Of a DNA stretch of 64,000 nt, positions 1-64,000 are shown in pieces. Numbering within the stretch: the stretch's first letter is position 1; each line of letters opens with the position of its first letter. Origin of the DNA: Amedibacterium intestinale (GTDB taxonomy: Bacteria; Bacillota_I; Bacilli_A; Erysipelotrichales; Erysipelotrichaceae); the NCBI RefSeq assembly GCF_010537335.1, contig NZ_AP019711.1, forward strand, positions 806,001 through 870,000, in the 5' to 3' direction. A model generated the notes under the pieces. The model saw only the letters and a list, made by a program, of their open reading frames with translations. It did not search any database and was not told the DNA's origin. The translations under genes and the position numbers were made by a program.

Positions 1-26
1 GCTTGACAAAATAAAAACACGCTTCT

Positions 27-152
27 TTAACGTGTAAGTTCTTCATGTCCCAATTCAATTAAAATTGCTTTGACTTCTTCTTTTAACGCTTTCGGAACGT
101 CAACGAATTCAAGTTTTCCATCTAAAATTCGATAAACTAAAAAGTTTGCCAT
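27..152 (-). CDS. small phage protein, 41 aa, unknown
   Basis: A short open frame with a good ribosome site (GGTGGTG) upstream of its ATG; it follows the tail gene at 155 directly. The product begins MANFLVYRILDGKLEFVDVP and ends in a charged helix. It has no membrane segment or recognisable motif. Position at the end of a fibre/tail gene group suggests a small structural or accessory protein, but this is inference only. The open frame is real-looking mainly because of spacing and coding-like composition. Confidence 0.5.
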   Translation of the reverse strand: MANFLVYRILDGKLEFVDVPKALKEEVKAILIELGHEELTR

Positions 153-154
153 GC

Positions 155-550
155 TTACTCACCACCCATCATCATTAAAATTAAATCTTGCACCGCCTGT
201 GCGGTCACTTCCTGTTCGATTCTTAATTTTTCAAGTTCACTCGGTTCGGGTTCGGGGATAGGGTATTTTTCCGCTTTTTCCTCTTCCGTCCATAAAATAA
301 AGGCGTCGTGGAAGTTTGGACGCCCTTGTTCATCATATAAAGGTTTTTGGTATTTCATTTGTGTATAGTTAATTTGAGCATAACCATAAATTCGACCGTC
401 TGCGCCCTCGTCAACTAATTCATAACCCTGTTCCATCATTTGAGATTCAGTTCTTGAATCTCCCAAGGCTTGATTGCCTGTGCTCCAAATGTCAATAATA
501 CTTCCTTGTTCGTCTTTTTTTGCATATACTTTATATTTTATTTCTTCCAT
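155..550 (-). CDS. phage tail-associated protein, 131 aa
   Basis: Preceded by a strong ribosome site (AGGAGGT) 6 bases before ATG. The N-terminal part is a mixed alpha/beta segment rich in Tyr and Gln (residues 5-75). The C-terminal part has a PEPEPSE proline hinge near residue 100 followed by a helix ending in MMMGGE. It lies immediately downstream of two fibre genes, where many Firmicutes phages carry small baseplate or fibre-associated proteins. No family could be named with certainty. Function as a tail accessory is inferred from context. Confidence 0.6.
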   Translation of the reverse strand: MEEIKYKVYAKKDEQGSIIDIWSTGNQALGDSRTESQMMEQGYELVDEGADGRIYGYAQINYTQMKYQKPLYDEQGRPNFHDAFILWTEEEKAEKYPIPEPEPSELEKLRIEQEVTAQAVQDLILMMMGGE

Positions 551-560
551 ATATTACCTC

Positions 561-1442
561 CTAAAGTGGTTCACACGTAATCATAACATCAAACGTATAC
601 ACATGGTTTTTTAATGACTCACAACTTCCACCCTTGTACCTTATGAAATTTGCAAAATATTTGTCTATTACAGAAAAACTAAAATCTGCTTTATTGACCG
701 CACCATCACTATTCGCAACTGATAGTATATTTATTATTGGGTTCTTTTCTTTTGGCATTTTATAACTAAAACCATCCATGAAATACGCACCTGTAGCAGT
801 CGCCGTAAACTTTGCTCTTTCACAAAAAGGTAAACATCTTGTAAGTGCTAGTGTTTTATCTTCTGTTTGACCTTTATAAGCAATTTCTCCTTCAAATAAG
901 CGTACACTATGCACTTTTAATTGAACGTTTGTATCAGTGTTGTTAAACACTAAAACATCAACATTTTTATTTTCATCAATGTCATTAGATTGTAAAGTCC
1001 AAGTAAATGAATATTGTTTTCTTTTTGCTTCTACTTGTATACTTTTTCTTTGTTTCCCAAATCCGACTTCGTTTGAAAATGAAACGTTACTTTCAAAATC
1101 ATAAACAGCTGTAAATTTTGTTCCAACTGGATATTTACTAACATTAGGATTTCTTTGTCTTAATACAGTTTGATTTGCTTTTACTTTGTTAATTAATACA
1201 CCATATCCACTTGGTAGTTGTGAAAGTTTATTTCCATTTGTTAGAATACAGTTCCACATGTCTAATGTATATCCGTTTTCTCCGTATTCGCTTTTTCCAC
1301 GTTGATTTATTTGAAAATCCCCATTTATTACAAGATTTGGGTGATAACCTTCAAATTGTTTGAATCTATCATCGACTAGCTTTTTAGTGTGCGCCCAAAA
1401 ACGTGAAAGCCCTGTTTCTTCTAAAAATTTATTGTTTGCCAT
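561..1442 (-). CDS. phage tail fibre / receptor-binding protein
   Basis: A 293-residue protein. Residues 5-28 carry an N-terminal motif of the form LEETGLSxFWAHTKK that matches the start of the neighbouring fibre gene at 1455-2000 and probably docks the fibre on the tail. Residues 36-55 contain NLVINGDFQINQRG, a segment common in phage fibre and carbohydrate-binding tail proteins of Firmicutes phages. The rest looks beta-rich and probably forms the receptor-binding tip. After the first 30 codons the base composition becomes more AT-rich than in neighbouring phage genes, suggesting that the C-terminal part was exchanged. The exact ligand is unknown. Confidence 0.7.
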   Translation of the reverse strand: MANNKFLEETGLSRFWAHTKKLVDDRFKQFEGYHPNLVINGDFQINQRGKSEYGENGYTLDMWNCILTNGNKLSQLPSGYGVLINKVKANQTVLRQRNPNVSKYPVGTKFTAVYDFESNVSFSNEVGFGKQRKSIQVEAKRKQYSFTWTLQSNDIDENKNVDVLVFNNTDTNVQLKVHSVRLFEGEIAYKGQTEDKTLALTRCLPFCERAKFTATATGAYFMDGFSYKMPKEKNPIINILSVANSDGAVNKADFSFSVIDKYFANFIRYKGGSCESLKNHVYTFDVMITCEPL

Positions 1443-1454
1443 ATAAACACCGCC

Positions 1455-2000
1455 TTAAACACAAATGGCGTCGATTTCTCCTTCTGTCAACGCCACCATG
1501 TCGGTTTTTTTCATATATCCCGATAAATCAATTTGTTTCGTTCCTAATTGTTCCCACTTGGAATTCACCCAAATGAATTCATCATATATATTTTGTCCCG
1601 CGCCACTATTTGCCTTTAAATAAATTGTTCCGTCTTTTCCCGATGAAGGCAAAGCCGAAACGACTTCGTATTTGAAACCCGAAATACCACTAATCGCACT
1701 AGAAATCGCACTTGATACTTGACTAGCCGTTTGATAACCGCTATCGTTTGTCACTTGTGACACTTTGGTCGGAACTGTAATGTTGACGCCTTTTGAACTC
1801 GGTGTCAGTGCGCTCCCGTTCACTGATACTTTTTCAATGACGTTTACTTGCGCCCCTGTTGCGATACCGCCTAATTTTTGTTTTTCTGCCGTCGTATAAT
1901 CATTTGTTGACAATACTTTTGAACCGTCTTTTAATACGAATTTTTCTTTGATTTTCGCCCAAAGCGTTGACACTCCCGTTTGGTCTAAATATTTCGCCAT
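1455..2000 (-). CDS. phage tail fibre protein
   Basis: A 181-residue protein with ribosome site GAGGGG before ATG. It starts with the docking-like motif LDQTGVSTLWAKIKEKF shared with the next fibre gene, followed by Ser/Thr/Gly-rich, beta-structured repeats and a segment with ATGAQVN and SQVTNDSGY, both typical of trimeric phage fibres. It ends with LTEGEIDAICV, an ending often seen in fibre proteins of clostridial phages. It probably forms a short shaft or baseplate fibre. Lack of an obvious large tip domain suggests a partner supplies receptor binding. Confidence 0.7.
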   Translation of the reverse strand: MAKYLDQTGVSTLWAKIKEKFVLKDGSKVLSTNDYTTAEKQKLGGIATGAQVNVIEKVSVNGSALTPSSKGVNITVPTKVSQVTNDSGYQTASQVSSAISSAISGISGFKYEVVSALPSSGKDGTIYLKANSGAGQNIYDEFIWVNSKWEQLGTKQIDLSGYMKKTDMVALTEGEIDAICV

Positions 2001-2012
2001 ATTTTCACCCCT

Positions 2013-2615
2013 CTAAACTAATATTTTTTCTAATTCTTCTATCGGAATCGGTTCTGCGTTGTAATCGTCATAAGTTGGGTCATAATCTCCCCCACATATG
2101 CGGTCAACGTCCTCAACACTCATGAAATTTGCCGATATTGTTTTCAATTCTTCATAATATCTTTGAAATGTCTGTTCCATCTGTTCAATGAAATCTTCTT
2201 GACCTTGTGACATTTCTTCCGCAAGTTTTCGAATGTTTCTTAGTTCTGCAAGTATTTGTTGCCATATCTCGTCACTTGGTTCGGGAATACTTCCAAACGT
2301 CATGACCCCCGTTCCAATGTCATAGAATACGACTTCACTTGTTTTGACCTTGTCATCTTTGACACCGAAAACACCAATATAAATTCTTCCCGCCGTCATC
2401 ATGACTTCGTGTGGAATATAACATTCATCATCTTTCAAAACTTGCATATAAGGTGTTTCGATTTCACGATAAAAAACGGCGGTTTTGGTGAATCCTTCCC
2501 AATTACCACCGAATTCGAATAATGTTGAAATCGTGTTCACATCACCCGAATAGATAGGGGGCGAACTTGTGAATTCAATGTTTTCATCAATAACTTTTAA
2601 TTTGATTGTTGTCAC
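2013..2615 (-). CDS. phage baseplate-type protein (BppU-like N-terminus)
   Basis: A 200-residue protein started by GTG with ribosome site GAGGGG. The first 105 residues resemble an immunoglobulin-like beta sandwich of the kind found at the N-terminus of upper-baseplate proteins (a pattern with LKVIDENIEF and FEFGGNWEGFTKTAVFYR). Residues 115-165 form a predicted coiled coil, and the C-terminus is acidic. The BppU comparison is from memory of the pattern and should be treated as tentative. It overlaps the upstream gene by 4 bases and precedes the two fibre genes, consistent with a fibre-anchoring role. Confidence 0.55.
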   Translation of the reverse strand: MTTIKLKVIDENIEFTSSPPIYSGDVNTISTLFEFGGNWEGFTKTAVFYREIETPYMQVLKDDECYIPHEVMMTAGRIYIGVFGVKDDKVKTSEVVFYDIGTGVMTFGSIPEPSDEIWQQILAELRNIRKLAEEMSQGQEDFIEQMEQTFQRYYEELKTISANFMSVEDVDRICGGDYDPTYDDYNAEPIPIEELEKILV

Positions 2616-2818
2616 TCTTTCGCCCCTCTCTTATAAAAGTATTTATCCATGTTTCGAATGCTTTGGACACGCCCGTCCTTTTCGTACACGATGTATTTTT
2701 TCAACCACGTTGTGACAAAATAAATGTCGCCATGCGCCCATTTTAAATTCGACTTTATGATTTTACATATACGACCCAATTTGTATTTCTTGAATAACTC
2801 CTTCAATTCTGTTTCCAT
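2612..2818 (-). CDS. hypothetical phage protein, 68 aa
   Basis: A basic, aromatic-rich 68-residue product (METELKELFKKYKLGRICK at the start) with a GGAG ribosome site 8 bases before ATG. Its stop overlaps the start of the baseplate-like gene in an ATGA-type junction, so the two are probably translated together. A strong terminator hairpin lies just upstream (2836-2862), so it may have its own promoter or depend on read-through. No family recognised. A second immunity-type gene cannot be excluded. Confidence 0.55.
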   Translation of the reverse strand: METELKELFKKYKLGRICKIIKSNLKWAHGDIYFVTTWLKKYIVYEKDGRVQSIRNMDKYFYKRGAKE

Positions 2819-2835
2819 GTTATTTCTCCATAAGA

Positions 2836-2862
2836 AAAGGACATTTAAAGCGAATGTCCTTT
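2836..2862 (-). terminator. intrinsic terminator after the MuF/small-gene pair
   Basis: A perfect 10-bp stem (AAAGGACATT / AATGTCCTTT) with a 7-base loop, followed on the minus strand by TTTTCTT. Its 5' side overlaps the stop codon of the small gene 2861-3046. It ends the terminase-portal-MuF transcript before the fibre genes. Confidence 0.75.
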
Positions 2863-3046
2863 AATAAATAATATCGTCGTCCAATTTCAAATAACCCATT
2901 TCATAGACGTCTTTGTTGTTTTTGATACAATTTTCAACAATTTCAATCACTTCTTTTTCGGGTCGTGATAACAACGGAATTGACGGGAATCCGTCTTTAA
3001 ACGTTTTATTATACGCTTCGATTGCTTCATTTTCGTTTTTAAACAT
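2861..3046 (-). CDS. small protein directly after the MuF toxin-like gene; candidate immunity protein
   Basis: A 61-residue acidic protein starting at ATG 3046, 9 bases after GGAG; an in-frame TTG nine bases earlier is less likely. It starts one base after the MuF stop codon and ends in a terminator, so it forms a transcription unit end with the MuF gene. No known domain was recognised; the sequence is helical in its N-terminal half with a conserved-looking LSRPEKEV turn. In polymorphic toxin systems the gene immediately after the toxin usually encodes the immunity protein; this is the only reason for the proposed role. Confidence 0.5.
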   Translation of the reverse strand: MFKNENEAIEAYNKTFKDGFPSIPLLSRPEKEVIEIVENCIKNNKDVYEMGYLKLDDDIIY

Positions 3047-3047
3047 T

Positions 3048-4787
3048 TTATTCAACTCCTTCTAGTATTTTCAACAACGCTTCATATGAATTTGGTAAAT
3101 ATTTTTTGACGTATTCCAATTCTTTTCCACCGCAAACAATTGCACTCATGATGTTCGCCCACATTTCGGACGCGGTTTCATATTGTCGTACAATCATTTT
3201 TGTTTTTGCAAGATTAGACGCGTCTAATCCTAATTCTTTATAAACTTTTTGAATGTCGTTGTGGATTTTTAAACTTTTCGCAAGTGTATATTTGCGGTTG
3301 TAATATTTATCTCCATGACCCCAACGAATACGTTCACCAAACAATCCGTCTATTGCGTCTTGAACGCCCGAACTTCCGTCATGTTCCGATAACTCTTTTC
3401 TCAAATCATTTGAGAAAATGTTTTTAATATATTCTTTGTCTTTTCGAACGGCTTGCAAAAATTCATCGCTTGAACTTGTTTTCTTTTTAAACCACTCTTT
3501 CGCCCATGACCCTTTTGACTCTATGGCTTTGTTCAAACTATCAATTTCTTTAAAATTGACTTTGAATTTTGCTTTTGCGTCAAAATAATGACCATATTCG
3601 TGAGCCAGTGTCGAATATTTATGGATTTCTTCATATCTCAAACCACTGTCATATCCAAATTCAATTGAATTTTCCGATGGTAAATAAGAACCGCCATTTC
3701 TCACGAATGTTATTCTATCCACTCCATCGGCATATTTCGAATATAGTTTTTTGATGTCTGTGTTCGAATGATTGTTCAATAAATCCGTGTATTCTTTGTA
3801 ATCTCCGACACCCATTGCACCTTTTAATTTCGTCGTATTTCCGATAATGTCAAATGTTGTTTCTTTGACAATTTCTTCCACACTTTCATTATACACCTTT
3901 TTAAACGATTCGAAATTCTTTTCATTAATTTTTACAATTTCTTTCGTTTCATTGTTCATTTTGGTGACTTCGTCTTCACCCAACGCCCATCTTGCACGTT
4001 GTAGCATGACGCAACGACAATTGATGTCCTCATGCGGAACACCAAATCCCGCGGGGTACATCGCTTGTTTTCCATTCACTTCAAATGGTTCATCAATTTC
4101 CCGAATCTGTCCGTCTAATTTGACATGATTTGGTCGTGTCTTCTTGTCCATTGTGGAATCCCATTGTTTGACAATGTCCGCCCCTCGTTCCTTTGCTCCC
4201 TTTTGAGCGTCAAACGTTGCTTGTTGTTGAATTCGATGTCCTTCGGTTCTAACAATACGCAATGCCCTTCTAACGCCCATATCGGCTTTTTTAAGGACGT
4301 TTCGTGTTATGTCACTGTAAGAATACCCATTCGCAATTCCACGGCTTATTTCTGCGTTTATTTGCTTTTGAAGCGTCTTCACATGGAATCCCAATGATTC
4401 ATACAACGATTTTGACAACTTGGTGTCATTAGTCAATGCTTTGACAACTTGATTTTGGTCAATCGGGAACACCAATGGAATTCCCTGTCCTTGCAAATCA
4501 TACATTGTCCCCAAGAATCCTTCTTCATAGCATTTCTTCAAGTATTCTTGAATGTCCGTATACTGATTCGCATTCAAATTGTCCAAAATCGCTTTGATTT
4601 GCATTTTTAATGCTTTTTGATACTCGATTTGATATATCTTCGATTGCGTCAATTCGTCCGCTTGCAATATCTTAATTTTTTGGTTGATGTCGCGAATTGC
4701 TTTGTTATATGTCGCCTTTAATTTCTTGATGATGGCTTCTTCGTCTTTCAACTGTGATTGAATGACTTCTTTTTGTCTTTTATTCAA
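3048..4787 (-). CDS. MuF-like head morphogenesis protein with C-terminal zinc-peptidase (toxin-like) domain
   Basis: About 579 residues, with TTG start at 4787 placed 6 bases after GAAGGTG; a TTG at 4805 is possible. Residues 90-265 match the MuF/SPP1 gp7 family, including RTEGHRIQQQATFDA and the cysteine-ended signature GVPHEDINCRC at about residues 249-259. After a linker, the C-terminal 250 residues contain AHEYGHYFD, a HExxH zinc-binding site (His396, Glu397, His400), a WGHGDKYY segment near 490 and a Glu-rich ETASEMWA near 537 that may supply the third ligand. Phage MuF proteins with swapped C-terminal enzyme domains are described as polymorphic toxins; that this one is injected and active is inference. 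Confidence 0.8.
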   Translation of the reverse strand: MNKRQKEVIQSQLKDEEAIIKKLKATYNKAIRDINQKIKILQADELTQSKIYQIEYQKALKMQIKAILDNLNANQYTDIQEYLKKCYEEGFLGTMYDLQGQGIPLVFPIDQNQVVKALTNDTKLSKSLYESLGFHVKTLQKQINAEISRGIANGYSYSDITRNVLKKADMGVRRALRIVRTEGHRIQQQATFDAQKGAKERGADIVKQWDSTMDKKTRPNHVKLDGQIREIDEPFEVNGKQAMYPAGFGVPHEDINCRCVMLQRARWALGEDEVTKMNNETKEIVKINEKNFESFKKVYNESVEEIVKETTFDIIGNTTKLKGAMGVGDYKEYTDLLNNHSNTDIKKLYSKYADGVDRITFVRNGGSYLPSENSIEFGYDSGLRYEEIHKYSTLAHEYGHYFDAKAKFKVNFKEIDSLNKAIESKGSWAKEWFKKKTSSSDEFLQAVRKDKEYIKNIFSNDLRKELSEHDGSSGVQDAIDGLFGERIRWGHGDKYYNRKYTLAKSLKIHNDIQKVYKELGLDASNLAKTKMIVRQYETASEMWANIMSAIVCGGKELEYVKKYLPNSYEALLKILEGVE

Positions 4788-6231
4788 CGCCTTCACCTTC
4801 GACAATTACATTGTCAATTTCGTTTTGAGCGTCAACCAAATTGTCTTCCTCGGGTAATTTATCTTTGATTTCTTCATAGTCAATGTCCAACACATCACAA
4901 ATGTTTTGAACGATTGTTTCTTGGTCAAGTGTTGACGCAAGATTCAGCAACGTATTGATTTTCACTTGTTCCGTTTCTGCGTCCGTCTTCTCAATCTGTG
5001 CGTTGTCGCTTGCATTCGTCATGACTTCGCGTTGGAAATCGAAATATACGTCTTTCTGTTGATAGTCTGTGTCGTTTCTATCGTTGATTTCTTGCAACAC
5101 GACTTTCAATATCTTTCGCAAGAACTGTCGCAATCTGATTTCTAGCTTGTTGCATTTTAAATCAAGCAAAGCATATCGTGACTTGATAACAATATTCGTG
5201 ATGTTCCCATCGCCCAACTGCGCCGAATTGAAGCCCATTCCAAACCGATAAATATTTTTCTCGTCCAATTCAAGTTTTGTTTTTCTTGCTTCATACGGAA
5301 CATCGACGGTCTTGAAATCAATTCCCCCGCCTTCATCAACACCAATAAGTTTCTTTGTCTTGGTGTTCTGAATCAGTTCTTCCATGTTGTCGCCTTGGAA
5401 TCCCGACACAACAACCAAATATTCGCTTGCGTCCTGTAAGTTGTTGGACAATCCACATGACATCAAGTCATAGTCGTCAATTATTTCTTTGACGGCTTTC
5501 AATCCGCTAAATTGTTTTCGGCAATTGTCCAATCTGAAAAACGGAATGAATCCGAAATTCTCATAATACAATTCGTCTTTATCTCCTTTTCGATAAAGCG
5601 TATGTGGACGCGGGTTGATTTTTTGACTTTCATCATTTTCCAATTTCCCGTCTTCTTCTTGAACATAAAAATAAGTTTGGTCTTTGTCCCAAACTTGGAT
5701 TCTTTTAATCTTTTTATTGTCCTTTGCTATTTTATCAACATACCAGTAAATGACGTAATCGCAACCATCTTCGGTGTCCTTTGCCCTTACTTCCACAACT
5801 CCCAATGAATCAGCACATTGAAACGACAATTTGTCTTCAACGTTCTTGTATGCGTACATATATTCAAACCCTTTGGTGATTGCTCCCGTCAATACCTCAT
5901 ACAATTCCGATGTGAAATCTTCATTTTCGTTGAAATACTCGTTCAATTCATTTTGAAGTTCGGGAATATCGCTTTTCACGAATCCTTCCTTTCCACTCAA
6001 CATGTATTGAACTTCTTGGTCAACTAATTCCGTGAAGAATGGGTGTGAAATCTTGATGTTTGAACGTGTCTTATCCTCGACCAACTGTCCGTCCGCATTG
6101 TAGTAAAACAAACGATAATTTCGAATGTCGTGTTCGCCTTCATAATACTTTTGACCGATCTTCGCAAATCGCTTCTTGTCGCTTGATTCATCTTCCTGTA
6201 TGAATCTTATGATTTCGCTTTCTGTTAGCAC
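4780..6231 (-). CDS. phage portal protein (SPP1 gp6-like)
   Basis: About 483 residues, starting at GTG 6231 five bases after GGGGTG; an in-frame ATG at 6261 overlaps the terminase end and has no good ribosome site. Conserved portal features include the N-terminal segment with KRFAKIGQKYYEGEHDI, the FGFIPFFRLDN block in the middle, and the acidic tail ending in VIVEGEGVE. The dodecameric portal forms the channel for DNA packaging and head-tail joining. It follows terL and precedes the MuF gene, the usual order in SPP1-like phages. Confidence 0.85.
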   Translation of the reverse strand: MLTESEIIRFIQEDESSDKKRFAKIGQKYYEGEHDIRNYRLFYYNADGQLVEDKTRSNIKISHPFFTELVDQEVQYMLSGKEGFVKSDIPELQNELNEYFNENEDFTSELYEVLTGAITKGFEYMYAYKNVEDKLSFQCADSLGVVEVRAKDTEDGCDYVIYWYVDKIAKDNKKIKRIQVWDKDQTYFYVQEEDGKLENDESQKINPRPHTLYRKGDKDELYYENFGFIPFFRLDNCRKQFSGLKAVKEIIDDYDLMSCGLSNNLQDASEYLVVVSGFQGDNMEELIQNTKTKKLIGVDEGGGIDFKTVDVPYEARKTKLELDEKNIYRFGMGFNSAQLGDGNITNIVIKSRYALLDLKCNKLEIRLRQFLRKILKVVLQEINDRNDTDYQQKDVYFDFQREVMTNASDNAQIEKTDAETEQVKINTLLNLASTLDQETIVQNICDVLDIDYEEIKDKLPEEDNLVDAQNEIDNVIVEGEGVE

Positions 6232-6248
6232 TCTTTCACCCCATTTCT

Positions 6249-7493
6249 CTAATACAACCATTTGTTTCCGATGATGTCGTCTTCCAGTGCATAACGCATA
6301 GCGTCCATCAAGTGGTTGAAATCATCAATCGGCTTGTTCAATTTGTTTCCGAACTTGTCGGTTTCCCATGTATAGTTCGAAATCTCTGTAATAAAGTTCG
6401 TACATCGCGGGTGAATGATGATTTCTAAGTCTTGAATCCACTGGACACCATTCATCACACTGTCTTTTCCTTTTTTCGCGCCTTTGATTCGAAGTTTCAT
6501 TGATTTCAATTCGTCAATACTTTTCGGTTCGGCACTATCACCCGTGATTCTTTCTTTGGAATATCCCATCGCAAGAATTTTGTCGTTAATTGCTTTATTC
6601 GACATTCCTTTTTCATAGAATTCGTCCCACACATACAATTTTTTTGCGTCCAAATCTAAAAAGCCAACAAAAAAAGCCGTCGGGTCATTGGTATATCCAA
6701 AGTCCAAACCGCTTCTTGTTTTGCATTGTTTAATTTCATCAAGCGTGAACGCTCGTTCCGTCCAATTCTCATAAACAAGCCCGTCAACAATACCCCAATT
6801 TCCAAGCCCCGCAACTGCATATCGTCGGGGATTGTTCTTTTTCATGCTTTCAAATAGCTTCTTGTCACTGTCGTCCAACCATTCATTGCACAAATAATTT
6901 GTTGTCATAGCAAGAATATTGTCGTCATTGACATCAAAGAATCTTTTTTTCAACCAATGATGTTCATTCCATGGGTTGAATGTGATTGTCCATTGCTTGA
7001 ATAGTCCTTCGGGAACTTCACCACGAATACTTTCGTCAAGTGTGTCAAAATCACTTTCCGACATGATTTCATAGGCTTCTTCTAACCAAGCCCAACACAA
7101 CACGCCTTTTTCGACCGTGATTGACGTAACTTTCAACGGGTCGTCCAGTCCTCGAAAATATATCTTTTGTCCTGTCGGCTTATACGTCAATTCAAGCGGG
7201 CTTTCTTTAATGTCCCACCATGCGTCCACCTTCAATCGTGAAATCGCCCATTTTAATTCGGTAAAACACGAATCTTTCAACGTTCTGTATGTCTTACGAA
7301 TAACAAGCAAATTGGCGTCGGGATATTTCATCATGTTTGTGATATACCACAACGCGGTTGTTTTCGACTTCTTGGAAGCACGCGAACCCTTGCAAACGCG
7401 ATAACGTCCTTTGAAGTTCCAAAACGTCGCATAGCCACGTCCTACGACCTGTGGCAACGACAATTTTATTGCGTTAGTCTTCAAGGTCGTCAC
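6249..7493 (-). CDS. terL: phage terminase large subunit
   Basis: A 414-residue packaging motor of the PBSX/SPP1 type. The ATPase half has a Walker-A-like VCKGSRASKKSKTT (residues 33-46) and a Walker B segment VLCWAWLEEA (near 130-140). The nuclease half carries three acidic positions in GLDFGYTNDP, ITGDSAEP and DDFNHLMDAMRYAL. It starts at GTG, overlapping the terS stop by 20 bases, so the two are coupled. Together with the small subunit it recognises, cuts and pumps phage DNA into the procapsid. Confidence 0.92.
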   Translation of the reverse strand: MTTLKTNAIKLSLPQVVGRGYATFWNFKGRYRVCKGSRASKKSKTTALWYITNMMKYPDANLLVIRKTYRTLKDSCFTELKWAISRLKVDAWWDIKESPLELTYKPTGQKIYFRGLDDPLKVTSITVEKGVLCWAWLEEAYEIMSESDFDTLDESIRGEVPEGLFKQWTITFNPWNEHHWLKKRFFDVNDDNILAMTTNYLCNEWLDDSDKKLFESMKKNNPRRYAVAGLGNWGIVDGLVYENWTERAFTLDEIKQCKTRSGLDFGYTNDPTAFFVGFLDLDAKKLYVWDEFYEKGMSNKAINDKILAMGYSKERITGDSAEPKSIDELKSMKLRIKGAKKGKDSVMNGVQWIQDLEIIIHPRCTNFITEISNYTWETDKFGNKLNKPIDDFNHLMDAMRYALEDDIIGNKWLY

Positions 7494-7923
7494 TTCCCGA
7501 AATCACAACGGGAATCGCACCTTCGATGTTCACTTTATCACTTAAAATACCATAACGTTTCGCCAACAATTCGCCCGCTTTCAACCTTTCACGTTCGTCG
7601 GGGGCTTTCTTGACCTTGACCGCCTGTGATACACCGTCCCCACAACCTTCGACAACGACAATTTCACTTTCTGATTGTCCACGCATAACACTTGTTAAAT
7701 AGCGCAATACCTCGTCTTGACTTGCAATCAATTCTTTTTCCTTTTCCGCCATTCTTTCTTCGATGTATGCCTTGATGTTGGGTTTTGTTAGATTTTCTTG
7801 TCCGATGAATCTTGCCGTCTTTGGTGAATATCCCGCACGAATCGCCGATTGCGTCGCATTCAAATCAATCAAATATTCATCACAAAACCGTTTTTGTTTG
7901 TTCGTCATTTTCGTCACGTTCAT
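7474..7923 (-). CDS. terS: phage terminase small subunit
   Basis: A 149-residue protein with ribosome site GGTGGTGA just before ATG. The N-terminal domain (residues 6-60) is the Terminase_2 helix-turn-helix, with KQKRFCDEYLIDLNATQSAI and an AGYSPKTA motif, which binds the pac/cos site. A helical oligomerisation segment and a short C-terminal part that contacts the large subunit follow. It is the first gene of the packaging operon, just after a terminator and an inverted repeat that separate it from the late regulator. Confidence 0.92.
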   Translation of the reverse strand: MNVTKMTNKQKRFCDEYLIDLNATQSAIRAGYSPKTARFIGQENLTKPNIKAYIEERMAEKEKELIASQDEVLRYLTSVMRGQSESEIVVVEGCGDGVSQAVKVKKAPDERERLKAGELLAKRYGILSDKVNIEGAIPVVISGSDDLED

Positions 7924-7964
7924 TCACCACCTTTCTTTTCCTCGCTTAAAAATAAGCATAGAAA

Positions 7965-7991
7965 AAGCCACCGCATATTCGCGAATGGCTT
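7965..7991 (-). terminator. hairpin upstream of terS
   Basis: Stem AAGCCA/TGGCTT reinforced by an inner CGC/GCG pair, followed on the minus strand by TTTTTC. It lies in the 139-bp gap between the late regulator and terS and probably ends the regulator transcript. A closely related hairpin (AAAGCCA / TGGCTTT) lies at 15413-15445. Confidence 0.5.
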
Positions 7992-8014
7992 GTCCTCTTT
8001 TTATACTCTTTTTG

Positions 8015-8043
8015 TATTATAATAATATCACATTATTATAATA
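8015..8043. promoter_or_regulatory. AT-rich inverted repeat before the packaging operon
   Basis: A perfect 12-bp inverted repeat (TATTATAATAAT / ATTATTATAATA) with a 5-base centre, containing TATAAT-like hexamers on both strands. It sits between the late regulator and terS, where the late promoter or its activator site would be expected. No convincing -35 box was found for the minus strand, as expected for an activator-dependent late promoter. Confidence 0.45.
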
Positions 8044-8062
8044 ACCTTCAACCCAATTCATT

Positions 8063-8482
8063 CTAACTTTTTCTAATTTTGTCTAATTCACAATCAAGTT
8101 CTTTCAATGCGATTTTATGCAACTGATAAACCCTTTTATTCGACAACTGCAATTTTTCTGCAATCTGTTCGAACGTCATCTTTTCAAAGTACCTTCGATA
8201 TAACAACTCGATATATATTTCATTCTCCATCTTATCCATGACGTCCATGACATGTTTTTTCAACTCTAAAGTCTTTTTGATATATTCATCGACTTCATCT
8301 TTCATTTGGATATAATCAATCACTTTCATGGAACTGTCCGTTCCCGATGACTGAACCCTTTCACCGAATGTCACGGCGCGCACTTCGCACAATCTTTTTT
8401 GACGTTCTAATTCTTCTAATTTCAATTCAATTATTTTGTCACGTCTTGCAATCGACATCAACAATTTTTTTGCTTTTGACAT
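8063..8482 (-). CDS. phage late-gene regulator, sigma-70 region-4-like (ArpU/DUF1492 type)
   Basis: A 139-residue protein starting at ATG 8482 after AAAAGGAG; an upstream in-frame TTG lies inside the repeat region. The N-terminal two thirds form a coiled coil. The C-terminal 45 residues are a helix-turn-helix like sigma-70 region 4, with IELLYRRYFEKMTFEQIAEKLQLSNKRVYQLHKIALKEL read in pieces. This architecture is known for late transcription regulators of Gram-positive phages that switch on terminase and structural genes. Its place immediately before terS fits. Confidence 0.75.
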   Translation of the reverse strand: MSKAKKLLMSIARRDKIIELKLEELERQKRLCEVRAVTFGERVQSSGTDSSMKVIDYIQMKDEVDEYIKKTLELKKHVMDVMDKMENEIYIELLYRRYFEKMTFEQIAEKLQLSNKRVYQLHKIALKELDCELDKIRKS

Positions 8483-8917
8483 GAATTTCTCCTTTTCTTT
8501 CTGTGTGAACAAGTTGAACAGAAGTTGAACAGCAAATAAGCCGATAAATAAAGGCTTTTTTGATACTGTTCAACTTGTTCATGAACAAATCCTATATTTT
8601 ATATATTTTTTATTTATATATTATTATTTACTTTATTTTTTAAAATCTTATAAAAAGCGTTTTGTTCGTGAACACCTTGAACAACCCCGAAAAACACGAT
8701 AAATAAAGGCTCAAACGGTGTTCAACTTTGTTCAACTTGTTCAACTTCTCGACAATATTTTTTAATCTGTTCAAGTGTTCAACTTAAAATGTCGAAAAAT
8801 AAACGTTTTTCAAGTTGAACACTTGAACACTAAATCACATCACTCAACGCCTACAACTTTAAAATTCTTCAAAAATCACAACAATAAAATTGCGATTTCC
8901 GTCAACTACTCGACAAT
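8483..8917. repeat. non-coding repeat region: candidate phage replication origin or regulatory hub
   Basis: No gene seen in these 435 bases. GTTCAACTT or its reverse complement occurs exactly eight times, starting at 8511, 8522, 8568, 8720, 8730, 8739, 8777 and 8812, three of them in near-tandem. TTGTTCATGAACAA at 8575-8588 is a perfect palindrome. A 15-bp sequence, CGATAAATAAAGGCT, appears twice (8542 and 8697). The repeats flank an almost pure A+T stretch (8590-8655). Iterons around an AT-rich core are the usual layout of an initiator-bound origin; a cluster of operators is the alternative. Confidence 0.65.
8768..8829. repeat. 18-bp perfect inverted repeat
   Basis: TGTTCAAGTGTTCAACTT at 8768-8785 is repeated in exact inverted form at 8812-8829 with 26 bases between. 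Each arm joins a GTTCAAG half-unit to a full GTTCAACTT unit. It is part of the iteron cluster and could form a cruciform or hold an initiator multimer. Confidence 0.7.
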
Positions 8918-9595
8918 TTAATTGTCACCAACAATCAATTCTTTCGCATACGGCAACGACTCAATCCACTTGCAGAACATCAACCACTCGTCCAATTTAT
9001 GGGCTTTTCTCGAATGATACATGTTCTTTAAAACCGCATAATTCAATTGGATTGTCCTTCTTTGGTTATAACTTGACGGCAACAACTGTATCATTTGCCA
9101 CCAATAATCTTTTTTCTTTTCTTCCAAAAATAATTCACGATTATAGTTCAACATTCCAATGACATCATTTAACATGTCAATTGAACCATCGTTCAAATGT
9201 TCATGACTAAAATCATCAATCGTAAATTCTTTCGCCTGTATCTTGTGCATTGTGGAACAACTATTTGCAACCGTTCCGACTTTGTATGTGTCAAACTCTT
9301 TCCACCAGTACAACGGCGCGACAATGTCCAAAGACACATTTATCATTCTTAAAAACTTCCCGTGGTCATTTCCCGCATTAGATAAATTTTTCATCAACTT
9401 CAAATCACTTATGCCAATAACAAAGTCATCAACACCTATGCATTCACAATCTTTGTCATGATGTGAACAATCTTCACAATATACGCAACAACACATTCCA
9501 CTATCACTTTTATCCCAACTGTTCATTGGATTTCGCATTCCACGAATCGCGGTTTCCCAACCAAATACATCGACATTTTCAATCTTAATCATTTT
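8918..9595 (-). CDS. ThyX-like phage protein (probably not a standard thymidylate synthase)
   Basis: A 225-residue protein with ATG at 9595, eight bases after GGGGG. It resembles the FAD-dependent thymidylate synthase fold: the block VDIxxPLYWWKEFDTYKxGTxANSCSTMH-like segment (about residues 96-120) and a C-terminal block, LPSSYNQRRTIQLNYAVLKN and following helix with PYAKELI, align in order with ThyX. The catalytic RHRxxSxNExS signature is missing, so it may bind flavin or nucleotide without the usual reaction. It has an unusual Cys/His-rich loop (CCCVYCEDCSHHDKDCEC) near residues 33-50, possibly metal-binding. It sits with MazG-like and DUF3310 genes, suggesting nucleotide metabolism. Confidence 0.6.
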   Translation of the reverse strand, partial: KMIKIENVDVFGWETAIRGMRNPMNSWDKSDSGMCCCVYCEDCSHHDKDCECIGVDDFVIGISDLKLMKNLSNAGNDHGKFLRMINVSLDIVAPLYWWKEFDTYKVGTVANSCSTMHKIQAKEFTIDDFSHEHLNDGSIDMLNDVIGMLNYNRELFLEEKKKDYWWQMIQLLPSSYNQRRTIQLNYAVLKNMYHSRKAHKLDEWLMFCKWIESLPYAKELIVGDN

Positions 9596-9686
9596 TCGAA
9601 CCCCCAATCACAATACACATCAGTCCGAACACAAGTGTTCCACCAATCATTCCACCTAGTAAAATAAAGCCCAAATTACTAAACAT
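9585..9686 (-). CDS. 33-aa single-span membrane protein
   Basis: ATG at 9686; the product MFSNLGFILLGGMIGGTLVF continues with one hydrophobic helix with glycine spacing and ends GGSKND. It overlaps the ThyX-like gene start by 11 bases. Small glycine-rich membrane proteins are common in phage early operons; function unknown. Confidence 0.5.
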   Translation of the reverse strand: MFSNLGFILLGGMIGGTLVFGLMCIVIGGSKND

Positions 9687-10110
9687 TTTTCTTGTCCTCT
9701 CTTAATCTTTCAAACACTCTTTTTTCCTTTTTGAAAATCCATTCTTGAATTTCCTTTTCTGAAATATCGAACATGATTTTTAATTGTTCAATACAAATCA
9801 GCACGTCCGCCATTTCTTCAATTAAATTGTCTTTTCTTTTTTTATCTTTTGGGTATCTCAAACACTTCGATATTGCTTGAATCAGTTCCGCGCATTCTTC
9901 CATTGCGATTCTCGCTTGTGGATATACCCCGTAAAAATCAATAATATTTTTCATGTCAATTTTATTTTCTCCCTTCAAAAAAGAAGAAACTTCGGTCACG
10001 GTGTCAAAAATTTTGTCAACGCCTACTATTCGATAATAACAATACGAACCACATGTGTTTTTCGTAATTGTCACGCCGTATGTTTTTTCTAACGACTTTC
10101 TTGACGGCAT
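9679..10110 (-). CDS. MazG-like NTP pyrophosphohydrolase
   Basis: 143 residues from ATG 10110, three bases after the previous gene's stop; a longer frame to 10149 has an implausible start. The C-terminal half carries the all-alpha NTP-PPase signature: MEECAELIQAI and, about 30 residues later, EEMADVLICIEQL (the EExxE and ExxD metal-binding pairs). The N-terminal 60 residues are a small extra domain containing GSYCYYRIVGVDKIFDT, of unknown role. Such phage enzymes hydrolyse nucleotides or (p)ppGpp and may tune the host's stringent response. Confidence 0.75.
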   Translation of the reverse strand: MPSRKSLEKTYGVTITKNTCGSYCYYRIVGVDKIFDTVTEVSSFLKGENKIDMKNIIDFYGVYPQARIAMEECAELIQAISKCLRYPKDKKRKDNLIEEMADVLICIEQLKIMFDISEKEIQEWIFKKEKRVFERLREDKKNV

Positions 10111-10112
10111 AA

Positions 10113-10280
10113 TTAAAACCCCGTATTGATTGCCATGACAATCAGCCACAAGTCAATCAATGTTGAAAACAAGTATGTCCAAAAACTCCACGTCCCGTCT
10201 TTTGGTTGTCCATGCTTAACCAATGCAATTCCCAATGTCATGGCTTGTAACACTAATATTGCTATAAAATAACCATTCAT
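10113..10280 (-). CDS. 55-aa membrane protein, two helices
   Basis: ATG at 10280 overlaps the DUF3310 stop in an ATGA junction. The product has two hydrophobic helices (residues 4-20 and 33-50) separated by a polar KHGQPKDGTW loop. Its stop is two bases before the MazG-like start, so the three genes are tightly coupled. Function unknown; a pinholin-like role is possible, but the early-gene location argues against it. Confidence 0.6.
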   Translation of the reverse strand: MNGYFIAILVLQAMTLGIALVKHGQPKDGTWSFWTYLFSTLIDLWLIVMAINTGF

Positions 10281-10660
10281 TTTGTTTCTCCTTCCAGTTC
10301 CAAGAACTTATCCAAATACCATTTCGCTTTTTTCACGTCCTCAACACCATTTTTGTTCTTCCATCGCCACAAATATTTGAACGCATTGACAATGCAAAAT
10401 CCCTTCACGGCTTCAACTCCCTGTGTTTGAATCATGGCGTCAATACATTCAATTTCGCCGTCATAATGTGATGGGTGATTGACATTGTCATTGTCTTTTC
10501 CATCAATAATGGCAATACATTTGTCAAGTTCATCGTCTGTGAAATTCCATGTGTTTTTATTATCGCAAAACCCCAGTTTATTTAATTTACAACAATCACA
10601 ACATTCATTTCGTTCGTTGCAAAAATCTTCAAATTTGTTTATTTTTTCTTTTCTCGTCAT
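10277..10660 (-). CDS. DUF3310 phage protein (SaV-like)
   Basis: 127 residues. The N-terminal 40 residues carry a Cys cluster, CCDCCKLNKLGFC, that could bind zinc. The C-terminal 65 residues are a DUF3310 domain: NHPSHYDGEIECIDAMIQTQG, then FCIVNAFKYLWRWKNK and a KAKWYLDKFLEL ending. Family members are widespread in phages and some are annotated as nucleotide kinases, without strong proof. It is in an operon with the primase upstream and the MazG-like gene downstream. Confidence 0.75.
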   Translation of the reverse strand: MTRKEKINKFEDFCNERNECCDCCKLNKLGFCDNKNTWNFTDDELDKCIAIIDGKDNDNVNHPSHYDGEIECIDAMIQTQGVEAVKGFCIVNAFKYLWRWKNKNGVEDVKKAKWYLDKFLELEGETK

Positions 10661-10664
10661 TCTT

Positions 10665-12542
10665 TCACTCCTTCACATATATTCCCGTCAATTTACCGTC
10701 GATTCTTCTTCGAACCACGGTCAATCCCAATCGTTTATTTATTTCTTTTGAAAAGTTCATCAACGTCATTTCGGTGAATCCGTTTTCTATACAGAACGAC
10801 CTATAATTTCGATGAACTTCTTTTGTAGGTTCATTCTCGACTTTCGGGTCTTCCTGTAACCACAACAAAATTGGATTGTTCGAAATCTCGTATTCTTTCA
10901 ATTCCTTTTCGACTTTCTTGGATTCTGTGAATCCTCTATTCTCCAATACTCTTTTCAATCCTTGGATTCCCAATTGAATCAAATATTTCATGACTTGTTC
11001 GTCCTTCAACTTCCATGTGATAAACGGGTCATAATCGGGGTCGTCTTTCGTGAATCTTCCGTTGAATGGTATTATGACTAAACGTCTAAGAATCGCCCCA
11101 AACCCCTTTGATTTTGTCCGTGGCAAGCTATTCGCCGAAAAGTATAGTTTTGTATATGGATTGAAGAAAAACGCGTCAACGCCCTTGTTTTCTGCCTTCA
11201 CTTGGTTTCCCGAAACAATCTTTTTGAATGTTGAAATTGCCCGACCTTGCAAGAAATCGTCGCTTATATCATCACCAACGTTTGCAAGTTTCCCCGACAA
11301 CGTAACAATCGAAAATCGTTCTTCCAGTTCAGCCAAATCAAGCGATGAATAATTGATTTGACCTAATAGATTTTTTAACATGTCAAGGAATGTTGATTTC
11401 CCGTTCGCTCCTTCTCCTGTCAAGAAGAACGCCTTTGACAATTCGTTTCGTCTATAAAATGAATATCCAATCGCTTCCTCAAGCAACATTCTAATTGCTT
11501 TGTCATTACAAGATAATTTGTTCAATACGTTGTCACATAGTTCACTATAAGCCGTTTCGTCATAGTCCCATGGTATTTTATTAGTGATTATCAAATCGCT
11601 TGTAAATGGCTTCAAAACACCTTCCATGATGTCATATACACCGTTGTTAAATGCGATGAATCTTGCGTCCGCTTCAACTACATCGTTACAAATCAATTCA
11701 AGATATTTCAGCACTTCGACACGTTGCGCGCTTTTGAGCGTTGGAACATATTTCAACATGATTGATTCAATTTCACGATGTCCCGCAATATACTGTCCGT
11801 CACGGTATACATGAAGTTGACCATTGATTCGGCAAATCTTGTCATTATTTTTGAGAAACACCGCAAAATTATTGTGAAGAAATTTCTTCCCGTCATAGAA
11901 TGTTTCTTCTGGAAATGCTTCGTCACGAATAATCACGTTCAATTCATCTTCAGATAATGGGGAATGTAAAACATATTTGTTAATCAATCGAATACATTCC
12001 CTTGATTCTTCTTGTGTGAATCCCGCACTTGTCAACGTCAAGATATAATTGAACAACGCTTGATTGCGTCCCTGTCCTTCCTTCATGTCAAAGAAGTCAA
12101 TGTTGGAATTTACGGGAACGAACCATTTCGGCAACGTTCCCAATTCCTCACAATCCCATTCAACGAATCGTTCTTCGCCGTTAAATTTAATGATTTCATA
12201 ACTATTTCGTGAACCAACCTTAATGTCTGCCGTCAATCCAATTGCGATTTTTTTGTGCGTCCCGCATTTGTCAACACCATTGTTTTTAAACAAGAAGTGA
12301 CGACCGCGTGTCGTTTGATAAACGATACAATCCAATTGCAAGTCTTCGACAATGTCCATCATGATTTCACTTTGATTCATGTCATCAATGTCAACAAGAA
12401 TGACGTCGTCCGCTAGAATACCCGCGTATTCATCAAGATTCTTGACCTCGTCAAATGTTCTTAATTTCGCGCCATTTTTAAATTTGTCAATACAATTCTT
12501 GTCTTTTGTTCGAACAAATCCTTTATACAATCTTTCTAACAT
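10665..12542 (-). CDS. phage/plasmid primase-helicase, P4/D5 family
   Basis: 625 residues. The N-terminal part looks like a bifunctional primase/polymerase, with the acidic VDIDD at residues 50-54 and TTRGRHFLF near 77-85. A central D5-type linker follows. The C-terminal SF3 helicase has Walker A GEGANGKST (376-384), Walker B-like NVGDDISDDF (421-430) and the motif C/sensor region with LYFSANSLPRTKSKGFG. It would unwind and prime DNA at the phage origin. It lies just downstream of the polymerase and the toxin-like gene. Confidence 0.85.
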   Translation of the reverse strand: MLERLYKGFVRTKDKNCIDKFKNGAKLRTFDEVKNLDEYAGILADDVILVDIDDMNQSEIMMDIVEDLQLDCIVYQTTRGRHFLFKNNGVDKCGTHKKIAIGLTADIKVGSRNSYEIIKFNGEERFVEWDCEELGTLPKWFVPVNSNIDFFDMKEGQGRNQALFNYILTLTSAGFTQEESRECIRLINKYVLHSPLSEDELNVIIRDEAFPEETFYDGKKFLHNNFAVFLKNNDKICRINGQLHVYRDGQYIAGHREIESIMLKYVPTLKSAQRVEVLKYLELICNDVVEADARFIAFNNGVYDIMEGVLKPFTSDLIITNKIPWDYDETAYSELCDNVLNKLSCNDKAIRMLLEEAIGYSFYRRNELSKAFFLTGEGANGKSTFLDMLKNLLGQINYSSLDLAELEERFSIVTLSGKLANVGDDISDDFLQGRAISTFKKIVSGNQVKAENKGVDAFFFNPYTKLYFSANSLPRTKSKGFGAILRRLVIIPFNGRFTKDDPDYDPFITWKLKDEQVMKYLIQLGIQGLKRVLENRGFTESKKVEKELKEYEISNNPILLWLQEDPKVENEPTKEVHRNYRSFCIENGFTEMTLMNFSKEINKRLGLTVVRRRIDGKLTGIYVKE

Positions 12543-12693
12543 TTTTGATTTTCTTCCTTTCTTTTTGATAACATGAATATGAACATTGATATTTCTTATG
12601 GGCTTTATAAATGTAGCCCGCTTTATTTATAATCAAAAATTTTCTACCGCATACGGAACATATCTTTTCCGAATCTTTTAAGACTTCTCTCAT
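12523..12693 (-). CDS. small zinc-ribbon protein
   Basis: 56 residues, with ATG at 12693 overlapping the toxin-like gene's TGA (TGATG junction); a start at 12723 would run 30 bases into that gene. Four cysteines in CSVCGRKF and CSYSCYQK form a likely zinc ribbon, followed by a basic tail. Its translational coupling to the PemK/MazF-like gene makes it a possible partner or antitoxin, but it resembles no known antitoxin family that I can recognise. It overlaps the primase start by 20 bases. Confidence 0.6.
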   Translation of the reverse strand: MREVLKDSEKICSVCGRKFLIINKAGYIYKAHKKYQCSYSCYQKERKKIKNVRKIV

Positions 12694-13025
12694 CACACAA
12701 CACCCAAGGCATTTTTCAAACATTCGTCAACAAATTTCATTTGAAATTCACTTATTTTACATTCGATTTTAACTATATCGCTTTGTCTTATTGTGAAAAT
12801 TTGTTCGCAAATAACCATCGAATTATTGTAATCAATGACAACATGGGTCGGTTGCGACAATTTTTTTAATTTGGTCGTCAATGGAACTACCATTGCAAAT
12901 TCTGAAAATCTATTTCCAATATCGTTTGATACTACTAGGAATGGACGTCTTCCCATTTGGATATGTCCTTTACCGTTTTTATTTTCGGTTTTTAAATATA
13001 CTACTTGTCCTTTTTCTACCTTCAT
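12693..13025 (-). CDS. PemK/MazF-family protein (endoribonuclease toxin-like)
   Basis: 110 residues of the PemK/MazF fold. Seen features: N-terminal GQVVYLKTE strand, GRRPFLVVSND (the RPxLVVSN signature), VVPLTTK and the later VICEQIFTIR with a conserved Arg/Ile region. Chromosomal homologues cut mRNA and are neutralised by a MazE-like antitoxin; none is encoded upstream, where the DNA polymerase ends three bases away. In a phage replication operon it may attack host mRNA, or control phage copy or host growth. The downstream 56-residue zinc-ribbon gene is the only close partner. Confidence 0.8.
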   Translation of the reverse strand: MKVEKGQVVYLKTENKNGKGHIQMGRRPFLVVSNDIGNRFSEFAMVVPLTTKLKKLSQPTHVVIDYNNSMVICEQIFTIRQSDIVKIECKISEFQMKFVDECLKNALGVV

Positions 13026-13028
13026 TTA

Positions 13029-14795
13029 TTACATCACCCCAAAATCTTTCAATCTTTGATTTGCTAAATCTATATACCATTGCTTGTCCAGTTTCGACGG
13101 GCACTTCACGCCATTCACTTCATCATTAAATAAAAATGCGTGTTCGGGTGTTCCTTCCAATTTTGCAATTGCTTTTGTTTCCGCGTGAACCTTTGCCAAT
13201 CCACCATCGCGCTTGTCTTTTGAAGCAAAACAACGAATACATTTTTCATTCAATTCAACCGTGTTGCTATATGTCATAAAGACTTTTTTTCCTTTGCTTT
13301 CGAAACGCGTTCCGTATAGCAATTTTGAATATTTACTACTTATTTTTTTGACCTGTTGGAACTCTTTCAGTTCATCACATTCAAGAATCGTTTTTTCAAC
13401 TGGAATCCCTTTGACCATGAAATCGACCATTGCTTTATTTACAATCGGCAAATCATAATCAAGATTGTTCAGCTTCTTCACGTATGCGCCTTTTGATTTC
13501 CAACGTGGCTTTCCTTTTTTGTCATAAAGTTCACCGTCCGGAACAATGACATAATTATTAACGTCCTTTTGATAAACTCGACGATATTCATCGAATTCAA
13601 GTGTCAATCCCGTTCTTTGTTCCCATTCATAAGCGATGTCATCAATCAAACTGTATTGTTCATCAGCTTCCTTGTCGTTTTTAGCATTTAATTTGACAAG
13701 AATTCCGTCCGTATTTGATTGAATGATTTTACAATGCGGTTCTAACTTTTCTATCAAATCTAATAACAACAATTGACCGTGAACACAAACATTGTTTGCC
13801 TGTCTTGGGTCGTACAATGGATTTGACTTCGCTTTCATCGCCCCATACGTTCCATTTATGACGATTTTCAACGGGGCTTGAAGTGGATTTCCTTCATGCT
13901 TATAATTCAATCGCAAATCGACAATATTGTTGAATTTTTGAGGATTGCACGACCTAGAATGCAAGTTGTATCGAATCATCAAGTTTGGATATAGCGACGC
14001 AACGTCCATCATCAAGAAATATCCTTCGTCACAATATTGTTCCAACGCCCCATGGACACCACCCCAACCGAATTGATGGGGAACGCCCGCAATATCACAA
14101 GACAACTTGTGTTTTTCTGATTTCTCATTGCTTGGGTCGATTCTATATTTTCGATTGTTTTTATCTTTGTACCAGTCAACAACGAAATTGTATTTATTGA
14201 TTCGCATTATATCGGGAAAACAAATGTCAAATTCGTCGTTATACGTTCTTTTGCTTGCGTCCAAAATCTGCGCCGACAATTGAACTTTCGTTTTGTTTAT
14301 GTTCATCAACGGCATGTTGAACATTTTCAGCAATCCCATTTGTGCTTCAAAATCGTCTTTTCGTTCCAAGAACACTTCAATTGTTTGTTCAACATCATGA
14401 CGACAATATTTGATTGTTTCGGCAATCTCCGACGCCGTCAATTTCCTGTCAATATCAAATGGAACGCTTGATTCCTTGATGTCGTTTCCCATGAACCCTT
14501 CGAATCGTTTCAACCCGCCGTCATTCGCTTGCATGACATCGTAATTGTATAAAGGGAACTTTCTCAAAAGGCTTGAGAACTCCCAACCCACACGATGTTT
14601 GACGATTATCCAATCGTTGATTCGCTTTGGGTTAAATCCCGCTAAAATGCCTTTTAAAATGTATTGGTCATAGTGTCGACTATTGAAGCCGACCCATATG
14701 TCTTGTTTGTGTTCGCAATATAATTGTTCAAGACGCTTTGTGTCATTTACGATGACATGTTCTTTTTGATTCACAACGTCAATCGCAACGACCAA
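13029..14795 (-). CDS. phage family-B DNA polymerase (start disturbed)
   Basis: Translation from the only usable in-frame start codon, TTG at 14795, gives 588 residues. Seen motifs: exonuclease II GFNSRHYDQY (36-45), exonuclease III YCRHD (130-134), polymerase motif A DVASLYP (264-270), motif B around Lys310 with NGTYG (314-318), and motif C as NTDG (361-364), where the usual first Asp is Asn. The frame stays open to 14834 and the codons before the TTG read STIDFEVFAYDW, which supply the missing exonuclease I DxE motif. Thus the real N-terminus lies upstream, but the well-placed ATG at 14844 is in another frame. It copies phage DNA; proofreading is in doubt if TTG is used. Confidence 0.82.
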   Translation of the reverse strand: MVVAIDVVNQKEHVIVNDTKRLEQLYCEHKQDIWVGFNSRHYDQYILKGILAGFNPKRINDWIIVKHRVGWEFSSLLRKFPLYNYDVMQANDGGLKRFEGFMGNDIKESSVPFDIDRKLTASEIAETIKYCRHDVEQTIEVFLERKDDFEAQMGLLKMFNMPLMNINKTKVQLSAQILDASKRTYNDEFDICFPDIMRINKYNFVVDWYKDKNNRKYRIDPSNEKSEKHKLSCDIAGVPHQFGWGGVHGALEQYCDEGYFLMMDVASLYPNLMIRYNLHSRSCNPQKFNNIVDLRLNYKHEGNPLQAPLKIVINGTYGAMKAKSNPLYDPRQANNVCVHGQLLLLDLIEKLEPHCKIIQSNTDGILVKLNAKNDKEADEQYSLIDDIAYEWEQRTGLTLEFDEYRRVYQKDVNNYVIVPDGELYDKKGKPRWKSKGAYVKKLNNLDYDLPIVNKAMVDFMVKGIPVEKTILECDELKEFQQVKKISSKYSKLLYGTRFESKGKKVFMTYSNTVELNEKCIRCFASKDKRDGGLAKVHAETKAIAKLEGTPEHAFLFNDEVNGVKCPSKLDKQWYIDLANQRLKDFGVM

Positions 14796-14813
14796 CCAAT
14801 CATAAGCAAAAAC

Positions 14814-14857
14814 TTCGAAGTCAATCGTAGAATATCATTGACATTCCCGAACCACCT
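14814..14857 (-). other. polymerase translation-start region with apparent frameshift
   Basis: AGGTGG (14857-14852) lies seven bases before ATG 14844, but this frame ends at a TGA seven codons later. Skipping one base after the second ATG (14838) would enter the polymerase frame just before the DFE exonuclease I motif. The polymerase frame itself is limited upstream by the TGA stop of the HNH gene at 14835-14837. Confidence 0.7.
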
Positions 14858-15386
14858 TCTTTCGCGGTGACACTTGAATCAAATATCCTTGATATTCAAA
14901 AACTTCACCATTTTTTCTAATTCGATTTTGAAGCCACCCTTTTTTGAATCCAAAGAATGACGCACAATTTTTCATCGAATCAAATTCGTGTTTTATTCCA
15001 TCTTTTTCGATGACAACTTTTCTTCTTATTTTGCATTGATTTTCTACCAATCCAATTTTTACGGCGTGTTTCAAATTGTCGCTATACGAACACCATTCTA
15101 AATTCTCAACACAATTATTTTGCTTGTTCCCGTCAATGTGATTGACACAAGGATAATTGTTTGGATTCGGAATAAATGTTTCCGCAACTAATCGGTGAAT
15201 CATTACATTTTTATTGATTCCATTTTTTCGCAAACAAACAAATTTGTACCCGTTATGATATTGTCCGCCTTTTAATTTTTTACCACGGAAAAATCTTCCA
15301 TCTTTTAAATAACGGTTTTCACTGTAAACATTCCCGCGGTCGGTAATCGCATATAAACCGACATAATCTTTGACACTAGAAATCAT
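14835..15386 (-). CDS. HNH homing endonuclease (NUMOD4/HNH_3 type)
   Basis: 183 residues with a good ribosome site (AAAGGAA). The N-terminal NUMOD4-like strand region has GLYAITDRGNVYS; the HNH core is IHRLVAETFIPNP followed by CVNHIDGNKQNNCVENLEW (about residues 62-100). The C-terminal region (HEFDSMKNCASFFGFKKGW and on) looks like a NUMOD1 DNA-binding repeat. Its last codons overlap the ribosome site and start of the DNA polymerase gene, and both frames meet at the same TGA. This is typical of a free-standing homing endonuclease that has inserted beside a conserved replication gene. Confidence 0.85.
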   Translation of the reverse strand: MISSVKDYVGLYAITDRGNVYSENRYLKDGRFFRGKKLKGGQYHNGYKFVCLRKNGINKNVMIHRLVAETFIPNPNNYPCVNHIDGNKQNNCVENLEWCSYSDNLKHAVKIGLVENQCKIRRKVVIEKDGIKHEFDSMKNCASFFGFKKGWLQNRIRKNGEVFEYQGYLIQVSPRKKVVRECQ

Positions 15387-15412
15387 TATTTACTTTCCTT
15401 TCTCGAACAAAT

Positions 15413-15445
15413 AAAGCCACCGCGATGTCATTTCACGATGGCTTT
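15413..15445 (-). terminator. hairpin between the DUF669 and HNH genes
   Basis: Outer stem AAAGCCA / TGGCTTT with imperfect inner pairs, followed on the minus strand by ATTTGTT. It may weaken transcription from the DUF669 gene into the HNH gene. The T-tract is poor, so read-through to the polymerase is likely. Confidence 0.4.
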
Positions 15446-15454
15446 CCCATTTAA

Positions 15455-15463
15455 AATGGCATT
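15455..15463. promoter_or_regulatory. operator-like AATGGCATT box downstream of the DUF669 gene
   Basis: The 9-bp sequence AATGGCATT, inside CCATTTTAAATGG read on the minus strand, matches the boxes around the phage regulator gene near 20.5 and 20.8 kb. It abuts the stop codon of the DUF669 gene. It could bind the same regulator and control the HNH-polymerase part of the operon. Confidence 0.4.
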
Positions 15464-15919
15464 TTAGATGTCAAAAATTTCGTTGATTTTGAATGTATTA
15501 TATCCTTTTTTGTTTTGGTCATAAGCCAATAAATATTCACATTTACCGTCGATTTCTTCCGCAATGTCCATAATTAAATCGTTATAATGTGCATAATTAC
15601 CATCAAATTCAACATTCAATTCCGTTCCAAGTGATTTCAAGAATTCATTTACAATGTGAATTTGGAATCCCTGTAAAATTACTTGGTTCATGAATATGAT
15701 TGAATCCTTGAATTCACCTTCCAAAACCTTGAACCAACATGTGAACATTGGGTCACCTTTTTTTGATTCCTTCAATTCCATTTTGTCAATTTTGACTTCA
15801 TATTCTCCAAGTGGAACTTCTTTATATTCAAAATTCCCGCCGTTTTCTTCAACTTCCTTAACGTCCTTTGCTAATGCTTCCCCGTCAACTGCTTTGTTCC
15901 ATTTATCAAAAATACTCAT
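15464..15919 (-). CDS. DUF669 phage replication/recombination protein
   Basis: 151 residues. The DUF669 pattern is visible: MSIFDKWNKAVDGEAL, then the beta-structured VPLGEYEVKIDKMELKESKK and later FMNQVIL. The family is found next to Sak4/Cas4-like recombination genes and DNA polymerases in phages and is thought to be a single-strand DNA-binding or accessory protein; this role comes from family context. Its start overlaps the upstream gene's stop in a TAATG junction. Confidence 0.78.
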   Translation of the reverse strand: MSIFDKWNKAVDGEALAKDVKEVEENGGNFEYKEVPLGEYEVKIDKMELKESKKGDPMFTCWFKVLEGEFKDSIIFMNQVILQGFQIHIVNEFLKSLGTELNVEFDGNYAHYNDLIMDIAEEIDGKCEYLLAYDQNKKGYNTFKINEIFDI

Positions 15920-16245
15920 TATTTTTCTTCCCCTTTCATCATTAAATCTCTTAATTTATTCAAACCACTAAATAATGTTTTGATTTCGTTATCAACCTCA
16001 ACGTCCTGTGATGGTTGAACGTTCAATTCTTCAAATAATACTTTCAATCCTTCTTCAAATACACATTCAATGACTTCGTCTTCGAATTCTTCTTCCTGTT
16101 CTTCAACCATGTTCATGAATGTCCTGTGTAATGCTTTTTCATAGCTTGAAGTTTCATTCAATCCTGTAACTTTTGCAAAATCCATAACACTTTGAAGTTT
16201 CTTGTCAATTCCTCTTTCTTTTAGTTGTTCAATAATTTTTTTCAT
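15919..16245 (-). CDS. acidic helical phage protein, 108 aa
   Basis: A helical protein with a basic N-terminus (MKKIIEQLKERGIDKK) and an acidic middle (EEQEEEFEDEVIE, near residues 48-60). It lies between the nuclease-ATPase fusion and the DUF669 gene, overlapping the latter by one base. No family was recognised; the location suggests an adaptor for recombination proteins or a single-strand annealing accessory factor. Confidence 0.55.
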   Translation of the reverse strand: MKKIIEQLKERGIDKKLQSVMDFAKVTGLNETSSYEKALHRTFMNMVEEQEEEFEDEVIECVFEEGLKVLFEELNVQPSQDVEVDNEIKTLFSGLNKLRDLMMKGEEK

Positions 16246-16247
16246 TT

Positions 16248-17867
16248 TCAGTCCCTTGCCTTTCTTGTTCTTCTGCGTGGTCTTTCTTCCACTTGTCTTT
16301 CTTCTTCAACTGGTGTTTCTTCAACCTTTTGTTCTTCCTCAACTGGTTCTTCTTCAACCTTATGTTCTCGACGTGGTCTTTCCTGTTTCGGTTCTTCTTC
16401 CTTCTTTGGCGTTCCTTTTGACGCAATTTCATATACGTCCATTAGTGCTTCCCAACTTAAAGGAATCTTTGTTTCTGTCAATCCTTTCAAACGACCGCCA
16501 CCAAACACGAATTCATTTGATTTGAAGTTCAACGTTCTTGTTCCATCATCTTCAACGACCGCACGCGCCACGATGTCGACCATTCCCGCGACTTTGTTTG
16601 CGATTGATTCTTGAATGTTCGGCGCAATCTTTGTTATTGTCTGTCCATTCTTTTTCTTGATTTCATTTTGAATTTCGTGCGATACGACAACGATATTTTC
16701 ATAATCAAGGTTGAAAAGTCGACGTAATGTTGAAAGATATTCAGTCTTGATGATGTCCCAACCTTTACCATATCCCGAATCACTTTCGTGTTCGATTCCC
16801 ATTTGGTCATATTTGTATAGACGACACATTTCACGAGTGTCTTCAAGTAAATCAACGATGATTGTCTTGAATTCGTTTTTATTCTTTTCGAGTTCTTCAA
16901 TCGTTTCTTTCAACACTTCCCATGCGAATTTACGACGTGTGACACGTCCTTCTACTGTCACGATGTCCTTGATTGCGATGTATGGCATTGTTACAAACTG
17001 AATGTTTCCATCACTGTTCAAGTTTAATGGATTCGGCGCGTCGTCCAACATCGTTGTTTTTCCAGTGAAGGCGTCACCATAAATCCAAATTTTTCTTTTT
17101 GTTGCTTTTCCGATTTCACGGCGTTCCGTACTAGGTAAAATCATGTATTCTTCTCCTTTCAAGCAATACTCTTTATACTCACACCAATCGCACAAACGAC
17201 TTTCATTTTTTTCAAACTTTGTCGTTTCTTCGATTGTTTGAATATCACAATTAAATTGTTCGACTTTCTTTTCGTCATATTCGACTTTGACGATTTTCGG
17301 TTCAAGTCCGTCAAGCGTATTTTCAAGTCGTTTTCTAAACTGATATAAATCCTCGCTTTTTTTCTGTTTTATAAACGTTTTTGGAATCATGACATAATAT
17401 AAGCCATTGACCTTTTTCCCCGTCATACGCTCGAAATAATAGGCGTATAAGTGAAGTTGTGGCGATTCCAAATAGTGTTCTAGGTTATTCGAATATTTGA
17501 AGTCATAAATGTTGAATGTCCCGTCTTCCAATTCTTCCAATCCGTCAATGAATCCGTGAAAATCTTCGTGATTGATTTCAAATTCATAAACTAAATTTTT
17601 AGGAACAATTTTTTTGACTTTCGGAATCAAATTCGACAATTTTATTGCTTCATTGATTTGTAAATCTGTAATTACATTAAACGAATCATAGTATTCTTTG
17701 ATAGCTTCTTCGACGGTTGTTTCGATTCCCTTGTGCATTGCTGAACCGATAATCAATGGATTCGACGCGTCATCGCTTGGAATGGTCTTCATTTCTGCAA
17801 TATATCGCAATTCAAATTTGAACGGGCATGAATTGAAACACTCGACCCGACTATGTGACCACTTCAT
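16248..17867 (-). CDS. fusion of a Cas4/RecB-like nuclease and a Sak4-like ATPase
   Basis: 539 residues from ATG 17867, eight bases after GGAG. The N-terminal half (residues 1-235) is a PD-(D/E)XK exonuclease: GSAMHKGIE, then GFIDGLEEL and IYDFKYSN (the catalytic Asp and Lys), QLHLYAYYF (Gln motif), and cysteines in CDWCEYKEYC that fit a Cas4-type iron-sulfur cluster. Met242 starts the second part: KATKRKIWIYGDAFTGKTT is a Walker A region and FKTIIVDLLED a Walker B, as in phage Sak4 recombinases. A C-terminal Glu/Arg-rich tail contains repeated VEExPVEEE units. The ATPase part has its own internal ribosome site, so it may also be made alone. Confidence 0.82.
   Translation of the reverse strand: MKWSHSRVECFNSCPFKFELRYIAEMKTIPSDDASNPLIIGSAMHKGIETTVEEAIKEYYDSFNVITDLQINEAIKLSNLIPKVKKIVPKNLVYEFEINHEDFHGFIDGLEELEDGTFNIYDFKYSNNLEHYLESPQLHLYAYYFERMTGKKVNGLYYVMIPKTFIKQKKSEDLYQFRKRLENTLDGLEPKIVKVEYDEKKVEQFNCDIQTIEETTKFEKNESRLCDWCEYKEYCLKGEEYMILPSTERREIGKATKRKIWIYGDAFTGKTTMLDDAPNPLNLNSDGNIQFVTMPYIAIKDIVTVEGRVTRRKFAWEVLKETIEELEKNKNEFKTIIVDLLEDTREMCRLYKYDQMGIEHESDSGYGKGWDIIKTEYLSTLRRLFNLDYENIVVVSHEIQNEIKKKNGQTITKIAPNIQESIANKVAGMVDIVARAVVEDDGTRTLNFKSNEFVFGGGRLKGLTETKIPLSWEALMDVYEIASKGTPKKEEEPKQERPRREHKVEEEPVEEEQKVEETPVEEERQVEERPRRRTRKARD
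17142..17159 (-). promoter_or_regulatory. internal ribosome site and start inside the nuclease-ATPase fusion
   Basis: AAAGGAG (17159-17153), eight bases, then ATG at 17144, in frame with the fusion. The ATG starts MILPSTERREIGKATKR, which looks like the normal N-terminus of a stand-alone Sak4-type ATPase. This suggests that a former gene boundary was lost by removal of a stop codon while the second start was retained. Confidence 0.65.
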
Positions 17868-18304
17868 TCGACTTTCTCCAAATCTTTCAACATACAATAC
17901 CAACCGTGACCATTTTCACATTTTCCACCCGAATCGTGAAGATATGGATTGTATTCGTCAAAATCAACACAAATGTCATTGCCATTAAAACCAATCACCG
18001 TTCCGATTCCAAAATCCTTGTGACGAATCGTGTCATATAGTTCAACTTTTGCTTTCGGCGGTTCATCGGGAATCCTTACTTCTTCAAATTCAACGTCAAT
18101 TGGTTCGACCAATTCAAACATGCTAGGCGACCAAAAGAATGGCGCTTCATTTAATCTATAATTACCTCTTTTGTTAATGCTTTTTATTGTCAAAACTTCT
18201 CCTTTGAAACATTCCATTTCTTCCAAAAAACTTATTTCTTCATACCTTTCGCGTACAACCAAATCGTCTTTTAATTTGACTTTATCGCCGATTTTGAATT
18301 TCAT
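17864..18304 (-). CDS. phage protein with two SH3/KOW-like beta segments
   Basis: 146 residues. Residues 1-60 begin MKFKIGDKVKLKDD and contain VLTIKSI, like a small beta-barrel. Residues 88-146 repeat the theme with DTIRHKDFGIGTVIGFNG and a His/Cys-rich GGKCENGHGWYC loop. Such barrels often bind nucleic acid or protein partners. It overlaps the fusion gene by four bases and the nuclease gene by four. No named family is certain. Confidence 0.55.
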   Translation of the reverse strand: MKFKIGDKVKLKDDLVVRERYEEISFLEEMECFKGEVLTIKSINKRGNYRLNEAPFFWSPSMFELVEPIDVEFEEVRIPDEPPKAKVELYDTIRHKDFGIGTVIGFNGNDICVDFDEYNPYLHDSGGKCENGHGWYCMLKDLEKVE

Positions 18305-18651
18305 TCAAACCACCCCGCTTTGTCAAACAACGCTTGATTCAAACGTACATTCTCGTTGTAACCACGTTTCAACAACTCAATAATATTTTTGAATTCCTCA
18401 AACTGATTTGGATATAAAACAATCGCAACACCGCCCGATTCCCTTATTTTCTTTACATTCCACAATTGAAGTTCACTTGGTTTTCCTTTTTGGGCTTTTA
18501 GTTCGATTCCCAAAAATACACCGTTGCAACAAACCAGTAAATCGGGAACGCCCGACCTTTGGACACCGTTCGACCATGTTTTCAGCACCCAACAATTTTG
18601 TTGTTTCAAAAATTCTTTGACACGTTTTTCGAAATTCTTTTCACTTGCCAT
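18301..18651 (-). CDS. VRR-NUC endonuclease
   Basis: 116 residues from ATG 18651, coupled to the preceding gene by a TAATG junction. The VRR-NUC pattern is clear: VQRSGVPDLLVCCNGVFLGIELKAQKGKPSELQLWNVKKI read in short steps, with the catalytic PDLL, ELKA and Q positions. Phage members are putative Holliday-junction resolvases. It sits with the helicase and the Cas4/Sak4 recombination genes and would process replication intermediates. Confidence 0.85.
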   Translation of the reverse strand: MASEKNFEKRVKEFLKQQNCWVLKTWSNGVQRSGVPDLLVCCNGVFLGIELKAQKGKPSELQLWNVKKIRESGGVAIVLYPNQFEEFKNIIELLKRGYNENVRLNQALFDKAGWFE

Positions 18652-18842
18652 TAGAAACATTCTTCCTTTATTGTTTTGACCAAATCTTTTGTCGAATGAT
18701 ATGATAAATAAATCAACATAGGAAATAACGAAACAAGTGTTTCACCGCCAAAACCGAATGATTCACGATACTGATTCGCCCATACGATGAACAACGGTGT
18801 TGCTAATAACAACAAAATTGTTGACCATTTAACAATTTTCAT
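18651..18842 (-). CDS. 63-aa membrane protein
   Basis: Two hydrophobic helices (residues 6-22 and 35-48) in a small protein starting MKIVKWSTILLLLATPLF, with a cytoplasmic Lys/Glu tail ending KTIKEECF. Ribosome site GGTGGTT. It overlaps the VRR-NUC start by one base. Function unknown. Confidence 0.6.
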   Translation of the reverse strand: MKIVKWSTILLLLATPLFIVWANQYRESFGFGGETLVSLFPMLIYLSYHSTKDLVKTIKEECF

Positions 18843-18843
18843 G

Positions 18844-19125
18844 TCAAACCACCGTCACTTTCAAATAGGCTTTACGTTTGGTTTCTTTTTCGTAATCTTT
18901 TGATAAAACAGAATACAAATCGGGTTCTTTTTCCTTGAATTTCTTCATATCGAAACTTTTTGACACCGTTTCGGGAACAAGCGTGATTTTTAAATATTCA
19001 TTTTCCATTTTGTCAATGTTTGATTTTGACATATTTTGTTCGATTTTTTCTTTTAGTTCTTTTTCCTGTTTTTCAATTCTCTTTTTTTCTTCGAGAATGA
19101 AATATAATTCATCTAGTTCTTTCAT
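18844..19125 (-). CDS. coiled-coil phage protein, 93 aa
   Basis: Residues 1-40 are a charged coiled coil, followed by a beta region and the block SFDMKKFKEKEPDLYSVLSK that I recognise as common in phage proteins near recombination genes. It overlaps the helicase stop by four bases. Likely an accessory recombination factor, but no activity can be assigned. Confidence 0.6.
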   Translation of the reverse strand: MKELDELYFILEEKKRIEKQEKELKEKIEQNMSKSNIDKMENEYLKITLVPETVSKSFDMKKFKEKEPDLYSVLSKDYEKETKRKAYLKVTVV

Positions 19126-20408
19126 TTTCTTTTCTCCTTGAACAATTCGTCCGTGTAATCAACACCACTTTCAACCGCTTTGTATATGTCTTTTTCAATG
19201 GTGTTTTTGGTAATCAGTCGGTAATAGAAACACGGTTTTTCCTGTCCGATTCTGTGAATTCGCTTCAATGATTGCATGTAATCTTCACATTTTTCCGTCG
19301 GTGAAAAATATATGATTTTGTTTGCTTTCTGCAAGTTCAAACCTTTTGCACCCGCTTGATATTGAACGAACGTGACTGAATTGTCCCATTCTTCATATGC
19401 TCTTAAATCTTTTGTTTTTCCGTTAACGATAGAAAATGGACGTTTAAAACTTTCGTCATACATCATATTGACCATTGGTTCTAATTCTTCATTGAAGTTA
19501 TAGAAAACTATCAATCTATCGTTTGTCGATTCGACCAAATCATAAAACGATTGAAACTTATTGTCGTTATATTGTGAAGCAATCATTCTTTCATATAACC
19601 GCTTTGTTAAAGTTGTATCTCCGACAAGTTCTTTGTCACCAATTGTCACGATGGAATCTTTCACGAATCGTTTATACTCTCTAGGGGCTTTGCAATAGAT
19701 ATCTATGACGTTTTGTTGTGGTAAGTCGAAACATTCATCGGTCTTCATGAAAACCGCTCCATAACGCCTTAATTTGGCTTTTAAACGGTCAACGTTTTTG
19801 TACGGCTTTTCTTTATCAACGATTTTATGTTTGAATTCGCCAACTTCAATCGTTTTCCAATTCACATATTGTTTGTTATACAAACTTTCTTTGATTTCCC
19901 AACCCAACAAATGAATTTGTGACCATAGATTTTCATATTTCCCCGAACATGGCGTCCCGCTCAACAATATGACGTTTTGTGGTTTTAGCTTTAAAATGAA
20001 TTTAGATTGTTTCGCCTTGCGATTTTGAATCAATGATGATTCATCCAACATCAACGTGAAATTCTCTAATTTGAGAAGTTCTTTACGTCGCCATGCCAAT
20101 TCGTAATTTATAAATCCTACTATTTTCGCTTGACCTTGACTTGTGACGTCGATGAAATATTCAAATTCTTTTTTGTTCGTCAAGTTGTTAAAAATATAAC
20201 CTTGATTCGAATAATACGTTTCGAAATGTTCGAACCAATCGTCAATTTTTGATTTTTGACAAATGACAAGATTCACATCGGCGTCTAATTCGTGCATTTT
20301 TTCGCTTCCTACGAACGTTTTTCCCAAGCCCATATCTAAATAATAGGCAACTCGATTTTGTCCGCTAGTGGCTTGTAACGCCTGTTTTTGGTGTGGAAAC
20401 AACTTCAC
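19122..20408 (-). CDS. SNF2-type DNA helicase
   Basis: 428 residues, starting at GTG 20408 after AAGGTGGTG. It has a Walker A in YYLDMGLGKTFVG (24-36), a DEAD-type box as LMLDESSLIQN, LLSGTPCSG (motif III) and the C-terminal helicase motifs QYQAGAKGLNLQKANKIIY and QSLKRIHRIGQEKP. It lacks accessory domains, as do many phage SNF2 proteins used in replication fork remodelling or strand exchange. It overlaps a small gene upstream. Confidence 0.85.
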   Translation of the reverse strand: MKLFPHQKQALQATSGQNRVAYYLDMGLGKTFVGSEKMHELDADVNLVICQKSKIDDWFEHFETYYSNQGYIFNNLTNKKEFEYFIDVTSQGQAKIVGFINYELAWRRKELLKLENFTLMLDESSLIQNRKAKQSKFILKLKPQNVILLSGTPCSGKYENLWSQIHLLGWEIKESLYNKQYVNWKTIEVGEFKHKIVDKEKPYKNVDRLKAKLRRYGAVFMKTDECFDLPQQNVIDIYCKAPREYKRFVKDSIVTIGDKELVGDTTLTKRLYERMIASQYNDNKFQSFYDLVESTNDRLIVFYNFNEELEPMVNMMYDESFKRPFSIVNGKTKDLRAYEEWDNSVTFVQYQAGAKGLNLQKANKIIYFSPTEKCEDYMQSLKRIHRIGQEKPCFYYRLITKNTIEKDIYKAVESGVDYTDELFKEKRK

Positions 20409-20523
20409 CTATGTTCACCACCTTTTCCGCATATCGTTCGCAAGCCCTTTTTATCAATTCATGATTTGGCTTACCATGAATTCGAACGATTGCTTTTTCT
20501 GTTTTATATTCTTTCACTGGCAT
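20365..20523 (-). CDS. 52-aa phage early protein
   Basis: ATG at 20523 preceded by AGGAG. The product MPVKEYKTEKAIVRIHGKPN continues with a helix and overlaps the helicase start by 44 bases. The motif KAxVRIHG matches small proteins I remember near the start of early operons in clostridial phages. Overlap and short ribosome spacing lower confidence. Confidence 0.5.
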   Translation of the reverse strand: MPVKEYKTEKAIVRIHGKPNHELIKRACERYAEKVVNIGEVVSTPKTGVTSH

Positions 20524-20532
20524 TTCTCCTTT

Positions 20533-20553
20533 AATGTCATTTTAAATGGCATT
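20533..20553. promoter_or_regulatory. paired operator-like boxes after the regulator gene
   Basis: AATGTCATT (20533-20541) and AATGGCATT (20545-20553), each a 9-bp near-palindrome of the form AATGNCATT, with centres 12 bp apart. They lie at the end of the HTH gene and before the small gene at 20365-20523. The same pair spacing occurs upstream of the HTH gene, so both are probably bound by its product. Confidence 0.6.
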
Positions 20554-20737
20554 ACTCTTCAAAAAATAAAGTCCAATCGACTTCGAGAACTTCACCAAGT
20601 TTTTTCGCCAACTCGATTGACGGTTTTGACAATCCGCATTCGATATTTGAAATCGTTTGTCGAATGACATCACATTTCGTCGCCAATTCCTGTTGTGAAA
20701 AGCCTTTTGACGTTCTCAACTCTTTTAAATCAATCAA
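20552..20737 (-). CDS. Cro/C1-type regulator
   Basis: 61 residues, starting at TTG 20737 (nine bases after GGGAG). A single Cro/C1 helix-turn-helix: LRTSKGFSQQELATKCDVIRQTISNIECGLSKPS, read in parts, with the GFSQQELA and RQTISNIE helices at residues 12-35. It is the first gene of the leftward early operon, directly behind a consensus promoter that carries operator-like repeats. It probably represses its own promoter, acting like Cro, or as an activity switch; no separate C1 repressor is seen in the window. Confidence 0.82.
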   Translation of the reverse strand: MIDLKELRTSKGFSQQELATKCDVIRQTISNIECGLSKPSIELAKKLGEVLEVDWTLFFEE

Positions 20738-20763
20738 TCCTTTTCACTCCCTTCGAAAATCAC

Positions 20764-20799
20764 AATGACATTATAAATGGCATTTTATAAAATGTCAAT
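20764..20799 (-). promoter_or_regulatory. consensus sigma-A promoter with regulator boxes
   Basis: On the minus strand, TTGACA (20798-20793), a 17-base spacer and TATAAT (20775-20770) form a perfect promoter for the early operon. Boxes AATGACATT (20764-20772) and AATGGCATT (20776-20784), 12 bp apart, overlap the -10 box, with a third, weaker copy at 20791. An adjacent AATGGC-6-GCCATT inverted repeat follows at 20798-20815. Confidence 0.8.
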
Positions 20800-20834
20800 G
20801 GCTTTTTTGCCATTTTTAATGGACAAAAATAAAA

Positions 20835-20882
20835 ACCGCCATTTTTGGCGGTCTTTGATGAATAAAAACCCTATTTAATAGG
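20835..20882 (-). terminator. two terminator hairpins before the early promoter
   Basis: ACCGCC/GGCGGT (20835-20852) followed on the minus strand by TTTTTATTTTT, and CCTAT/ATAGG (20870-20882) followed by GTTTTTATT. They stop leftward transcription from the host MFS gene before it enters the phage early promoter. Confidence 0.65.
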
Positions 20883-20889
20883 CTTTTTG

Positions 20890-20926
20890 TTGACATCTAT
20901 CATAATGGTTATTATTTATAATAACC
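20890..20926 (+). promoter_or_regulatory. possible rightward promoter with inverted repeat
   Basis: TTGACA at 20890-20895 is followed by an inverted repeat GGTTATTAT / ATAATAACC (20907-20926) containing TATAAT-like bases; spacing to TATTTA is 17, to TATAAT is 21. It points toward the host junction, with no phage gene to its right in this window. It may be a promoter that reads across attP in the circular phage, or part of the host terminator region. Confidence 0.3.
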
Positions 20927-20988
20927 CACTATCGTAGGGTTGCACAGTCTTGTTTCTATCTTTATTATAAAGAAAACAAGCACTAATT

Positions 20989-22131
20989 TCAACATTTATT
21001 CTGCATTCTTGTATAAAGGATACTTAATATGAACGGGATAATTGTAAACATCGCAATACCATATAACAGCATATTATAACCTAATATCTTGCTTAAATAA
21101 GAAGTTATAATTGGTGTAAAAAACATACTTCCTCCAACAAATATCGCCATTGCAAACATTTGAGCTGTATTAAACAATTCTTTTTTTGTTACGCTTTGAA
21201 ATAAAAATTTACTAGACAGCATGATTAAGGGCAGTGTTACAAGCTGTAAAGAAGAAACAAAAATCAAATACATTGGTTTTTGTACAAATGCATACAGGAA
21301 AAACTTTATCGCATAAAAAACAATACCTGCTTTTAATAAGATTTCTGGTTTCCATTTCTTTAAAATTTTTTCTGCCATCAGAAACAAAGGGACTTCCATA
21401 AAAGACTGTACTGCCCACTTCCATCCTACCTGTGTATTATTTCCGCCAATTTGAAGCATTTTATCTACTACAACGTACTGATCCGCAGTACCAATCATAT
21501 AAATTAATAAAAATATACATACCAGTAACATATATTTTTTATTCATTATAAGTTCTTTTATATCTTTCCCATTTACTTTTTTATTCTGCTTATTTATATC
21601 TTTGATTCGATATACAAGGAAAAAGACACCAAGTGCAATACATAGATACACAAACAGCAAAGCTTGATAACCAAAAGGCTTAATCAAAAATCCTGCAATA
21701 GTGGAAAAAGCAGCTAATCCCAATGCCCCAGAAGCACGAAGTCTTCCATAATTATTTTGGTCAATTTGAAGCATCCATGTTTCATTTAAACCCATGATCA
21801 CTCTAACCATTCCACCACTTAATCCAACTGCCAGCAAGTATAGAAAAAAGCTTTTCTCTGGAAACAAAAACAACAGAATACTTCCTAATGTAAGCAAAAC
21901 ATAAGAAATAACATAAACAGGTCTTAACTTTTGTATATGATCGCAAATATACCCCGCCAATATTTGTCCTAGAACTGCCACAAATGCACTTCCTGATAAT
22001 AAAAAACCTCTATCTACTACAGAAAATCCTGCATTTTTTAAAAAAGGGACAATCTGTGTATTAACCATAGAAATACCTGCAAAAGACAAAAAATTTAAAA
22101 GATAACATACAAGTGTTTCCTTTTTCTTCAT
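20989..22131 (-). CDS. MFS transporter
   Basis: About 380 residues from ATG 22131 (GGAG 11 bases upstream; the longer frame to 22185 has no good start). Twelve predicted membrane helices of the major facilitator superfamily, with the motif GQILAGYICDHIQKLRP between helices 2 and 3. The substrate is unclear; the overall pattern resembles sugar or nucleoside symporters of the LacY/NHS groups. It is the first clear host gene next to the phage, and its 3' end is only about 100 bases from phage regulatory DNA. Confidence 0.75.
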   Translation of the reverse strand: MKKKETLVCYLLNFLSFAGISMVNTQIVPFLKNAGFSVVDRGFLLSGSAFVAVLGQILAGYICDHIQKLRPVYVISYVLLTLGSILLFLFPEKSFFLYLLAVGLSGGMVRVIMGLNETWMLQIDQNNYGRLRASGALGLAAFSTIAGFLIKPFGYQALLFVYLCIALGVFFLVYRIKDINKQNKKVNGKDIKELIMNKKYMLLVCIFLLIYMIGTADQYVVVDKMLQIGGNNTQVGWKWAVQSFMEVPLFLMAEKILKKWKPEILLKAGIVFYAIKFFLYAFVQKPMYLIFVSSLQLVTLPLIMLSSKFLFQSVTKKELFNTAQMFAMAIFVGGSMFFTPIITSYLSKILGYNMLLYGIAMFTIIPFILSILYTRMQNKC

Positions 22132-22223
22132 TTTAAATATCACTCCTGTTTTTAGTATGTTCACCCTTTTATGATTTAGTATCATTCGCTATAATATAAT
22201 AAGATAGAAAGAAGGGTATATTT

Positions 22224-22556
22224 ATGAAACAGGAAATTGAACATTATACAAATCGTGCTGGTGGAAAAGGAACCATGCATATTGAACGTTTATTAACACC
22301 AAAAGAAATGGGAAGTCATGTGAAAATGTATGCACGTGTAACGATTGATGTAAATTCTTCTTTGGGTTATCATAAGCATGAAGATGATACAGAAGTTTAT
22401 TACATTTTAGAGGGACATGCATTATACAATGACAATGGTATGGAACGTGAACTAAAGCCAGGTGATGTTACCTGCACACCTAATGGTAAATCACACGGTA
22501 TAAAAAACATTGGCAATGAACCTTTGGTATTCATGGCATTAATACTGTTAAAATAG
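22224..22556 (+). CDS. cupin-domain protein
   Basis: 110 residues, ribosome site GAAGGG before ATG. A single small cupin barrel: HKHEDDTEVYYILEGHALYNDNG and later PGDVTCTPNGKSHGIKN hold His/Glu metal ligands. Cupins of this size may be isomerases, dioxygenases or sugar-binding proteins; the function cannot be assigned. Transcribed alone, convergent with the next gene. Confidence 0.75.
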   Translation: MKQEIEHYTNRAGGKGTMHIERLLTPKEMGSHVKMYARVTIDVNSSLGYHKHEDDTEVYYILEGHALYNDNGMERELKPGDVTCTPNGKSHGIKNIGNEPLVFMALILLK

Positions 22557-22562
22557 AAGTTA

Positions 22563-22589
22563 AAAAGGAACGGTTTTTTCGTTCCTTTT
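22563..22589. terminator. bidirectional terminator between cupin and GNAT genes
   Basis: AAAAGGAACG / CGTTCCTTTT with a short T-rich loop lies between the two convergent genes and has T-rich ends on both strands. Confidence 0.8.
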
Positions 22590-22595
22590 AGTTTA

Positions 22596-23036
22596 TCATC
22601 CCTCCTTTACATATACATGTAAACAATTCAATGCCTGTATCTTTGCCTTTCTATATCCTCTTTTTTCATAAAAAGACTCTTTTCTCTTAGCAGGCGTTAA
22701 CATGATTCTGTTAACGTCCTCCATATCTTTTTCAGCAGCTTCTAAAAGCTTAGAGCCAAATCCTTGTTTCCTCATACTTTTAGAAATCCAAAACTCTCTA
22801 ATAAAACCTATTGTTTCAAAAAAGAACCAGTTTTTCAGTTCATCTTTTCGATATATTATAAATCCATATATCTTTCCATCTTCCATTAAAACCTTTGCGA
22901 CATCTCTTTCATCTGCGTTCATGTCTTTAAACAAAGCATCCCAATCTTCTACATGAACCTGTATTTCCTCAAAATATTTCTTAAATACCTGACAAAAAAC
23001 ACAATCCTCAAAATTATTAAAATTTGTAATTTCCAT
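22596..23036 (-). CDS. GNAT acetyltransferase
   Basis: 146 residues with ribosome site GAGGAA. The GNAT acetyl-CoA-binding loop appears as SMRKQGFGSKLLEAAEKD (about residues 83-101) after the beta4 strand. The N-terminal part has an unusual CVFCQVF cysteine pair. Acceptor unknown; transcribed alone. Confidence 0.75.
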   Translation of the reverse strand: MEITNFNNFEDCVFCQVFKKYFEEIQVHVEDWDALFKDMNADERDVAKVLMEDGKIYGFIIYRKDELKNWFFFETIGFIREFWISKSMRKQGFGSKLLEAAEKDMEDVNRIMLTPAKRKESFYEKRGYRKAKIQALNCLHVYVKEG

Positions 23037-23203
23037 GATTTCCTCTTTTCTGATTATTTTTCATATCACAAAGAAGGATCAAATAATCAAAAATCTACTC
23101 CTTTGGCATATACGATTTTTACTAATTTCATACAATACCACCTCACTTCTAAAACCATTATAAGTCGATTTAAACATCTTCTCAACAGCATTTCCTAAAA
23201 AAA

Positions 23204-23239
23204 AACAGAAGATATACGAATAAGACGAAATCTTCTGTT
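23204..23239 (-). terminator. terminator after the pyrimidine phosphorylase gene
   Basis: AACAGAAGAT / ATCTTCTGTT stem with a 16-base loop, followed on the minus strand by eight or more T. It stops the leftward phosphorylase transcript; the 211-bp gap to the GNAT gene holds no other gene that I can see. Confidence 0.8.
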
Positions 23240-23247
23240 ATATACTA

Positions 23248-24549
23248 TTATTCAATTATTTTATAAATTAACGGTTTTTCATCAACCTTATTTTTACTAA
23301 ACACAAAGGAATCATAAAAATCCTTTAACCAGTCTTCATCAAGATTTTGTTTTGTGTGTACACTGGCAAGACTCTCTCCTTTTTGGACATAATCGCCATC
23401 TTTTTTATGAAGAACGATCCCAACAGAAGGATCTACTACATCTTCTTTTATCATACGTCCTGCTCCTAAACGCATAGCCAATAAACCAAGCTGTAAAGCA
23501 TGCAGTTCTTTAACGTATCCTTCTTCCTTCGATGTTATTTCAATAACATGTTCTGCCTGTGGCAATAATTCAGGATGATAGATTTGTTCTACATCACCAT
23601 GCTGCGCTTTTACCATCTCTACCAATTTTTCATAGGCCTTTCCATTTTGCAAAGTTTCTTTAAGCATCGCTCTTGCCTGCTCTTTGCTGGAAGCAGCTTT
23701 TGCCTGTAAAAGCATGATAGAACCAGCTTCTAAGCACAATTCAACAAAATCCTTTGGACCCTTTCCTTGTAAAGTAGCAATAGCTTCTTTTACTTCCAGT
23801 GCATTTCCAATTGCATTGCCTAACGGCTGGTTCATATTGGAGATGATAACTCGTACATCTTTATGGAAATATTTCCCAATAGAAATCATACAATTTGCAA
23901 GTTCCTCTGCTTTTTCACTTGTCTCCATAAATGCACCTTCACCAAATTTCACATCCAGCAAAATCGTGTCTGCACCAGACGCCAGTTTTTTTGACATAAT
24001 ACTGGATGCAATCAAAGGTATGGAATTCACAGTAGCAGTCACATCACGAAGTGCATATAATTTTTTATCTGCAGGAACTAAGCTTTTTGTTTGTCCAATG
24101 ATTGCTAAACCGATATCATTTACCTGTTTAAAAAATTCTTCTTCTGATAGATTCACCTGAAACCCAGAAATGCTTTCTGCTTTATCCAGTGTGCCTCCTG
24201 TATGACCTAGACCTCTGCCACTCATCTTCGCAACTTTCACTCCGCATGCCGCAACCATTGGCGCTAAAGAAAGGCTTGTTTTATCTCCAACACCACCTGT
24301 CGAATGTTTATCACACTTTACACCTTTAATAGCAGACAAATCCATAACATCGCCACTATACAGCATTTCTTCACAAAGCCATGCAGTTTCCTGTTCATTC
24401 ATTCCCTGAAAACAAATAGCCATCAACAATGCACTAACCTGATAATCCGGTATTTCTTCTTTTACATAACCGTCAATAAAGAAATGAATTTCTTCTTTTG
24501 AAAGAGCTTGTCCCTCTTTCTTTTTTTCGATGATATCTACAAAGCGCAT
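23248..24549 (-). CDS. pdp: pyrimidine-nucleoside phosphorylase
   Basis: 433 residues, full length for the family. Seen signatures: DKHSTGGVGDKTSLSLAP (phosphate-binding, about residues 79-97), SGRGLGHTGGTLDK (110-123) and ALRDVTATVNSIPLIASSIMSKK further on, as in nucleoside phosphorylase/anthranilate phosphoribosyltransferase relatives. It splits uridine and deoxyuridine/thymidine with phosphate in salvage. Single gene with its own terminator; no other salvage genes in the vicinity. Confidence 0.92.
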   Translation of the reverse strand: MRFVDIIEKKKEGQALSKEEIHFFIDGYVKEEIPDYQVSALLMAICFQGMNEQETAWLCEEMLYSGDVMDLSAIKGVKCDKHSTGGVGDKTSLSLAPMVAACGVKVAKMSGRGLGHTGGTLDKAESISGFQVNLSEEEFFKQVNDIGLAIIGQTKSLVPADKKLYALRDVTATVNSIPLIASSIMSKKLASGADTILLDVKFGEGAFMETSEKAEELANCMISIGKYFHKDVRVIISNMNQPLGNAIGNALEVKEAIATLQGKGPKDFVELCLEAGSIMLLQAKAASSKEQARAMLKETLQNGKAYEKLVEMVKAQHGDVEQIYHPELLPQAEHVIEITSKEEGYVKELHALQLGLLAMRLGAGRMIKEDVVDPSVGIVLHKKDGDYVQKGESLASVHTKQNLDEDWLKDFYDSFVFSKNKVDEKPLIYKIIE

Positions 24550-24577
24550 GATACCAACTCCTTTCTGTACAAACTAC

Positions 24578-25276
24578 CTATTTGTTTTTTAAAGCCTGTA
24601 CTTCCTCTTCACTAAGCCATCTCCACTCACCTGTTTGCAAGTTTTCATCTAGCCGTAAAGAGCCCATAGAAATACGTTTCAAATAAAGGACTTCATTACC
24701 TACAGCTGACATCATTCGTTTTACCTGATGATATCTTCCTTCTTCAATTGTTAAATAACAATGATAATCATCTATCACTTCAACTTTTGCAGGTTTAATC
24801 ACTTTCTCATCTAATACGATACTCCCATTTTCTAAAATTTCAATATCTTCTTTTGATAAGATATTTTTCATTTCTACATAATATGTTTTCTTCACATGGT
24901 GTTTTGGTGACAACAAGAAATGGGAAAGTTTTCCATCATTTGTAATCAGCAATAACCCTTCCGTATCTATATCTAGTCTTCCAACTGGAAAACAGTCTTT
25001 TGGCAGCGAAGCACCAATACAATCCAGTACTGTTTCATGAACCTCATCTACGGTTGCGCTAATGACACCACTTGGTTTGTTTAACATAAGATATACCATA
25101 GTTTCATAATAAATTTCTTCTCCATCAACGCAAACAACATCATGAACTTCATCAATATGAACATCATCTTTTATAACGATTTCTCCATTTACTGTTACAT
25201 GTTTTTTTCGAATCAGAAGTTTCACTTCTTTTCTAGTGCCCACTTGTGCATGAGCAAGATATTTATCTAATCTCAT
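24578..25276 (-). CDS. rsuA: 16S rRNA pseudouridine synthase (RsuA family)
   Basis: 232 residues. An N-terminal S4 RNA-binding domain (MRLDKYLAHAQVGTRKE and on, residues 1-60) precedes the catalytic domain with the GRLDIDTEGLLLITNDG motif (about 99-115) holding the catalytic Asp. The RsuA/RluB group modifies rRNA; the small size and S4 domain fit RsuA (U516 of 16S rRNA). It starts 13 bases after the flippase stop and is probably cotranscribed with it. Confidence 0.85.
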   Translation of the reverse strand: MRLDKYLAHAQVGTRKEVKLLIRKKHVTVNGEIVIKDDVHIDEVHDVVCVDGEEIYYETMVYLMLNKPSGVISATVDEVHETVLDCIGASLPKDCFPVGRLDIDTEGLLLITNDGKLSHFLLSPKHHVKKTYYVEMKNILSKEDIEILENGSIVLDEKVIKPAKVEVIDDYHCYLTIEEGRYHQVKRMMSAVGNEVLYLKRISMGSLRLDENLQTGEWRWLSEEEVQALKNK

Positions 25277-25288
25277 AGTTTACTCCAT

Positions 25289-26929
25289 TTATCTTTTAAT
25301 TTTCGCTAAAATTTTGTTGAAATCTAATTTCAATAATACTTGAGGAAGCTGGAAAATATACGTAAATATAAAATATGCAAGAGCAGATATACCACCAGCG
25401 ACAAGCAATTGGATAAGTGCCATCATTCTGCCTGCCTCATATTCACTATCAAAACCAAGCATAAACATTATTTGTGCTACTCCCCAAATAACAAAACAGC
25501 CAGCTGCAATGACAATTAATTTATGAAAGGTATATTTCCAGTTAATATGAAGTACTTTTGTCATTTCATAAATTGATAAAACAACATTGGTTCCTAATGC
25601 AATCATTGAAGAAACAGCAAGACCTGGATACCCAAAATATTTCAATGAAAGAAAACTCAATGAAAATTTAATGATTGTTTGTATAAAAATATTTCGTACA
25701 GATGTTCGACGCATATTTGTTGCGATCAAAATACTATTTATTACTGGAAGAATCGTATTTAACAACGCAACAAAAGAAAACCAGCGTACAATATCTGCTG
25801 CCAAAGGAATATCCGCTGCAACTTTTGTCGGATATAAGGTAACGATTAAAGGTTCGGCAAAAACAAACAGACAAAAAGCTACAGGAATCGCAATGTATAA
25901 AACAAGATCAATACATTCACAAATATTTTTCTTAACTGTTTTTGTATTATTTTCTGCCATTGCACTTGAAATATGAGGAATGATTGCAGAAGAAAATCCA
26001 GGTCCTAAAACCATAGGAATACTGCTTAATTTAACAAGAGAGTAAGTTATTACAGAAGCAATCACTGTAACTTCATGTGCACTATATTTATGTGCTTCTA
26101 ATCCTTTTGATAAAAAGAAAGTGTTGATGATACTATCGCTATATCCCATTAATGCCACAAGCATAAAAGGAATAGAAACAATTAAAAGCTCTTTAATAAT
26201 AATTTTTGCACTTACAGAAGACTTCATCTCCTGTTTTTTGGCAAGTTCACGTATCTGCACCATACGTTTTCGATCATATAATTTTAAATGAATCAATGCT
26301 GTAATTGCCGCTACACTAGTTGAGAAAACACCAAAATAAACTGCCCATAAATGATCTTTACAAAACAAATAAACAGCAACACTGGATGCCACCAGTACGA
26401 AAGTCGCATTGGCAAGCTGTTCTAACACCTGTGAAAAAGAATATATTTCCATTTCTTTTAGACCTTGATAATATCCACGAAGGCTTGATAAAATTGGAAC
26501 GAAAAACAAAGCAAAACTAGATGCAACAAGAGCCCATCGAAAATCTGTAACATTTCCTTCACCTTCAGAACTAATCATCATTTCTGCAATAGGTGTTGAA
26601 AAAATAATCAGCAAAAGCATCATGACAAAACCTAGGGATATCATCAAACGACTGCTTATCTTTTTTACATACAGAGATGTTTCATAATCCCCTTTGCTAA
26701 CATAACGTGCAACAAGAGAGGCAATCGCAAAAGGAAAACCTGCCTGACATACACTTAAAAGATACATGTACCATGTCTGTGTCATTCCATAGTACAGTAC
26801 ATTGACAGAAGAACCTAAAATATCATTAAACGGTATAGAATACAGCAATCCTATTAATTTTGAAAAAAAGATACCCGCAGAACTTACCAAAGCTCCTGCA
26901 ATAATTGATTTTTTTGTATTACTACTCAT
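25289..26929 (-). CDS. MurJ/SpoVB-like polysaccharide flippase
   Basis: 546 residues with about 14 membrane helices of the MOP superfamily. Features include AGALVSSAGIFFSKLIGLLYSIPF at the start and GYSDSIINTFFLSKGLEA in the middle. Such proteins move lipid-linked cell-wall or capsule precursors, and SpoVB acts in spore cortex formation. The pairing with rsuA follows the gene order of other Firmicutes (ytgP-ytzG region in Bacillus). Either MurJ (YtgP) or SpoVB is possible. Confidence 0.85.
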   Translation of the reverse strand: MSSNTKKSIIAGALVSSAGIFFSKLIGLLYSIPFNDILGSSVNVLYYGMTQTWYMYLLSVCQAGFPFAIASLVARYVSKGDYETSLYVKKISSRLMISLGFVMMLLLIIFSTPIAEMMISSEGEGNVTDFRWALVASSFALFFVPILSSLRGYYQGLKEMEIYSFSQVLEQLANATFVLVASSVAVYLFCKDHLWAVYFGVFSTSVAAITALIHLKLYDRKRMVQIRELAKKQEMKSSVSAKIIIKELLIVSIPFMLVALMGYSDSIINTFFLSKGLEAHKYSAHEVTVIASVITYSLVKLSSIPMVLGPGFSSAIIPHISSAMAENNTKTVKKNICECIDLVLYIAIPVAFCLFVFAEPLIVTLYPTKVAADIPLAADIVRWFSFVALLNTILPVINSILIATNMRRTSVRNIFIQTIIKFSLSFLSLKYFGYPGLAVSSMIALGTNVVLSIYEMTKVLHINWKYTFHKLIVIAAGCFVIWGVAQIMFMLGFDSEYEAGRMMALIQLLVAGGISALAYFIFTYIFQLPQVLLKLDFNKILAKIKR

Positions 26930-26943
26930 GTACTACTTCCTTT

Positions 26944-27510
26944 CTAATGCACTTTTGATTGACCAGAATCCGAAGTTTCTTTTACACCTTTCGCATTATC
27001 CCCTTTTTCTTGTGCATAATTGCAATTAAAGAATACACGAGATGTATTACGCAAAGAAGCATCCTTCCAGGTTACCATAACATTGATAGAAAACTGATCA
27101 CTTTTCGAAATGGAGTCTAATACGAAACCAGAAATAAATCCTTTTTTTCCATAAGCCTGATAAGGAATCATATTATACTGCATGTCCGCGTCATCACCTA
27201 ATAAACCTAAACATGGATATACGCTATTGTTGCTGTCAACTTCCTGATCAACTGCTATCGCCTGAATGTTGTACATTGCCACCTGCGGATTAGAAATTTC
27301 AATTTCATATTTATATGTGTTGTCTTTTTGTTTATATACATGCATTTTATAATCAAAAGGAATATTTTTAGATTCGATTCCTTTATTATTAGCAACTGCA
27401 TCAATATAGCTCTCATAGATTTTTATACTTTCGATTTCTTTTGAATTACTTGAACTGCATCCAGTTAACACAAGTAATAAACAAAGGAAAACTAAACATA
27501 GTCTATGCAT
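26944..27510 (-). CDS. lipoprotein, unknown
   Basis: About 188 residues, ATG at 27510 seven bases after GAGGTG (an in-frame TTG two codons earlier is less good). An N-terminal signal with lipobox VLTGC gives lipid-modified Cys18, followed by a Ser-rich linker. The rest is a beta-rich domain of about 160 residues with the strand-like YKYEIEISNPQVAMYNIQAI. No known family. It is the upstream neighbour of the flippase gene, 14 bases apart. Confidence 0.75.
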   Translation of the reverse strand: MHRLCLVFLCLLLVLTGCSSSNSKEIESIKIYESYIDAVANNKGIESKNIPFDYKMHVYKQKDNTYKYEIEISNPQVAMYNIQAIAVDQEVDSNNSVYPCLGLLGDDADMQYNMIPYQAYGKKGFISGFVLDSISKSDQFSINVMVTWKDASLRNTSRVFFNCNYAQEKGDNAKGVKETSDSGQSKVH

Positions 27511-27719
27511 TGCCAATCACCTCATTTTTAATTATAACAAGTTTCTTCCTTTTTAGCGAATCTTTTTTGTTGTTGTTGAAAATTTACTCCATATATTAAA
27601 AAATGCTTCTATCACATTGTAAAGAGATTGATTAAGTTCAATACCCTAATATCTCAAAACAATTTATATAATAAAAGCATTTCTATTCATCATTTTTCTA
27701 GGATAAAGCAAGCGATGAT

Positions 27720-29555
27720 TTATTTTTCATCTATGAAATATACTTTATACCACAATAAGAACGTATAAATTGTATATACTTTACGACCATTATTTGTTTT
27801 CTGATGATAGTGGTCATCTAATAATTTATTGATACGTTCCTTATCAAAGAATTCACTTACAAAATCCATTGTAAAAACATCTTTTACTCGTTTATAATAT
27901 TTTTCTTCTAAAATCCATTTTGAGAATGGAACTGGAAAACCTTTTTTAGGTCGTTTTGCCCATTCTTCAGGCAATACTTTATAAGCAGATTCACGAAGTA
28001 CATATTTAGTAAGTCCATTTTGTAACTTATACTCACTTGGGATTTTCGAAGCCAATTCCATAACTTTTTTATCCAGGAATGGTACACGAAGTTCCAATGA
28101 ATGTGCCATCGTCATTTTATCAGCCTTTAACAAAATGTCATTAGGCTGCCATAAATGAAGATCCAGATACTGTTTCTTTGTTAATTCATCAGCATCTTTA
28201 ACTTTATCAAAATATGGTTTTGTAATCTCATGCAGAGATGGTGCTTTCTGATAATTAGGAGTTAATACTTTAACGGCATCCTTTTCATCAAAAATATGTG
28301 CCTGTCCAATATACCAGTCTTCTACATTTAAGCCATTTCTTTCCATGAAGTCGCGACCTCTAAATTTTGGAAGATGTGTAGCAAAATTTCCTAAAGCATG
28401 ACGAAGACCTTTTGGAAGCTTTCGATATTTCTTTTCCATATCGCTAAGTGCATAAGAATCGTATCCTCCAAACAATTCATCTGCTCCTTCACCAGAAAGT
28501 ACAACTGTAACATGTTCTTTCGCAAGTCTTGACAAGAAATAAAGTGGTACAGCAGATAAATTCGCATGAGGTTCATCAGAGTAATACTGAATGTTTTCCA
28601 TTTCATCAAAAAACTCATCTGGCTGAATCGTTTTATTTACGTTTTTAATTCCTAAGATCTCACTTAATTCTTCTGCATATCCAACTTCACTAAACCCTTT
28701 ATTTTCAAATCCTACAGAGAAAGTCTGATCTGGACGCAAGCATTCTGTAATATAGCTGGAATCCACACCTCCTGAAAGAAATGATCCAACCTTAACATCA
28801 CTGATTTTATGATACTTTACAGAATCACGCATAACTTTCTCGATTTCTTCTACATAAGAAGCAAAGCTTTTTTCTTCCCTATGAAACTGGAAGGAATGGT
28901 ATGTTTCGATTTCCATTTTTCCATTTGCATACGTAAAGCAATGCCCTGGTTCTAATTTATATACACCTTTAAAGAAAGTTTCATTTAAAGCAGAATACTG
29001 GAATGTCAAGTATGGTTTCAACGCACTTTTATTCATCTCTTTATGGAAACAAGGATGTTCTATAAAAGATTTGATTTCTGATCCAAAAAGAAATGCATCT
29101 TCTGTATTTGAATAATAAAATGGTTTAATACCAAACATATCTCTTGCGCCAAACATTACATTTGTCTTTGTGTTCCATATAACAAATGCAAACATCCCTC
29201 TTAATTTTGTAACGATATCTTTCCCATATTCTTCAAATCCATGAATTATAACTTCTGTATCTGTATGTGTAAGAAAGGTATGTCCTTTTGAAACCAAATC
29301 TTCCTTGATTTCCTGGAAGTTGTAAATTTCTCCATTAAAAACGATGACAAGATCTTTGTTTTCATTATAGATAGGCTGACTTCCATGTTCTAAATCTATA
29401 ATACTTAAACGACGAAAACCTAATGCTGCTTTTTCATCAACATAAGTTCCAGCACTGTCCGGCCCGCGATGAATAATACGATTCATCATATTTTCTAAAG
29501 CTATTTTCTTTGTTTCTATATTGTTTTTATCAATAAATCCTACAAATCCACACAT
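27720..29555 (-). CDS. asnB: asparagine synthetase (glutamine-hydrolysing)
   Basis: 611 residues. The glutaminase domain begins at MCGFVGFID with Cys2 as nucleophile and continues with NGEIYNFQE; the synthetase domain has SVGSFLSGGVDSSYI (ATP-pyrophosphatase loop, about residues 248-262), followed by LSGEGADELFGGY. It converts aspartate plus glutamine to asparagine. It is a single gene with ribosome site AGGAAG; the 160 bases after it hold no clear gene. Confidence 0.94.
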   Translation of the reverse strand: MCGFVGFIDKNNIETKKIALENMMNRIIHRGPDSAGTYVDEKAALGFRRLSIIDLEHGSQPIYNENKDLVIVFNGEIYNFQEIKEDLVSKGHTFLTHTDTEVIIHGFEEYGKDIVTKLRGMFAFVIWNTKTNVMFGARDMFGIKPFYYSNTEDAFLFGSEIKSFIEHPCFHKEMNKSALKPYLTFQYSALNETFFKGVYKLEPGHCFTYANGKMEIETYHSFQFHREEKSFASYVEEIEKVMRDSVKYHKISDVKVGSFLSGGVDSSYITECLRPDQTFSVGFENKGFSEVGYAEELSEILGIKNVNKTIQPDEFFDEMENIQYYSDEPHANLSAVPLYFLSRLAKEHVTVVLSGEGADELFGGYDSYALSDMEKKYRKLPKGLRHALGNFATHLPKFRGRDFMERNGLNVEDWYIGQAHIFDEKDAVKVLTPNYQKAPSLHEITKPYFDKVKDADELTKKQYLDLHLWQPNDILLKADKMTMAHSLELRVPFLDKKVMELASKIPSEYKLQNGLTKYVLRESAYKVLPEEWAKRPKKGFPVPFSKWILEEKYYKRVKDVFTMDFVSEFFDKERINKLLDDHYHQKTNNGRKVYTIYTFLLWYKVYFIDEK

Positions 29556-29684
29556 ATTCTCACTCTTCCTACTTCTATTTCAACGACATGTGAACTTATT
29601 ATAGCATAGAAGTAATTAAAAAAACATTAAAAAAGCGTGATTTTCGTAAAGAAAGAATCCTCCTACTCATCACAGCTTTTTTAC

Positions 29685-29849
29685 TTATTTTCCATCTTTG
29701 CAACGGAAAGACTGACATTTTGTTTCATGACAGTCATTTGGCATTACACAGTTATCACAATCCACACGAATGGTCTGTGCATGGCAGCGGTCCTGATTGT
29801 GATATACACAATTTCTTACACTGCATAAAATTTCAGTTTTGTTCTGCAT
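29685..29849 (-). CDS. DUF1540 cysteine-rich protein
   Basis: 54 residues from ATG 29849 after GGAGGTGG. Eight cysteines in two blocks, CSVRNCVYHNQDRCHA and CDNCVMPNDC, ending with TKCQSFRC, match the DUF1540 pattern. Small Cys-rich proteins like this probably bind metal. Hairpin GC-rich sequence just after the gene (29630-29680) may be its terminator. It is a short gene easily missed in annotation. Confidence 0.75.
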   Translation of the reverse strand: MQNKTEILCSVRNCVYHNQDRCHAQTIRVDCDNCVMPNDCHETKCQSFRCKDGK

Positions 29850-29891
29850 GGGTTCCACCTCCATAAACTAGTATGGGTTATAAAAGCAATT

Positions 29892-30068
29892 TTATTCCTC
29901 ATAAACCAGCAAAGCAGAAAAACAGTAAATTTGTGTTTCCTCATATATACATGCTGCTGTAGAAAAACGAATATCTTTCATCTTTATATTCGGATGCTCC
30001 TTGAAAAAAGCATTGATTGCCTGCGTTAAATCATCTTCATGTTCTTCATCAAATACCTTTACCTTCAT
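29892..30068 (-). CDS. cse60: sporulation protein Cse60-like
   Basis: 58 residues if started at ATG 30068 (a frame to 30092 adds eight residues). The pattern MKVKVFDEEHEDDLTQAINAF and the ending IYCFSALLVYE match Cse60, a small protein of the mother cell in Bacillus sporulation whose gene is under sigma-E control. Role in the spore is unknown. It starts 44 bases after dapA and may belong to the dipicolinate operon. Confidence 0.75.
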   Translation of the reverse strand: MKVKVFDEEHEDDLTQAINAFFKEHPNIKMKDIRFSTAACIYEETQIYCFSALLVYEE

Positions 30069-30112
30069 ATTATCACCATCAAAAGCATACATCTAACAAC
30101 AAAAATATTGTG

Positions 30113-30958
30113 TCAGAATTTATAGTATGCATCAATAACATCTTTTGTAGATTTTGTTATTGAAGTCATTGGAAGACGAAGGATATTTTCACACTCGCCT
30201 TTTTTATGAAGAATATATTTTATACATGCTGGTGAAGGTTCCATAAATACAATCGAAGCCTCTTTTTTCAATCGTTTTCGAAGAACATTATCTTTTCTTC
30301 CCTCTTCTAAAAAACGTTTCATTTCTAAAAGATTATCATGGGCCATTACCGAAATAATTCCATCCATGCCAGCATCTATACTTTCATCCAAAAGTTCATC
30401 TTCACCACTGTATACAAGAAAACTTGAAACATCCCTCTTTATGTTTTCTACAATGGAAAAATCACTGTTTGCATGTTTCAAAGCTACAATATTGGAAAAA
30501 TCATGTACGAGCTGATATAGCGTTTCATAGGCAAGTGCCACCTTGCAGCGAGATGGAATATTATAAAGCATGATCGGTTTTTCACTTACATGTGCACATG
30601 CAGCAAAGTGCTGATAAATCCCTTGTTGAGATGGCTTGTTGTAATAAGGTACAACAAGCAAATAACCATCAATATCATAAGAATTTAATCTGCGTATCAT
30701 GGAACAGGTAGATGCTGTACAATTACTTCCACATCCCATCCATATTTCACAGCGATGTTTTACTTTTTCAATTACAAAACGAAGGATCTCTAGCTTTTCT
30801 TCTTCCATCAATGTCGGTGTTTCTGCAGTCGTCCCACATACAACAAATCCATCTGCTCCCTCCTGCAGCAGACGTTCTATGATATGAGCCAGTGCATCAT
30901 AATCAACACGATTCTGTTTTGTAAAAGGAGTAATAAGAGCCACCATGATTTTACTCAT
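30113..30958 (-). CDS. dapA: 4-hydroxy-tetrahydrodipicolinate synthase
   Basis: 281 residues, TIM barrel of the DapA family. The start MVALITPFTKQNRVDYDAL, the GTTAETPTL loop, the YNIPSR motif (around residue 130) and the Schiff-base lysine in IVALKHAN are visible. It condenses pyruvate with aspartate semialdehyde. The gene starts immediately after dpaB (TAAATG junction), so its product very probably feeds dipicolinate formation in sporulation, as dapA does in the Bacillus spoVF operon. Confidence 0.88.
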   Translation of the reverse strand: MSKIMVALITPFTKQNRVDYDALAHIIERLLQEGADGFVVCGTTAETPTLMEEEKLEILRFVIEKVKHRCEIWMGCGSNCTASTCSMIRRLNSYDIDGYLLVVPYYNKPSQQGIYQHFAACAHVSEKPIMLYNIPSRCKVALAYETLYQLVHDFSNIVALKHANSDFSIVENIKRDVSSFLVYSGEDELLDESIDAGMDGIISVMAHDNLLEMKRFLEEGRKDNVLRKRLKKEASIVFMEPSPACIKYILHKKGECENILRLPMTSITKSTKDVIDAYYKF

Positions 30959-31540
30959 TTAGTTTCCTCCCAGCAAAATCGGCTGTATTTGTTCATTTTC
31001 AAGTGCTTTTTGACACGTTTCTTCTATCAAAGACCACTCTGCAACAATGCTTCTTTCTTTTTCAAATGGTGCATCCTGACGGAATGGAATCGCATAAAAA
31101 TTACGATAATTTAATAGTGAAAAAATATTTTTCGCACTACTGCCTAGCCCATCATTTGTCGCAATTCCAAACACAATATTTTTTTTATTTCTAAGCATAG
31201 CCTTTGCGGCAAGTGTTACTGGATGATCATAATCTCCATTTGCTATCTTTGATGCGACACTGGCCGTCATAGGCGCAATTACCATCAAATCAAAATATTT
31301 TCTAGGTCCAATCTGCTCTGCTTTCTGTATGGTATGAAGAATTGGATGCGTGGATAGTTGTTGTAACTGATTTAAAAATTCTTCTGCTTTAAAGAAACGA
31401 GTATCTGTAGAAAAAACATTTTCACTTACCACAAACTGTACATCATTGCATTCACATAAAGATTTGATTTCATCTAATACTTTTGCATGATTACAGAAAG
31501 AGCCACAAATCCCAAATAAAATGCGCTTATCTTTCAACAC
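30959..31540 (-). CDS. dpaB: dipicolinate synthase subunit B
   Basis: 193 residues, flavoprotein-like fold. GTG start at 31540 after GGAGG, overlapping the dpaA end by 14 bases. Seen patterns are KRILFGICGSFCNHAKVLDEI, DLMVIAPMTASVASKIANG and DHPVTLAAKAMLRNKKNIVFG. SpoVFB (DpaB) acts with DpaA to oxidise dihydrodipicolinate to dipicolinate in the mother cell; dipicolinate is then pumped into the spore core. Confidence 0.92.
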   Translation of the reverse strand: MLKDKRILFGICGSFCNHAKVLDEIKSLCECNDVQFVVSENVFSTDTRFFKAEEFLNQLQQLSTHPILHTIQKAEQIGPRKYFDLMVIAPMTASVASKIANGDYDHPVTLAAKAMLRNKKNIVFGIATNDGLGSSAKNIFSLLNYRNFYAIPFRQDAPFEKERSIVAEWSLIEETCQKALENEQIQPILLGGN

Positions 31541-32297
31541 TTACTTTCCTCCTAACATAATTTGCGATGATATTGCCAGCACTGATACAGGCAAAACGTC
31601 CAGGCAGATTTCCAAGTCGTTTATAAATGATACCATTGCTTTTCAAGAAACTTTCATCAAAGAAACAAGGAGTAGAAATATCTAGTATCACAGGTTTTTT
31701 CTCCCATTGAAGAAGTCTTTTTTCTTCTAGAATTTTTCCTGTTGCTGTATGCACGATAATATCTCCACATTCTTTCCAATCCTGATAGGATATAAAGTCA
31801 TCTTGCTTCTGTGCATTTCTTCTTATCACTCTTACATCAACCTGAAGATTTTTTAACATCTGATATATCGCCTTTCCACAATGCCCATATCCCACAATAT
31901 CTATTTTCGTGGAATATATACTTTTATTAGTGGCTTCTAATATTTCTGACAAAACACCTTCTGCAGTTAATATCGCATTTTCATCAATAACAGATTCATC
32001 ATTCATATAACAGTCTAATGAAAAATGACATAACGGTGCTTTAACATCCGTACCACTAAATAGTTTTACTTCCTTTCCTTGTATATGCCAGAAGCGACTA
32101 GGAATATGCATACTCTTTCCTTGTATAACTATATTTCCCTCTGTATCCATGCCCTTTACAGGTAAAATCAAAACATCCAGCTGAGGTAGGGTCAACCAAT
32201 CAGTAGATTCATCAATAGAGATAACTTCAAAGTCTTTTGATAAGTTGTTTTTTATTTGACACATCCTTTGATCACTGCACAAAACACCTGCTTTCAT
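31527..32297 (-). CDS. dpaA: dipicolinate synthase subunit A
   Basis: 256 residues, Rossmann-type dehydrogenase subunit. The N-terminal domain resembles a NAD(P)-dependent dehydrogenase partner with LPVKGMDTEGNI; the Rossmann motif GYGHCGKAIYQMLK is around residue 144. With DpaB it makes dipicolinic acid for the spore core. It is the first gene of the operon, with a strong ribosome site (AAGGAGG) and a possible mother-cell sigma promoter just upstream. Slightly shorter than the roughly 300-residue Bacillus protein. Confidence 0.92.
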   Translation of the reverse strand: MKAGVLCSDQRMCQIKNNLSKDFEVISIDESTDWLTLPQLDVLILPVKGMDTEGNIVIQGKSMHIPSRFWHIQGKEVKLFSGTDVKAPLCHFSLDCYMNDESVIDENAILTAEGVLSEILEATNKSIYSTKIDIVGYGHCGKAIYQMLKNLQVDVRVIRRNAQKQDDFISYQDWKECGDIIVHTATGKILEEKRLLQWEKKPVILDISTPCFFDESFLKSNGIIYKRLGNLPGRFACISAGNIIANYVRRKVSVER

Positions 32298-32315
32298 AAT
32301 TTTCCTCCTTACTCC

Positions 32316-32341
32316 ATAGTATGAGCAGTGATAAATACGGT
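32316..32341 (-). promoter_or_regulatory. possible sigma-K/sigma-E promoter of the dpa operon
   Basis: On the minus strand, AC (32341-32340), 16 bases, then CATACTAT (32323-32316), close to the sigma-K pattern AC-N16/17-CATANNNTA. In Bacillus spoVF is transcribed by sigma-K. The predicted start lies very near the ribosome site, so the leader would be short. Confidence 0.4.
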
Positions 32342-32348
32342 TAAAGAA

Positions 32349-32368
32349 AAAAAGCCTCTCGGCTTTTT
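32349..32368 (-). terminator. tyrS terminator
   Basis: AAAAAGCC / GGCTTTTT stem with a 4-base loop and T-runs on both strands, between tyrS and dpaA. Confidence 0.8.
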
Positions 32369-32374
32369 GAATTT

Positions 32375-33607
32375 TTATTTATGTGTAATTACATAATAAT
32401 TACGTTTTCCTCTTTTAATTAATGTATCTTTATCATGAATAGCATTTGCACTAGATACTACAAATTCAACACTTGTTTGTTTTTCCCCATTAATCTGAAT
32501 AGAACCCTGGTTGATCCATTCTCTAGCTTCACGTTTACTAGAAGCAATACCTGCCTGAACTAAACAATCAGGTAAAAGAAGATTGTCTTCTACTTCTTTC
32601 TTTTCGAATCCTTTTAAAGCATCTCCCAACTCTTCTGCATTTAGTTCCTGGATATTTCCTCTAAATAAAGCATTTGTAATTTTTAATGCCTTTTCGTATT
32701 CTTCTTCACCATGAAGGAATGTAACAACTTCTTTTGCTAATGCTTTTTGTGCTTCACGTTTATGTGGTTCTGTTTTTACTTTTTCTTCCAATGCATCAAT
32801 TTCTTCTTTGTTTAAGAAAGTTAATTTCTTCAAGTAATCGATAACTTTCGCATCCTCAGAATTCACTAAGAACTGATACATTTCATACGCACTTGTTTTG
32901 TTTTTATCAAGCCATACAGTACCAGTTTCACTTTTTCCAAATTTTGTACCGTCAGCTTTTGTAATTAAAGGCATGGTTAAACCATAGCATTCTACATCCG
33001 CACCATGTTTTTTACGAATAAGTTCTAGACCACTTGTAATATTTCCCCACTGATCTTGTCCACCTAACTGTAAGGTACAGTTTTTTTCTTCATATAAATG
33101 CAAGAAATCCAATGCCTGTAACAGCATATAAGAGAATTCTGTATAACTAATTCCAGAATCTAAACGACGTTTTACTGTTTCTTTATTGATCATGTAGTTA
33201 ACATTAAAGAATTTTCCATAATCTCTTAAAAAATCAATAATGGTAATATCTTTTGTCCAATCCAAGTTATTTACCATTTCAAATCCAAACAATTCTTTGA
33301 TCTGCTTGCTTAAGCAATCATAATTATGCTGTAAAACTTCTTTTGTCAGCATATTTCTTTCTCCAGTAGCTTTTGGATCGCCAATAAATCCAGTTGCACC
33401 TCCAACAAGCATAATTGGATGATGTCCATGTTCTTTCAAACGTTTTGCACACAGCAAACTAGAATAGTGTCCAATATGCAAACTATCCCCCGTTGGGTCT
33501 GTTCCAATATAGAACGTCAATCCACCTTCGTTTAATTTCTCTTCTAAATCTGGACTTGTTACATCATTAATAAGCCCTCTCCATTTCAGTTCATCAAATA
33601 ATTTCAT
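32375..33607 (-). CDS. tyrS: tyrosyl-tRNA synthetase
   Basis: 410 residues from ATG 33607 (GGAAGGAAGAAG upstream). The frame continues upstream into the T-box terminator, but the first natural start is MKLFDELKWRG. Class I signatures: HIGHYSSLL (residues near 50) and KFGKSETGTVW (KFGKS); TyrS-specific GGQDQWGNITSG and a C-terminal S4 domain (KREAREWINQGSIQINGE). Charges tRNA-Tyr with tyrosine. Controlled by the T-box leader upstream. Confidence 0.95.
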   Translation of the reverse strand: MKLFDELKWRGLINDVTSPDLEEKLNEGGLTFYIGTDPTGDSLHIGHYSSLLCAKRLKEHGHHPIMLVGGATGFIGDPKATGERNMLTKEVLQHNYDCLSKQIKELFGFEMVNNLDWTKDITIIDFLRDYGKFFNVNYMINKETVKRRLDSGISYTEFSYMLLQALDFLHLYEEKNCTLQLGGQDQWGNITSGLELIRKKHGADVECYGLTMPLITKADGTKFGKSETGTVWLDKNKTSAYEMYQFLVNSEDAKVIDYLKKLTFLNKEEIDALEEKVKTEPHKREAQKALAKEVVTFLHGEEEYEKALKITNALFRGNIQELNAEELGDALKGFEKKEVEDNLLLPDCLVQAGIASSKREAREWINQGSIQINGEKQTSVEFVVSSANAIHDKDTLIKRGKRNYYVITHK

Positions 33608-33630
33608 ATGCTTCTTCCTTCCTAATAAAT

Positions 33631-33850
33631 AAAAAAAGCGCCCTTTTCCAAGGACGCTGTCATCGCGCGGTACCACCTTAGTTTTTCATAAAACGAAACA
33701 CTCTGTCCATTAACGCAGGAATTACGGCTTTACTTTTCATAAAGCAGCTCCAAGGTGTATTCCATAAACTTGCTCTACAGCTTTTCACCAGCCAGCTGTC
33801 TCTCTTTGCAGCAAAATTTTATGTACTCTGTCTTATCATCGCTGATTTGT
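33631..33850 (-). promoter_or_regulatory. T-box leader (tyrosine) of tyrS
   Basis: A 220-base leader. The T-box/antiterminator sequence TGGTACCGCG is at 33675-33666 and is followed by the terminator AGCGTCC...GGGCGCT plus seven T (to 33631). Stem I has AGAGAG and a specifier-like GAATACACC at about 33762-33754 in which TAC is the tyrosine codon, as expected for tyrS. Uncharged tRNA-Tyr would stabilise the antiterminator. Confidence 0.9.
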
Positions 33851-33854
33851 AATT

Positions 33855-33884
33855 AGTATATCTTATATATCCTGTAAAAGTCAA
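33855..33884 (-). promoter_or_regulatory. tyrS promoter
   Basis: TTGACT (33884-33879), 18-base spacer, TATACT (33860-33855), about 5 bases before the T-box stem region and just after the ccpA stop codon. Confidence 0.7.
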
Positions 33885-33886
33885 TC

Positions 33887-34882
33887 TTATTTTGTTGATT
33901 GTCTAGGTGTGAAAATGTAGCTTAATTCGATTTCTTTATCTACAACATCATTTTCATCCGTCAACATTTTTGTTAATAAACGCATAGCCACAGCACCTAA
34001 ATCATAATCTGGAATCTTGAAACCAGAAATCTGAGGACGTGCCATAGAGTTATATTTACTATCTAGAATACAAACCAATTCCATATCATTAGGAATGTCT
34101 ACGCCTTCTTCTTTTGCTACATTTAAAACAGCCATTGCCTGAGAATCACGATAAGTGATTACGACATCTTTACGTGGATTTGTTTTTACATACTCTTTTA
34201 AGAACAGGTAAGAAGAACGATATTCCTTTGGAATTTCGATATACCCACTAAATTCCATACCATTTTCTTTAAAAGCACGAGACAAACCATCACGAAGCTG
34301 TTTGATCATTGCCGGATTCTTGCGGTCTTCAATAAGTGCAATATCTGTTTTTCCGTTGCGAATGCATTCATTAGCATAATCACATGCTAATTTTGCATAA
34401 TCAACATATACAGAACCTACTGTTTCATCACTCATGCGGTTTCCGATAACAACAATTGGAATCTGATAAGTTGTCAACTGATTCAATTCCTCTTTGTTTA
34501 ATTTGTCATTGAAAATAACAACACCATCTACACGTGATTTAATGACATTTTCAATGATATCATTCATTTCTGTTATACCTTCTGTAGTGGTATGAAGCAT
34601 GATATTGTATTTGTAAATTTTAGCAACATCAATAAGTCCATTAATAATTTGTCCTGTATAAAAATAACTTGCTTCAGGGACAATTAAAGCAATTGTCGTT
34701 GTTTTCTGCAAAGCCAGCCCCTGTGCAATCGCATTTGGCTTATACCCTAACTTTTCAATAGCTTCCTGCACCTTAACTCTAGTATCTTCGCGTACTACAT
34801 CAGAACCATTTATAACACGTGATACGGTTGCCAGAGAAACATCTGCTTCTTTTGCGACATCATAAATCGTAATTCTTTTCAT
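33887..34882 (-). CDS. ccpA: LacI-family regulator, CcpA-like
   Basis: 331 residues with ribosome site AGGAAGGG. The N-terminal LacI helix-turn-helix begins ITIYDVAKEADVSLATVSRVINGS and the remainder is a periplasmic-binding-like effector domain. Length and the conserved gene order murC-ytxG-ytxH-ccpA-tyrS support CcpA, the global catabolite regulator that binds HPr(Ser-P). Its direct DNA targets in this window (cre sites) were not searched exhaustively. Ordinary LacI-type sugar repressor is less likely given the order. Confidence 0.85.
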   Translation of the reverse strand: MKRITIYDVAKEADVSLATVSRVINGSDVVREDTRVKVQEAIEKLGYKPNAIAQGLALQKTTTIALIVPEASYFYTGQIINGLIDVAKIYKYNIMLHTTTEGITEMNDIIENVIKSRVDGVVIFNDKLNKEELNQLTTYQIPIVVIGNRMSDETVGSVYVDYAKLACDYANECIRNGKTDIALIEDRKNPAMIKQLRDGLSRAFKENGMEFSGYIEIPKEYRSSYLFLKEYVKTNPRKDVVITYRDSQAMAVLNVAKEEGVDIPNDMELVCILDSKYNSMARPQISGFKIPDYDLGAVAMRLLTKMLTDENDVVDKEIELSYIFTPRQSTK

Positions 34883-34894
34883 AAATATCCCTTC

Positions 34895-35431
34895 CTACTT
34901 CTCTTCATCTTTATTATCAGTATCTAAAACACGTTTTAATCCTTCAAACGCATTTTCCGCCAATTTCAACGTTCCTTTTTTTAATTTGTCTACTTGTTTT
35001 ACAACTCGTTCATCTTTACAAAAGGTGTCTACTTTATTCGCAATCGTATCAACCGTACGATTCAGCGTTTCATTTTTCATGATTTCATCAATTCCATCAC
35101 TAATACAGCGAGCTGCCGCCAAAGTGGCATCGTTTAATTTTTTCTTTCCTTTTATAACTTCATCATTAGAGTTAAACTCCTCTATTTTTTGTTTAGCCAT
35201 CTCTAAAATTTTCAAGCTATCTTCTTTTAATTTATATAAACGCTCCTTCATTTCCTGTGACGTCATTGTTTCCTTCATCTTTTCCCTGGATTCTTGAAAT
35301 AGAGTGTGCAAGCTGTTTTTTGTATCTTCTATAATTGGTGAAATATGCTCATCAACATTTTCTTCTAATTCAATTATGTGATACTTCACTTCTTTTTCCA
35401 AATTTTCGATCTTATCATCCATTTTTTTCAT
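34895..35431 (-). CDS. ytxH: YtxH-position coiled-coil protein
   Basis: About 178 residues from ATG 35431 (an ATG six bases earlier is possible). Almost fully helical, with several long heptad segments (KVDTFCKDERVVKQVDKLKKG and others in pieces) and no membrane helix. In Bacillus the ytxG-ytxH pair lies between murC and ccpA; YtxH there has a membrane helix and is stress-induced. Similarity to YtxH is positional more than by sequence. It overlaps the DUF948 gene. Confidence 0.6.
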   Translation of the reverse strand: MKKMDDKIENLEKEVKYHIIELEENVDEHISPIIEDTKNSLHTLFQESREKMKETMTSQEMKERLYKLKEDSLKILEMAKQKIEEFNSNDEVIKGKKKLNDATLAAARCISDGIDEIMKNETLNRTVDTIANKVDTFCKDERVVKQVDKLKKGTLKLAENAFEGLKRVLDTDNKDEEK

Positions 35432-35810
35432 CAACATTTACCTCGCAAGACTCTTCTTTTATTTCTTCTTCATTGCCCATTTTTTTAAAAATCCAGTCTT
35501 TTATATATGTCAAATTTTCTAAAAAAATTGCGATAGAAGAACGTACAGCGTGTTTGCTGGCTTCATGAACACAATCTACGGTATCACTCAACTCATTTAG
35601 TGTCTGTAATGGCTTTTCTAGTGTTTCAAGTTCTTTATTTGCAGTTTCTACCGTTTTCTTAATGCTTTGTACACAATCCTGCGTTGTATTCAGCAAGGAA
35701 ACTAAACGCTTTAAGAAAATTGCCAAAAAAATCAAAACGACAACCCCTGCTATCGGCAACGCTTTAACAGCTACATTGCTTGTCAATTCTAACAACTGAT
35801 CCAAACCCAT
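35415..35810 (-). CDS. ytxG: DUF948 (YtxG-like) protein
   Basis: 131 residues with one N-terminal membrane helix (VLIFLAIFLKRLVSLLNT near 25-42) followed by an amphipathic helix region with periodic TVETANKELETLEKPLQTL. DUF948 proteins have this architecture, and YtxG in Bacillus sits between murC and ytxH. Function is unclear; stress-related in Bacillus. Ribosome site AGAGGTG. Confidence 0.7.
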   Translation of the reverse strand: MGLDQLLELTSNVAVKALPIAGVVVLIFLAIFLKRLVSLLNTTQDCVQSIKKTVETANKELETLEKPLQTLNELSDTVDCVHEASKHAVRSSIAIFLENLTYIKDWIFKKMGNEEEIKEESCEVNVDEKNG

Positions 35811-35859
35811 GAAAACACCTCTTTTCTAATTTTAACTGAATTGGTAAACTATCTCAATC

Positions 35860-37173
35860 TTACTGAAACGTTTTTACAATATTTTTCAATTTATAAATAT
35901 CTTTGCTGCTCATGAACAGATAAACAGCAGGACCTCTGGAAGCTAACTGTTTTGCAGCTTCCTCATCTTCCGCAATAACAACAGCTTTGCTGCTTTTATC
36001 AGCCAAATCCTGAATCGTAATATCAATACCATCTTCCTTTGCTGCATTCTCAGGGAAATGACACAAATAAACTTCATCTGCTTTATCTAATTCCTGTGCA
36101 AATCGATCCATAAAATAATATATACGAGAATATCGATCTGGCTTAAAGATTGCGATTACTTTCTTGCCTGGATATTTCACACGCGCAGCTTCTATCATAT
36201 ATTTTACTGCTGTTGGATGATGGGCGTAATCATCGATATAAACATTATCTTTATTTTCTTCTGTTGTGAAACGACGTTTTACTCCTGGAAATGTAGATAA
36301 GCCTTCCTGCAGAAGTTCATATGACAAACCTTCCATGATTCCAACTGCTATTACACCTAAACTGTTCCACAATAAAGGTTTCCCAACAAATGGAAGTTTA
36401 AACGTTCCAAATTTTTCTTTTTTATACAAAACATCAAATTGCATACCATTCTCATTCTGTATAACGTTTACTGCCTGTACATCATTATTATCGTGCAATC
36501 CATAATATAGATGCTCTGTTGTAATATGTAATTTTAAAACTTCTTCATCATCCCCAAATAAAACTACACCTTTTTTTACCTGGTTCGCAAATGTTTCAAA
36601 TGCAGAACGATAATCCTCCATATCTTTATAGTAATCAACATGATCCAGTTCGATATTCGTTATAATCGCATATTGAGGGTAATACGCCAGAAAATGACGT
36701 TTATATTCACATGACTCTAAAACAAAATAGCGGCTATTATCCGGCATATCACCAGTTCCATCTCCAATTAAAAACCCTGTAGGAGAGGCTAGCGACATGA
36801 CATGTGAAAGCATACCAGTTGTTGTAGTTTTTCCATGTGTACCCGCTACAGAAATGCTTGTATATTCATTTACGAGCTGTCCTAAAAATTCATGATACCA
36901 GTAAACAGTTGTCTTTCCCTGCTTTTGCAGTTCAAATGCTTTTTTTACTTCTGGATTTGTATCATCAAAAGCATTTCCAACAATCACGACCATTCCTTCC
37001 TGAATGTTATCTTCAGAAAAAGAAGTAATAGGAATATTTCTTTCTTCTAAAGGTTTTTGCGTAAAAATATATTTTTCAATATCTGAACCACTTACAGTTT
37101 CATGACGATCTGCAACAATCGTTGCCAAAGAAGCCATTCCAGAACCTTTGATTCCAATAAAATGATAATGCAT
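35860..37173 (-). CDS. murC: UDP-N-acetylmuramate-L-alanine ligase
   Basis: 437 residues. The start MHYHFIGIKGSGMASLATIV has the N-terminal nucleotide loop, GTHGKTTTTGML is the P-loop of the Mur ligases (about residues 111-122), and DDYAHHPTAVKYMIEAAR is the typical later block. It adds L-alanine to UDP-MurNAc in the cytoplasm, the first peptide step of peptidoglycan synthesis. Gene order trmB-trx-X-murC-ytxG-ytxH matches the Bacillus order. Confidence 0.94.
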   Translation of the reverse strand: MHYHFIGIKGSGMASLATIVADRHETVSGSDIEKYIFTQKPLEERNIPITSFSEDNIQEGMVVIVGNAFDDTNPEVKKAFELQKQGKTTVYWYHEFLGQLVNEYTSISVAGTHGKTTTTGMLSHVMSLASPTGFLIGDGTGDMPDNSRYFVLESCEYKRHFLAYYPQYAIITNIELDHVDYYKDMEDYRSAFETFANQVKKGVVLFGDDEEVLKLHITTEHLYYGLHDNNDVQAVNVIQNENGMQFDVLYKKEKFGTFKLPFVGKPLLWNSLGVIAVGIMEGLSYELLQEGLSTFPGVKRRFTTEENKDNVYIDDYAHHPTAVKYMIEAARVKYPGKKVIAIFKPDRYSRIYYFMDRFAQELDKADEVYLCHFPENAAKEDGIDITIQDLADKSSKAVVIAEDEEAAKQLASRGPAVYLFMSSKDIYKLKNIVKTFQ

Positions 37174-37175
37174 CC

Positions 37176-37868
37176 TTACGCCTCCTCTTTTTCCATCGCT
37201 TCTACACTTTTTACCGGCGTAGAATCTCCAAACAAAGAAATCTGCAGCATATCTTTTTCCAAAGAATCATCTTCATCTTCTTCGATCAAATCATCTAAAG
37301 ATACATTTTTTATATCTTCTTCACTATTGAATTCCATGTTTTCCTGCACTGTATCAAGAATATCTTCTTTCTCAATTTTTTCCTGAATTTCGATATCTTT
37401 TTTAGCTTCTTCTTCAAATTCTTCCAATTCTTCTGCGCCAAAATAAGGAGAGATAATCGTTCCTAAAGGATTTACTTTTTTTGCTGTATGTTTTGGAGCA
37501 GGTTTGACAGCTGCTTTTTTCTTTACAGGCTGTTTTTCTTCCGTTGCACCAAACATTGGTGAAATTACCGGCACCTGTTCATATTCTTTTTTAGGCAAAA
37601 CGATTTTTTCGCTTTCTTTTTTTACAGGTTTTGTTTTAGGTTTCTGTTCAACCTCAATGCTCACAAATTTTTTTTCATCTTGTTTTGGTTCTTCATTGAT
37701 TGTATTAACAGGAGTTTTCTGCTGCTCCTGTGTTGCTGTATCCTTTTTTACCGTTTTATCCTGCGCTTTATTTTGACTGAAAGAAACAGTTTCAAGCTCA
37801 TCTTCAGCTACAATCTCTGTCTCTGTTTCTTCAAACAAAAATTTTGTAATTTTATTAAAAATAGACAC
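37176..37868 (-). CDS. acidic low-complexity protein with repeated ISPxFGA motif, at the sftA position
   Basis: 230 residues starting at GTG 37868 after GGAGATG. A short amphipathic N-terminal helix (MSIFNKITKFLFEE) is followed by Glu/Lys/Pro-rich disordered sequence. Two copies of an ISPxFGA motif are seen: VISPMFGA (101-108) and IISPYFGA (138-145), with a third, weaker SLFGDSTP near the end. In Bacillus the gene between the thioredoxin ytpP and murC is sftA, a DNA translocase whose N-terminal part carries SPIYGF-type motifs; here no FtsK motor is present. It could be a motor-less relative or a separate division protein. Confidence 0.6.
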   Translation of the reverse strand: MSIFNKITKFLFEETETEIVAEDELETVSFSQNKAQDKTVKKDTATQEQQKTPVNTINEEPKQDEKKFVSIEVEQKPKTKPVKKESEKIVLPKKEYEQVPVISPMFGATEEKQPVKKKAAVKPAPKHTAKKVNPLGTIISPYFGAEELEEFEEEAKKDIEIQEKIEKEDILDTVQENMEFNSEEDIKNVSLDDLIEEDEDDSLEKDMLQISLFGDSTPVKSVEAMEKEEA

Positions 37869-37883
37869 GCTGTATCATCTCCT

Positions 37884-38216
37884 CTATTTTGATAATCCAC
37901 TTAGAAAATCATCGATTTCCTGTTCTGTTTTACGTAGTTTTGAAACAAAGCGACCTGTTTCTTCTCCATCTTTAAATGCTACAAAACTAGGAATTCCCAT
38001 AACCATTAATTCCACTGCAGCATCCATCAACTGATCTCTGTCAATATAATAGAAATGATAATCACTATATTTTTCTACCAGTTTTGGCATAAACGGTTTA
38101 ATAAACACACAATCCGGACACCAGTTTGCCGAAAATGTAAATACATTGATTCCACCCTGCTGTTTTGCAGTTTCAAATTCTTCTAATGTTTTAATTTCTT
38201 GCATGCATTCTTTCAT
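37884..38216 (-). CDS. ytpP: thioredoxin-like protein
   Basis: 110 residues. Thioredoxin fold with active site FSANWCPDCVFIKPFMPKL (CPDC at about residues 33-36) and the cis-proline loop VMGIPSFVAFKDG. The CPDC centre differs from the usual CGPC, as in YtpP. Encoded between trmB and the ISPxFGA protein in a row of genes with short gaps. Confidence 0.85.
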   Translation of the reverse strand: MKECMQEIKTLEEFETAKQQGGINVFTFSANWCPDCVFIKPFMPKLVEKYSDYHFYYIDRDQLMDAAVELMVMGIPSFVAFKDGEETGRFVSKLRKTEQEIDDFLSGLSK

Positions 38217-38217
38217 G

Positions 38218-38877
38218 TTAATTCTCCTTTTTTACAACTGGATGCTTTTTCCAAACAGCACGATAAATTGGCTGATTTCGTTCCATAAAACGATTTTCAT
38301 ATTCTGTAATCACATCTTCATCATGTTCAACTCTTCGATAATCTACACTAAAATCATGTAGATACCATCCTTCGTTTTGAAATTCCATGATACTGTATTC
38401 AAACAAAGAACTGTTATCTGTTTTCATTTGAATTTCTCCATCATCACTTAAAATATCTGCATACTGTGCAATAAATTTATGATTGGAAAGACGTTTTTTA
38501 TGTGCTCTTTTTTTCGGCCATGGATCTGAAAAGTTTAAATGAATAACATCCACTTCCCCATGTGCAAACCACTGGGCAATCTCTTCTGCATCATCCTGGA
38601 TAAAACGCATATGTTCTTTCTTGCCTTCCATATTAACAAATTTACGAACAGCAAGAGCAGCAACACTGCTGTTTTTTTCTACACCGATCCATCCAAAATC
38701 AGGATAACACTGTGACATTTTCGTCCAGTAATCACCTTTCCCAGTACCAATTTCCACATGCAGACAGGTACAGTCTAACATTTCTTTCCATGTTCCTTTA
38801 TATTGTGCAGGTTCTTTTACTACAACTTCCTGCTCATTCAAAAAATCTTCTGCCCATGGCAGTTTTCGCATTCTCAT
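38218..38877 (-). CDS. trmB: tRNA (guanine-N7)-methyltransferase
   Basis: 219 residues. SAM-binding motif LHVEIGTGKGDYWTKMSQ (residues 35-52) and the TrmB signature SDPWPKKRAHKKRLSNHKF are clear. It makes m7G46 in tRNAs. It is followed within one base by the thioredoxin gene. Confidence 0.93.
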   Translation of the reverse strand: MRMRKLPWAEDFLNEQEVVVKEPAQYKGTWKEMLDCTCLHVEIGTGKGDYWTKMSQCYPDFGWIGVEKNSSVAALAVRKFVNMEGKKEHMRFIQDDAEEIAQWFAHGEVDVIHLNFSDPWPKKRAHKKRLSNHKFIAQYADILSDDGEIQMKTDNSSLFEYSIMEFQNEGWYLHDFSVDYRRVEHDEDVITEYENRFMERNQPIYRAVWKKHPVVKKEN

Positions 38878-38894
38878 GTTTTCTACTCCTCGTC

Positions 38895-40277
38895 TTATTT
38901 GGCAAGTTTTTCTAATGAAGCTGTATAAATACCTACAGAAAGAAGCAGGTCATCTACATTAACACCTTCATCTTTTTGATGACATCCTCCAACATACATG
39001 TGTTCTGGTGATTTACGATTTGGAAATTCTGGTCCAAATGCTACAAAGTTAGGGAATTTTTTCGCATAAGTACCCCCGCCAATCGTAATATTTGGAGTAA
39101 AGGTATCTTTACTGTATTCACGATAAACACCAGACAATGTCTGTACAAGTTCAGAATTAGGATCCACAAACAATGGCTTCATATTGTGTTCCAAAACAAT
39201 ATCTAATCCATAATCTAATTCTTTTGCAGTTTTGTGGAATCCTTCCATGATTTTATCTGAATCTGCATCATTAGGATAGCGAATATCAATTACGATACTA
39301 GCCTCGTTATTTTCAATATCTACAATCCCTGTATTCATTGTTAAAAAGCCCATATAAGCTCCATCAATATCAATTCCTAAAGGTTTTCCCTGCCAGTCTT
39401 TTAACATATAGTATGTATCTGCAGCAAACTTATCCTGGAAAGCACTTCCTACAAAGTTTAAAAGATGCAAAGCCGCATTCACCCCATTATAAGGCATTGC
39501 CGCATGTGCAAATGCACCTTCAATTTCTAACGTTGCCTCATCCCCTGTATAAGCAACACTTCCTTTTAAGCCATTGCTTTTCAAGTAGAAGTCAAACATA
39601 TCCATCAAGCTGTCATTCCACTCACCAACAACAAGAGATGCCTTTCCAATAACGATATTTGGGCGATCTCCTGCATGCATTGATTTAATAACCGTATTGC
39701 ATGTTCCTTTCATGCGAATGTTCAGTCCACCCTTTTCCCCATAAATTACAGGGAAATCAGCATCTGGTGTAAATCCCATCGTTGGAATTTCTCCATGTTT
39801 TACATAATATTCCATACATTCCATACCACTCTCTTCATCACATCCAAGAATCAGCATGATTTTCTTATTTAATTTAATGTTATTATCCTTCAGCATTTTC
39901 AACGCGTAAAAACCAGCCATAGCAGGACCTTTGTCATCTACTGTACCACGTCCAAACATATAGCCATCAACAATTTCTCCGCCAAATGGATTTTTTGTCC
40001 ATCCTTCTCCAATAGGAACAATATCCAAGTGTGCCAAAACACCAACACTTTCTTCCCCTTCACCATAACTGATGACACCCGCATAGCCGTTATAATCTTT
40101 GACTTCAAAGCCTTCTTTTCTACCAAGCTCCAGCATATAATCCAAAGCTTTTCTGCACCCTTCTCCAAAAGGTGCATTTTCTTTTTCTGTATCTTTAACA
40201 GATGGAATCGCAATAATTCCACGTAAGTCACTAATAAAGTCTTCTTTATATTTTTCAATTTCATTTAACCAATTCAT
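38895..40277 (-). CDS. pepV: dipeptidase PepV (M20 family)
   Basis: 460 residues from ATG 40277 (MNWLNEIEKYKEDFI). M20 zinc peptidase: metal site GVLAHLDIVP (His/Asp), GRGTVDDKGPAMAGFYAL, GCDEESGMECMEYY and the final metal-binding GGTYAKKFPNFVAFG. Cleaves dipeptides including beta-Ala-His in lactic bacteria. No close operon partner. Confidence 0.9.
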   Translation of the reverse strand: MNWLNEIEKYKEDFISDLRGIIAIPSVKDTEKENAPFGEGCRKALDYMLELGRKEGFEVKDYNGYAGVISYGEGEESVGVLAHLDIVPIGEGWTKNPFGGEIVDGYMFGRGTVDDKGPAMAGFYALKMLKDNNIKLNKKIMLILGCDEESGMECMEYYVKHGEIPTMGFTPDADFPVIYGEKGGLNIRMKGTCNTVIKSMHAGDRPNIVIGKASLVVGEWNDSLMDMFDFYLKSNGLKGSVAYTGDEATLEIEGAFAHAAMPYNGVNAALHLLNFVGSAFQDKFAADTYYMLKDWQGKPLGIDIDGAYMGFLTMNTGIVDIENNEASIVIDIRYPNDADSDKIMEGFHKTAKELDYGLDIVLEHNMKPLFVDPNSELVQTLSGVYREYSKDTFTPNITIGGGTYAKKFPNFVAFGPEFPNRKSPEHMYVGGCHQKDEGVNVDDLLLSVGIYTASLEKLAK

Positions 40278-40506
40278 AAAATTCACCTCATATTTCATAT
40301 ATTTATATTTTAACACAAAGCCCTAGGAATACCTATGTTTTTTTCATAAATTTTCATAAACATTGCAGACACTTCCAATACACGTTTAAAATACCCATGT
40401 ACCTAGTTTTTCATACGATATAAGTATACATTTTTTATGCTATTTTCTTGTTAGAATAACCTATCCACACGATATCTAGAAACACTCTGATTGTTATAAT
40501 CTATAC

Positions 40507-40974
40507 TTACATCCATTCCTTACTTCTTTTTATCACTATACATAATATTACATACAAAAACGTACCAATTATCAGATTACTATAATACAATGTTGAATGA
40601 AATGCACTGTAATATGGTATTACAATCAAACTATACACGAATGAGCAGATGATTATAGAATAATTTAAAGAAAAATAAATTAAACTTATTATTACAACAT
40701 CTAGAATTCCTTTACCTATTCTTTTATAAAACATGATACACGTAACAAACAAAATAACAGATGAGATAATAAAGAATCCTAAATACGTATTTATTTGTGC
40801 AGGATCTACATGCAGATTCGTATTATATAATAAATCAACATGTCGCATAGCAGCATCTCTATATACACTATACTCCGGTGTCGTATGCGCAGACTGTGCC
40901 ATACTGTAATAAAAAAAGGAAAACAGCATGGCAACATAGCTTATAACTCCTGTAATAAAAAGCTTTATTTTCAT
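40507..40974 (-). CDS. membrane protein, unknown
   Basis: 155 residues with four hydrophobic helices and a polar loop with His residues between helices 1 and 2 (SVYRDAAMRHVDLLYNTNL). No known family was recognised. It lies in an accessory-looking region with low conservation and long gaps. Ribosome site GGGAGG. Confidence 0.65.
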   Translation of the reverse strand: MKIKLFITGVISYVAMLFSFFYYSMAQSAHTTPEYSVYRDAAMRHVDLLYNTNLHVDPAQINTYLGFFIISSVILFVTCIMFYKRIGKGILDVVIISLIYFSLNYSIIICSFVYSLIVIPYYSAFHSTLYYSNLIIGTFLYVILCIVIKRSKEWM

Positions 40975-41274
40975 TTACCTTCCTCCCTTTATTCAAATCC
41001 AAGCATATTATAATAAACAAGTATTCCCCTGCATAGAAAACCTTTCTTAAAGAATCTTAATAAACAAAAAGAATTATATCCCCCTATAAAAAACATAGTG
41101 TCTATAAAGCTCATTAATCTTCATCAATTGCAACAGCAACTCTTAAAAACGCTTCTACAAAAAATGTGTCGAGATCTGCCTATTTCCACGATATAAAAAC
41201 AGTGCATACAAATATCCCTTTGTATGCACCACTTGTTCATGAATATTTCTATGATTAAGTCAAATATACAGGCA
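40975..41274. other. non-coding stretch
   Basis: About 300 bases with no supported gene. The only clear structure is a perfect 11-bp hairpin, GTGCATACAAA / TTTGTATGCAC at 41202-41229, with TTTTTATAT on the minus strand, likely the terminator of the HTH gene to its right. Confidence 0.6.
41202..41229 (-). terminator. terminator after the first membrane HTH gene
   Basis: An 11-bp perfect stem (GTGCATACAAA / TTTGTATGCAC) with a 6-base loop, followed by TGTTTTTATAT on the minus strand, 46 bases downstream of the HTH stop codon. Confidence 0.7.
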
Positions 41275-41616
41275 TTACTGCACTTCTTTCAATAAATCTT
41301 CTGCACTGATACCAAATAAATCTGCTAAAGCGAGTAGATTGGTCGTACTTGGGTCTGATTTTCCACTTTCCCATTTTGATACTGCCTGTCTGCTTACACC
41401 TATTGCTTCTGCCACAAACTCCTGTGTCATTTTACATTCGATTCGATGATTTTTTAAGAGTTCTCCAAGTGTTTTTGACTTCTCTGCCTTTTCTTTTCTT
41501 ACCTGCTGTGAACCATTATATTTCTTCAATGCCTTGACTACCAGATAAAATAAATAGACAAATGCTGCGAAAAACACAAGACCTATAGTTACACTAACAA
41601 ATGATAAATACATCAT
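41275..41616 (-). CDS. membrane-anchored HTH regulator, copy 1
   Basis: About 113 residues from ATG 41616 after AAGGAGG (a longer frame to 41673 has no good start). One N-terminal membrane helix, then a basic linker with RKEKAEKSKTLGELLKNHR, and a Cro/C1 helix-turn-helix containing KMTQEFVAEAIGVSRQAVSKWESGKSDPS in pieces. A C-terminal half almost identical to the gene at 45745-46107 shows recent duplication. These membrane HTH proteins probably repress or activate nearby genes in response to membrane signals. Confidence 0.78.
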   Translation of the reverse strand: MMYLSFVSVTIGLVFFAAFVYLFYLVVKALKKYNGSQQVRKEKAEKSKTLGELLKNHRIECKMTQEFVAEAIGVSRQAVSKWESGKSDPSTTNLLALADLFGISAEDLLKEVQ

Positions 41617-41670
41617 ATCCCTCCCTCCTTTGGTACTATCAATATAACAAATACACGCTGTTTCCACCAC

Positions 41671-41696
41671 CAACTATTGCGCAACTTTATGGTTGC
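41671..41696. promoter_or_regulatory. 26-bp box upstream of membrane HTH copy 1
   Basis: A 26-bp sequence identical to 46162-46187, containing the inverted repeat GCAAC-TTTATG-GTTGC. It lies about 60 bases before the start of the regulator gene in both places. Likely operator of one or both regulators. Confidence 0.7.
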
Positions 41697-41749
41697 ATAT
41701 AGAAAAATGAGTGTCTTCTAGTTTTTAAAACCACCCATTTATACTTCTT

Positions 41750-42394
41750 TCATTTTCCTATCCGTTCAACTTTTCCATTTTCTATTTTATAAACTTCACC
41801 AAAAAAGTACTTCTTGTTATCTTTGCATACGATCATACCATTATCACAAAGCCCATACATTGTATAGTTTTTTGACAAGTTGATTACTTCATCAGTAATC
41901 TGATTTCTTACAAAATGAGGCTCTACGGATATATCAACGCAACCTAATCCACTATATACTTCTTGTTTCTCATGCTGACATGATAAAGTACAAATTGCAG
42001 TTTCTGCCATATTGATTGCCCCTGCACTTAATCCAATAATTACGCCCTGATGCTGTTTTATAACTTTATCCAAGCCATACTTTTTTAAATACTTGAATTC
42101 CACAGGCGTATTACCACCAGAAAGCCAAATAACATCTGCTTTTTCTACAGCTTCCTGTGCCTGCTTAAATGTCATTCTTCCATCGACAACATATTCCTTT
42201 TCAAAGTGAATCCCCTGTTCATGAAACATATTTATAAAATACGCAAAGTATTCATCTGTAACTTCCTGCATCTTTTCAAATTCTGATGCTACAAAAGCAA
42301 ATGCATTTCTTTTTGTAATTATCTGCTGCAAAGATTTCGCAATTTCCACAGGAAATCCATTTGGAAACATACTTGCCAGTATATATGTACTCAT
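41750..42394 (-). CDS. peptidase S51 family protein
   Basis: About 214 residues from ATG 42394 after GAGGGG. S51 peptidases (aspartyl dipeptidase, cyanophycinase relatives) have a catalytic serine in GLSAGAIN (around residue 125) and a His in VEPHFVRN; IWLSGGNTPVE is the nearby conserved strand. The exact substrate is unclear. Confidence 0.8.
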   Translation of the reverse strand: MSTYILASMFPNGFPVEIAKSLQQIITKRNAFAFVASEFEKMQEVTDEYFAYFINMFHEQGIHFEKEYVVDGRMTFKQAQEAVEKADVIWLSGGNTPVEFKYLKKYGLDKVIKQHQGVIIGLSAGAINMAETAICTLSCQHEKQEVYSGLGCVDISVEPHFVRNQITDEVINLSKNYTMYGLCDNGMIVCKDNKKYFFGEVYKIENGKVERIGK

Positions 42395-42414
42395 AAACAA
42401 TCCCCTCTTTCTTA

Positions 42415-42609
42415 CTATTTATTTTGTAGTTCGATATTTCTTTTATAATGTCCTGATGCATCTTTATTTTCAAAACTTGGCGCAACATAATCAAATTGTT
42501 CTACTTTCGAACAATGGATAAATCCTTCTTTTTCTAACTGTTCTTCTCCCCAAAATTCTTTATCTTTTATCGCTTCCCAATCTACTTTTCTCATACAGTG
42601 TACTATCAT
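42415..42609 (-). pseudogene. truncated DUF952 gene
   Basis: 64 residues. The beginning MIVHCMRKVDWEAI and the block EEQLEKEGFIHCSKVEQFDYVA match the N-terminal half of DUF952 proteins (about 110 residues). After residue 48 similarity is lost and the protein ends early in a Lys/Asn-rich tail, so the C-terminal half seems deleted or frameshifted. No in-frame continuation of the family was found immediately downstream. Confidence 0.55.
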
Positions 42610-42699
42610 AATGTTTCTCCCTGATTTTTATAAATGTAAGCATCCTTTCTGATCCATGCATTTTTACATTGTAAATAAACTCGATAATAATATATTTTA

Positions 42700-42882
42700 T
42701 TATTTTCCTTTTGTTTTAATATCATTGTTCTTGTATTTTTGACCAGCTGCCGCAGTAATGATAAACAAAATTAGCGCAACATTACAAATAGGATAATATT
42801 CACCCCTAGTCCAATAAAGTATGGCACAAACCACTAAAATCACTAATAGTATAACCGAAACAATATTTAAAAATATTTTCAT
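42700..42882 (-). CDS. 60-aa membrane protein
   Basis: Two hydrophobic helices (MKIFLNIVSVILLVILVVC and a second near 35-48) around a short loop, ending with a basic tail. Ribosome site GAGGAG. Similar small membrane genes follow at 42960. Confidence 0.6.
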   Translation of the reverse strand: MKIFLNIVSVILLVILVVCAILYWTRGEYYPICNVALILFIITAAAGQKYKNNDIKTKGK

Positions 42883-42959
42883 TTGCTATTTTCTCCTCTC
42901 CAACATCAACTTTAACAGCCAACACATGTAATAAATTTATAATTCCCTGTCAGTTAAAT

Positions 42960-43109
42960 TTATTTGTCATTTTTATTTTTTCCTTTTGCTATAGATCCAA
43001 AAACAACTCCTATCACCAAACCTAATGCAAGATTATCAAGTAATGTACCAAATAATAAACCCAGAGCTAATCCAATAGCTAATTTATCATTTGAGCCTAA
43101 GTTCCCCAT
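42960..43109 (-). CDS. 49-aa glycine-zipper membrane protein
   Basis: ATG at 43109 nine bases after GGAG. The product MGNLGSNDKLAIGLALGLLF continues with glycine-spaced hydrophobic segments and ends KGKNKNDK. Glycine zippers favour helix packing in membranes, as in small toxin or stress peptides. Unknown role. The start of a small neighbouring membrane gene lies to its left. Confidence 0.6.
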   Translation of the reverse strand: MGNLGSNDKLAIGLALGLLFGTLLDNLALGLVIGVVFGSIAKGKNKNDK

Positions 43110-43359
43110 ATTCACTGTCTCCTAAATTTCAATATCATCTTATACACATTATAGCAAGATACTCCAACACTGTCATTGCTTTTCTATGTTTGAAAAACAC
43201 TTAACTACCTATATTCGTAAAGATGCTTTTTTACACGCATAAAAAAAGAGATGATCACAAATTTATGTTTTTTCATCTCTTCACTCCATAACAATATTCT
43301 TTTATTTATAAGTAGATTTTTACAGGTTATTACTGCCTTATCTCTTACTTCAAAAACAG

Positions 43360-44025
43360 TTATTTACTCCATAACAACTCACAGGAAGGAAGAATGGTTT
43401 GAAGTTCTGCTTCATCCATTTCCTCCAGGTTTGTATAATCACCTGTATAATAATATACTTTATCAATTTCATTTGCTCCTTTTTCAGAAGAAGATAATAG
43501 ATATTCAGAATAAACCTTGTCACTTGTCACAATCTCATCCCATTTCGTTGATGACATGCAGAAGAAAAGATATGTAGTTTTTTGGTTATTGTTCATTGTT
43601 TCTACACGTTTGATTCTTAAATGATTCGCTTCATTTCCCTGCAAACGACCAATCAATTGATTATCAATCATAGATACAAAGATGTTATTTTCATATGGAA
43701 TTATATATTTAGTATGTTTTAATGAACCAATAACAGAAAAGATAAGTACAAAGAATACCGCAAAGGAAACTAGAATCAATAAGACTTGTTTTTTTAAAAG
43801 TCTTTTCTTTATACCTTTAAATGACTCTGCTTTCTTCATTTCATTTTCTTTGTTCAATGCTCTGTCAGGTTCCATAGCATCTACCCCGCAAAGATCATCA
43901 TAATATTTTCTGCATTCTTCACAATCAGAAAAATGCTGTTCAACAATTTCTTTACTTTCCTGACTGCATACTCCATCATGATATAAAGGCAGTATGTCTT
44001 GTATTAGTTTACATGGATATCGCAT
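43360..44025 (-). CDS. anti-sigma factor with zinc-finger
   Basis: 221 residues. The N-terminal zinc-binding HFSDCEECRKYYDD (HxxxCxxC, around residues 31-40) is the ZAS anti-sigma pattern. A membrane helix follows (VLLILVSFAVFFVLIFSVIGSL near 81-102), with an extracellular beta-rich domain. It overlaps the sigma gene by 22 bases, which couples their synthesis and supports the pair. Confidence 0.85.
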   Translation of the reverse strand: MRYPCKLIQDILPLYHDGVCSQESKEIVEQHFSDCEECRKYYDDLCGVDAMEPDRALNKENEMKKAESFKGIKKRLLKKQVLLILVSFAVFFVLIFSVIGSLKHTKYIIPYENNIFVSMIDNQLIGRLQGNEANHLRIKRVETMNNNQKTTYLFFCMSSTKWDEIVTSDKVYSEYLLSSSEKGANEIDKVYYYTGDYTNLEEMDEAELQTILPSCELLWSK

Positions 44026-44495
44026 GGTATCTCCTCCTTAATTTTCATTTTTGCTCTATGATACGTTACTCTTGCCCAGCTTTCTGATTTTCCAAAAATC
44101 AAGCCGATATCTTTAAAAGACAATTCCCCAAACGTTCGCATCCAAAAGACTTCTTTATAAGGTTCCTTCAACTTATGAAGCAATTTATGAATTTCAAGCG
44201 TTTCATCCTTATTATAAATCTTTTGTTTTATATCATTAGCATCCTGGATTATCTCCAAAGGATAATCTACCTGTCTTTTTCTCTTTTTTGCTTCTTTATA
44301 AAAAATATTTTTCGCAATTTGGCACAGCCAGACAGAAAGTTTACATTCTCCACGAAAAGAATTGATATTTTTTAAGGCCTTAAAAAAAGCCTCCTGGGTA
44401 ATTTCTTCCGCCCACGTTTCCTCTTTACAAAGAGAGAAAACATATCGAAACACCATATCATAATATTCAAAATAGATGGTTTCAAATTCTTTCAC
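44004..44495 (-). CDS. ECF RNA polymerase sigma factor
   Basis: 163 residues from GTG 44495 after GAGG (ATG 44501 sits too close to the ribosome site). Region 2 has FRYVFSLCKEETWAEEITQEAFFKAL (pieces at residues 17-43) and region 4 has KDIGLIFGKSESWARVTYHRAKMKIKEE. No extra domains. Coupled to the anti-sigma gene downstream; targets unknown. Confidence 0.88.
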   Translation of the reverse strand: MKEFETIYFEYYDMVFRYVFSLCKEETWAEEITQEAFFKALKNINSFRGECKLSVWLCQIAKNIFYKEAKKRKRQVDYPLEIIQDANDIKQKIYNKDETLEIHKLLHKLKEPYKEVFWMRTFGELSFKDIGLIFGKSESWARVTYHRAKMKIKEEIPCDIHVN

Positions 44496-44515
44496 AAACA
44501 TTCCTCGATTCCTTT

Positions 44516-45037
44516 TTATGTCTTATTTGAGAACACAAGTATTCCCGTTGCCAGTGCCAGTATAATATCTGATATCCTAATTTTATCATATAGTAAAACA
44601 GCAAGTAATCCCATACATACGATAATACATACGGATAATACCTTTGAAACAATCCCTCGTCCCTTTGTATACCAAACACAAAAGCTCATGAATGGAGAAC
44701 CCAACGAAACAAGGAACCACCCATATACAAACGTTAAAGAATAGACGTTATTTGTACAATCTGCCATTACATAATACCCTGCCAGCATGCTTATACAATA
44801 GCTAAAAACATTAACGGCTGCCTTTAATGATGTTTTACTGCGTATAGAAATCATCGTACATAAAAATATCCATACCGAAATTCTAGAAAAAATATTTCCA
44901 ATTTCACCTGCATAAATATCAAATAGTTTTATCATGATTCCTGTAAGAACACCGCTAAATAAGAATGTTATGATGGAACTGTAACTTTTATAAAATCTTT
45001 TCCGATTTATTCTTTCTCTGTTGCTTACGACATTCAT
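44516..45037 (-). CDS. membrane protein, unknown
   Basis: 173 residues with five or six hydrophobic helices; no polar motif stands out. Strong ribosome site GAAGGAGG. It precedes the sigma-factor gene by about 20 bases, so it may belong to the same operon and even be the sensed or controlled protein. No family recognised. Confidence 0.65.
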   Translation of the reverse strand: MNVVSNRERINRKRFYKSYSSIITFLFSGVLTGIMIKLFDIYAGEIGNIFSRISVWIFLCTMISIRSKTSLKAAVNVFSYCISMLAGYYVMADCTNNVYSLTFVYGWFLVSLGSPFMSFCVWYTKGRGIVSKVLSVCIIVCMGLLAVLLYDKIRISDIILALATGILVFSNKT

Positions 45038-45125
45038 TTTTTACCCTCCTTCCCTTATATGACTCGTAATCCTTAAAAACGTTACAAATTTTTTATTTTT
45101 TCTTTCCGCTATGTTGTATAAAAAA

Positions 45126-45153
45126 GACAGTCAATAGAGCATCAACTGTCTTA
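45126..45153 (-). terminator. terminator after the PNPOx-like gene
   Basis: AGACAGT / ACTGTCT stem with a 13-base loop, and six T on the minus strand. Confidence 0.6.
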
Positions 45154-45254
45154 TATTATCAATATTCAAATGTCAGTATCAATTTCCTTGTTGAACATAC
45201 GCAACTGAGAATTCATCTAATACATAAACTGTTCTCTGTTATACAAACCAGTTT

Positions 45255-45623
45255 TTAATGAAACTCAGCATGCAGTACTTCTACTTGAAAAAGCAGATAT
45301 TTTTCTTCATCTGCGGATAAAAAATGTTTGGAAAGAATAGGACATTCTTCTAACATTTTCTGTTTCATATTTATATCTGTACATTCCGTTGCCCTGCCTG
45401 TAATTCTTAACCATTCTCTAGTTCCTTCTTTTTTTGCTAATATCTGCATGTTTTTGTTTTCTCTTAACTGTTTATGTGCCTGATTTCCATTATTAGTAGA
45501 AATATACAGTTTACCATCACATTCCATCACAGCACCAAATGGTCTGCCAGTGGGATAATCTCCATTTATAGTCAAAACATAAAAATATCCGCATTCTTTT
45601 AAAAATTCGTATGCCTTACTCAT
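45255..45623 (-). CDS. pyridoxamine 5'-phosphate oxidase-like protein
   Basis: 122 residues, split-barrel flavin-binding fold: YFYVLTINGDYPTGRPFGAVME, then LYISTNNGNQAHKQLRENKNMQILA and WLRITGRA. These small proteins bind flavin or F420 and reduce various substrates. The true substrate is not known. Alone on the minus strand. Confidence 0.8.
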   Translation of the reverse strand: MSKAYEFLKECGYFYVLTINGDYPTGRPFGAVMECDGKLYISTNNGNQAHKQLRENKNMQILAKKEGTREWLRITGRATECTDINMKQKMLEECPILSKHFLSADEEKYLLFQVEVLHAEFH

Positions 45624-45744
45624 AATAATACTCCCTCATCTTTATCAATTAGATTTTTACCCTTTATCTTAACAATTTTCAATGTAATTTGTCTATTCAA
45701 TTTTGATATTCTTAATTACTTTTATCATCATCTATAAACAGAAA

Positions 45745-46107
45745 TTATATTTCCTTTACTTCTTTCAATAAATCTTCTGCACTAATACCAAATAAATCTG
45801 CTAAAGCGAGTAGATTGGTCGTACTTGGGTCTGATTTTCCGCTTTCCCATTTTGATACTGCCTGTCTGCTTACACCTATTGCTTCTGCCACAAACTCCTG
45901 TGTCATTTTACATTCGATTCGATGATTTTTTAAGACTTCTCCAAGTGTTTTTGACTTCTCTGCCTTTTCTTTTCTTATCTGCTGTGAAACAGTATATTTC
46001 TTTAATGCTTTTGTTACTAGATAAAACAAATAGATACATGCGATAAAAAACAAAAGGGTTCCAAAAACCGCAAAAAACTGTACAAATATTTCATTAAATT
46101 CATCCAT
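45745..46107 (-). CDS. membrane-anchored HTH regulator, copy 2
   Basis: 120 residues. The N-terminal membrane helix (FFAVFGTLLFFIACIYLFYLV) differs from copy 1, but the linker and HTH region (residues 45-117) are almost identical to copy 1, including SRQAVSKWESGKSDPS. The shared 26-bp box upstream and this identity show a duplication followed by change of the sensor helix. The two copies may cross-regulate. Confidence 0.78.
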   Translation of the reverse strand: MDEFNEIFVQFFAVFGTLLFFIACIYLFYLVTKALKKYTVSQQIRKEKAEKSKTLGEVLKNHRIECKMTQEFVAEAIGVSRQAVSKWESGKSDPSTTNLLALADLFGISAEDLLKEVKEI

Positions 46108-46161
46108 ATTTTCTCCTCCATTACGACTATAATTATAACAAGCACCTAAAGTTTACACCAT

Positions 46162-46187
46162 CAACTATTGCGCAACTTTATGGTTGC
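46162..46187. promoter_or_regulatory. 26-bp box upstream of membrane HTH copy 2
   Basis: Exact second copy of the box at 41671-41696. On the minus strand it lies upstream of a TATAAT-like -10 near 46135, with no good -35, fitting an activator or operator site. Confidence 0.7.
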
Positions 46188-46416
46188 GAATGACATATCT
46201 TATTCTTTTCTTATTCAAATAGATCCTGCCAGCATAATATAATCCTTCTTTATATTCACATATTAAAGAAGTAAGATATATGCATAAAATGTTATTTTTT
46301 ATAATCATATAAAAGGTATTTCCGTTATAATATGAATAGATCATTAACAAATATCCAATAAGATATTTTACTGCTAAGTAGCTGTCTTATAAATGTGATG
46401 AAAGAAGGCATGGAAT

Positions 46417-47178
46417 ATGAATGACTGGTTTACAATAGAAAGTATAGATCAAGATACTTATGTTATCAGTGAATATAAACATTGGGAAGAAACACATTGT
46501 TATCTTCTAAATGGAACAACACAAAGTCTATTAATTGATACAGGACTTGGTATTTGTAATATTTCAAAAATAGTAGCAAGATTAACAAATAACCCTGTAA
46601 CAGCAATCGCAACACATATACACTGGGATCATATCGGCGGACTTGCCTATTATCCAAGCTTTTATGTACATGAAAAAGAACTTTCCTGGCTTAATGGTGA
46701 ATTCCCACTACCACTGGAACTGGTAAAGAAAAATATTACAGAATGCTGTGCATTGCCAAAAGACTTTGATATCCATAACTACCATATTTTTCAGGGAAAA
46801 CCAGCATCGGTACTGCATGGTGGTGAAGAGATTTCACTGGGAAACAGAATAATCAAAGTGCTTCATACACCTGGACACTCCCCAGGACACATGTGTTTCT
46901 GGGAAAAAGAAAAGGGATATTTGTTTACAGGGGATTTGGTTTATAAAGGTACTTTAGCAGCATGGTTTCCATCAACAGATCCTGAGGCCTATTTAAACTC
47001 GCTAGAAGTGGTTTCTCAACTTCCCGTAAAACAAGTGTTTCCTGCACATCACTCTCTAGATATACAGCCAAAAATCATCATTCGTATAAAAGATGCATTA
47101 CAACAGCTAAAAACAGAAGGGAAACTTCATCATGGCGGTGGTACATTTTCTTTTAGAGAATGGTCAATAAAACTATAA
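46417..47178 (+). CDS. MBL-fold metallo-hydrolase
   Basis: 253 residues. The metallo-beta-lactamase motif THIHWDHIGG (about residues 66-75) and HTPGHSPGHMCFW provide the two-metal site; later TGDLVYKG and PAHHS complete the ligands. It could be a lactonase, glyoxalase II or phosphorylcholine-type enzyme; the substrate is not known. First gene of a short plus-strand pair. Confidence 0.82.
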   Translation: MNDWFTIESIDQDTYVISEYKHWEETHCYLLNGTTQSLLIDTGLGICNISKIVARLTNNPVTAIATHIHWDHIGGLAYYPSFYVHEKELSWLNGEFPLPLELVKKNITECCALPKDFDIHNYHIFQGKPASVLHGGEEISLGNRIIKVLHTPGHSPGHMCFWEKEKGYLFTGDLVYKGTLAAWFPSTDPEAYLNSLEVVSQLPVKQVFPAHHSLDIQPKIIIRIKDALQQLKTEGKLHHGGGTFSFREWSIKL

Positions 47179-47226
47179 AACAAGCAAAAAAATTATGATC
47201 ATGATATAACATCAATGGAGGTAAAT

Positions 47227-48036
47227 ATGAAAGTAGATACGCACATACATTCTTTATATTCAGATGGAATTTATACAATTGAAGAAATTTTAGATATGCT
47301 TCTGAAAAGAAATGTAGAAGTGTTCTCGATTACAGATCATGATACAGTGGATGGAATAAAAGAAGTAAAAAGAATTGGCTATGCCCCTATGACTTTTGTT
47401 TCCGGGATAGAATTTACATGCAAAGAAATGCAGTTTAACAGCATAAAAAAGGCATTTACTATTCATTTGCTGGGCTATGGTTTTGATGAAGATAATCCAC
47501 AATTACTACAAGCTTTAAAAAAGCGAAAAGAAAACGTAGAAAATGCATACGATACATTATGCAGACATCTTAGCATACTGAAATATCCAATTAAAAAAGA
47601 AGAAATTTCCATTAGCTGTGGCAATGTATTACAGTTACGTGATGTAACTGCACATGTAAAACAAAAATACCCAATGGTTTCTGAAGATATTCTTACAATG
47701 ATAGAGCACGCTTCTTCTGTATTTGATGACATTAACATTTCCGTTGAAGATGCAATACAACTTATTCATAATGCAGGTGGAAAAGCTGTATGGGCACATC
47801 CTTTTTGTGTATACAAACAGTTTGTGAAAACAAATATTACGGAAAAAGAAGTTTTATCAATATTGGAAATATTGAAAAATGCGGGGCTTGATGGCCTGGA
47901 AGCATATTATCATGCATTTTCTAAAGAACAACAAAACTGGTTATATGCTCTTGCGAAAACAAACAACATGATCTATACTGCAGGAAGTGATTTTCATGGT
48001 TCAAAAAGAAGAGATTTTATGGGGATAGAACTGTAA
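47227..48036 (+). CDS. PHP-domain phosphoesterase
   Basis: 269 residues from ATG 47227, the first good start (GGAGGTAAAT ATG). The PHP signature is DTHIHSLYSDG (residues 3-13) with FSITDHDTVDG and later AHPF and GSDFHG, all metal-binding. Proteins of this size are often 3',5'-nucleoside bisphosphate or RNA 5'-end nucleases (RNase AM-like). It starts 48 bases after the MBL gene and may be cotranscribed. Confidence 0.82.
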   Translation: MKVDTHIHSLYSDGIYTIEEILDMLLKRNVEVFSITDHDTVDGIKEVKRIGYAPMTFVSGIEFTCKEMQFNSIKKAFTIHLLGYGFDEDNPQLLQALKKRKENVENAYDTLCRHLSILKYPIKKEEISISCGNVLQLRDVTAHVKQKYPMVSEDILTMIEHASSVFDDINISVEDAIQLIHNAGGKAVWAHPFCVYKQFVKTNITEKEVLSILEILKNAGLDGLEAYYHAFSKEQQNWLYALAKTNNMIYTAGSDFHGSKRRDFMGIEL

Positions 48037-48071
48037 TGTTCCAATTTCTATAATATCTCTTTTCTTTCATT

Positions 48072-48458
48072 TTAGTTGGTTTCTACATTTTTACGAATAT
48101 TTTGAAATCCATCCATTATTTTCTGTCTTCCTTCTTTTCTATATTTTACCCATGTATAAAAAGAAGTTACTAGACAAAGTATGATTGCCAAATGCATTGG
48201 ATATTGGAAATCTGTGATACGAAACAAGATATAGGCTATAAAAGAAGACACAATGGTTGCTGCTAAATAGATTAGTTTTCCAAAATTTAAAGCAAACGCT
48301 ACTTTCATGTTTTTAAAATACATGTCCCACTGTTTTTCATCAAAATGGTTTATTTTCCCTTTTATAAAAATGGATAACAGAAGCAGAACTAAAGTGATTC
48401 CTTTTGTAAGTAACACTTTAACTCCACTAATCATAAATAACCAGAATACTTTTATCAT
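48072..48458 (-). CDS. membrane protein, unknown
   Basis: 128 residues with three or four hydrophobic helices and a charged central loop (INHFDEKQWDMYFKNMK). No family recognised. Convergent with the PHP gene. Ribosome site AAAGGAG. Confidence 0.6.
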   Translation of the reverse strand: MIKVFWLFMISGVKVLLTKGITLVLLLLSIFIKGKINHFDEKQWDMYFKNMKVAFALNFGKLIYLAATIVSSFIAYILFRITDFQYPMHLAIILCLVTSFYTWVKYRKEGRQKIMDGFQNIRKNVETN

Positions 48459-48649
48459 TTTCTATACACTCCTTTATATAACCATAGATGATTCTATTAT
48501 AAGATATAATATTTAATATTCATAAAATGTCAATCTATTTCTACTTTCATCATGATTTTCGTTATATCTTCTTCTTTAAAACAATATTCACATATAATTT
48601 TTTTTAGAATTTCCTGTTAAACATAATAAAAGCGCACTTGTTTTAAAAA

Positions 48650-48682
48650 GAAAAGAGGTCGTATGTATTAAAACCTCTTTTC
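48650..48682 (-). terminator. pnp terminator
   Basis: GAAAAGAGGT / ACCTCTTTTC stem with a 13-base loop and T-run on the minus strand, just after pnp. Confidence 0.85.
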
Positions 48683-48689
48683 TATATTG

Positions 48690-50864
48690 TTATTCTTCTG
48701 TTTTTTCTTCAGACTTTACTTCTGCTTTCTCTTCCTGTTTTTCTTCTTTTTTAGGCTTTGGAAGCAATGCTTTCGCACTAACATTTACACGTCCACGATC
48801 ATCAATTTCCATGACTTTAACTTTAATTGTGTCTCCAATTTTTAGCGCATCTTCTACTTTTTCTATACGATCGTGTGAGATCTTAGAAATATGCAGCAAC
48901 CCATCTGTGCCAGGGAACAGATTTACAAATGCACCGAATTTTTCAATACGAACAACTGTTGCATCATACACATCGCCAACTTTTGCTTCACGAACAATAT
49001 CACGAATCATAGTAGCTGCTTTACTGATGCATTCACGATCCATATGATAGATGACAACATGTCCATCATCTTCTATATCAATCTTCACATCATTGCTAGC
49101 TTCAATGATTTTATTGATCATTTTACCGTTAGGTCCGATAACTTCACGAATCTTTTCAGGATCAATATAGAACTGTTCAATCTTAGGTGCATATGTACCA
49201 ACATCTTCTCTTGGTTCACTAATTGCCTGCATCATATTTTCCAGAATCTGTGCACGTGCTCCTTTTGCCTGAGACAATGCTTCACGGAAAATTTCTTCAG
49301 TGATACCTTCTACTTTAATATCCATCTGTAATGCAGTAATACCTTCGCTTGTACCAGCCACTTTAAAGTCCATATCTCCGAAGTGATCTTCCATACCCTG
49401 AATATCTGTTAAAACAGTATACTGGTTTGTTTCTTCATTCATGATAAGACCCATCGCAATACCAGCAACTGGAGCTTTAATAGGAACACCAGCAGCCATT
49501 AAAGACATCGTACCTGCACAAATAGAAGCTTGTGAACTTGAACCATTCGATTCTAAAACTTCCGCTACCGTACGAATTGTATATGGGAATTCTTCAGTGC
49601 TAGGAAGTACCTGTGCTAAAGCACGTTCTCCCAATGCTCCATGTCCAATTTCACGACGTCCAGGATTTCCCATACGTCCAGTTTCCCCTACAGAATATGG
49701 AGGGAAATTATAGTGATGCATGAAACGTTTTGTATCTACTTCTGTAACATCATCAATGATCTGATTGTCATTCATTGCCCCAAGTGTTGTAACACTTAAT
49801 ACCTGTGTTTCTCCTCGTGTGAAAAGTGCAGAACCATGTACACGTGGCAATAAATCAACCTGTGAATCAAGTGGACGAATTTCATCAATCTTACGACCAT
49901 CAGGACGTACTTTGTCTTCAATGATCAAACGACGAACTTCATCTGCTTCAATGCCATGGCAAATTTCTTTTACCTGTTTCAATGCTTTTGCTTTCTCTGC
50001 TTCACTTTCATATTCTTTTTCTTCAAAGCGAGCAACTGCTGCTTCTGTCAATTCATCAATTTTGCCATAGCGTTCCAATTTCTTTTCAATTGATACAGCA
50101 GCACGAATATCTGCTTCAAAATTATCACGAACTTCTTTATCAATTGCTTCATCAACAGTATATAAAGTAACTTCCATTTTTTCTTTTCCAACTGCAGCTG
50201 CAATTTCTTCCTGGAAAGCTACTAATTTTTTAATGTGTTCATGTCCGAACATGATAGCTCCAAGCATGGCTTCTTCGCTTACTTCTTTCGCCCCTGCTTC
50301 TACCATGTTTACTGCATATTTTGTCCCTGCTACAGTCAAATGAATATCACTGTTTTCCATCTGTTCCGGTGTAGGGTTAATAACATATTCCCCATCAATA
50401 CGTCCTACAACAACACCTGCAATCGGTCCATTAAATGGAATATCTGAAATACAAAGTGCCAAAGATGCACCAAACATTGCTGTCATCTCTGGTGTACATT
50501 CCTGATCAACGGATAATACCGTATTTACGACCTGTACCTCATTACGGAATCCTTCCGCAAATAATGGACGAATTGGACGATCGATCATACGAGCTGTTAA
50601 AGTTGCATGCTCGCTTGGTCTACCTTCACGACGTAAAAATCCTCCTGGAATCTTTCCTACGGAATACAATTTTTCTTCAAAAGATACTGTCAGCGGAAAA
50701 AAATCAATTCCCTCTTTTGCCTGTTTACTAGCTGTAGCAGTTGATAAAACAACTGTATCATTGTATCGAACAAGTGCAGACCCACCTGCCTGTTTTGCTA
50801 CTTCACCAGTTTCTACTGTAAGCACCCGCCCACAGAAATCTAAACTAAATACCTGTTTAGTCAC
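48690..50864 (-). CDS. pnp: polynucleotide phosphorylase
   Basis: 724 residues from GTG 50864 (AGAGGTGA six bases upstream); a longer frame to 50936 is not preceded by a good start. Two RNase PH-like halves are seen (e.g. [21 protein letters not shown] and [21 protein letters not shown]), followed by KH ([15 protein letters not shown]) and S1 ([20 protein letters not shown]) domains. The C-terminal tail is Lys/Glu-rich. It degrades RNA with phosphate in the degradosome-type complex. Downstream of rpsO, as in many bacteria. Confidence 0.95.
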
Positions 50865-50963
50865 GTTCTTCACCTCTAATTTTCTAGTCTTTTTTATGAT
50901 AGCATATTTTACATGGTTAGAAAAGGAAAAAAGCATTTTTACAAAAAATTAAAGATAAAAGAA

Positions 50964-50986
50964 AAGAGCTCCTAAACGGAACTCTT
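50964..50986 (-). terminator. rpsO terminator / processing hairpin
   Basis: AAGAGCTCC / GGAACTCTT (one mismatch) with a 5-base loop, T-rich on the minus strand, between rpsO and pnp. Partial read-through would link the two genes. Confidence 0.65.
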
Positions 50987-50994
50987 GGTATGAC

Positions 50995-51261
50995 TTATTT
51001 ACGAAGTCCTAGACGAGCAATTAAATCTTTATAACGATCTAAGTCTTTGTTTTTCAAGTAAGTCAATAGGTTTCTACGACGACCAACCATTTTCATCAAA
51101 CCTCTTTGAGAGTGATAGTCGTGTTTGTGTTCTTTAAAGTGTTCTGTCAACTGATTGATTCTAGCAGTCAAAACAGCAATCTGAACTTCTGGAGAACCTG
51201 TATCTCCTTCAAATCTGGCATATTCTTTCATAATAGCCTGTTTTTCGCTTTTTAATAACAT
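50995..51261 (-). CDS. rpsO: 30S ribosomal protein S15
   Basis: 88 residues, all helical, with the classic [26 protein letters not shown] region in pieces and [20 protein letters not shown]. Ribosome site AGGAGG. S15 binds 16S rRNA early in assembly and often represses its own translation. Confidence 0.96.
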
Positions 51262-51342
51262 AATAATTTCCTCCTATTTTCAAATTCATTCTATACTGAG
51301 TGAGTCGCTGAGGAATATCACGAGCAGACCAAGTATAAAATC
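51262..51342 (-). promoter_or_regulatory. possible S15 autoregulatory leader
   Basis: Leader between a promoter and the rpsO ribosome site. TATACT (51337-51332) can pair with AGTATA (51297-51292), enclosing a GC-rich section, so the RNA could fold near the ribosome site. S15 autoregulation by leader structure is well known but diverse. Confidence 0.4.
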
Positions 51343-51348
51343 TTCTAT

Positions 51349-51377
51349 ATTTTAACATGGCTCTGTACCTTATGCAA
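51349..51377 (-). promoter_or_regulatory. rpsO promoter
   Basis: TTGCAT (51377-51372), 17-base spacer, TAAAAT (51354-51349). Confidence 0.65.
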
Positions 51378-51505
51378 GTCATATTTCTGTTTTTCTTAAT
51401 TATAGAATCGAGTGCTCTATAAACAAAGAGTTTGCTTTCACTAAATATCGAAAAATACAATATCAATCAACAAATGAAGTCTTTCTTTCTATAAGCGGGA
51501 ATCGC

Positions 51506-51919
51506 TTAATAGCCATGATCTACGTGAACCCAGCCTTCTCCTTCTTTTCTTACTAAAATCCAATTCCATCCATCATATGTACTATTAGGATTCAAAGAGC
51601 CATTTCCTCCTGAGGAATCAACATCAAAACTTGATAATAAAACAATAGTTTCATCTGCATTATATCTGTCAGCCCATTCTTGATGCTCTTTAGAAACACT
51701 ATCCCCAGCATAGTATATTTCCGTTAAAGTACATCCTTTCCAGTCCTTTTTAAACTCACTCTTAATTGTATCTATTGCAGAATTGATTTCTTTTTTAGAA
51801 TACAATGCAGAATCTACCTCATGTGTTTTTACATTTTGTACATTGCCTCCGCTACCACTACATGCCGCAAGGCAGAAACCCATTATGAAAGTAAAACATA
51901 ATATTAAAAATTTCTTCAT
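51506..51919 (-). CDS. lipoprotein, unknown
   Basis: 137 residues. Signal peptide with lipobox CLAAC at residues 16-20, then SGSGG linker; the mature part has WADRYNADETIVLLSSFDVDSSGG and a C-terminal WNWILVRKEGEGWVHVDHGY. No known family. Alone on the minus strand. Confidence 0.75.
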   Translation of the reverse strand: MKKFLILCFTFIMGFCLAACSGSGGNVQNVKTHEVDSALYSKKEINSAIDTIKSEFKKDWKGCTLTEIYYAGDSVSKEHQEWADRYNADETIVLLSSFDVDSSGGNGSLNPNSTYDGWNWILVRKEGEGWVHVDHGY

Positions 51920-52052
51920 ATCAGCATCCTCTTACATTCTAATTTAAATATTCTTTATATGTTTTCAAATTATTTTGAATATCACCTATACATTGTACTG
52001 TTTTAATCTTTAGCAAGTATTCATGCTCACATCTATAATTAAAATTTTATTT

Positions 52053-52466
52053 TTAAATCAAGATACCTTCACAGTGATCGATTTCATGTTGAATGATCTG
52101 TGCTGTAAAGCCATTAAAAGTTTGAAGTTTTTTAACTCCTTTTTCATCTATAAAGGATACTTTGATTTTTTCATAACGCATTGTTTTCTTTTCACCTTCA
52201 TGACACAAGCAGCCTTCCTCTGCTTCATAGTGTCTTCCACTGCACTTGATAATTTCAGGATTCAACATTACAAACAGTTTTCCATCATTAATCGCAATAA
52301 TTCTTTTTCTAACACCAATCATATTTGCTGCCAAGCCTACACAGCAATCTCTATAAGCTAAAAGTGTATCTTTTAAATCTTTAATTACCTGCTGATCTTC
52401 TTTTACATCAGCCTCCACACTTTTCATTGACAAAAACATGGAATCTTTCACAATTTCCTTTATCAT
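52053..52466 (-). CDS. def: peptide deformylase-like protein
   Basis: 137 residues. The three deformylase motifs are recognisable but altered: GLAANMIG instead of GxGLAAxQ, EGCLC instead of EGCLS, and intact QHEIDHCEG. The metal-binding residues are kept, so it may be active, yet the changes suggest a secondary or regulatory deformylase. A four-codon gap separates it from hemW. Confidence 0.8.
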   Translation of the reverse strand: MIKEIVKDSMFLSMKSVEADVKEDQQVIKDLKDTLLAYRDCCVGLAANMIGVRKRIIAINDGKLFVMLNPEIIKCSGRHYEAEEGCLCHEGEKKTMRYEKIKVSFIDEKGVKKLQTFNGFTAQIIQHEIDHCEGILI

Positions 52467-52478
52467 TTATTCATCCTC

Positions 52479-53570
52479 CTATTCCATAAAATCAATAAGT
52501 ATGTCATTTAACAATGGGTATCCTTTTTCTGTTGCCTTGATATATCCATCACTTATCGCCAACATACCTTTTTCTATCTGCTTTTGTAATACAGATGCAT
52601 ATTTTTCCTCAAAATCCACTTGAAACAATTCTTTGAAATGATTTAAATCCATCCCTTTTTTTAAGCGAAGATTCATCATGATCAATTCAAACATTTCATC
52701 TTCTTTGTTTAAAGTTATGCAATTTGCCACACTTCCCTGTGTGATATATGTATGAATGTTTTTTGTATTATCATATCGAACATGCTGTTCTTTTCCACTG
52801 GCACCGCATCCAATCCCATAAAAATCTTCATATTTCCAATACATGCAATTGTGCTTTGATTCTTTACCCTGTTTGGAAAAATTACTGATTTCATATTGAT
52901 AAAAGCCATGCTTTGGAAGATACTCTTGCGCAAATGCATACATATCTTCTTCAACTTCTGGATCTATATTCTTTACACCCATTCTTCCAAATTTGGAATG
53001 CTCTTCAATTGTTAAGGCATATAAAGAAATATGCTCAATCGGAAAATTTGTTACAATCTCTTCTAAATCTTCTTTCCACATTGTCATCGTTTGTTCAGGC
53101 AATCCATAAATTAAATCAATCGAAATATTATCGATTCCATTTTTTTTGATTTCTTTAATTTTACTTAGTACTTCTTCTTTCGTATGCTTTCTTTCTATTA
53201 TTTTTAACAGTTTTGGCTGCAATGTTTGAACCCCCAAAGAGATTCGATTAATTCCATGATGATAACACAACGCAATCTTATCCTCAGAAAAAGATTCTAT
53301 ATTGGCTTCCATCGTATACTCTTCACATTCCTGTATATAAGGATCTAATGCAGTTAATAAAACATTCAGCTGCTCATAGGACAGTGCACTTGGAGTTCCT
53401 CCTCCTATATACATGGTCTTTAAAGGAGCTTGCAGCTTTTCCTGTATCTCTTTTACAACAGCAGATACCCATTTATCTGCCAGTGTTTCATGATAGCCAC
53501 ATCTTGTAAAATCGCAATATGCACAAATATGTCTGCAAAATGGTACATGAAGATAACATGCCTGTGCCAT
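52479..53570 (-). CDS. hemW: radical SAM heme chaperone HemW
   Basis: 363 residues from ATG 53570 (a frame to 53600 has no good start). Radical SAM Cys motif CRHICAYCDF (CxxxCxxC), YIGGGTPSAL, and the HemW-type later block IHTYI with EMFELIMMNLRLKKGMD. HemW inserts heme into proteins. Follows lepA, as in Bacillus (lepA-hemW/hemN). Confidence 0.9.
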   Translation of the reverse strand: MAQACYLHVPFCRHICAYCDFTRCGYHETLADKWVSAVVKEIQEKLQAPLKTMYIGGGTPSALSYEQLNVLLTALDPYIQECEEYTMEANIESFSEDKIALCYHHGINRISLGVQTLQPKLLKIIERKHTKEEVLSKIKEIKKNGIDNISIDLIYGLPEQTMTMWKEDLEEIVTNFPIEHISLYALTIEEHSKFGRMGVKNIDPEVEEDMYAFAQEYLPKHGFYQYEISNFSKQGKESKHNCMYWKYEDFYGIGCGASGKEQHVRYDNTKNIHTYITQGSVANCITLNKEDEMFELIMMNLRLKKGMDLNHFKELFQVDFEEKYASVLQKQIEKGMLAISDGYIKATEKGYPLLNDILIDFME

Positions 53571-53642
53571 AATATCCCTCCCTTGTTTATATGGTATCAA
53601 TACGTTTATGTTAATGCAAGAAAAAAGCAGCCATATGCATAG

Positions 53643-55451
53643 CTACTTTGTTTCATCATCCATGGATAAAACCGCCATGAAAGCTTCCTGAGGAACTTCC
53701 ACACTCCCTACCGCTTTCATACGTTTCTTCCCTTCCTTTTGTTTCTCTAGAAGTTTTTTCTTACGTGAGATATCTCCCCCATAACACTTCGCAAGAACAT
53801 TTTTACGAAGAGACTTGATATCTGATCTAGCGATGATTTTCCCATTGATAGCAGCCTGAATTGGGATTTCAAACTGCTGTCTAGGAATCAATGTCTTTAA
53901 CTTTTCACAGATTGCCCTTCCTCTTGGATAAGCAAAATCACGATGAACGATACAACTTAGCGCATCGACAACTTCTCCATTTAACAAGATATCCATTTTT
54001 GACAACTTATTTGGCTGATACCCTATCAATTCATAATCAAAAGAAGCATATCCTTTTGTCGCAGATTTTAAACGATCGAAGAAATCATATACGATTTCCC
54101 CTAAAGGAAGCTCATATATCAAATTCATACGGGATTCATCAATATACTGCATGTCACTGTAGTTACCACGTTTTTTCTGACACAAATCCATAATCGCACC
54201 AACATATTCTTTCGGTGTCATGATACTTGCTTTTACAAAAGGTTCTTCCAAGCGATCAATTTTTTGTACTTCTGGAAGCATACTTGGATTTTCAATGTGC
54301 ATCATAGAGCCATCTGTTAAATATGCATGATATACAACGGAAGGAGCTGTCGCAATCAAATCAATATGATATTCTCGCTCAATTCTTTCCTGTACAACAT
54401 CCATATGAAGAAGCCCTAAGAATCCACAGCGAAAACCAAACCCAAGTGCCTGTGAAGTTTCCGCTTCAAACTGTAAGGATGCATCATTTAGCTGTAATTT
54501 TTCTAAAGCATCACGTAAATCGTTATATTTTGCAGAATCAATTGGATACAATCCACAATATACCATTGGATTCATCTCTCTGTAGCCATGAAGAGGCTCA
54601 TCTGCTGCATTGTTAGCATTTGTAATCGTATCTCCGACACGAACATCTTTAATGGATTTAATAGATGCACAAAGCCAGCCTACTTCACCACATTCCAGGC
54701 AATCTTTTTTCACTTCTTTTGGATTACGAATACCACACTCTAATACTTCATACTCTGCACCTGTTGCCATAAAACGAATGGTGTCCCCAACACGAAGACT
54801 TCCTTCTTTGATACGCACCATTGCAATAACTCCACGATAAGCATCATATACAGAGTCGAATACCAAAGCCTGTAAAGGCGCATCCGGATTTCCGCTAGGT
54901 GCAGGTACATGCTGTACAACTGCTTCTAATACATCCTGAATATTTAATCCGTTTTTCGCTGAAATAAGAGGTGCCTCACTGGCATCTAACCCAATGACAT
55001 CCTCAATTTCCTTTTTCACAACATCCGGCTGTGCACTAGGCAAATCTATTTTATTTATAACTGGTATGATTTCCAAATCATTATCAAGAGCCAAATAGAC
55101 ATTGGCAAGTGTCTGTGCCTCAATCCCCTGTGCAGCATCTACTACTAAAACAGCCCCTTCACAAGCAGCCAGTGAACGTGATACTTCATATGTAAAATCG
55201 ACATGTCCCGGTGTATCTATCAAATGAAAAATATAATCTTCTCCATCTTTTGCTGTATATTTCAACTGAACAGCATTTAATTTGATGGTAATACCTCTTT
55301 CTCTTTCCAGATCCATAGAATCCAGCAGCTGTTCTTTCATTTCTCTTTGTTCAACCGTTTCTGTGATTTCCAGAATACGATCCGCTAATGTTGATTTCCC
55401 ATGATCAATATGCGCAATAATGGAAAAATTTCGTATATGTTTTTGATCCAT
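53643..55451 (-). CDS. lepA: elongation factor 4 (LepA)
   Basis: 602 residues from ATG 55451 (GGAG upstream); translational GTPase with P-loop [15 protein letters not shown] (residues 13-27), switch [25 protein letters not shown] and the LepA-specific C-terminal [20 protein letters not shown]. Back-translocates ribosomes or acts in initiation under stress. Next gene is hemW. Confidence 0.96.
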
Positions 55452-55533
55452 GCTCTCAACTCCTAACACTAGTGCTTATTATAACAGAGTTTAACTTCCT
55501 TGAAAACAGGGAATTTTTAAAATTTTCTCATAT

Positions 55534-55562
55534 AAAAAGAAGCTTTGTTTCCGCTTCTTTTT
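55534..55562 (-). terminator. fmt terminator
   Basis: AAAAAGAAGC / GCTTCTTTTT stem with a 9-base loop, T-rich on both sides, overlapping the end of fmt. Confidence 0.8.
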
Positions 55563-56487
55563 ATAAAAAACACTGTCCTACCAATTGCTTTCCAGCTCCA
55601 TTGAAAAATGCTTTTGCATCTGTTTTTGCTTTGCCTTCCATCTGGATTTCATCAATCAAAACATACCCATTTACTGCTGCTATCGCAAAACCGCCATCAA
55701 GTAGTCCAAGTACTTCACCCGGTTTTGAATAAATTGCTTTTTCTACTTTTCTAACTTTATGAAATTTTACTTTTTTATTATTGATAATCCCATGTCCCAC
55801 AGGAAAAGGAATCAACCCGCGAATATGATCGTAGACCTTAGATATATCACGATCAAAGCTGATAAATTCTTCTTCTTTTGAAATCGTATAAGCAAACGTC
55901 GCTTTTTCTTCCTGCTGTTCCACAAAAACAGCTTTCCCTTCTTTTATCTTCACAATGCTTTCACTTAACAGCTTCGCCCCTGCTTCTGCCAGCTTATCAT
56001 ACAAACTTCCTGCTGTATCTGTTTCTTCAATTCTAACCTTACATTGTGCCATGACCGCACCAGCATCCATTGCTTTTACCATACGCATAATAGACATACC
56101 TGTTTCTTTCTCTCCATATATGATTGCCTTATGAATGGGTGCACCTCCTCTTAATTTTGGAAGCAATGATGCATGCACATTAATACTTCCATACGTTGGA
56201 GCTTCCAGCAGTTCACTTGGTATAAACTGTCCATAAGCACAAGTGACGATTAAATCAGCCCCCAGCATCATCAAATCTTTATAATCATCTTTAATACGTA
56301 CAGGCTGATAAACAGGGATATTATGCTGCAATGCACATTGTTTTACTTCTGACATCTTTAATTCCTGTTTTCTTCCTGCTTTTTTATCTGGCTGTGTAAC
56401 AACACCGATCACATCATATCCATCTGCTAAAATCTGCTTTAACATGGATACTGCAATATCTGGTGTTCCCATAAACAAAATCTTCAT
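55561..56487 (-). CDS. fmt: methionyl-tRNA formyltransferase
   Basis: 308 residues from ATG 56487 (GGTAGGTG upstream). Formyltransferase domain with KILFMGTPDIAVSML, the SLLPKLRGGAPIHKAIIYGE active-site block (SLLPxxRG) and TGMSIMRMVKAMDAG; C-terminal tRNA-binding domain. It lies inside the otherwise Bacillus-like gpr-spoIIP-yqxA-lepA row. Confidence 0.95.
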   Translation of the reverse strand: MKILFMGTPDIAVSMLKQILADGYDVIGVVTQPDKKAGRKQELKMSEVKQCALQHNIPVYQPVRIKDDYKDLMMLGADLIVTCAYGQFIPSELLEAPTYGSINVHASLLPKLRGGAPIHKAIIYGEKETGMSIMRMVKAMDAGAVMAQCKVRIEETDTAGSLYDKLAEAGAKLLSESIVKIKEGKAVFVEQQEEKATFAYTISKEEEFISFDRDISKVYDHIRGLIPFPVGHGIINNKKVKFHKVRKVEKAIYSKPGEVLGLLDGGFAIAAVNGYVLIDEIQMEGKAKTDAKAFFNGAGKQLVGQCFL

Positions 56488-56536
56488 AACTCTCACCTAC
56501 CGATAACAGTATACCACAGATTTTATTTAGAAAATA

Positions 56537-56821
56537 TCATTTCTGCACACCATCAAACACAATCGCAAATAAACCAGCAGTTTCCTTTACAGCATCTACA
56601 ACCAAATCACTTGTTGTTTTGGCCATACGAGAAGCCCTGTTTTCTTTTTGTATTTCATTTGTTTGAACTTGTTTTGAAACATTTTTTTGTGTCGCAATAT
56701 CTTGTTCAAACTGCTGTACTTTTTGTGTGATATCCATACTCGATGTCTCTTTGTTTTGTACATAAGAACCCACTGCCACCAGCAAAAAAACAAGCAAAGC
56801 ATCCCAAATAAATCGTTTCAT
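56537..56821 (-). CDS. small membrane-anchored protein at the yqxA position
   Basis: 94 residues, starting four bases inside the spoIIP end. One N-terminal membrane helix (DALLVFLLVAVGSYV) then a helical region ending in a hydrophobic, possibly amphipathic helix LVVDAVKETAGLFAIVFDGVQK. In Bacillus the gene after spoIIP is yqxA, which has a similar plan (N-terminal anchor, C-terminal helix). Sequence similarity is not strong; likely a sporulation protein acting with SpoIIP. Confidence 0.6.
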   Translation of the reverse strand: MKRFIWDALLVFLLVAVGSYVQNKETSSMDITQKVQQFEQDIATQKNVSKQVQTNEIQKENRASRMAKTTSDLVVDAVKETAGLFAIVFDGVQK

Positions 56822-57726
56822 ATATTCAGCCCCTCCTTCAACATTTCATCAATTCCGACTGCTACAACTTCCAAAGTGTTTTTTACTTCTTCAAATGAGT
56901 TATTCTCACTGCCACATTCCATTAAAATGACTCCTTTGCAAACGTATTGATTATAGTAAGCTTCTTTTCTAGTCATCACATCTTTCATAATACCATTTGC
57001 ATGCTTGTTGACTTTGTCAGTTAACGTCGTTGATATCTTCGTAGCACTTTTTACATTTTTTGAACTCCCTGCAACAACCATCATAGATTTCGCATATGTT
57101 TTTCCATTAATCGTTGTATACGTATACTCTCTTGGTACACTGTCTCTATGCAAATCGATACACAAATCAAATCCGCCATATTTCACAAGGGCATCGTTCA
57201 TAAATTTTTCTGATACTAAATATGCATCATCATAAGTCATGTTATGATCAGAGCGATATTTCGCAAAATTATTTGTTTCTACTACCACTTCATACCCTTT
57301 CTTTTCTAGTAAAGATGCAAGAACAAATGCACCATCTAACACCGTTTTCCCATCATTGTATTTTTCATCCTGATGCGTATCATAAATATAAATTTTCTTT
57401 CCATTCTTTTTTACAGATTCTTTTTCCTTAGTTGCTGTATCTTTTGGCTTTTCATTCTCTGGCTCTTTTGGCACAATTAAAGGACTATCCGAAGTTGATT
57501 CAACATTGCTGTCTTCGTTAAAGCTTTGAAATGTAGTATCTGCCATTACATTTAATTGTTTTTTCAATTCTACATCTTTCGAAAGTGTTTTCTGCTGATA
57601 AACAAGATTATTCATTAAAGATGAAGATGTCGCCACTTTCTTTTCAAAGCCTTCTTTAAATGGTGTAACGCATAGGAAAGCAAACATAAGCAAAAGTTTT
57701 CCTGCAATCTTGATACCTCCACTCAA
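56818..57726 (-). CDS. spoIIP: stage II sporulation protein P
   Basis: 302 residues from TTG 57726, six bases after GGGGGTG. N-terminal membrane anchor (residues 6-22), disordered linker with EPENEKPKDTATKEK, then the amidase/endopeptidase domain: IYIYDTHQDEKYNDGKTV (the family usually has IYHTHxxES), CIDLHRDSVPRE and ILMECGSENNSFEE. With SpoIID and SpoIIM it drives engulfment of the forespore. Located after gpr as in Bacillus. Confidence 0.92.
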   Translation of the reverse strand: MSGGIKIAGKLLLMFAFLCVTPFKEGFEKKVATSSSLMNNLVYQQKTLSKDVELKKQLNVMADTTFQSFNEDSNVESTSDSPLIVPKEPENEKPKDTATKEKESVKKNGKKIYIYDTHQDEKYNDGKTVLDGAFVLASLLEKKGYEVVVETNNFAKYRSDHNMTYDDAYLVSEKFMNDALVKYGGFDLCIDLHRDSVPREYTYTTINGKTYAKSMMVVAGSSKNVKSATKISTTLTDKVNKHANGIMKDVMTRKEAYYNQYVCKGVILMECGSENNSFEEVKNTLEVVAVGIDEMLKEGLNI

Positions 57727-57807
57727 TTAAAACACCCCCTGCATTACAATGTATGTTTTATACAGGAGGTTCATGTTTATAAAAAATAGGCAAAAATCTA
57801 CATTCTT

Positions 57808-58680
57808 CTACAAATTATCAAAATCCGGATGTAAAAAATGATTGATGCCATCTGATAACATGTCAGTTAAATATTGTAATGCATCATCCATAGACTTCGG
57901 TGTAACGATCATATCCATACGTTTCACCTTAGATAGTCGTTTCAAGATGTTCTTTGCATCTTTTTCATCTTGTAATACATCCGACACAATAGCACCAACA
58001 CTAGATACAGTGGCAACACCAATGGCAATCACTGGCACATGCAAAGAGGCTTCATTTAAAGCATGACGATAATTTCCAACACCACTTCCCGGCTGAATAC
58101 CTGTATCATTCAGCTGAATAACACGGTTGATGCGATTTAAGTTTCGAGTAGCTAAAGCATCAATTGCGATAATCAAATCTGGATGATACATTTGCGTAAC
58201 ACTTTTTACAATAGAGAAACTTTCCATACCAGTTTGTCCCATAACACCTGGTGACAACACCGCTACATTTCTTGTGCCTTTCAAATAGGCTTTATCTTCA
58301 TTTTCATAAAGATGCGCTGTAACCAAAAGTTTAGAGGCTACATAGGGACCTAAAGCATCACTAATGATTTCTCTATTACCAAGTCCAATTACTAATATTT
58401 TTTGAAATTTCAAATTTCTTGCCTCGCACATATGCATCATACTTTCACAAATCGCTTCTGCCATATGTGTTCTAGCTATATGATTTCCCATATCCTCACA
58501 TTCTATCGTTATATATTCACCTTTTTCTTTTCCCAGTTCATTTTCATCTTCCAATACAGATATATGATGCATTTTTATATAATCATTTCGTTTTTCTGTA
58601 TAATTATAAGCTTTATTTTTTGTTTCTTTTGTTATTATTTCATCCGCAAAATCTGTATAAATTGTATTTTTTTCTTTCAT
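57808..58680 (-). CDS. gpr: spore germination protease GPR
   Basis: 290 residues, shorter than the Bacillus protein of about 370, with ribosome site GAGGTG. The A25 family pattern includes the short propeptide region (MKEKNTIYTDFADEI), GLGNREIISDALGPYVASKL and LSPGVMGQTGMESF, then IAIDALATRNLNRINRVIQL. GPR degrades small acid-soluble spore proteins after germination. Divergent from rpsT, as in Bacillus. Confidence 0.93.
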   Translation of the reverse strand: MKEKNTIYTDFADEIITKETKNKAYNYTEKRNDYIKMHHISVLEDENELGKEKGEYITIECEDMGNHIARTHMAEAICESMMHMCEARNLKFQKILVIGLGNREIISDALGPYVASKLLVTAHLYENEDKAYLKGTRNVAVLSPGVMGQTGMESFSIVKSVTQMYHPDLIIAIDALATRNLNRINRVIQLNDTGIQPGSGVGNYRHALNEASLHVPVIAIGVATVSSVGAIVSDVLQDEKDAKNILKRLSKVKRMDMIVTPKSMDDALQYLTDMLSDGINHFLHPDFDNL

Positions 58681-58726
58681 TATTCAAACACCTCAATTAG
58701 AGTATGGATTTTTTTAGTTAACTTTA

Positions 58727-58755
58727 TTGCTTTTTCAAAGTGTTTTTGTTATAAT
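58727..58755 (+). promoter_or_regulatory. rpsT promoter
   Basis: TTGCTT (58727-58732), 17-base spacer, TATAAT (58750-58755). Confidence 0.75.
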
Positions 58756-58785
58756 TTACAGGCAATAAGTATGAGGAGGTGCAAT

Positions 58786-59052
58786 ATGCCACAGATCCAG
58801 TCTCAGAAAAAACGTGTAAAAACTAACAACAAGAGAAATTTAGCTGTTAACTCTCAGAAATCTGCACTGAAAACTGCTATTAAAGCTGTATTATCTGCTG
58901 TAGAAGCAAATGATAAAGAAGCTGCAGTTGCTGCATTGAACACAGCTAACTCTAAATTAGATAAAGCAGTTGCTAAAGGTATTCACCACAAAAACTATGC
59001 AACTAGACAGAAATCACGTTTGGCAAAAGCAGTAAATTCAATCGCTGCATAA
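58786..59052 (+). CDS. rpsT: 30S ribosomal protein S20
   Basis: 88 residues from ATG 58786 after GAGGAGGTG; a frame open further upstream is not the gene. The all-helical S20: KKRVKTNNKRNLAVNSQKSALKTAIKAVLSAVEAND read in pieces, with a Lys-rich end KNYATRQKSRLAKAV. S20 binds the 5' domain of 16S rRNA. Divergent from gpr and followed by a terminator. Confidence 0.96.
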   Translation: MPQIQSQKKRVKTNNKRNLAVNSQKSALKTAIKAVLSAVEANDKEAAVAALNTANSKLDKAVAKGIHHKNYATRQKSRLAKAVNSIAA

Positions 59053-59053
59053 T

Positions 59054-59078
59054 AAATCGGTCTTTGGATCGATTTTTT
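59054..59078 (+). terminator. rpsT terminator
   Basis: AAATCG / CGATTT stem with T-run, just after rpsT. Confidence 0.7.
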
Positions 59079-59099
59079 ATTTATAGAAAAGAAAAATCT

Positions 59100-59136
59100 A
59101 AAAAGGCTTAAATTCTAAGTGAATCTAAGCCTTTTT
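59100..59136. terminator. rseP terminator (bidirectional)
   Basis: AAAAAGGCTTA / TAAGCCTTTTT stem of 11 bp, with a 15-base loop, between rpsT and rseP; usable on either strand. Confidence 0.85.
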
Positions 59137-59156
59137 TAATCCATATAAGTTCTTTT

Positions 59157-60218
59157 TTACAACAATCGAACAACATCATTCCATGTCGCAAATACCATTA
59201 ATCCAACAATCAAGATAAGTCCAGCCATCATAACTGCCGTTTGAACCTTTTCATTTAACTTACGTCCAATCAATGTTTCAATTAAAATAATAAAGATTCT
59301 TCCTCCATCAAGAATTGGAATTGGAACTAGGTTCATAACACCTATATTTACTGATAACAATGCAATCAACGCCAAAACAGGAATAAATCCAGCCTGTGTA
59401 ATTTCCGCTGTAACATTATAAATACCTACAGGACCACTTAAATTTTGTAAACCTACACCTTGAATCAGTTTTCCTAAAGCATCTATAACACTTTTAACAG
59501 AATCTATCATCTGTTCAGTTCCATATGGTATACTTTCCAGTAAAGTTAATTTCTTAATTTCACCTTGTGGATATTGAACTCCCATCTGATATATATTATC
59601 TTCTTCATTATATTGCGCATCCATATGAAGTTTTACTTCTTTATTGTCACGCAAAACGGTAAATGTCAAATCTTGCGGATAATATTGAATAAATTCCACA
59701 ACATCATCACTTGATTTAACATTTATGGATTCTTCTTTACTTTGAATTTTTACTACTTCATCTCCAACTTGAAAACCAGCTTTTTCTGCAGGATAATTGG
59801 GTGCAACTGTTTGGACAATTGCTTTTGAAGGGACACTTACTGCACCTTGCCATGCGGTAATACCAATGAAAATCAGCCATGCCAAAACGATGTTCATAAA
59901 CGCACCAGCGCCCATCACAACAATCTGTTTAAGTGGAGAAATACCATTTATCGTTCTTTCAAATGGGATATCTTCATCTGTATCCTCTTCCTCTCCTTCT
60001 TCCCCCGCCATTGCGACAAATCCACCAATTGGAAATGCACGAATAGACCATGCAGTTTCTCCCTTCTGCTTTTGCCAAACAACAGGGCCCATACCAATCG
60101 AAAACTCTTTACAATATACATTAAACTTCTTAGCAGCAATCAAATGCCCCAATTCATGAACAATGATAATAACACTAAGAATTAAAATAAAGTAAATAAA
60201 ACTTAATACGCCGCTCAT
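59157..60218 (-). CDS. rseP: RIP zinc metalloprotease RseP/RasP
   Basis: 353 residues from ATG 60218 (AAAGGAG upstream). Zinc motif VHELGHLIAA (residues 18-27), FPIGGFVAMAGEE, PDZ domain with PNYPAEKAGFQVGDEVVKI, and the second site NLVPIPILDGGRIF. It clips membrane substrates such as anti-sigma factors and signal peptides. Overlaps the dxr gene end by four bases. Confidence 0.94.
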   Translation of the reverse strand: MSGVLSFIYFILILSVIIIVHELGHLIAAKKFNVYCKEFSIGMGPVVWQKQKGETAWSIRAFPIGGFVAMAGEEGEEEDTDEDIPFERTINGISPLKQIVVMGAGAFMNIVLAWLIFIGITAWQGAVSVPSKAIVQTVAPNYPAEKAGFQVGDEVVKIQSKEESINVKSSDDVVEFIQYYPQDLTFTVLRDNKEVKLHMDAQYNEEDNIYQMGVQYPQGEIKKLTLLESIPYGTEQMIDSVKSVIDALGKLIQGVGLQNLSGPVGIYNVTAEITQAGFIPVLALIALLSVNIGVMNLVPIPILDGGRIFIILIETLIGRKLNEKVQTAVMMAGLILIVGLMVFATWNDVVRLL

Positions 60219-61378
60219 GAAACAGCTCCTTTCTTCCATTGATCTATTACAAATTGTCTAGCTTTTTTATCACTATCAATAATTTCCTCTAATGTAGGAT
60301 TTTGAATAAATGGCAAGTTTCTAACTGCATTCTCAATATAGGTTTCAATCGAAAGAAAACTTATCTTTTTATTCAAAAACAAAGAAACTGCTTCTTCATC
60401 AGCCGCATTCATGATAGCTCCAAGATTTCCACCTTTTCTTCCTACCTCATAAGCTAGTGCTAATAAAGGATAACGTTCAAAATCCATCTTTTCAAAGTGT
60501 AAAGCAGGATACTTCGTGAAATCAAATGGTTCATCATTATGCATAACTAGACGATTTGGATAAGATAATGCATATTGAATAGGCAAACGCATATCTGCAC
60601 TGCCCAATTGTGCAATAATCGCATGATCTTGATACTGTACCATTGAATGTATGACACTTTCTCGATGCAATACAACATCAATCTGCTCATAAGGAAGGTC
60701 AAACAAATAATGTGCCTCAATAACTTCAAATCCTTTATTCATCATTGTAGCACTGTCAATTGTAATTCTGCCGCCCATGCTCCAGTTGGGGTGTTTCAAT
60801 GCCTGCTCAACAGTTACATCTTTTAATTCTTCTCTAGACTTATCGCGGAAGCTTCCACCACTTGCTGTAACGATGAGTTTATCAACTTCTTTTTTATCAT
60901 TTCCCTGAAGGCACTGTAAAATTGCAGAATGTTCTGAATCAATTGGATAAAGACGAACCTTATTTCTTTTTAAAGCTTCTTTTACCAATGGTCCTCCAGC
61001 CACAAGACTTTCTTTGTTAGCCAAAGCAATATCTTTTCCATTATTGATGGCTTCCAAACATGGCAACAATCCTCGAAAACCAACAACAGCATCTACAAAG
61101 ATATCATAATCAGTCAACTTTGCCAGTTTTACCAATCCTTCATCACCACTATAAAATGTAATATCTGGATACAGTTCTTCTAATTCAGATAGATGTTGTG
61201 CATCCGCAACACTAACGTAGCGAACCGTATTTACCTGCGATAAAATTTCTTTTAGTTTTGGTATATTATGTCCAACACTTAATCCAATAATACGAAACTT
61301 TTCACTATGGTGTAAAACAACATCAATTGTTTGCGTTCCAATAGAACCACTAGCACCTAATAATACAATATTTTTCAT
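60215..61378 (-). CDS. dxr: 1-deoxy-D-xylulose 5-phosphate reductoisomerase
   Basis: 387 residues from ATG 61378 (upstream frame has no proper start). NADPH loop LLGASGSIGTQTIDVV at the N-terminus; catalytic LYPIDSEHSAILQCLQG, TASGGSFRDKS and MGGRITIDSATMMNKGFEVIEAH. Makes MEP for isoprenoids. Overlaps rseP and cdsA by four bases each (ATGA). Confidence 0.95.
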   Translation of the reverse strand: MKNIVLLGASGSIGTQTIDVVLHHSEKFRIIGLSVGHNIPKLKEILSQVNTVRYVSVADAQHLSELEELYPDITFYSGDEGLVKLAKLTDYDIFVDAVVGFRGLLPCLEAINNGKDIALANKESLVAGGPLVKEALKRNKVRLYPIDSEHSAILQCLQGNDKKEVDKLIVTASGGSFRDKSREELKDVTVEQALKHPNWSMGGRITIDSATMMNKGFEVIEAHYLFDLPYEQIDVVLHRESVIHSMVQYQDHAIIAQLGSADMRLPIQYALSYPNRLVMHNDEPFDFTKYPALHFEKMDFERYPLLALAYEVGRKGGNLGAIMNAADEEAVSLFLNKKISFLSIETYIENAVRNLPFIQNPTLEEIIDSDKKARQFVIDQWKKGAVS

Positions 61379-62148
61379 AGAGTCATCACCACCAGCATCA
61401 AATAAAAGCAAATAAAATTAAATACAAGAGAATCTACACGATCCAATACACCGCCATGTCCTGGCAGTAAATTTGAAAAATCTTTGATTCCATAAGAACG
61501 TTTGATAGCACTGAATGCTAAATCTCCTATCTGTCCTGTAATTGTTAAAATCATACTGGCAAACAGCATCCCAGTAACCGATACATTGTCTATACATAAA
61601 CATGCAAAGGCAAAAGACAGAACTGCTCCAAAAAACCATCCTCCAATAGAACCTTCCCATGTTTTCTTAGGAGAAACACGGGGATTTAACTTATGTTTAC
61701 CAAAAAATCTTCCACATAAATATGCAGCTGTATCACATACGTAAGTTGCGATAATAATATACCAAATAAACATTGCGTCTTTTTCATAAATATATAAAAA
61801 AGAGCGAGCAATTAAAGCAAACAAAGCAATATATCCGATACAATGAAAACTATCTTTTGCTGGAAACTTTTCACTAAAAACAGGAATTGATAACATCCCC
61901 AGCATAAAGACTCCAAGAAGTGGAAGAACCAAACTTTCTGTACAGAAAGTTAACACAAAGACACAAATAATAGCAAGTGGCAATACAACTGCTGGCCAAT
62001 GATCTTTATGTTCACTTAAGCCGAGCAATTCAATTCCTCCTGCAATAATAATAAATGCAATTAACAGATTCAAAAGCCAACCACCTAACAGAAGTGGCGG
62101 TATTACACAGGCAAGAATCCCTATTGCTGTTATCACTCTGGTTTTCAT
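61375..62148 (-). CDS. cdsA: phosphatidate cytidylyltransferase
   Basis: 257 residues with six to eight membrane helices. The CDP-DG synthase signature (SPKKTWEGSIGGWFFGAV and SxIKRSYGIKDFSNLLPGHGGVLDRVDS at about 215-240, in parts) is clear. Provides CDP-diacylglycerol for phospholipid synthesis. Overlaps uppS and dxr by four bases. Confidence 0.95.
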   Translation of the reverse strand: MKTRVITAIGILACVIPPLLLGGWLLNLLIAFIIIAGGIELLGLSEHKDHWPAVVLPLAIICVFVLTFCTESLVLPLLGVFMLGMLSIPVFSEKFPAKDSFHCIGYIALFALIARSFLYIYEKDAMFIWYIIIATYVCDTAAYLCGRFFGKHKLNPRVSPKKTWEGSIGGWFFGAVLSFAFACLCIDNVSVTGMLFASMILTITGQIGDLAFSAIKRSYGIKDFSNLLPGHGGVLDRVDSLVFNFICFYLMLVVMTL

Positions 62149-62855
62149 TCCGTTAACCCTCCAAATCTTCGATTCCTATGATTAAACTCGTCAATGGATT
62201 CTTCTAGACATTCTTTTGTAAAGTCCGGCCATGCAACTGGTGTAAAAATCAACTCTGCATATGCTATCTGCCATAACAAGAAATTACTGATACGTAATTC
62301 ACCGCTTGTACGTATCATTAAATCAACTTCCGGCATACCTTGTGTCATCATATACTCACCAAAAGTATCTTCATCAATATCACTTGGAGCTTTCCCAGCT
62401 ATGACATCCTGTGCATATTTCTGTGCAGCAAGTGTTATTTCTCTTCTAGAACCGTAATTTACTGCAAGACATAAAATAAGACCAGTGTTTTGTGCAGTTT
62501 CCGCAACAGCCGTTGTTATAACATTTTGTGTTTCTTTAGGAAAACGTTCAATTTCACCTAAAAAAGTAACACGTATATTATTCTTCTTCAATTCTGCAAG
62601 ATAACGATTAAAAAATAATTTTGGCAACTTGCATAAATAGTCCACTTCACTTTCTGGACGTTTCCAGTTTTCTGTAGAAAACGCATAGCACGTTAAAGCC
62701 TTAATACCTAAATCATTGCATGCAATTGCAATTTTACGAATATTTTCAGCTCCCTGTTTATGACCGGCAGTACGTGGGAGCCCTCTTTTCTTTGCCCATC
62801 TGCCATTTCCATCCATAATAATTGCTACATGCTGGGGGATGTTTCTTTCTGTCAT
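62145..62855 (-). CDS. uppS: undecaprenyl diphosphate synthase
   Basis: 236 residues from ATG 62855 (GAGGAGG upstream). HVAIIMDGNGRWAKKRGLPR is the catalytic P-loop (residues 8-27), with YAFSTENWKRPESEV and EVDLMIRTSGELRISNFLLWQ. Makes the C55 carrier lipid for peptidoglycan. First gene of the uppS-cdsA-dxr-rseP operon. Confidence 0.95.
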   Translation of the reverse strand: MTERNIPQHVAIIMDGNGRWAKKRGLPRTAGHKQGAENIRKIAIACNDLGIKALTCYAFSTENWKRPESEVDYLCKLPKLFFNRYLAELKKNNIRVTFLGEIERFPKETQNVITTAVAETAQNTGLILCLAVNYGSRREITLAAQKYAQDVIAGKAPSDIDEDTFGEYMMTQGMPEVDLMIRTSGELRISNFLLWQIAYAELIFTPVAWPDFTKECLEESIDEFNHRNRRFGGLTE

Positions 62856-62977
62856 GATTGACAACCTCCTCATTTCCATAATTCCATATTTTATATTATA
62901 TCATAAGTCAACACTATCTACAAACAAACCCATCTTTTAAAATACGTAGCATATAGCAAGTAAAGACAAATTAAAAA

Positions 62978-63002
62978 AGAAATCTGCATGAAACAGATTT
63001 CT
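62978..63002 (-). terminator. frr terminator
   Basis: AGAAATCTG / CAGATTTCT stem with 7-base loop and six T on the minus strand, between frr and uppS. Confidence 0.85.
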
Positions 63003-63014
63003 AAATATCGAATA

Positions 63015-63557
63015 TTAAACTTTCATTATTTCTGCAGATTTTTCTGAAACAGCTGCATCTACTTTTTTAACGTATTCATCTGTTAATTTCTGAACTTTTT
63101 CCTGAAGCTTCTTAGATTCATCTTCTGTCAGTTCTTTATCTTTTTTGATTGCATCATTACCTTCACGACGTACATTACGAATCGCAATTTTAGCTTCTTC
63201 TCCCATTTTATCAGCTGTTTTTGTAAGTTCCTTACGTCTGTCTTCAGTTAAAGCAGGTACATTCAAGCGAATAACTTCTCCATCGCTCTGTGGAACTAAA
63301 CCTGTATCACTTGTAGCAATTGCACGTTCCAAATCTTTTAATGTAGATTTGTCATAAGGTTTGATTACCAATTGACGTCCTTCAACAACCTTAATACTAG
63401 CAACCTGATTAATAGGTGTCATACTGCCATAATATTCAAATTCAACATGTTCCAGCAAAGAAGCATTTGCTACACCAGTACGAATTGTTTTTAAGTTTCC
63501 CTGCAGCATTTCTACTGCTTTTTCCATTTTATGCTTTGTAAGTTCTAAAATTTCCAT
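63015..63557 (-). CDS. frr: ribosome recycling factor
   Basis: 180 residues. RRF pattern HKMEKAVEMLQGNLKTIRTGVANASLL at the start, VASIKVVEGRQLVIKPYDKS in the beta domain, and PALTEDRRKELTKTADKMGEEAKIAIRNVRR later. Splits post-termination ribosomes with EF-G. Starts three bases after pyrH. Confidence 0.96.
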   Translation of the reverse strand: MEILELTKHKMEKAVEMLQGNLKTIRTGVANASLLEHVEFEYYGSMTPINQVASIKVVEGRQLVIKPYDKSTLKDLERAIATSDTGLVPQSDGEVIRLNVPALTEDRRKELTKTADKMGEEAKIAIRNVRREGNDAIKKDKELTEDESKKLQEKVQKLTDEYVKKVDAAVSEKSAEIMKV

Positions 63558-63560
63558 AAT

Positions 63561-64000
<440 letters not shown>

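Follow-up and report, generated by a model that had tools for sequence, protein, structure and literature searches.

The window analysed here is a stretch of 64,000 nucleotides from Amedibacterium intestinale, in which three neighbouring genes lie on the minus strand: a DUF669 gene (15464-15919), a gene for a free-standing HNH homing endonuclease of 183 amino acids (14835-15386) and the main body of a B-family DNA polymerase gene, with exonuclease and polymerase motifs (13029-14822). The polymerase was assigned by PHROG 1252 (E=4e-172) and by an AlphaFold model, which matches B-family polymerases in Foldseek with a probability of 1.00; its Pfam DNA_pol_B match lies only at the cut-off (22.9 of 23 bits). 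The endonuclease, present in a single copy in the genome, matches PHROG 59 (HNH endonuclease) and contains an HNH nuclease motif together with DNA-binding modules (NUMOD4, PF07463, and HNH_3, PF13392). Its C-terminal part (14859-15050, minus strand; alignment A5) is presumed to be the target-recognition domain, and the matches of this part in viral contigs are found only beside polymerases that carry the insertion described below.

Other features of the window were also observed. In the related locus L063, a DNA methyltransferase gene is located between the DUF669 and polymerase genes; its 3' end is matched by the short stretch AATGCCATTTTAAATGGGAAAG at 15428-15460 of the window, apparently all that is left of the gene there. 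Directly downstream of the polymerase there is a MazF/PemK-like gene (12693-13025), and a similar gene follows the polymerase of L063. A gene at 16248-17903 (PHROG 8097 and 124) encodes a fusion in which an exonuclease part similar to DUF2800/Cas4 is joined to a Sak4-like ATPase part, and a T-box leader (Rfam RF00230) is present on the minus strand at 33647-33848.

The polymerase frame opens after the TGA of the endonuclease gene (14837-14835), which bounds it as the original prediction had stated, and reads Y S T I D F E V F. All the coordinates given in that prediction were correct, those of the proofreading motif included: the DFE codons of exonuclease I (14822-14814) precede the first usable start of this frame, TTG 14795, and by direct reading there is no ATG, GTG or TTG between the endonuclease stop and this codon. 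The remainder of the window polymerase is open over 601 codons. An ATG at 14844, seven bases past a Shine-Dalgarno-like AGGTGG (14857-14852, minus strand), is indeed in another frame; it opens a short upstream frame, ATG TCA ATG ATA TTC TAC GAT TGA (14821-14844, minus strand), which reads M S M I F Y D and ends at TGA 14823-14821. This short frame corresponds to the native N-terminus of the polymerase, since almost all homologues start with M[LI]FYDFEVF, four codons ahead of the catalytic aspartate.

Homologues were gathered from viral contigs, genomes and phage records. When the window was compared with homologues free of the insertion, much as had been suggested with the original prediction, the anomaly proved to be a 4-nt insertion: relative to 158 insertion-free homologues, the window has four extra nucleotides within the DFE codons, UUC UAC GAU|U|GAC UUC GAA. 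Being a near-tandem duplication, the insertion can be positioned in more than one way, within a few bases; we placed it as GATT (14823-14826, minus strand). It nearly duplicates the Asp codon, so that an in-frame UGA (14821-14823) directly follows the first copy and the second Asp codon lies 4 nt downstream. The presumed take-off codon, GAT (14826-14824), and the T that would be skipped (14823) are both inside the insertion, the UGA adjoins the take-off codon, and the presumed landing codon, GAC (14820-14822), is the Asp codon of the DFE motif. In L063, which is the nearest relative (72% identical in the alignment used for the tree), there is no endonuclease at this place and the sequence reads uninterrupted ATG ATT TTT TAT GAC TTT GAG. 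Skipping one base after the second ATG (14838), as had been proposed, does restore the frame but leaves an extra residue (FYDDFEVF), whereas a skip of four bases gives the native FYDFEVF.

An insertion of this kind is present in 10 of 169 unique polymerases, at six separate places in the tree. In Clostridium pascui (L087), a related endonuclease (56% identity) occupies the same place and the 4-nt insertion is found two codons further on, UUU GAG U GAA GUA. A protein-based scan revealed L175, with the Asp form; a pattern scan added L252, L257, L254, L258, L259, L261, L263 and L267, and a second one added the Glu form in L328. The six changes on the tree of 169 polymerases comprise four of the Asp form (L261, L267, L252 and L257 together; the window; L175; L254 and L258 together) and two of the Glu form (L087 and L328), and each lineage has insertion-free sisters or relatives. 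This distribution points to repeated origin or horizontal spread of the insertion. In each of the ten unique loci the U stands between synonymous codons (eight times GAY-U-GAY, twice GAG-U-GAA), the stop directly 3' of the take-off codon is always UGA, in most of them in a UGAC context, and joining the two codons around the U gives the native N-terminus in 10 cases out of 10.

The first pattern scan presupposed matched codons, and it was checked by scans in which the take-off codon, or nearly all the upstream sequence, was left open. These open scans, which are blind to insertions without UGA, yielded no polymerase with a non-synonymous pair; protein-based scans, which are able to see insertions without UGA, found none at the polymerase site. 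Among the possible 4-nt tandem duplications within the first nine codons of the 158 insertion-free relatives, only 13% would create a stop immediately 3' of a codon whose synonym follows at a distance of 4 nt. Three loci, the window, L087 and L175, came to light without any pattern search, and all of them show the stop and the matched codons, for which the chance is 0.13 cubed, about 0.002. In addition, in two clades the matched pair is kept while its first codon drifts between GAT and GAC. Pattern scans of 395 host genomes for the Asp form and of 392 for the Glu form (overlapping sets) gave no case besides the window. Frame breaks elsewhere in related genes (L051, L055, L086, L190, L344) do not have the matched-codon pattern and look like small slips or decay.

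The endonuclease gene follows the pattern of a free-standing homing endonuclease: it lies beside its presumed target, and L063, which lacks the gene, has an empty, uninterrupted site. A group I or II intron around the gene was considered and ruled out, there being no Rfam intron match in the window. A NUMOD4/HNH endonuclease with the specific C-terminal domain, or a remnant bearing it, stands directly upstream of five of the ten insertion-bearing polymerases (four of the six lineages) and of none of 159 insertion-free ones; the association has a Fisher p of 2e-7 when counted by rows, phylogenetically independent pairs being too few for significance. When 2.9 million viral contigs were scanned with the C-terminal domain, four contigs were obtained, and all four carry the insertion. 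L254, L258 and L259 keep only a remnant of 49-61 amino acids bearing this domain, a state that would be expected late in the homing cycle. Half of the insertion-bearing rows have no adjacent endonuclease: L252, L257, L261 and L175 keep the site without one, and in L328 a more distant member of the family is found elsewhere, before a helicase gene. A search for the endonuclease domain in 392 genomes returned nothing convincing besides the window. At L039 (3501-3990), a decayed, distant relative of the endonuclease occupies the same place before an insertion-free polymerase (MLIYDFEVF), a partial exception to the link. It had been suggested that a one-base insertion arose when the homing endonuclease moved in. 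The link with the endonuclease is supported by these data, but the insertion measures 4 nt instead of one and lies in the presumed target, and it does not look like the by-product of a sloppy move.

We then considered selection on the genes that carry the insertion. L252 and L267, both with the insertion, differ at 70% of synonymous and 7% of non-synonymous sites, with a dN/dS of 0.033 (0.025 for the exonuclease part); this is the best-measured pair, as in the other insertion-bearing pairs synonymous sites are saturated (78-90% differ) and 14-16% of non-synonymous sites differ. Such strong purifying selection argues that the insertion-bearing polymerases are expressed. Over the five codons before the UGA, all four substitutions seen in two insertion-bearing clades are synonymous in that frame (p 0.001-0.013, depending on the transition bias), and a difference in length between L252 and L261 amounts to exactly one codon; the upstream codons therefore behave as part of the translated protein. 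Selection acting both before and after the UGA lends indirect support to a product read from the two frames. Two of the four substitutions (GAT/GAC) would change a residue in the alternative frame read from an overlapping ATG. Taken together, the site is, as judged by comparison of sequences, a recurrent, selected and endonuclease-linked candidate recoding site.

We propose that the endonuclease and the insertion form a homing cassette, in which the insertion would destroy the cut site and a short, stop-triggered ribosome hop (Asp to Asp or Glu to Glu) would restore the native protein; we give this reading a probability of roughly 60%. The C-terminal domain would direct the HNH endonuclease to the conserved start of phage PolB genes (the FYDFEVF codons at their 5' end), and the endonuclease gene would lie just upstream of this target, which is probably the invariant DFE region. 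In its own copy of the target, the 4-nt insertion would block cutting; it also shifts the frame and creates a UGA directly after the Asp codon. A ribosome starting at the native ATG would make MSMIFYD and pause at the UGA; peptidyl-tRNA-Asp would then let go of GAU, move by 4 nt and re-pair with GAC, and translation would resume at UUC GAA to give the native polymerase, including its proofreading motif. Only tRNA-Asp(GUC) was found for Asp among the host tRNA genes, so one tRNA reads both GAU and GAC. Such a 4-nt hop is the most likely explanation of the matched codons and of the stop, and would yield the native protein. Against the proposal it counts that a tandem duplication alone yields matched codons, and that an overlapping in-frame ATG offers a start where the Tyr codon is TAT (L252, L257, L261, L267, L254 and L258). 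The rows without an adjacent endonuclease, the exception at L039 and the small number of independent pairs also weigh against it, as does the result for an RNA stimulator given next.

With regard to an RNA stimulator, we found neither conserved structure nor covariation at the hop site. The junction RNAs of the window and of L087 fold better than shuffled sequences, and the others do not. In the window (14760-14860) the z score is -2.5 relative to shuffles, with ACGAUUGAC pairing with the DWLVV codons; all nine base pairs are also possible in L175, the other locus of the TAC type, with fewer elsewhere and without covariation. A conserved stem-loop seems unlikely, as the 9-bp pairing shared by the window and L175 lacks covariation.

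The main rival to the hop would be a programmed +1 frameshift at the UGA, similar to that of prfB, in which one base is skipped and GAC UUC GAA is read. The product would be longer by one residue (FYDDFEVF in the Asp form and FYDFEEVF in the Glu form), and the endonuclease link would be unchanged. A shift of +1 alone restores the frame after a 4-nt insertion, and the stop is always UGA, usually in the UGAC context of prfB. However, re-pairing of the P-site tRNA from GAU to AUU, or from GAG to AGU, would be poor, the P-site codon (GAU/GAC or GAG) is not slippery and there is no purine-rich Shine-Dalgarno-like stimulator just upstream. In addition, a +1 shift leaves two things unaccounted for, the constant synonymy of the second codon with the first and the 7-nt helicase case presented below, although a tandem duplication could account for them. 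The original prediction had listed +1 frameshifting among its readings. Its idea of programmed recoding is broadly supported, but the synonymous codons on either side of the UGA are easier to reconcile with a 4-nt hop than with a +1 slip; we consider the +1 shift unlikely. Still less probable is termination at the UGA followed by reinitiation at an in-frame start that overlaps it, which with a TAT codon for Tyr would give M[I/T]DFEVF. TATGAYTGAC, with an in-frame ATG overlapping the stop, is present in the six loci of the TAT type cited above. In the window and L175, by contrast, the codon is TAC and no ATG, GTG or TTG is available there; TAT outnumbers TAC by 95 to 24 among the insertion-free relatives, so that its presence elsewhere needs no explanation. 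Moreover, a restart in the Glu form would lose the catalytic Asp (MILSEVF, MTLSEVF), and the GAT/GAC changes are silent in the upstream frame while changing residues in the restart frame. A start at TTG 14795, giving a polymerase without exonuclease I, had also been envisaged. This codon is not conserved (it is TTA in L175), and the exonuclease part is under purifying selection in other insertion-bearing polymerases, which argues against such a start. Similarly, read-through of the endonuclease TGA into an HNH-polymerase fusion does not agree with L087, where the HNH gene ends in TAA before the ATG of the polymerase, nor with the several insertion-bearing loci that lack the gene.

It might also be that the phage regulates itself, decoding of the UGA tuning the output of polymerase, and that the endonuclease is an incidental neighbour. 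The four loci that keep the site without an adjacent endonuclease would fit this, yet in viral contigs the specific domain occurs only beside genes with the insertion, and L254 and L258 have been left with no more than a remnant of it, as would be expected when a homing cycle ends; self-regulation is highly improbable. We give slightly less credit again to a broken gene or a sequencing error in the window, whose polymerase would then be dead or its sequence wrong. The window alone could be read in this way, and frame breaks of 1-2 nt do exist elsewhere in related genes. An assembly error is contradicted by independent phages with the same arrangement; isolate genomes and metagenome contigs alike carry it, the insertion-bearing clades are under purifying selection, and the rest of the window polymerase is open, as noted above. 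As an explanation of the whole group, error or decay is already refuted by these comparisons.

A second gene provides leads, not proof, for similar events. In the SNF2-type helicase of L382 (about 3380-3410), a 7-nt insertion interrupts the Walker A motif, GAU AUG GGU UAAC GGC UUA GGU AAA. The stop is directly after GGU, the synonymous GGC is a possible landing codon, and a hop would give the native DMGLGKT; no endonuclease is adjacent. In L328, an endonuclease of the same family (211-816) stands directly before the helicase gene, in which the Walker A codons (about 880-900) contain 9 extra nt and an in-frame TGA, ATG TGA AAA CTG GGA; here the landing codon matches at only two of three positions. 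We suggest tentatively, and with somewhat more doubt than for the polymerase cassette, that short stop-triggered hops (4 nt in the polymerase, and 7 or perhaps 9 nt in a helicase gene of related phages) may be used repeatedly by phage homing endonucleases to shield their own target where it lies within an essential invariant motif.

To our knowledge, T4 gene 60 stands nearly alone among phage and bacterial bypass sites. The polymerase sites represent a candidate family distributed in several phage lineages, with natural insertion-free controls, Asp and Glu versions and a linked endonuclease. They make two questions directly testable: whether short hops are used naturally, and whether recoding sites are spread by homing endonucleases. 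If our proposal is true, micro-bypass would be a natural class and not an oddity of T4, the insertion blocking cutting and the ribosome erasing the insertion from the protein. Such polymerases are also a warning for annotation, which will either drop their proofreading motif or label them pseudogenes.

Shorter counterparts of bypass with matched codons have long been presumed, and according to a review no natural in-frame stop hopping is known (PMC5009743). Our literature search, whose coverage left out most subscription journals, found no paper describing the polymerase insertion. Like the +1 frameshift site of prfB (release factor 2), the polymerase site has a UGA in the A site, usually followed by C, and +1 can restore its frame; unlike prfB, it has neither a slippery P-site codon nor an internal Shine-Dalgarno sequence, and its matched codons speak for a hop of 4 nt. 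Synthetic stop-hops in E. coli use matched codons that flank a stop (PMC5009743); in both situations peptidyl-tRNA would leave its codon and re-pair with a synonymous one past the stop, but the polymerase site is a natural candidate, with a landing codon that shares bases with the stop and with a change of frame. The byps of yeast mitochondria (Magnusiomyces) are short insertions that are translationally removed and have a suspected mobile origin (PMC5009743). The same two features are proposed here, removal being a candidate, in a bacterial virus, for 4 nt and with a linked HNH gene. The endonuclease itself resembles the free-standing HNH homing endonucleases of T4-like phages (MobE and others; PMC2988022), having an HNH catalytic part and a distinct C-terminal part and lying beside an essential replication gene; it differs in that its presumed target immediately adjoins the gene, with a 4-nt insertion as the proposed protection in place of an intron or diverged sequence.

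By analogy, the closest precedent appears to be T4 gene 60 with MobA, in which 50 nt are bypassed during translation, the HNH endonuclease gene mobA lies 5', a stop is next to the take-off codon, the landing codon is matched and the insert has been proposed to protect against cleavage (PMC5009743, PMC3014915, PMC2988022). As in that system, the HNH gene is 5' of the interrupted gene, the insertion is near the 5' end of a replication gene, the stop is directly 3' of the take-off codon, the landing codon is read by the same tRNA and the insertion is proposed as protection from cleavage. The displacement would be 4 nt in place of 50 and the gene encodes PolB in place of topoisomerase; no stem-loop or nascent-peptide signal was recognised at the polymerase site, and the hop is a candidate known from sequence. 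Unlike T4 gene 60, the polymerase site is found at six separate points of a tree that spans diverse phages, in both Asp and Glu versions.
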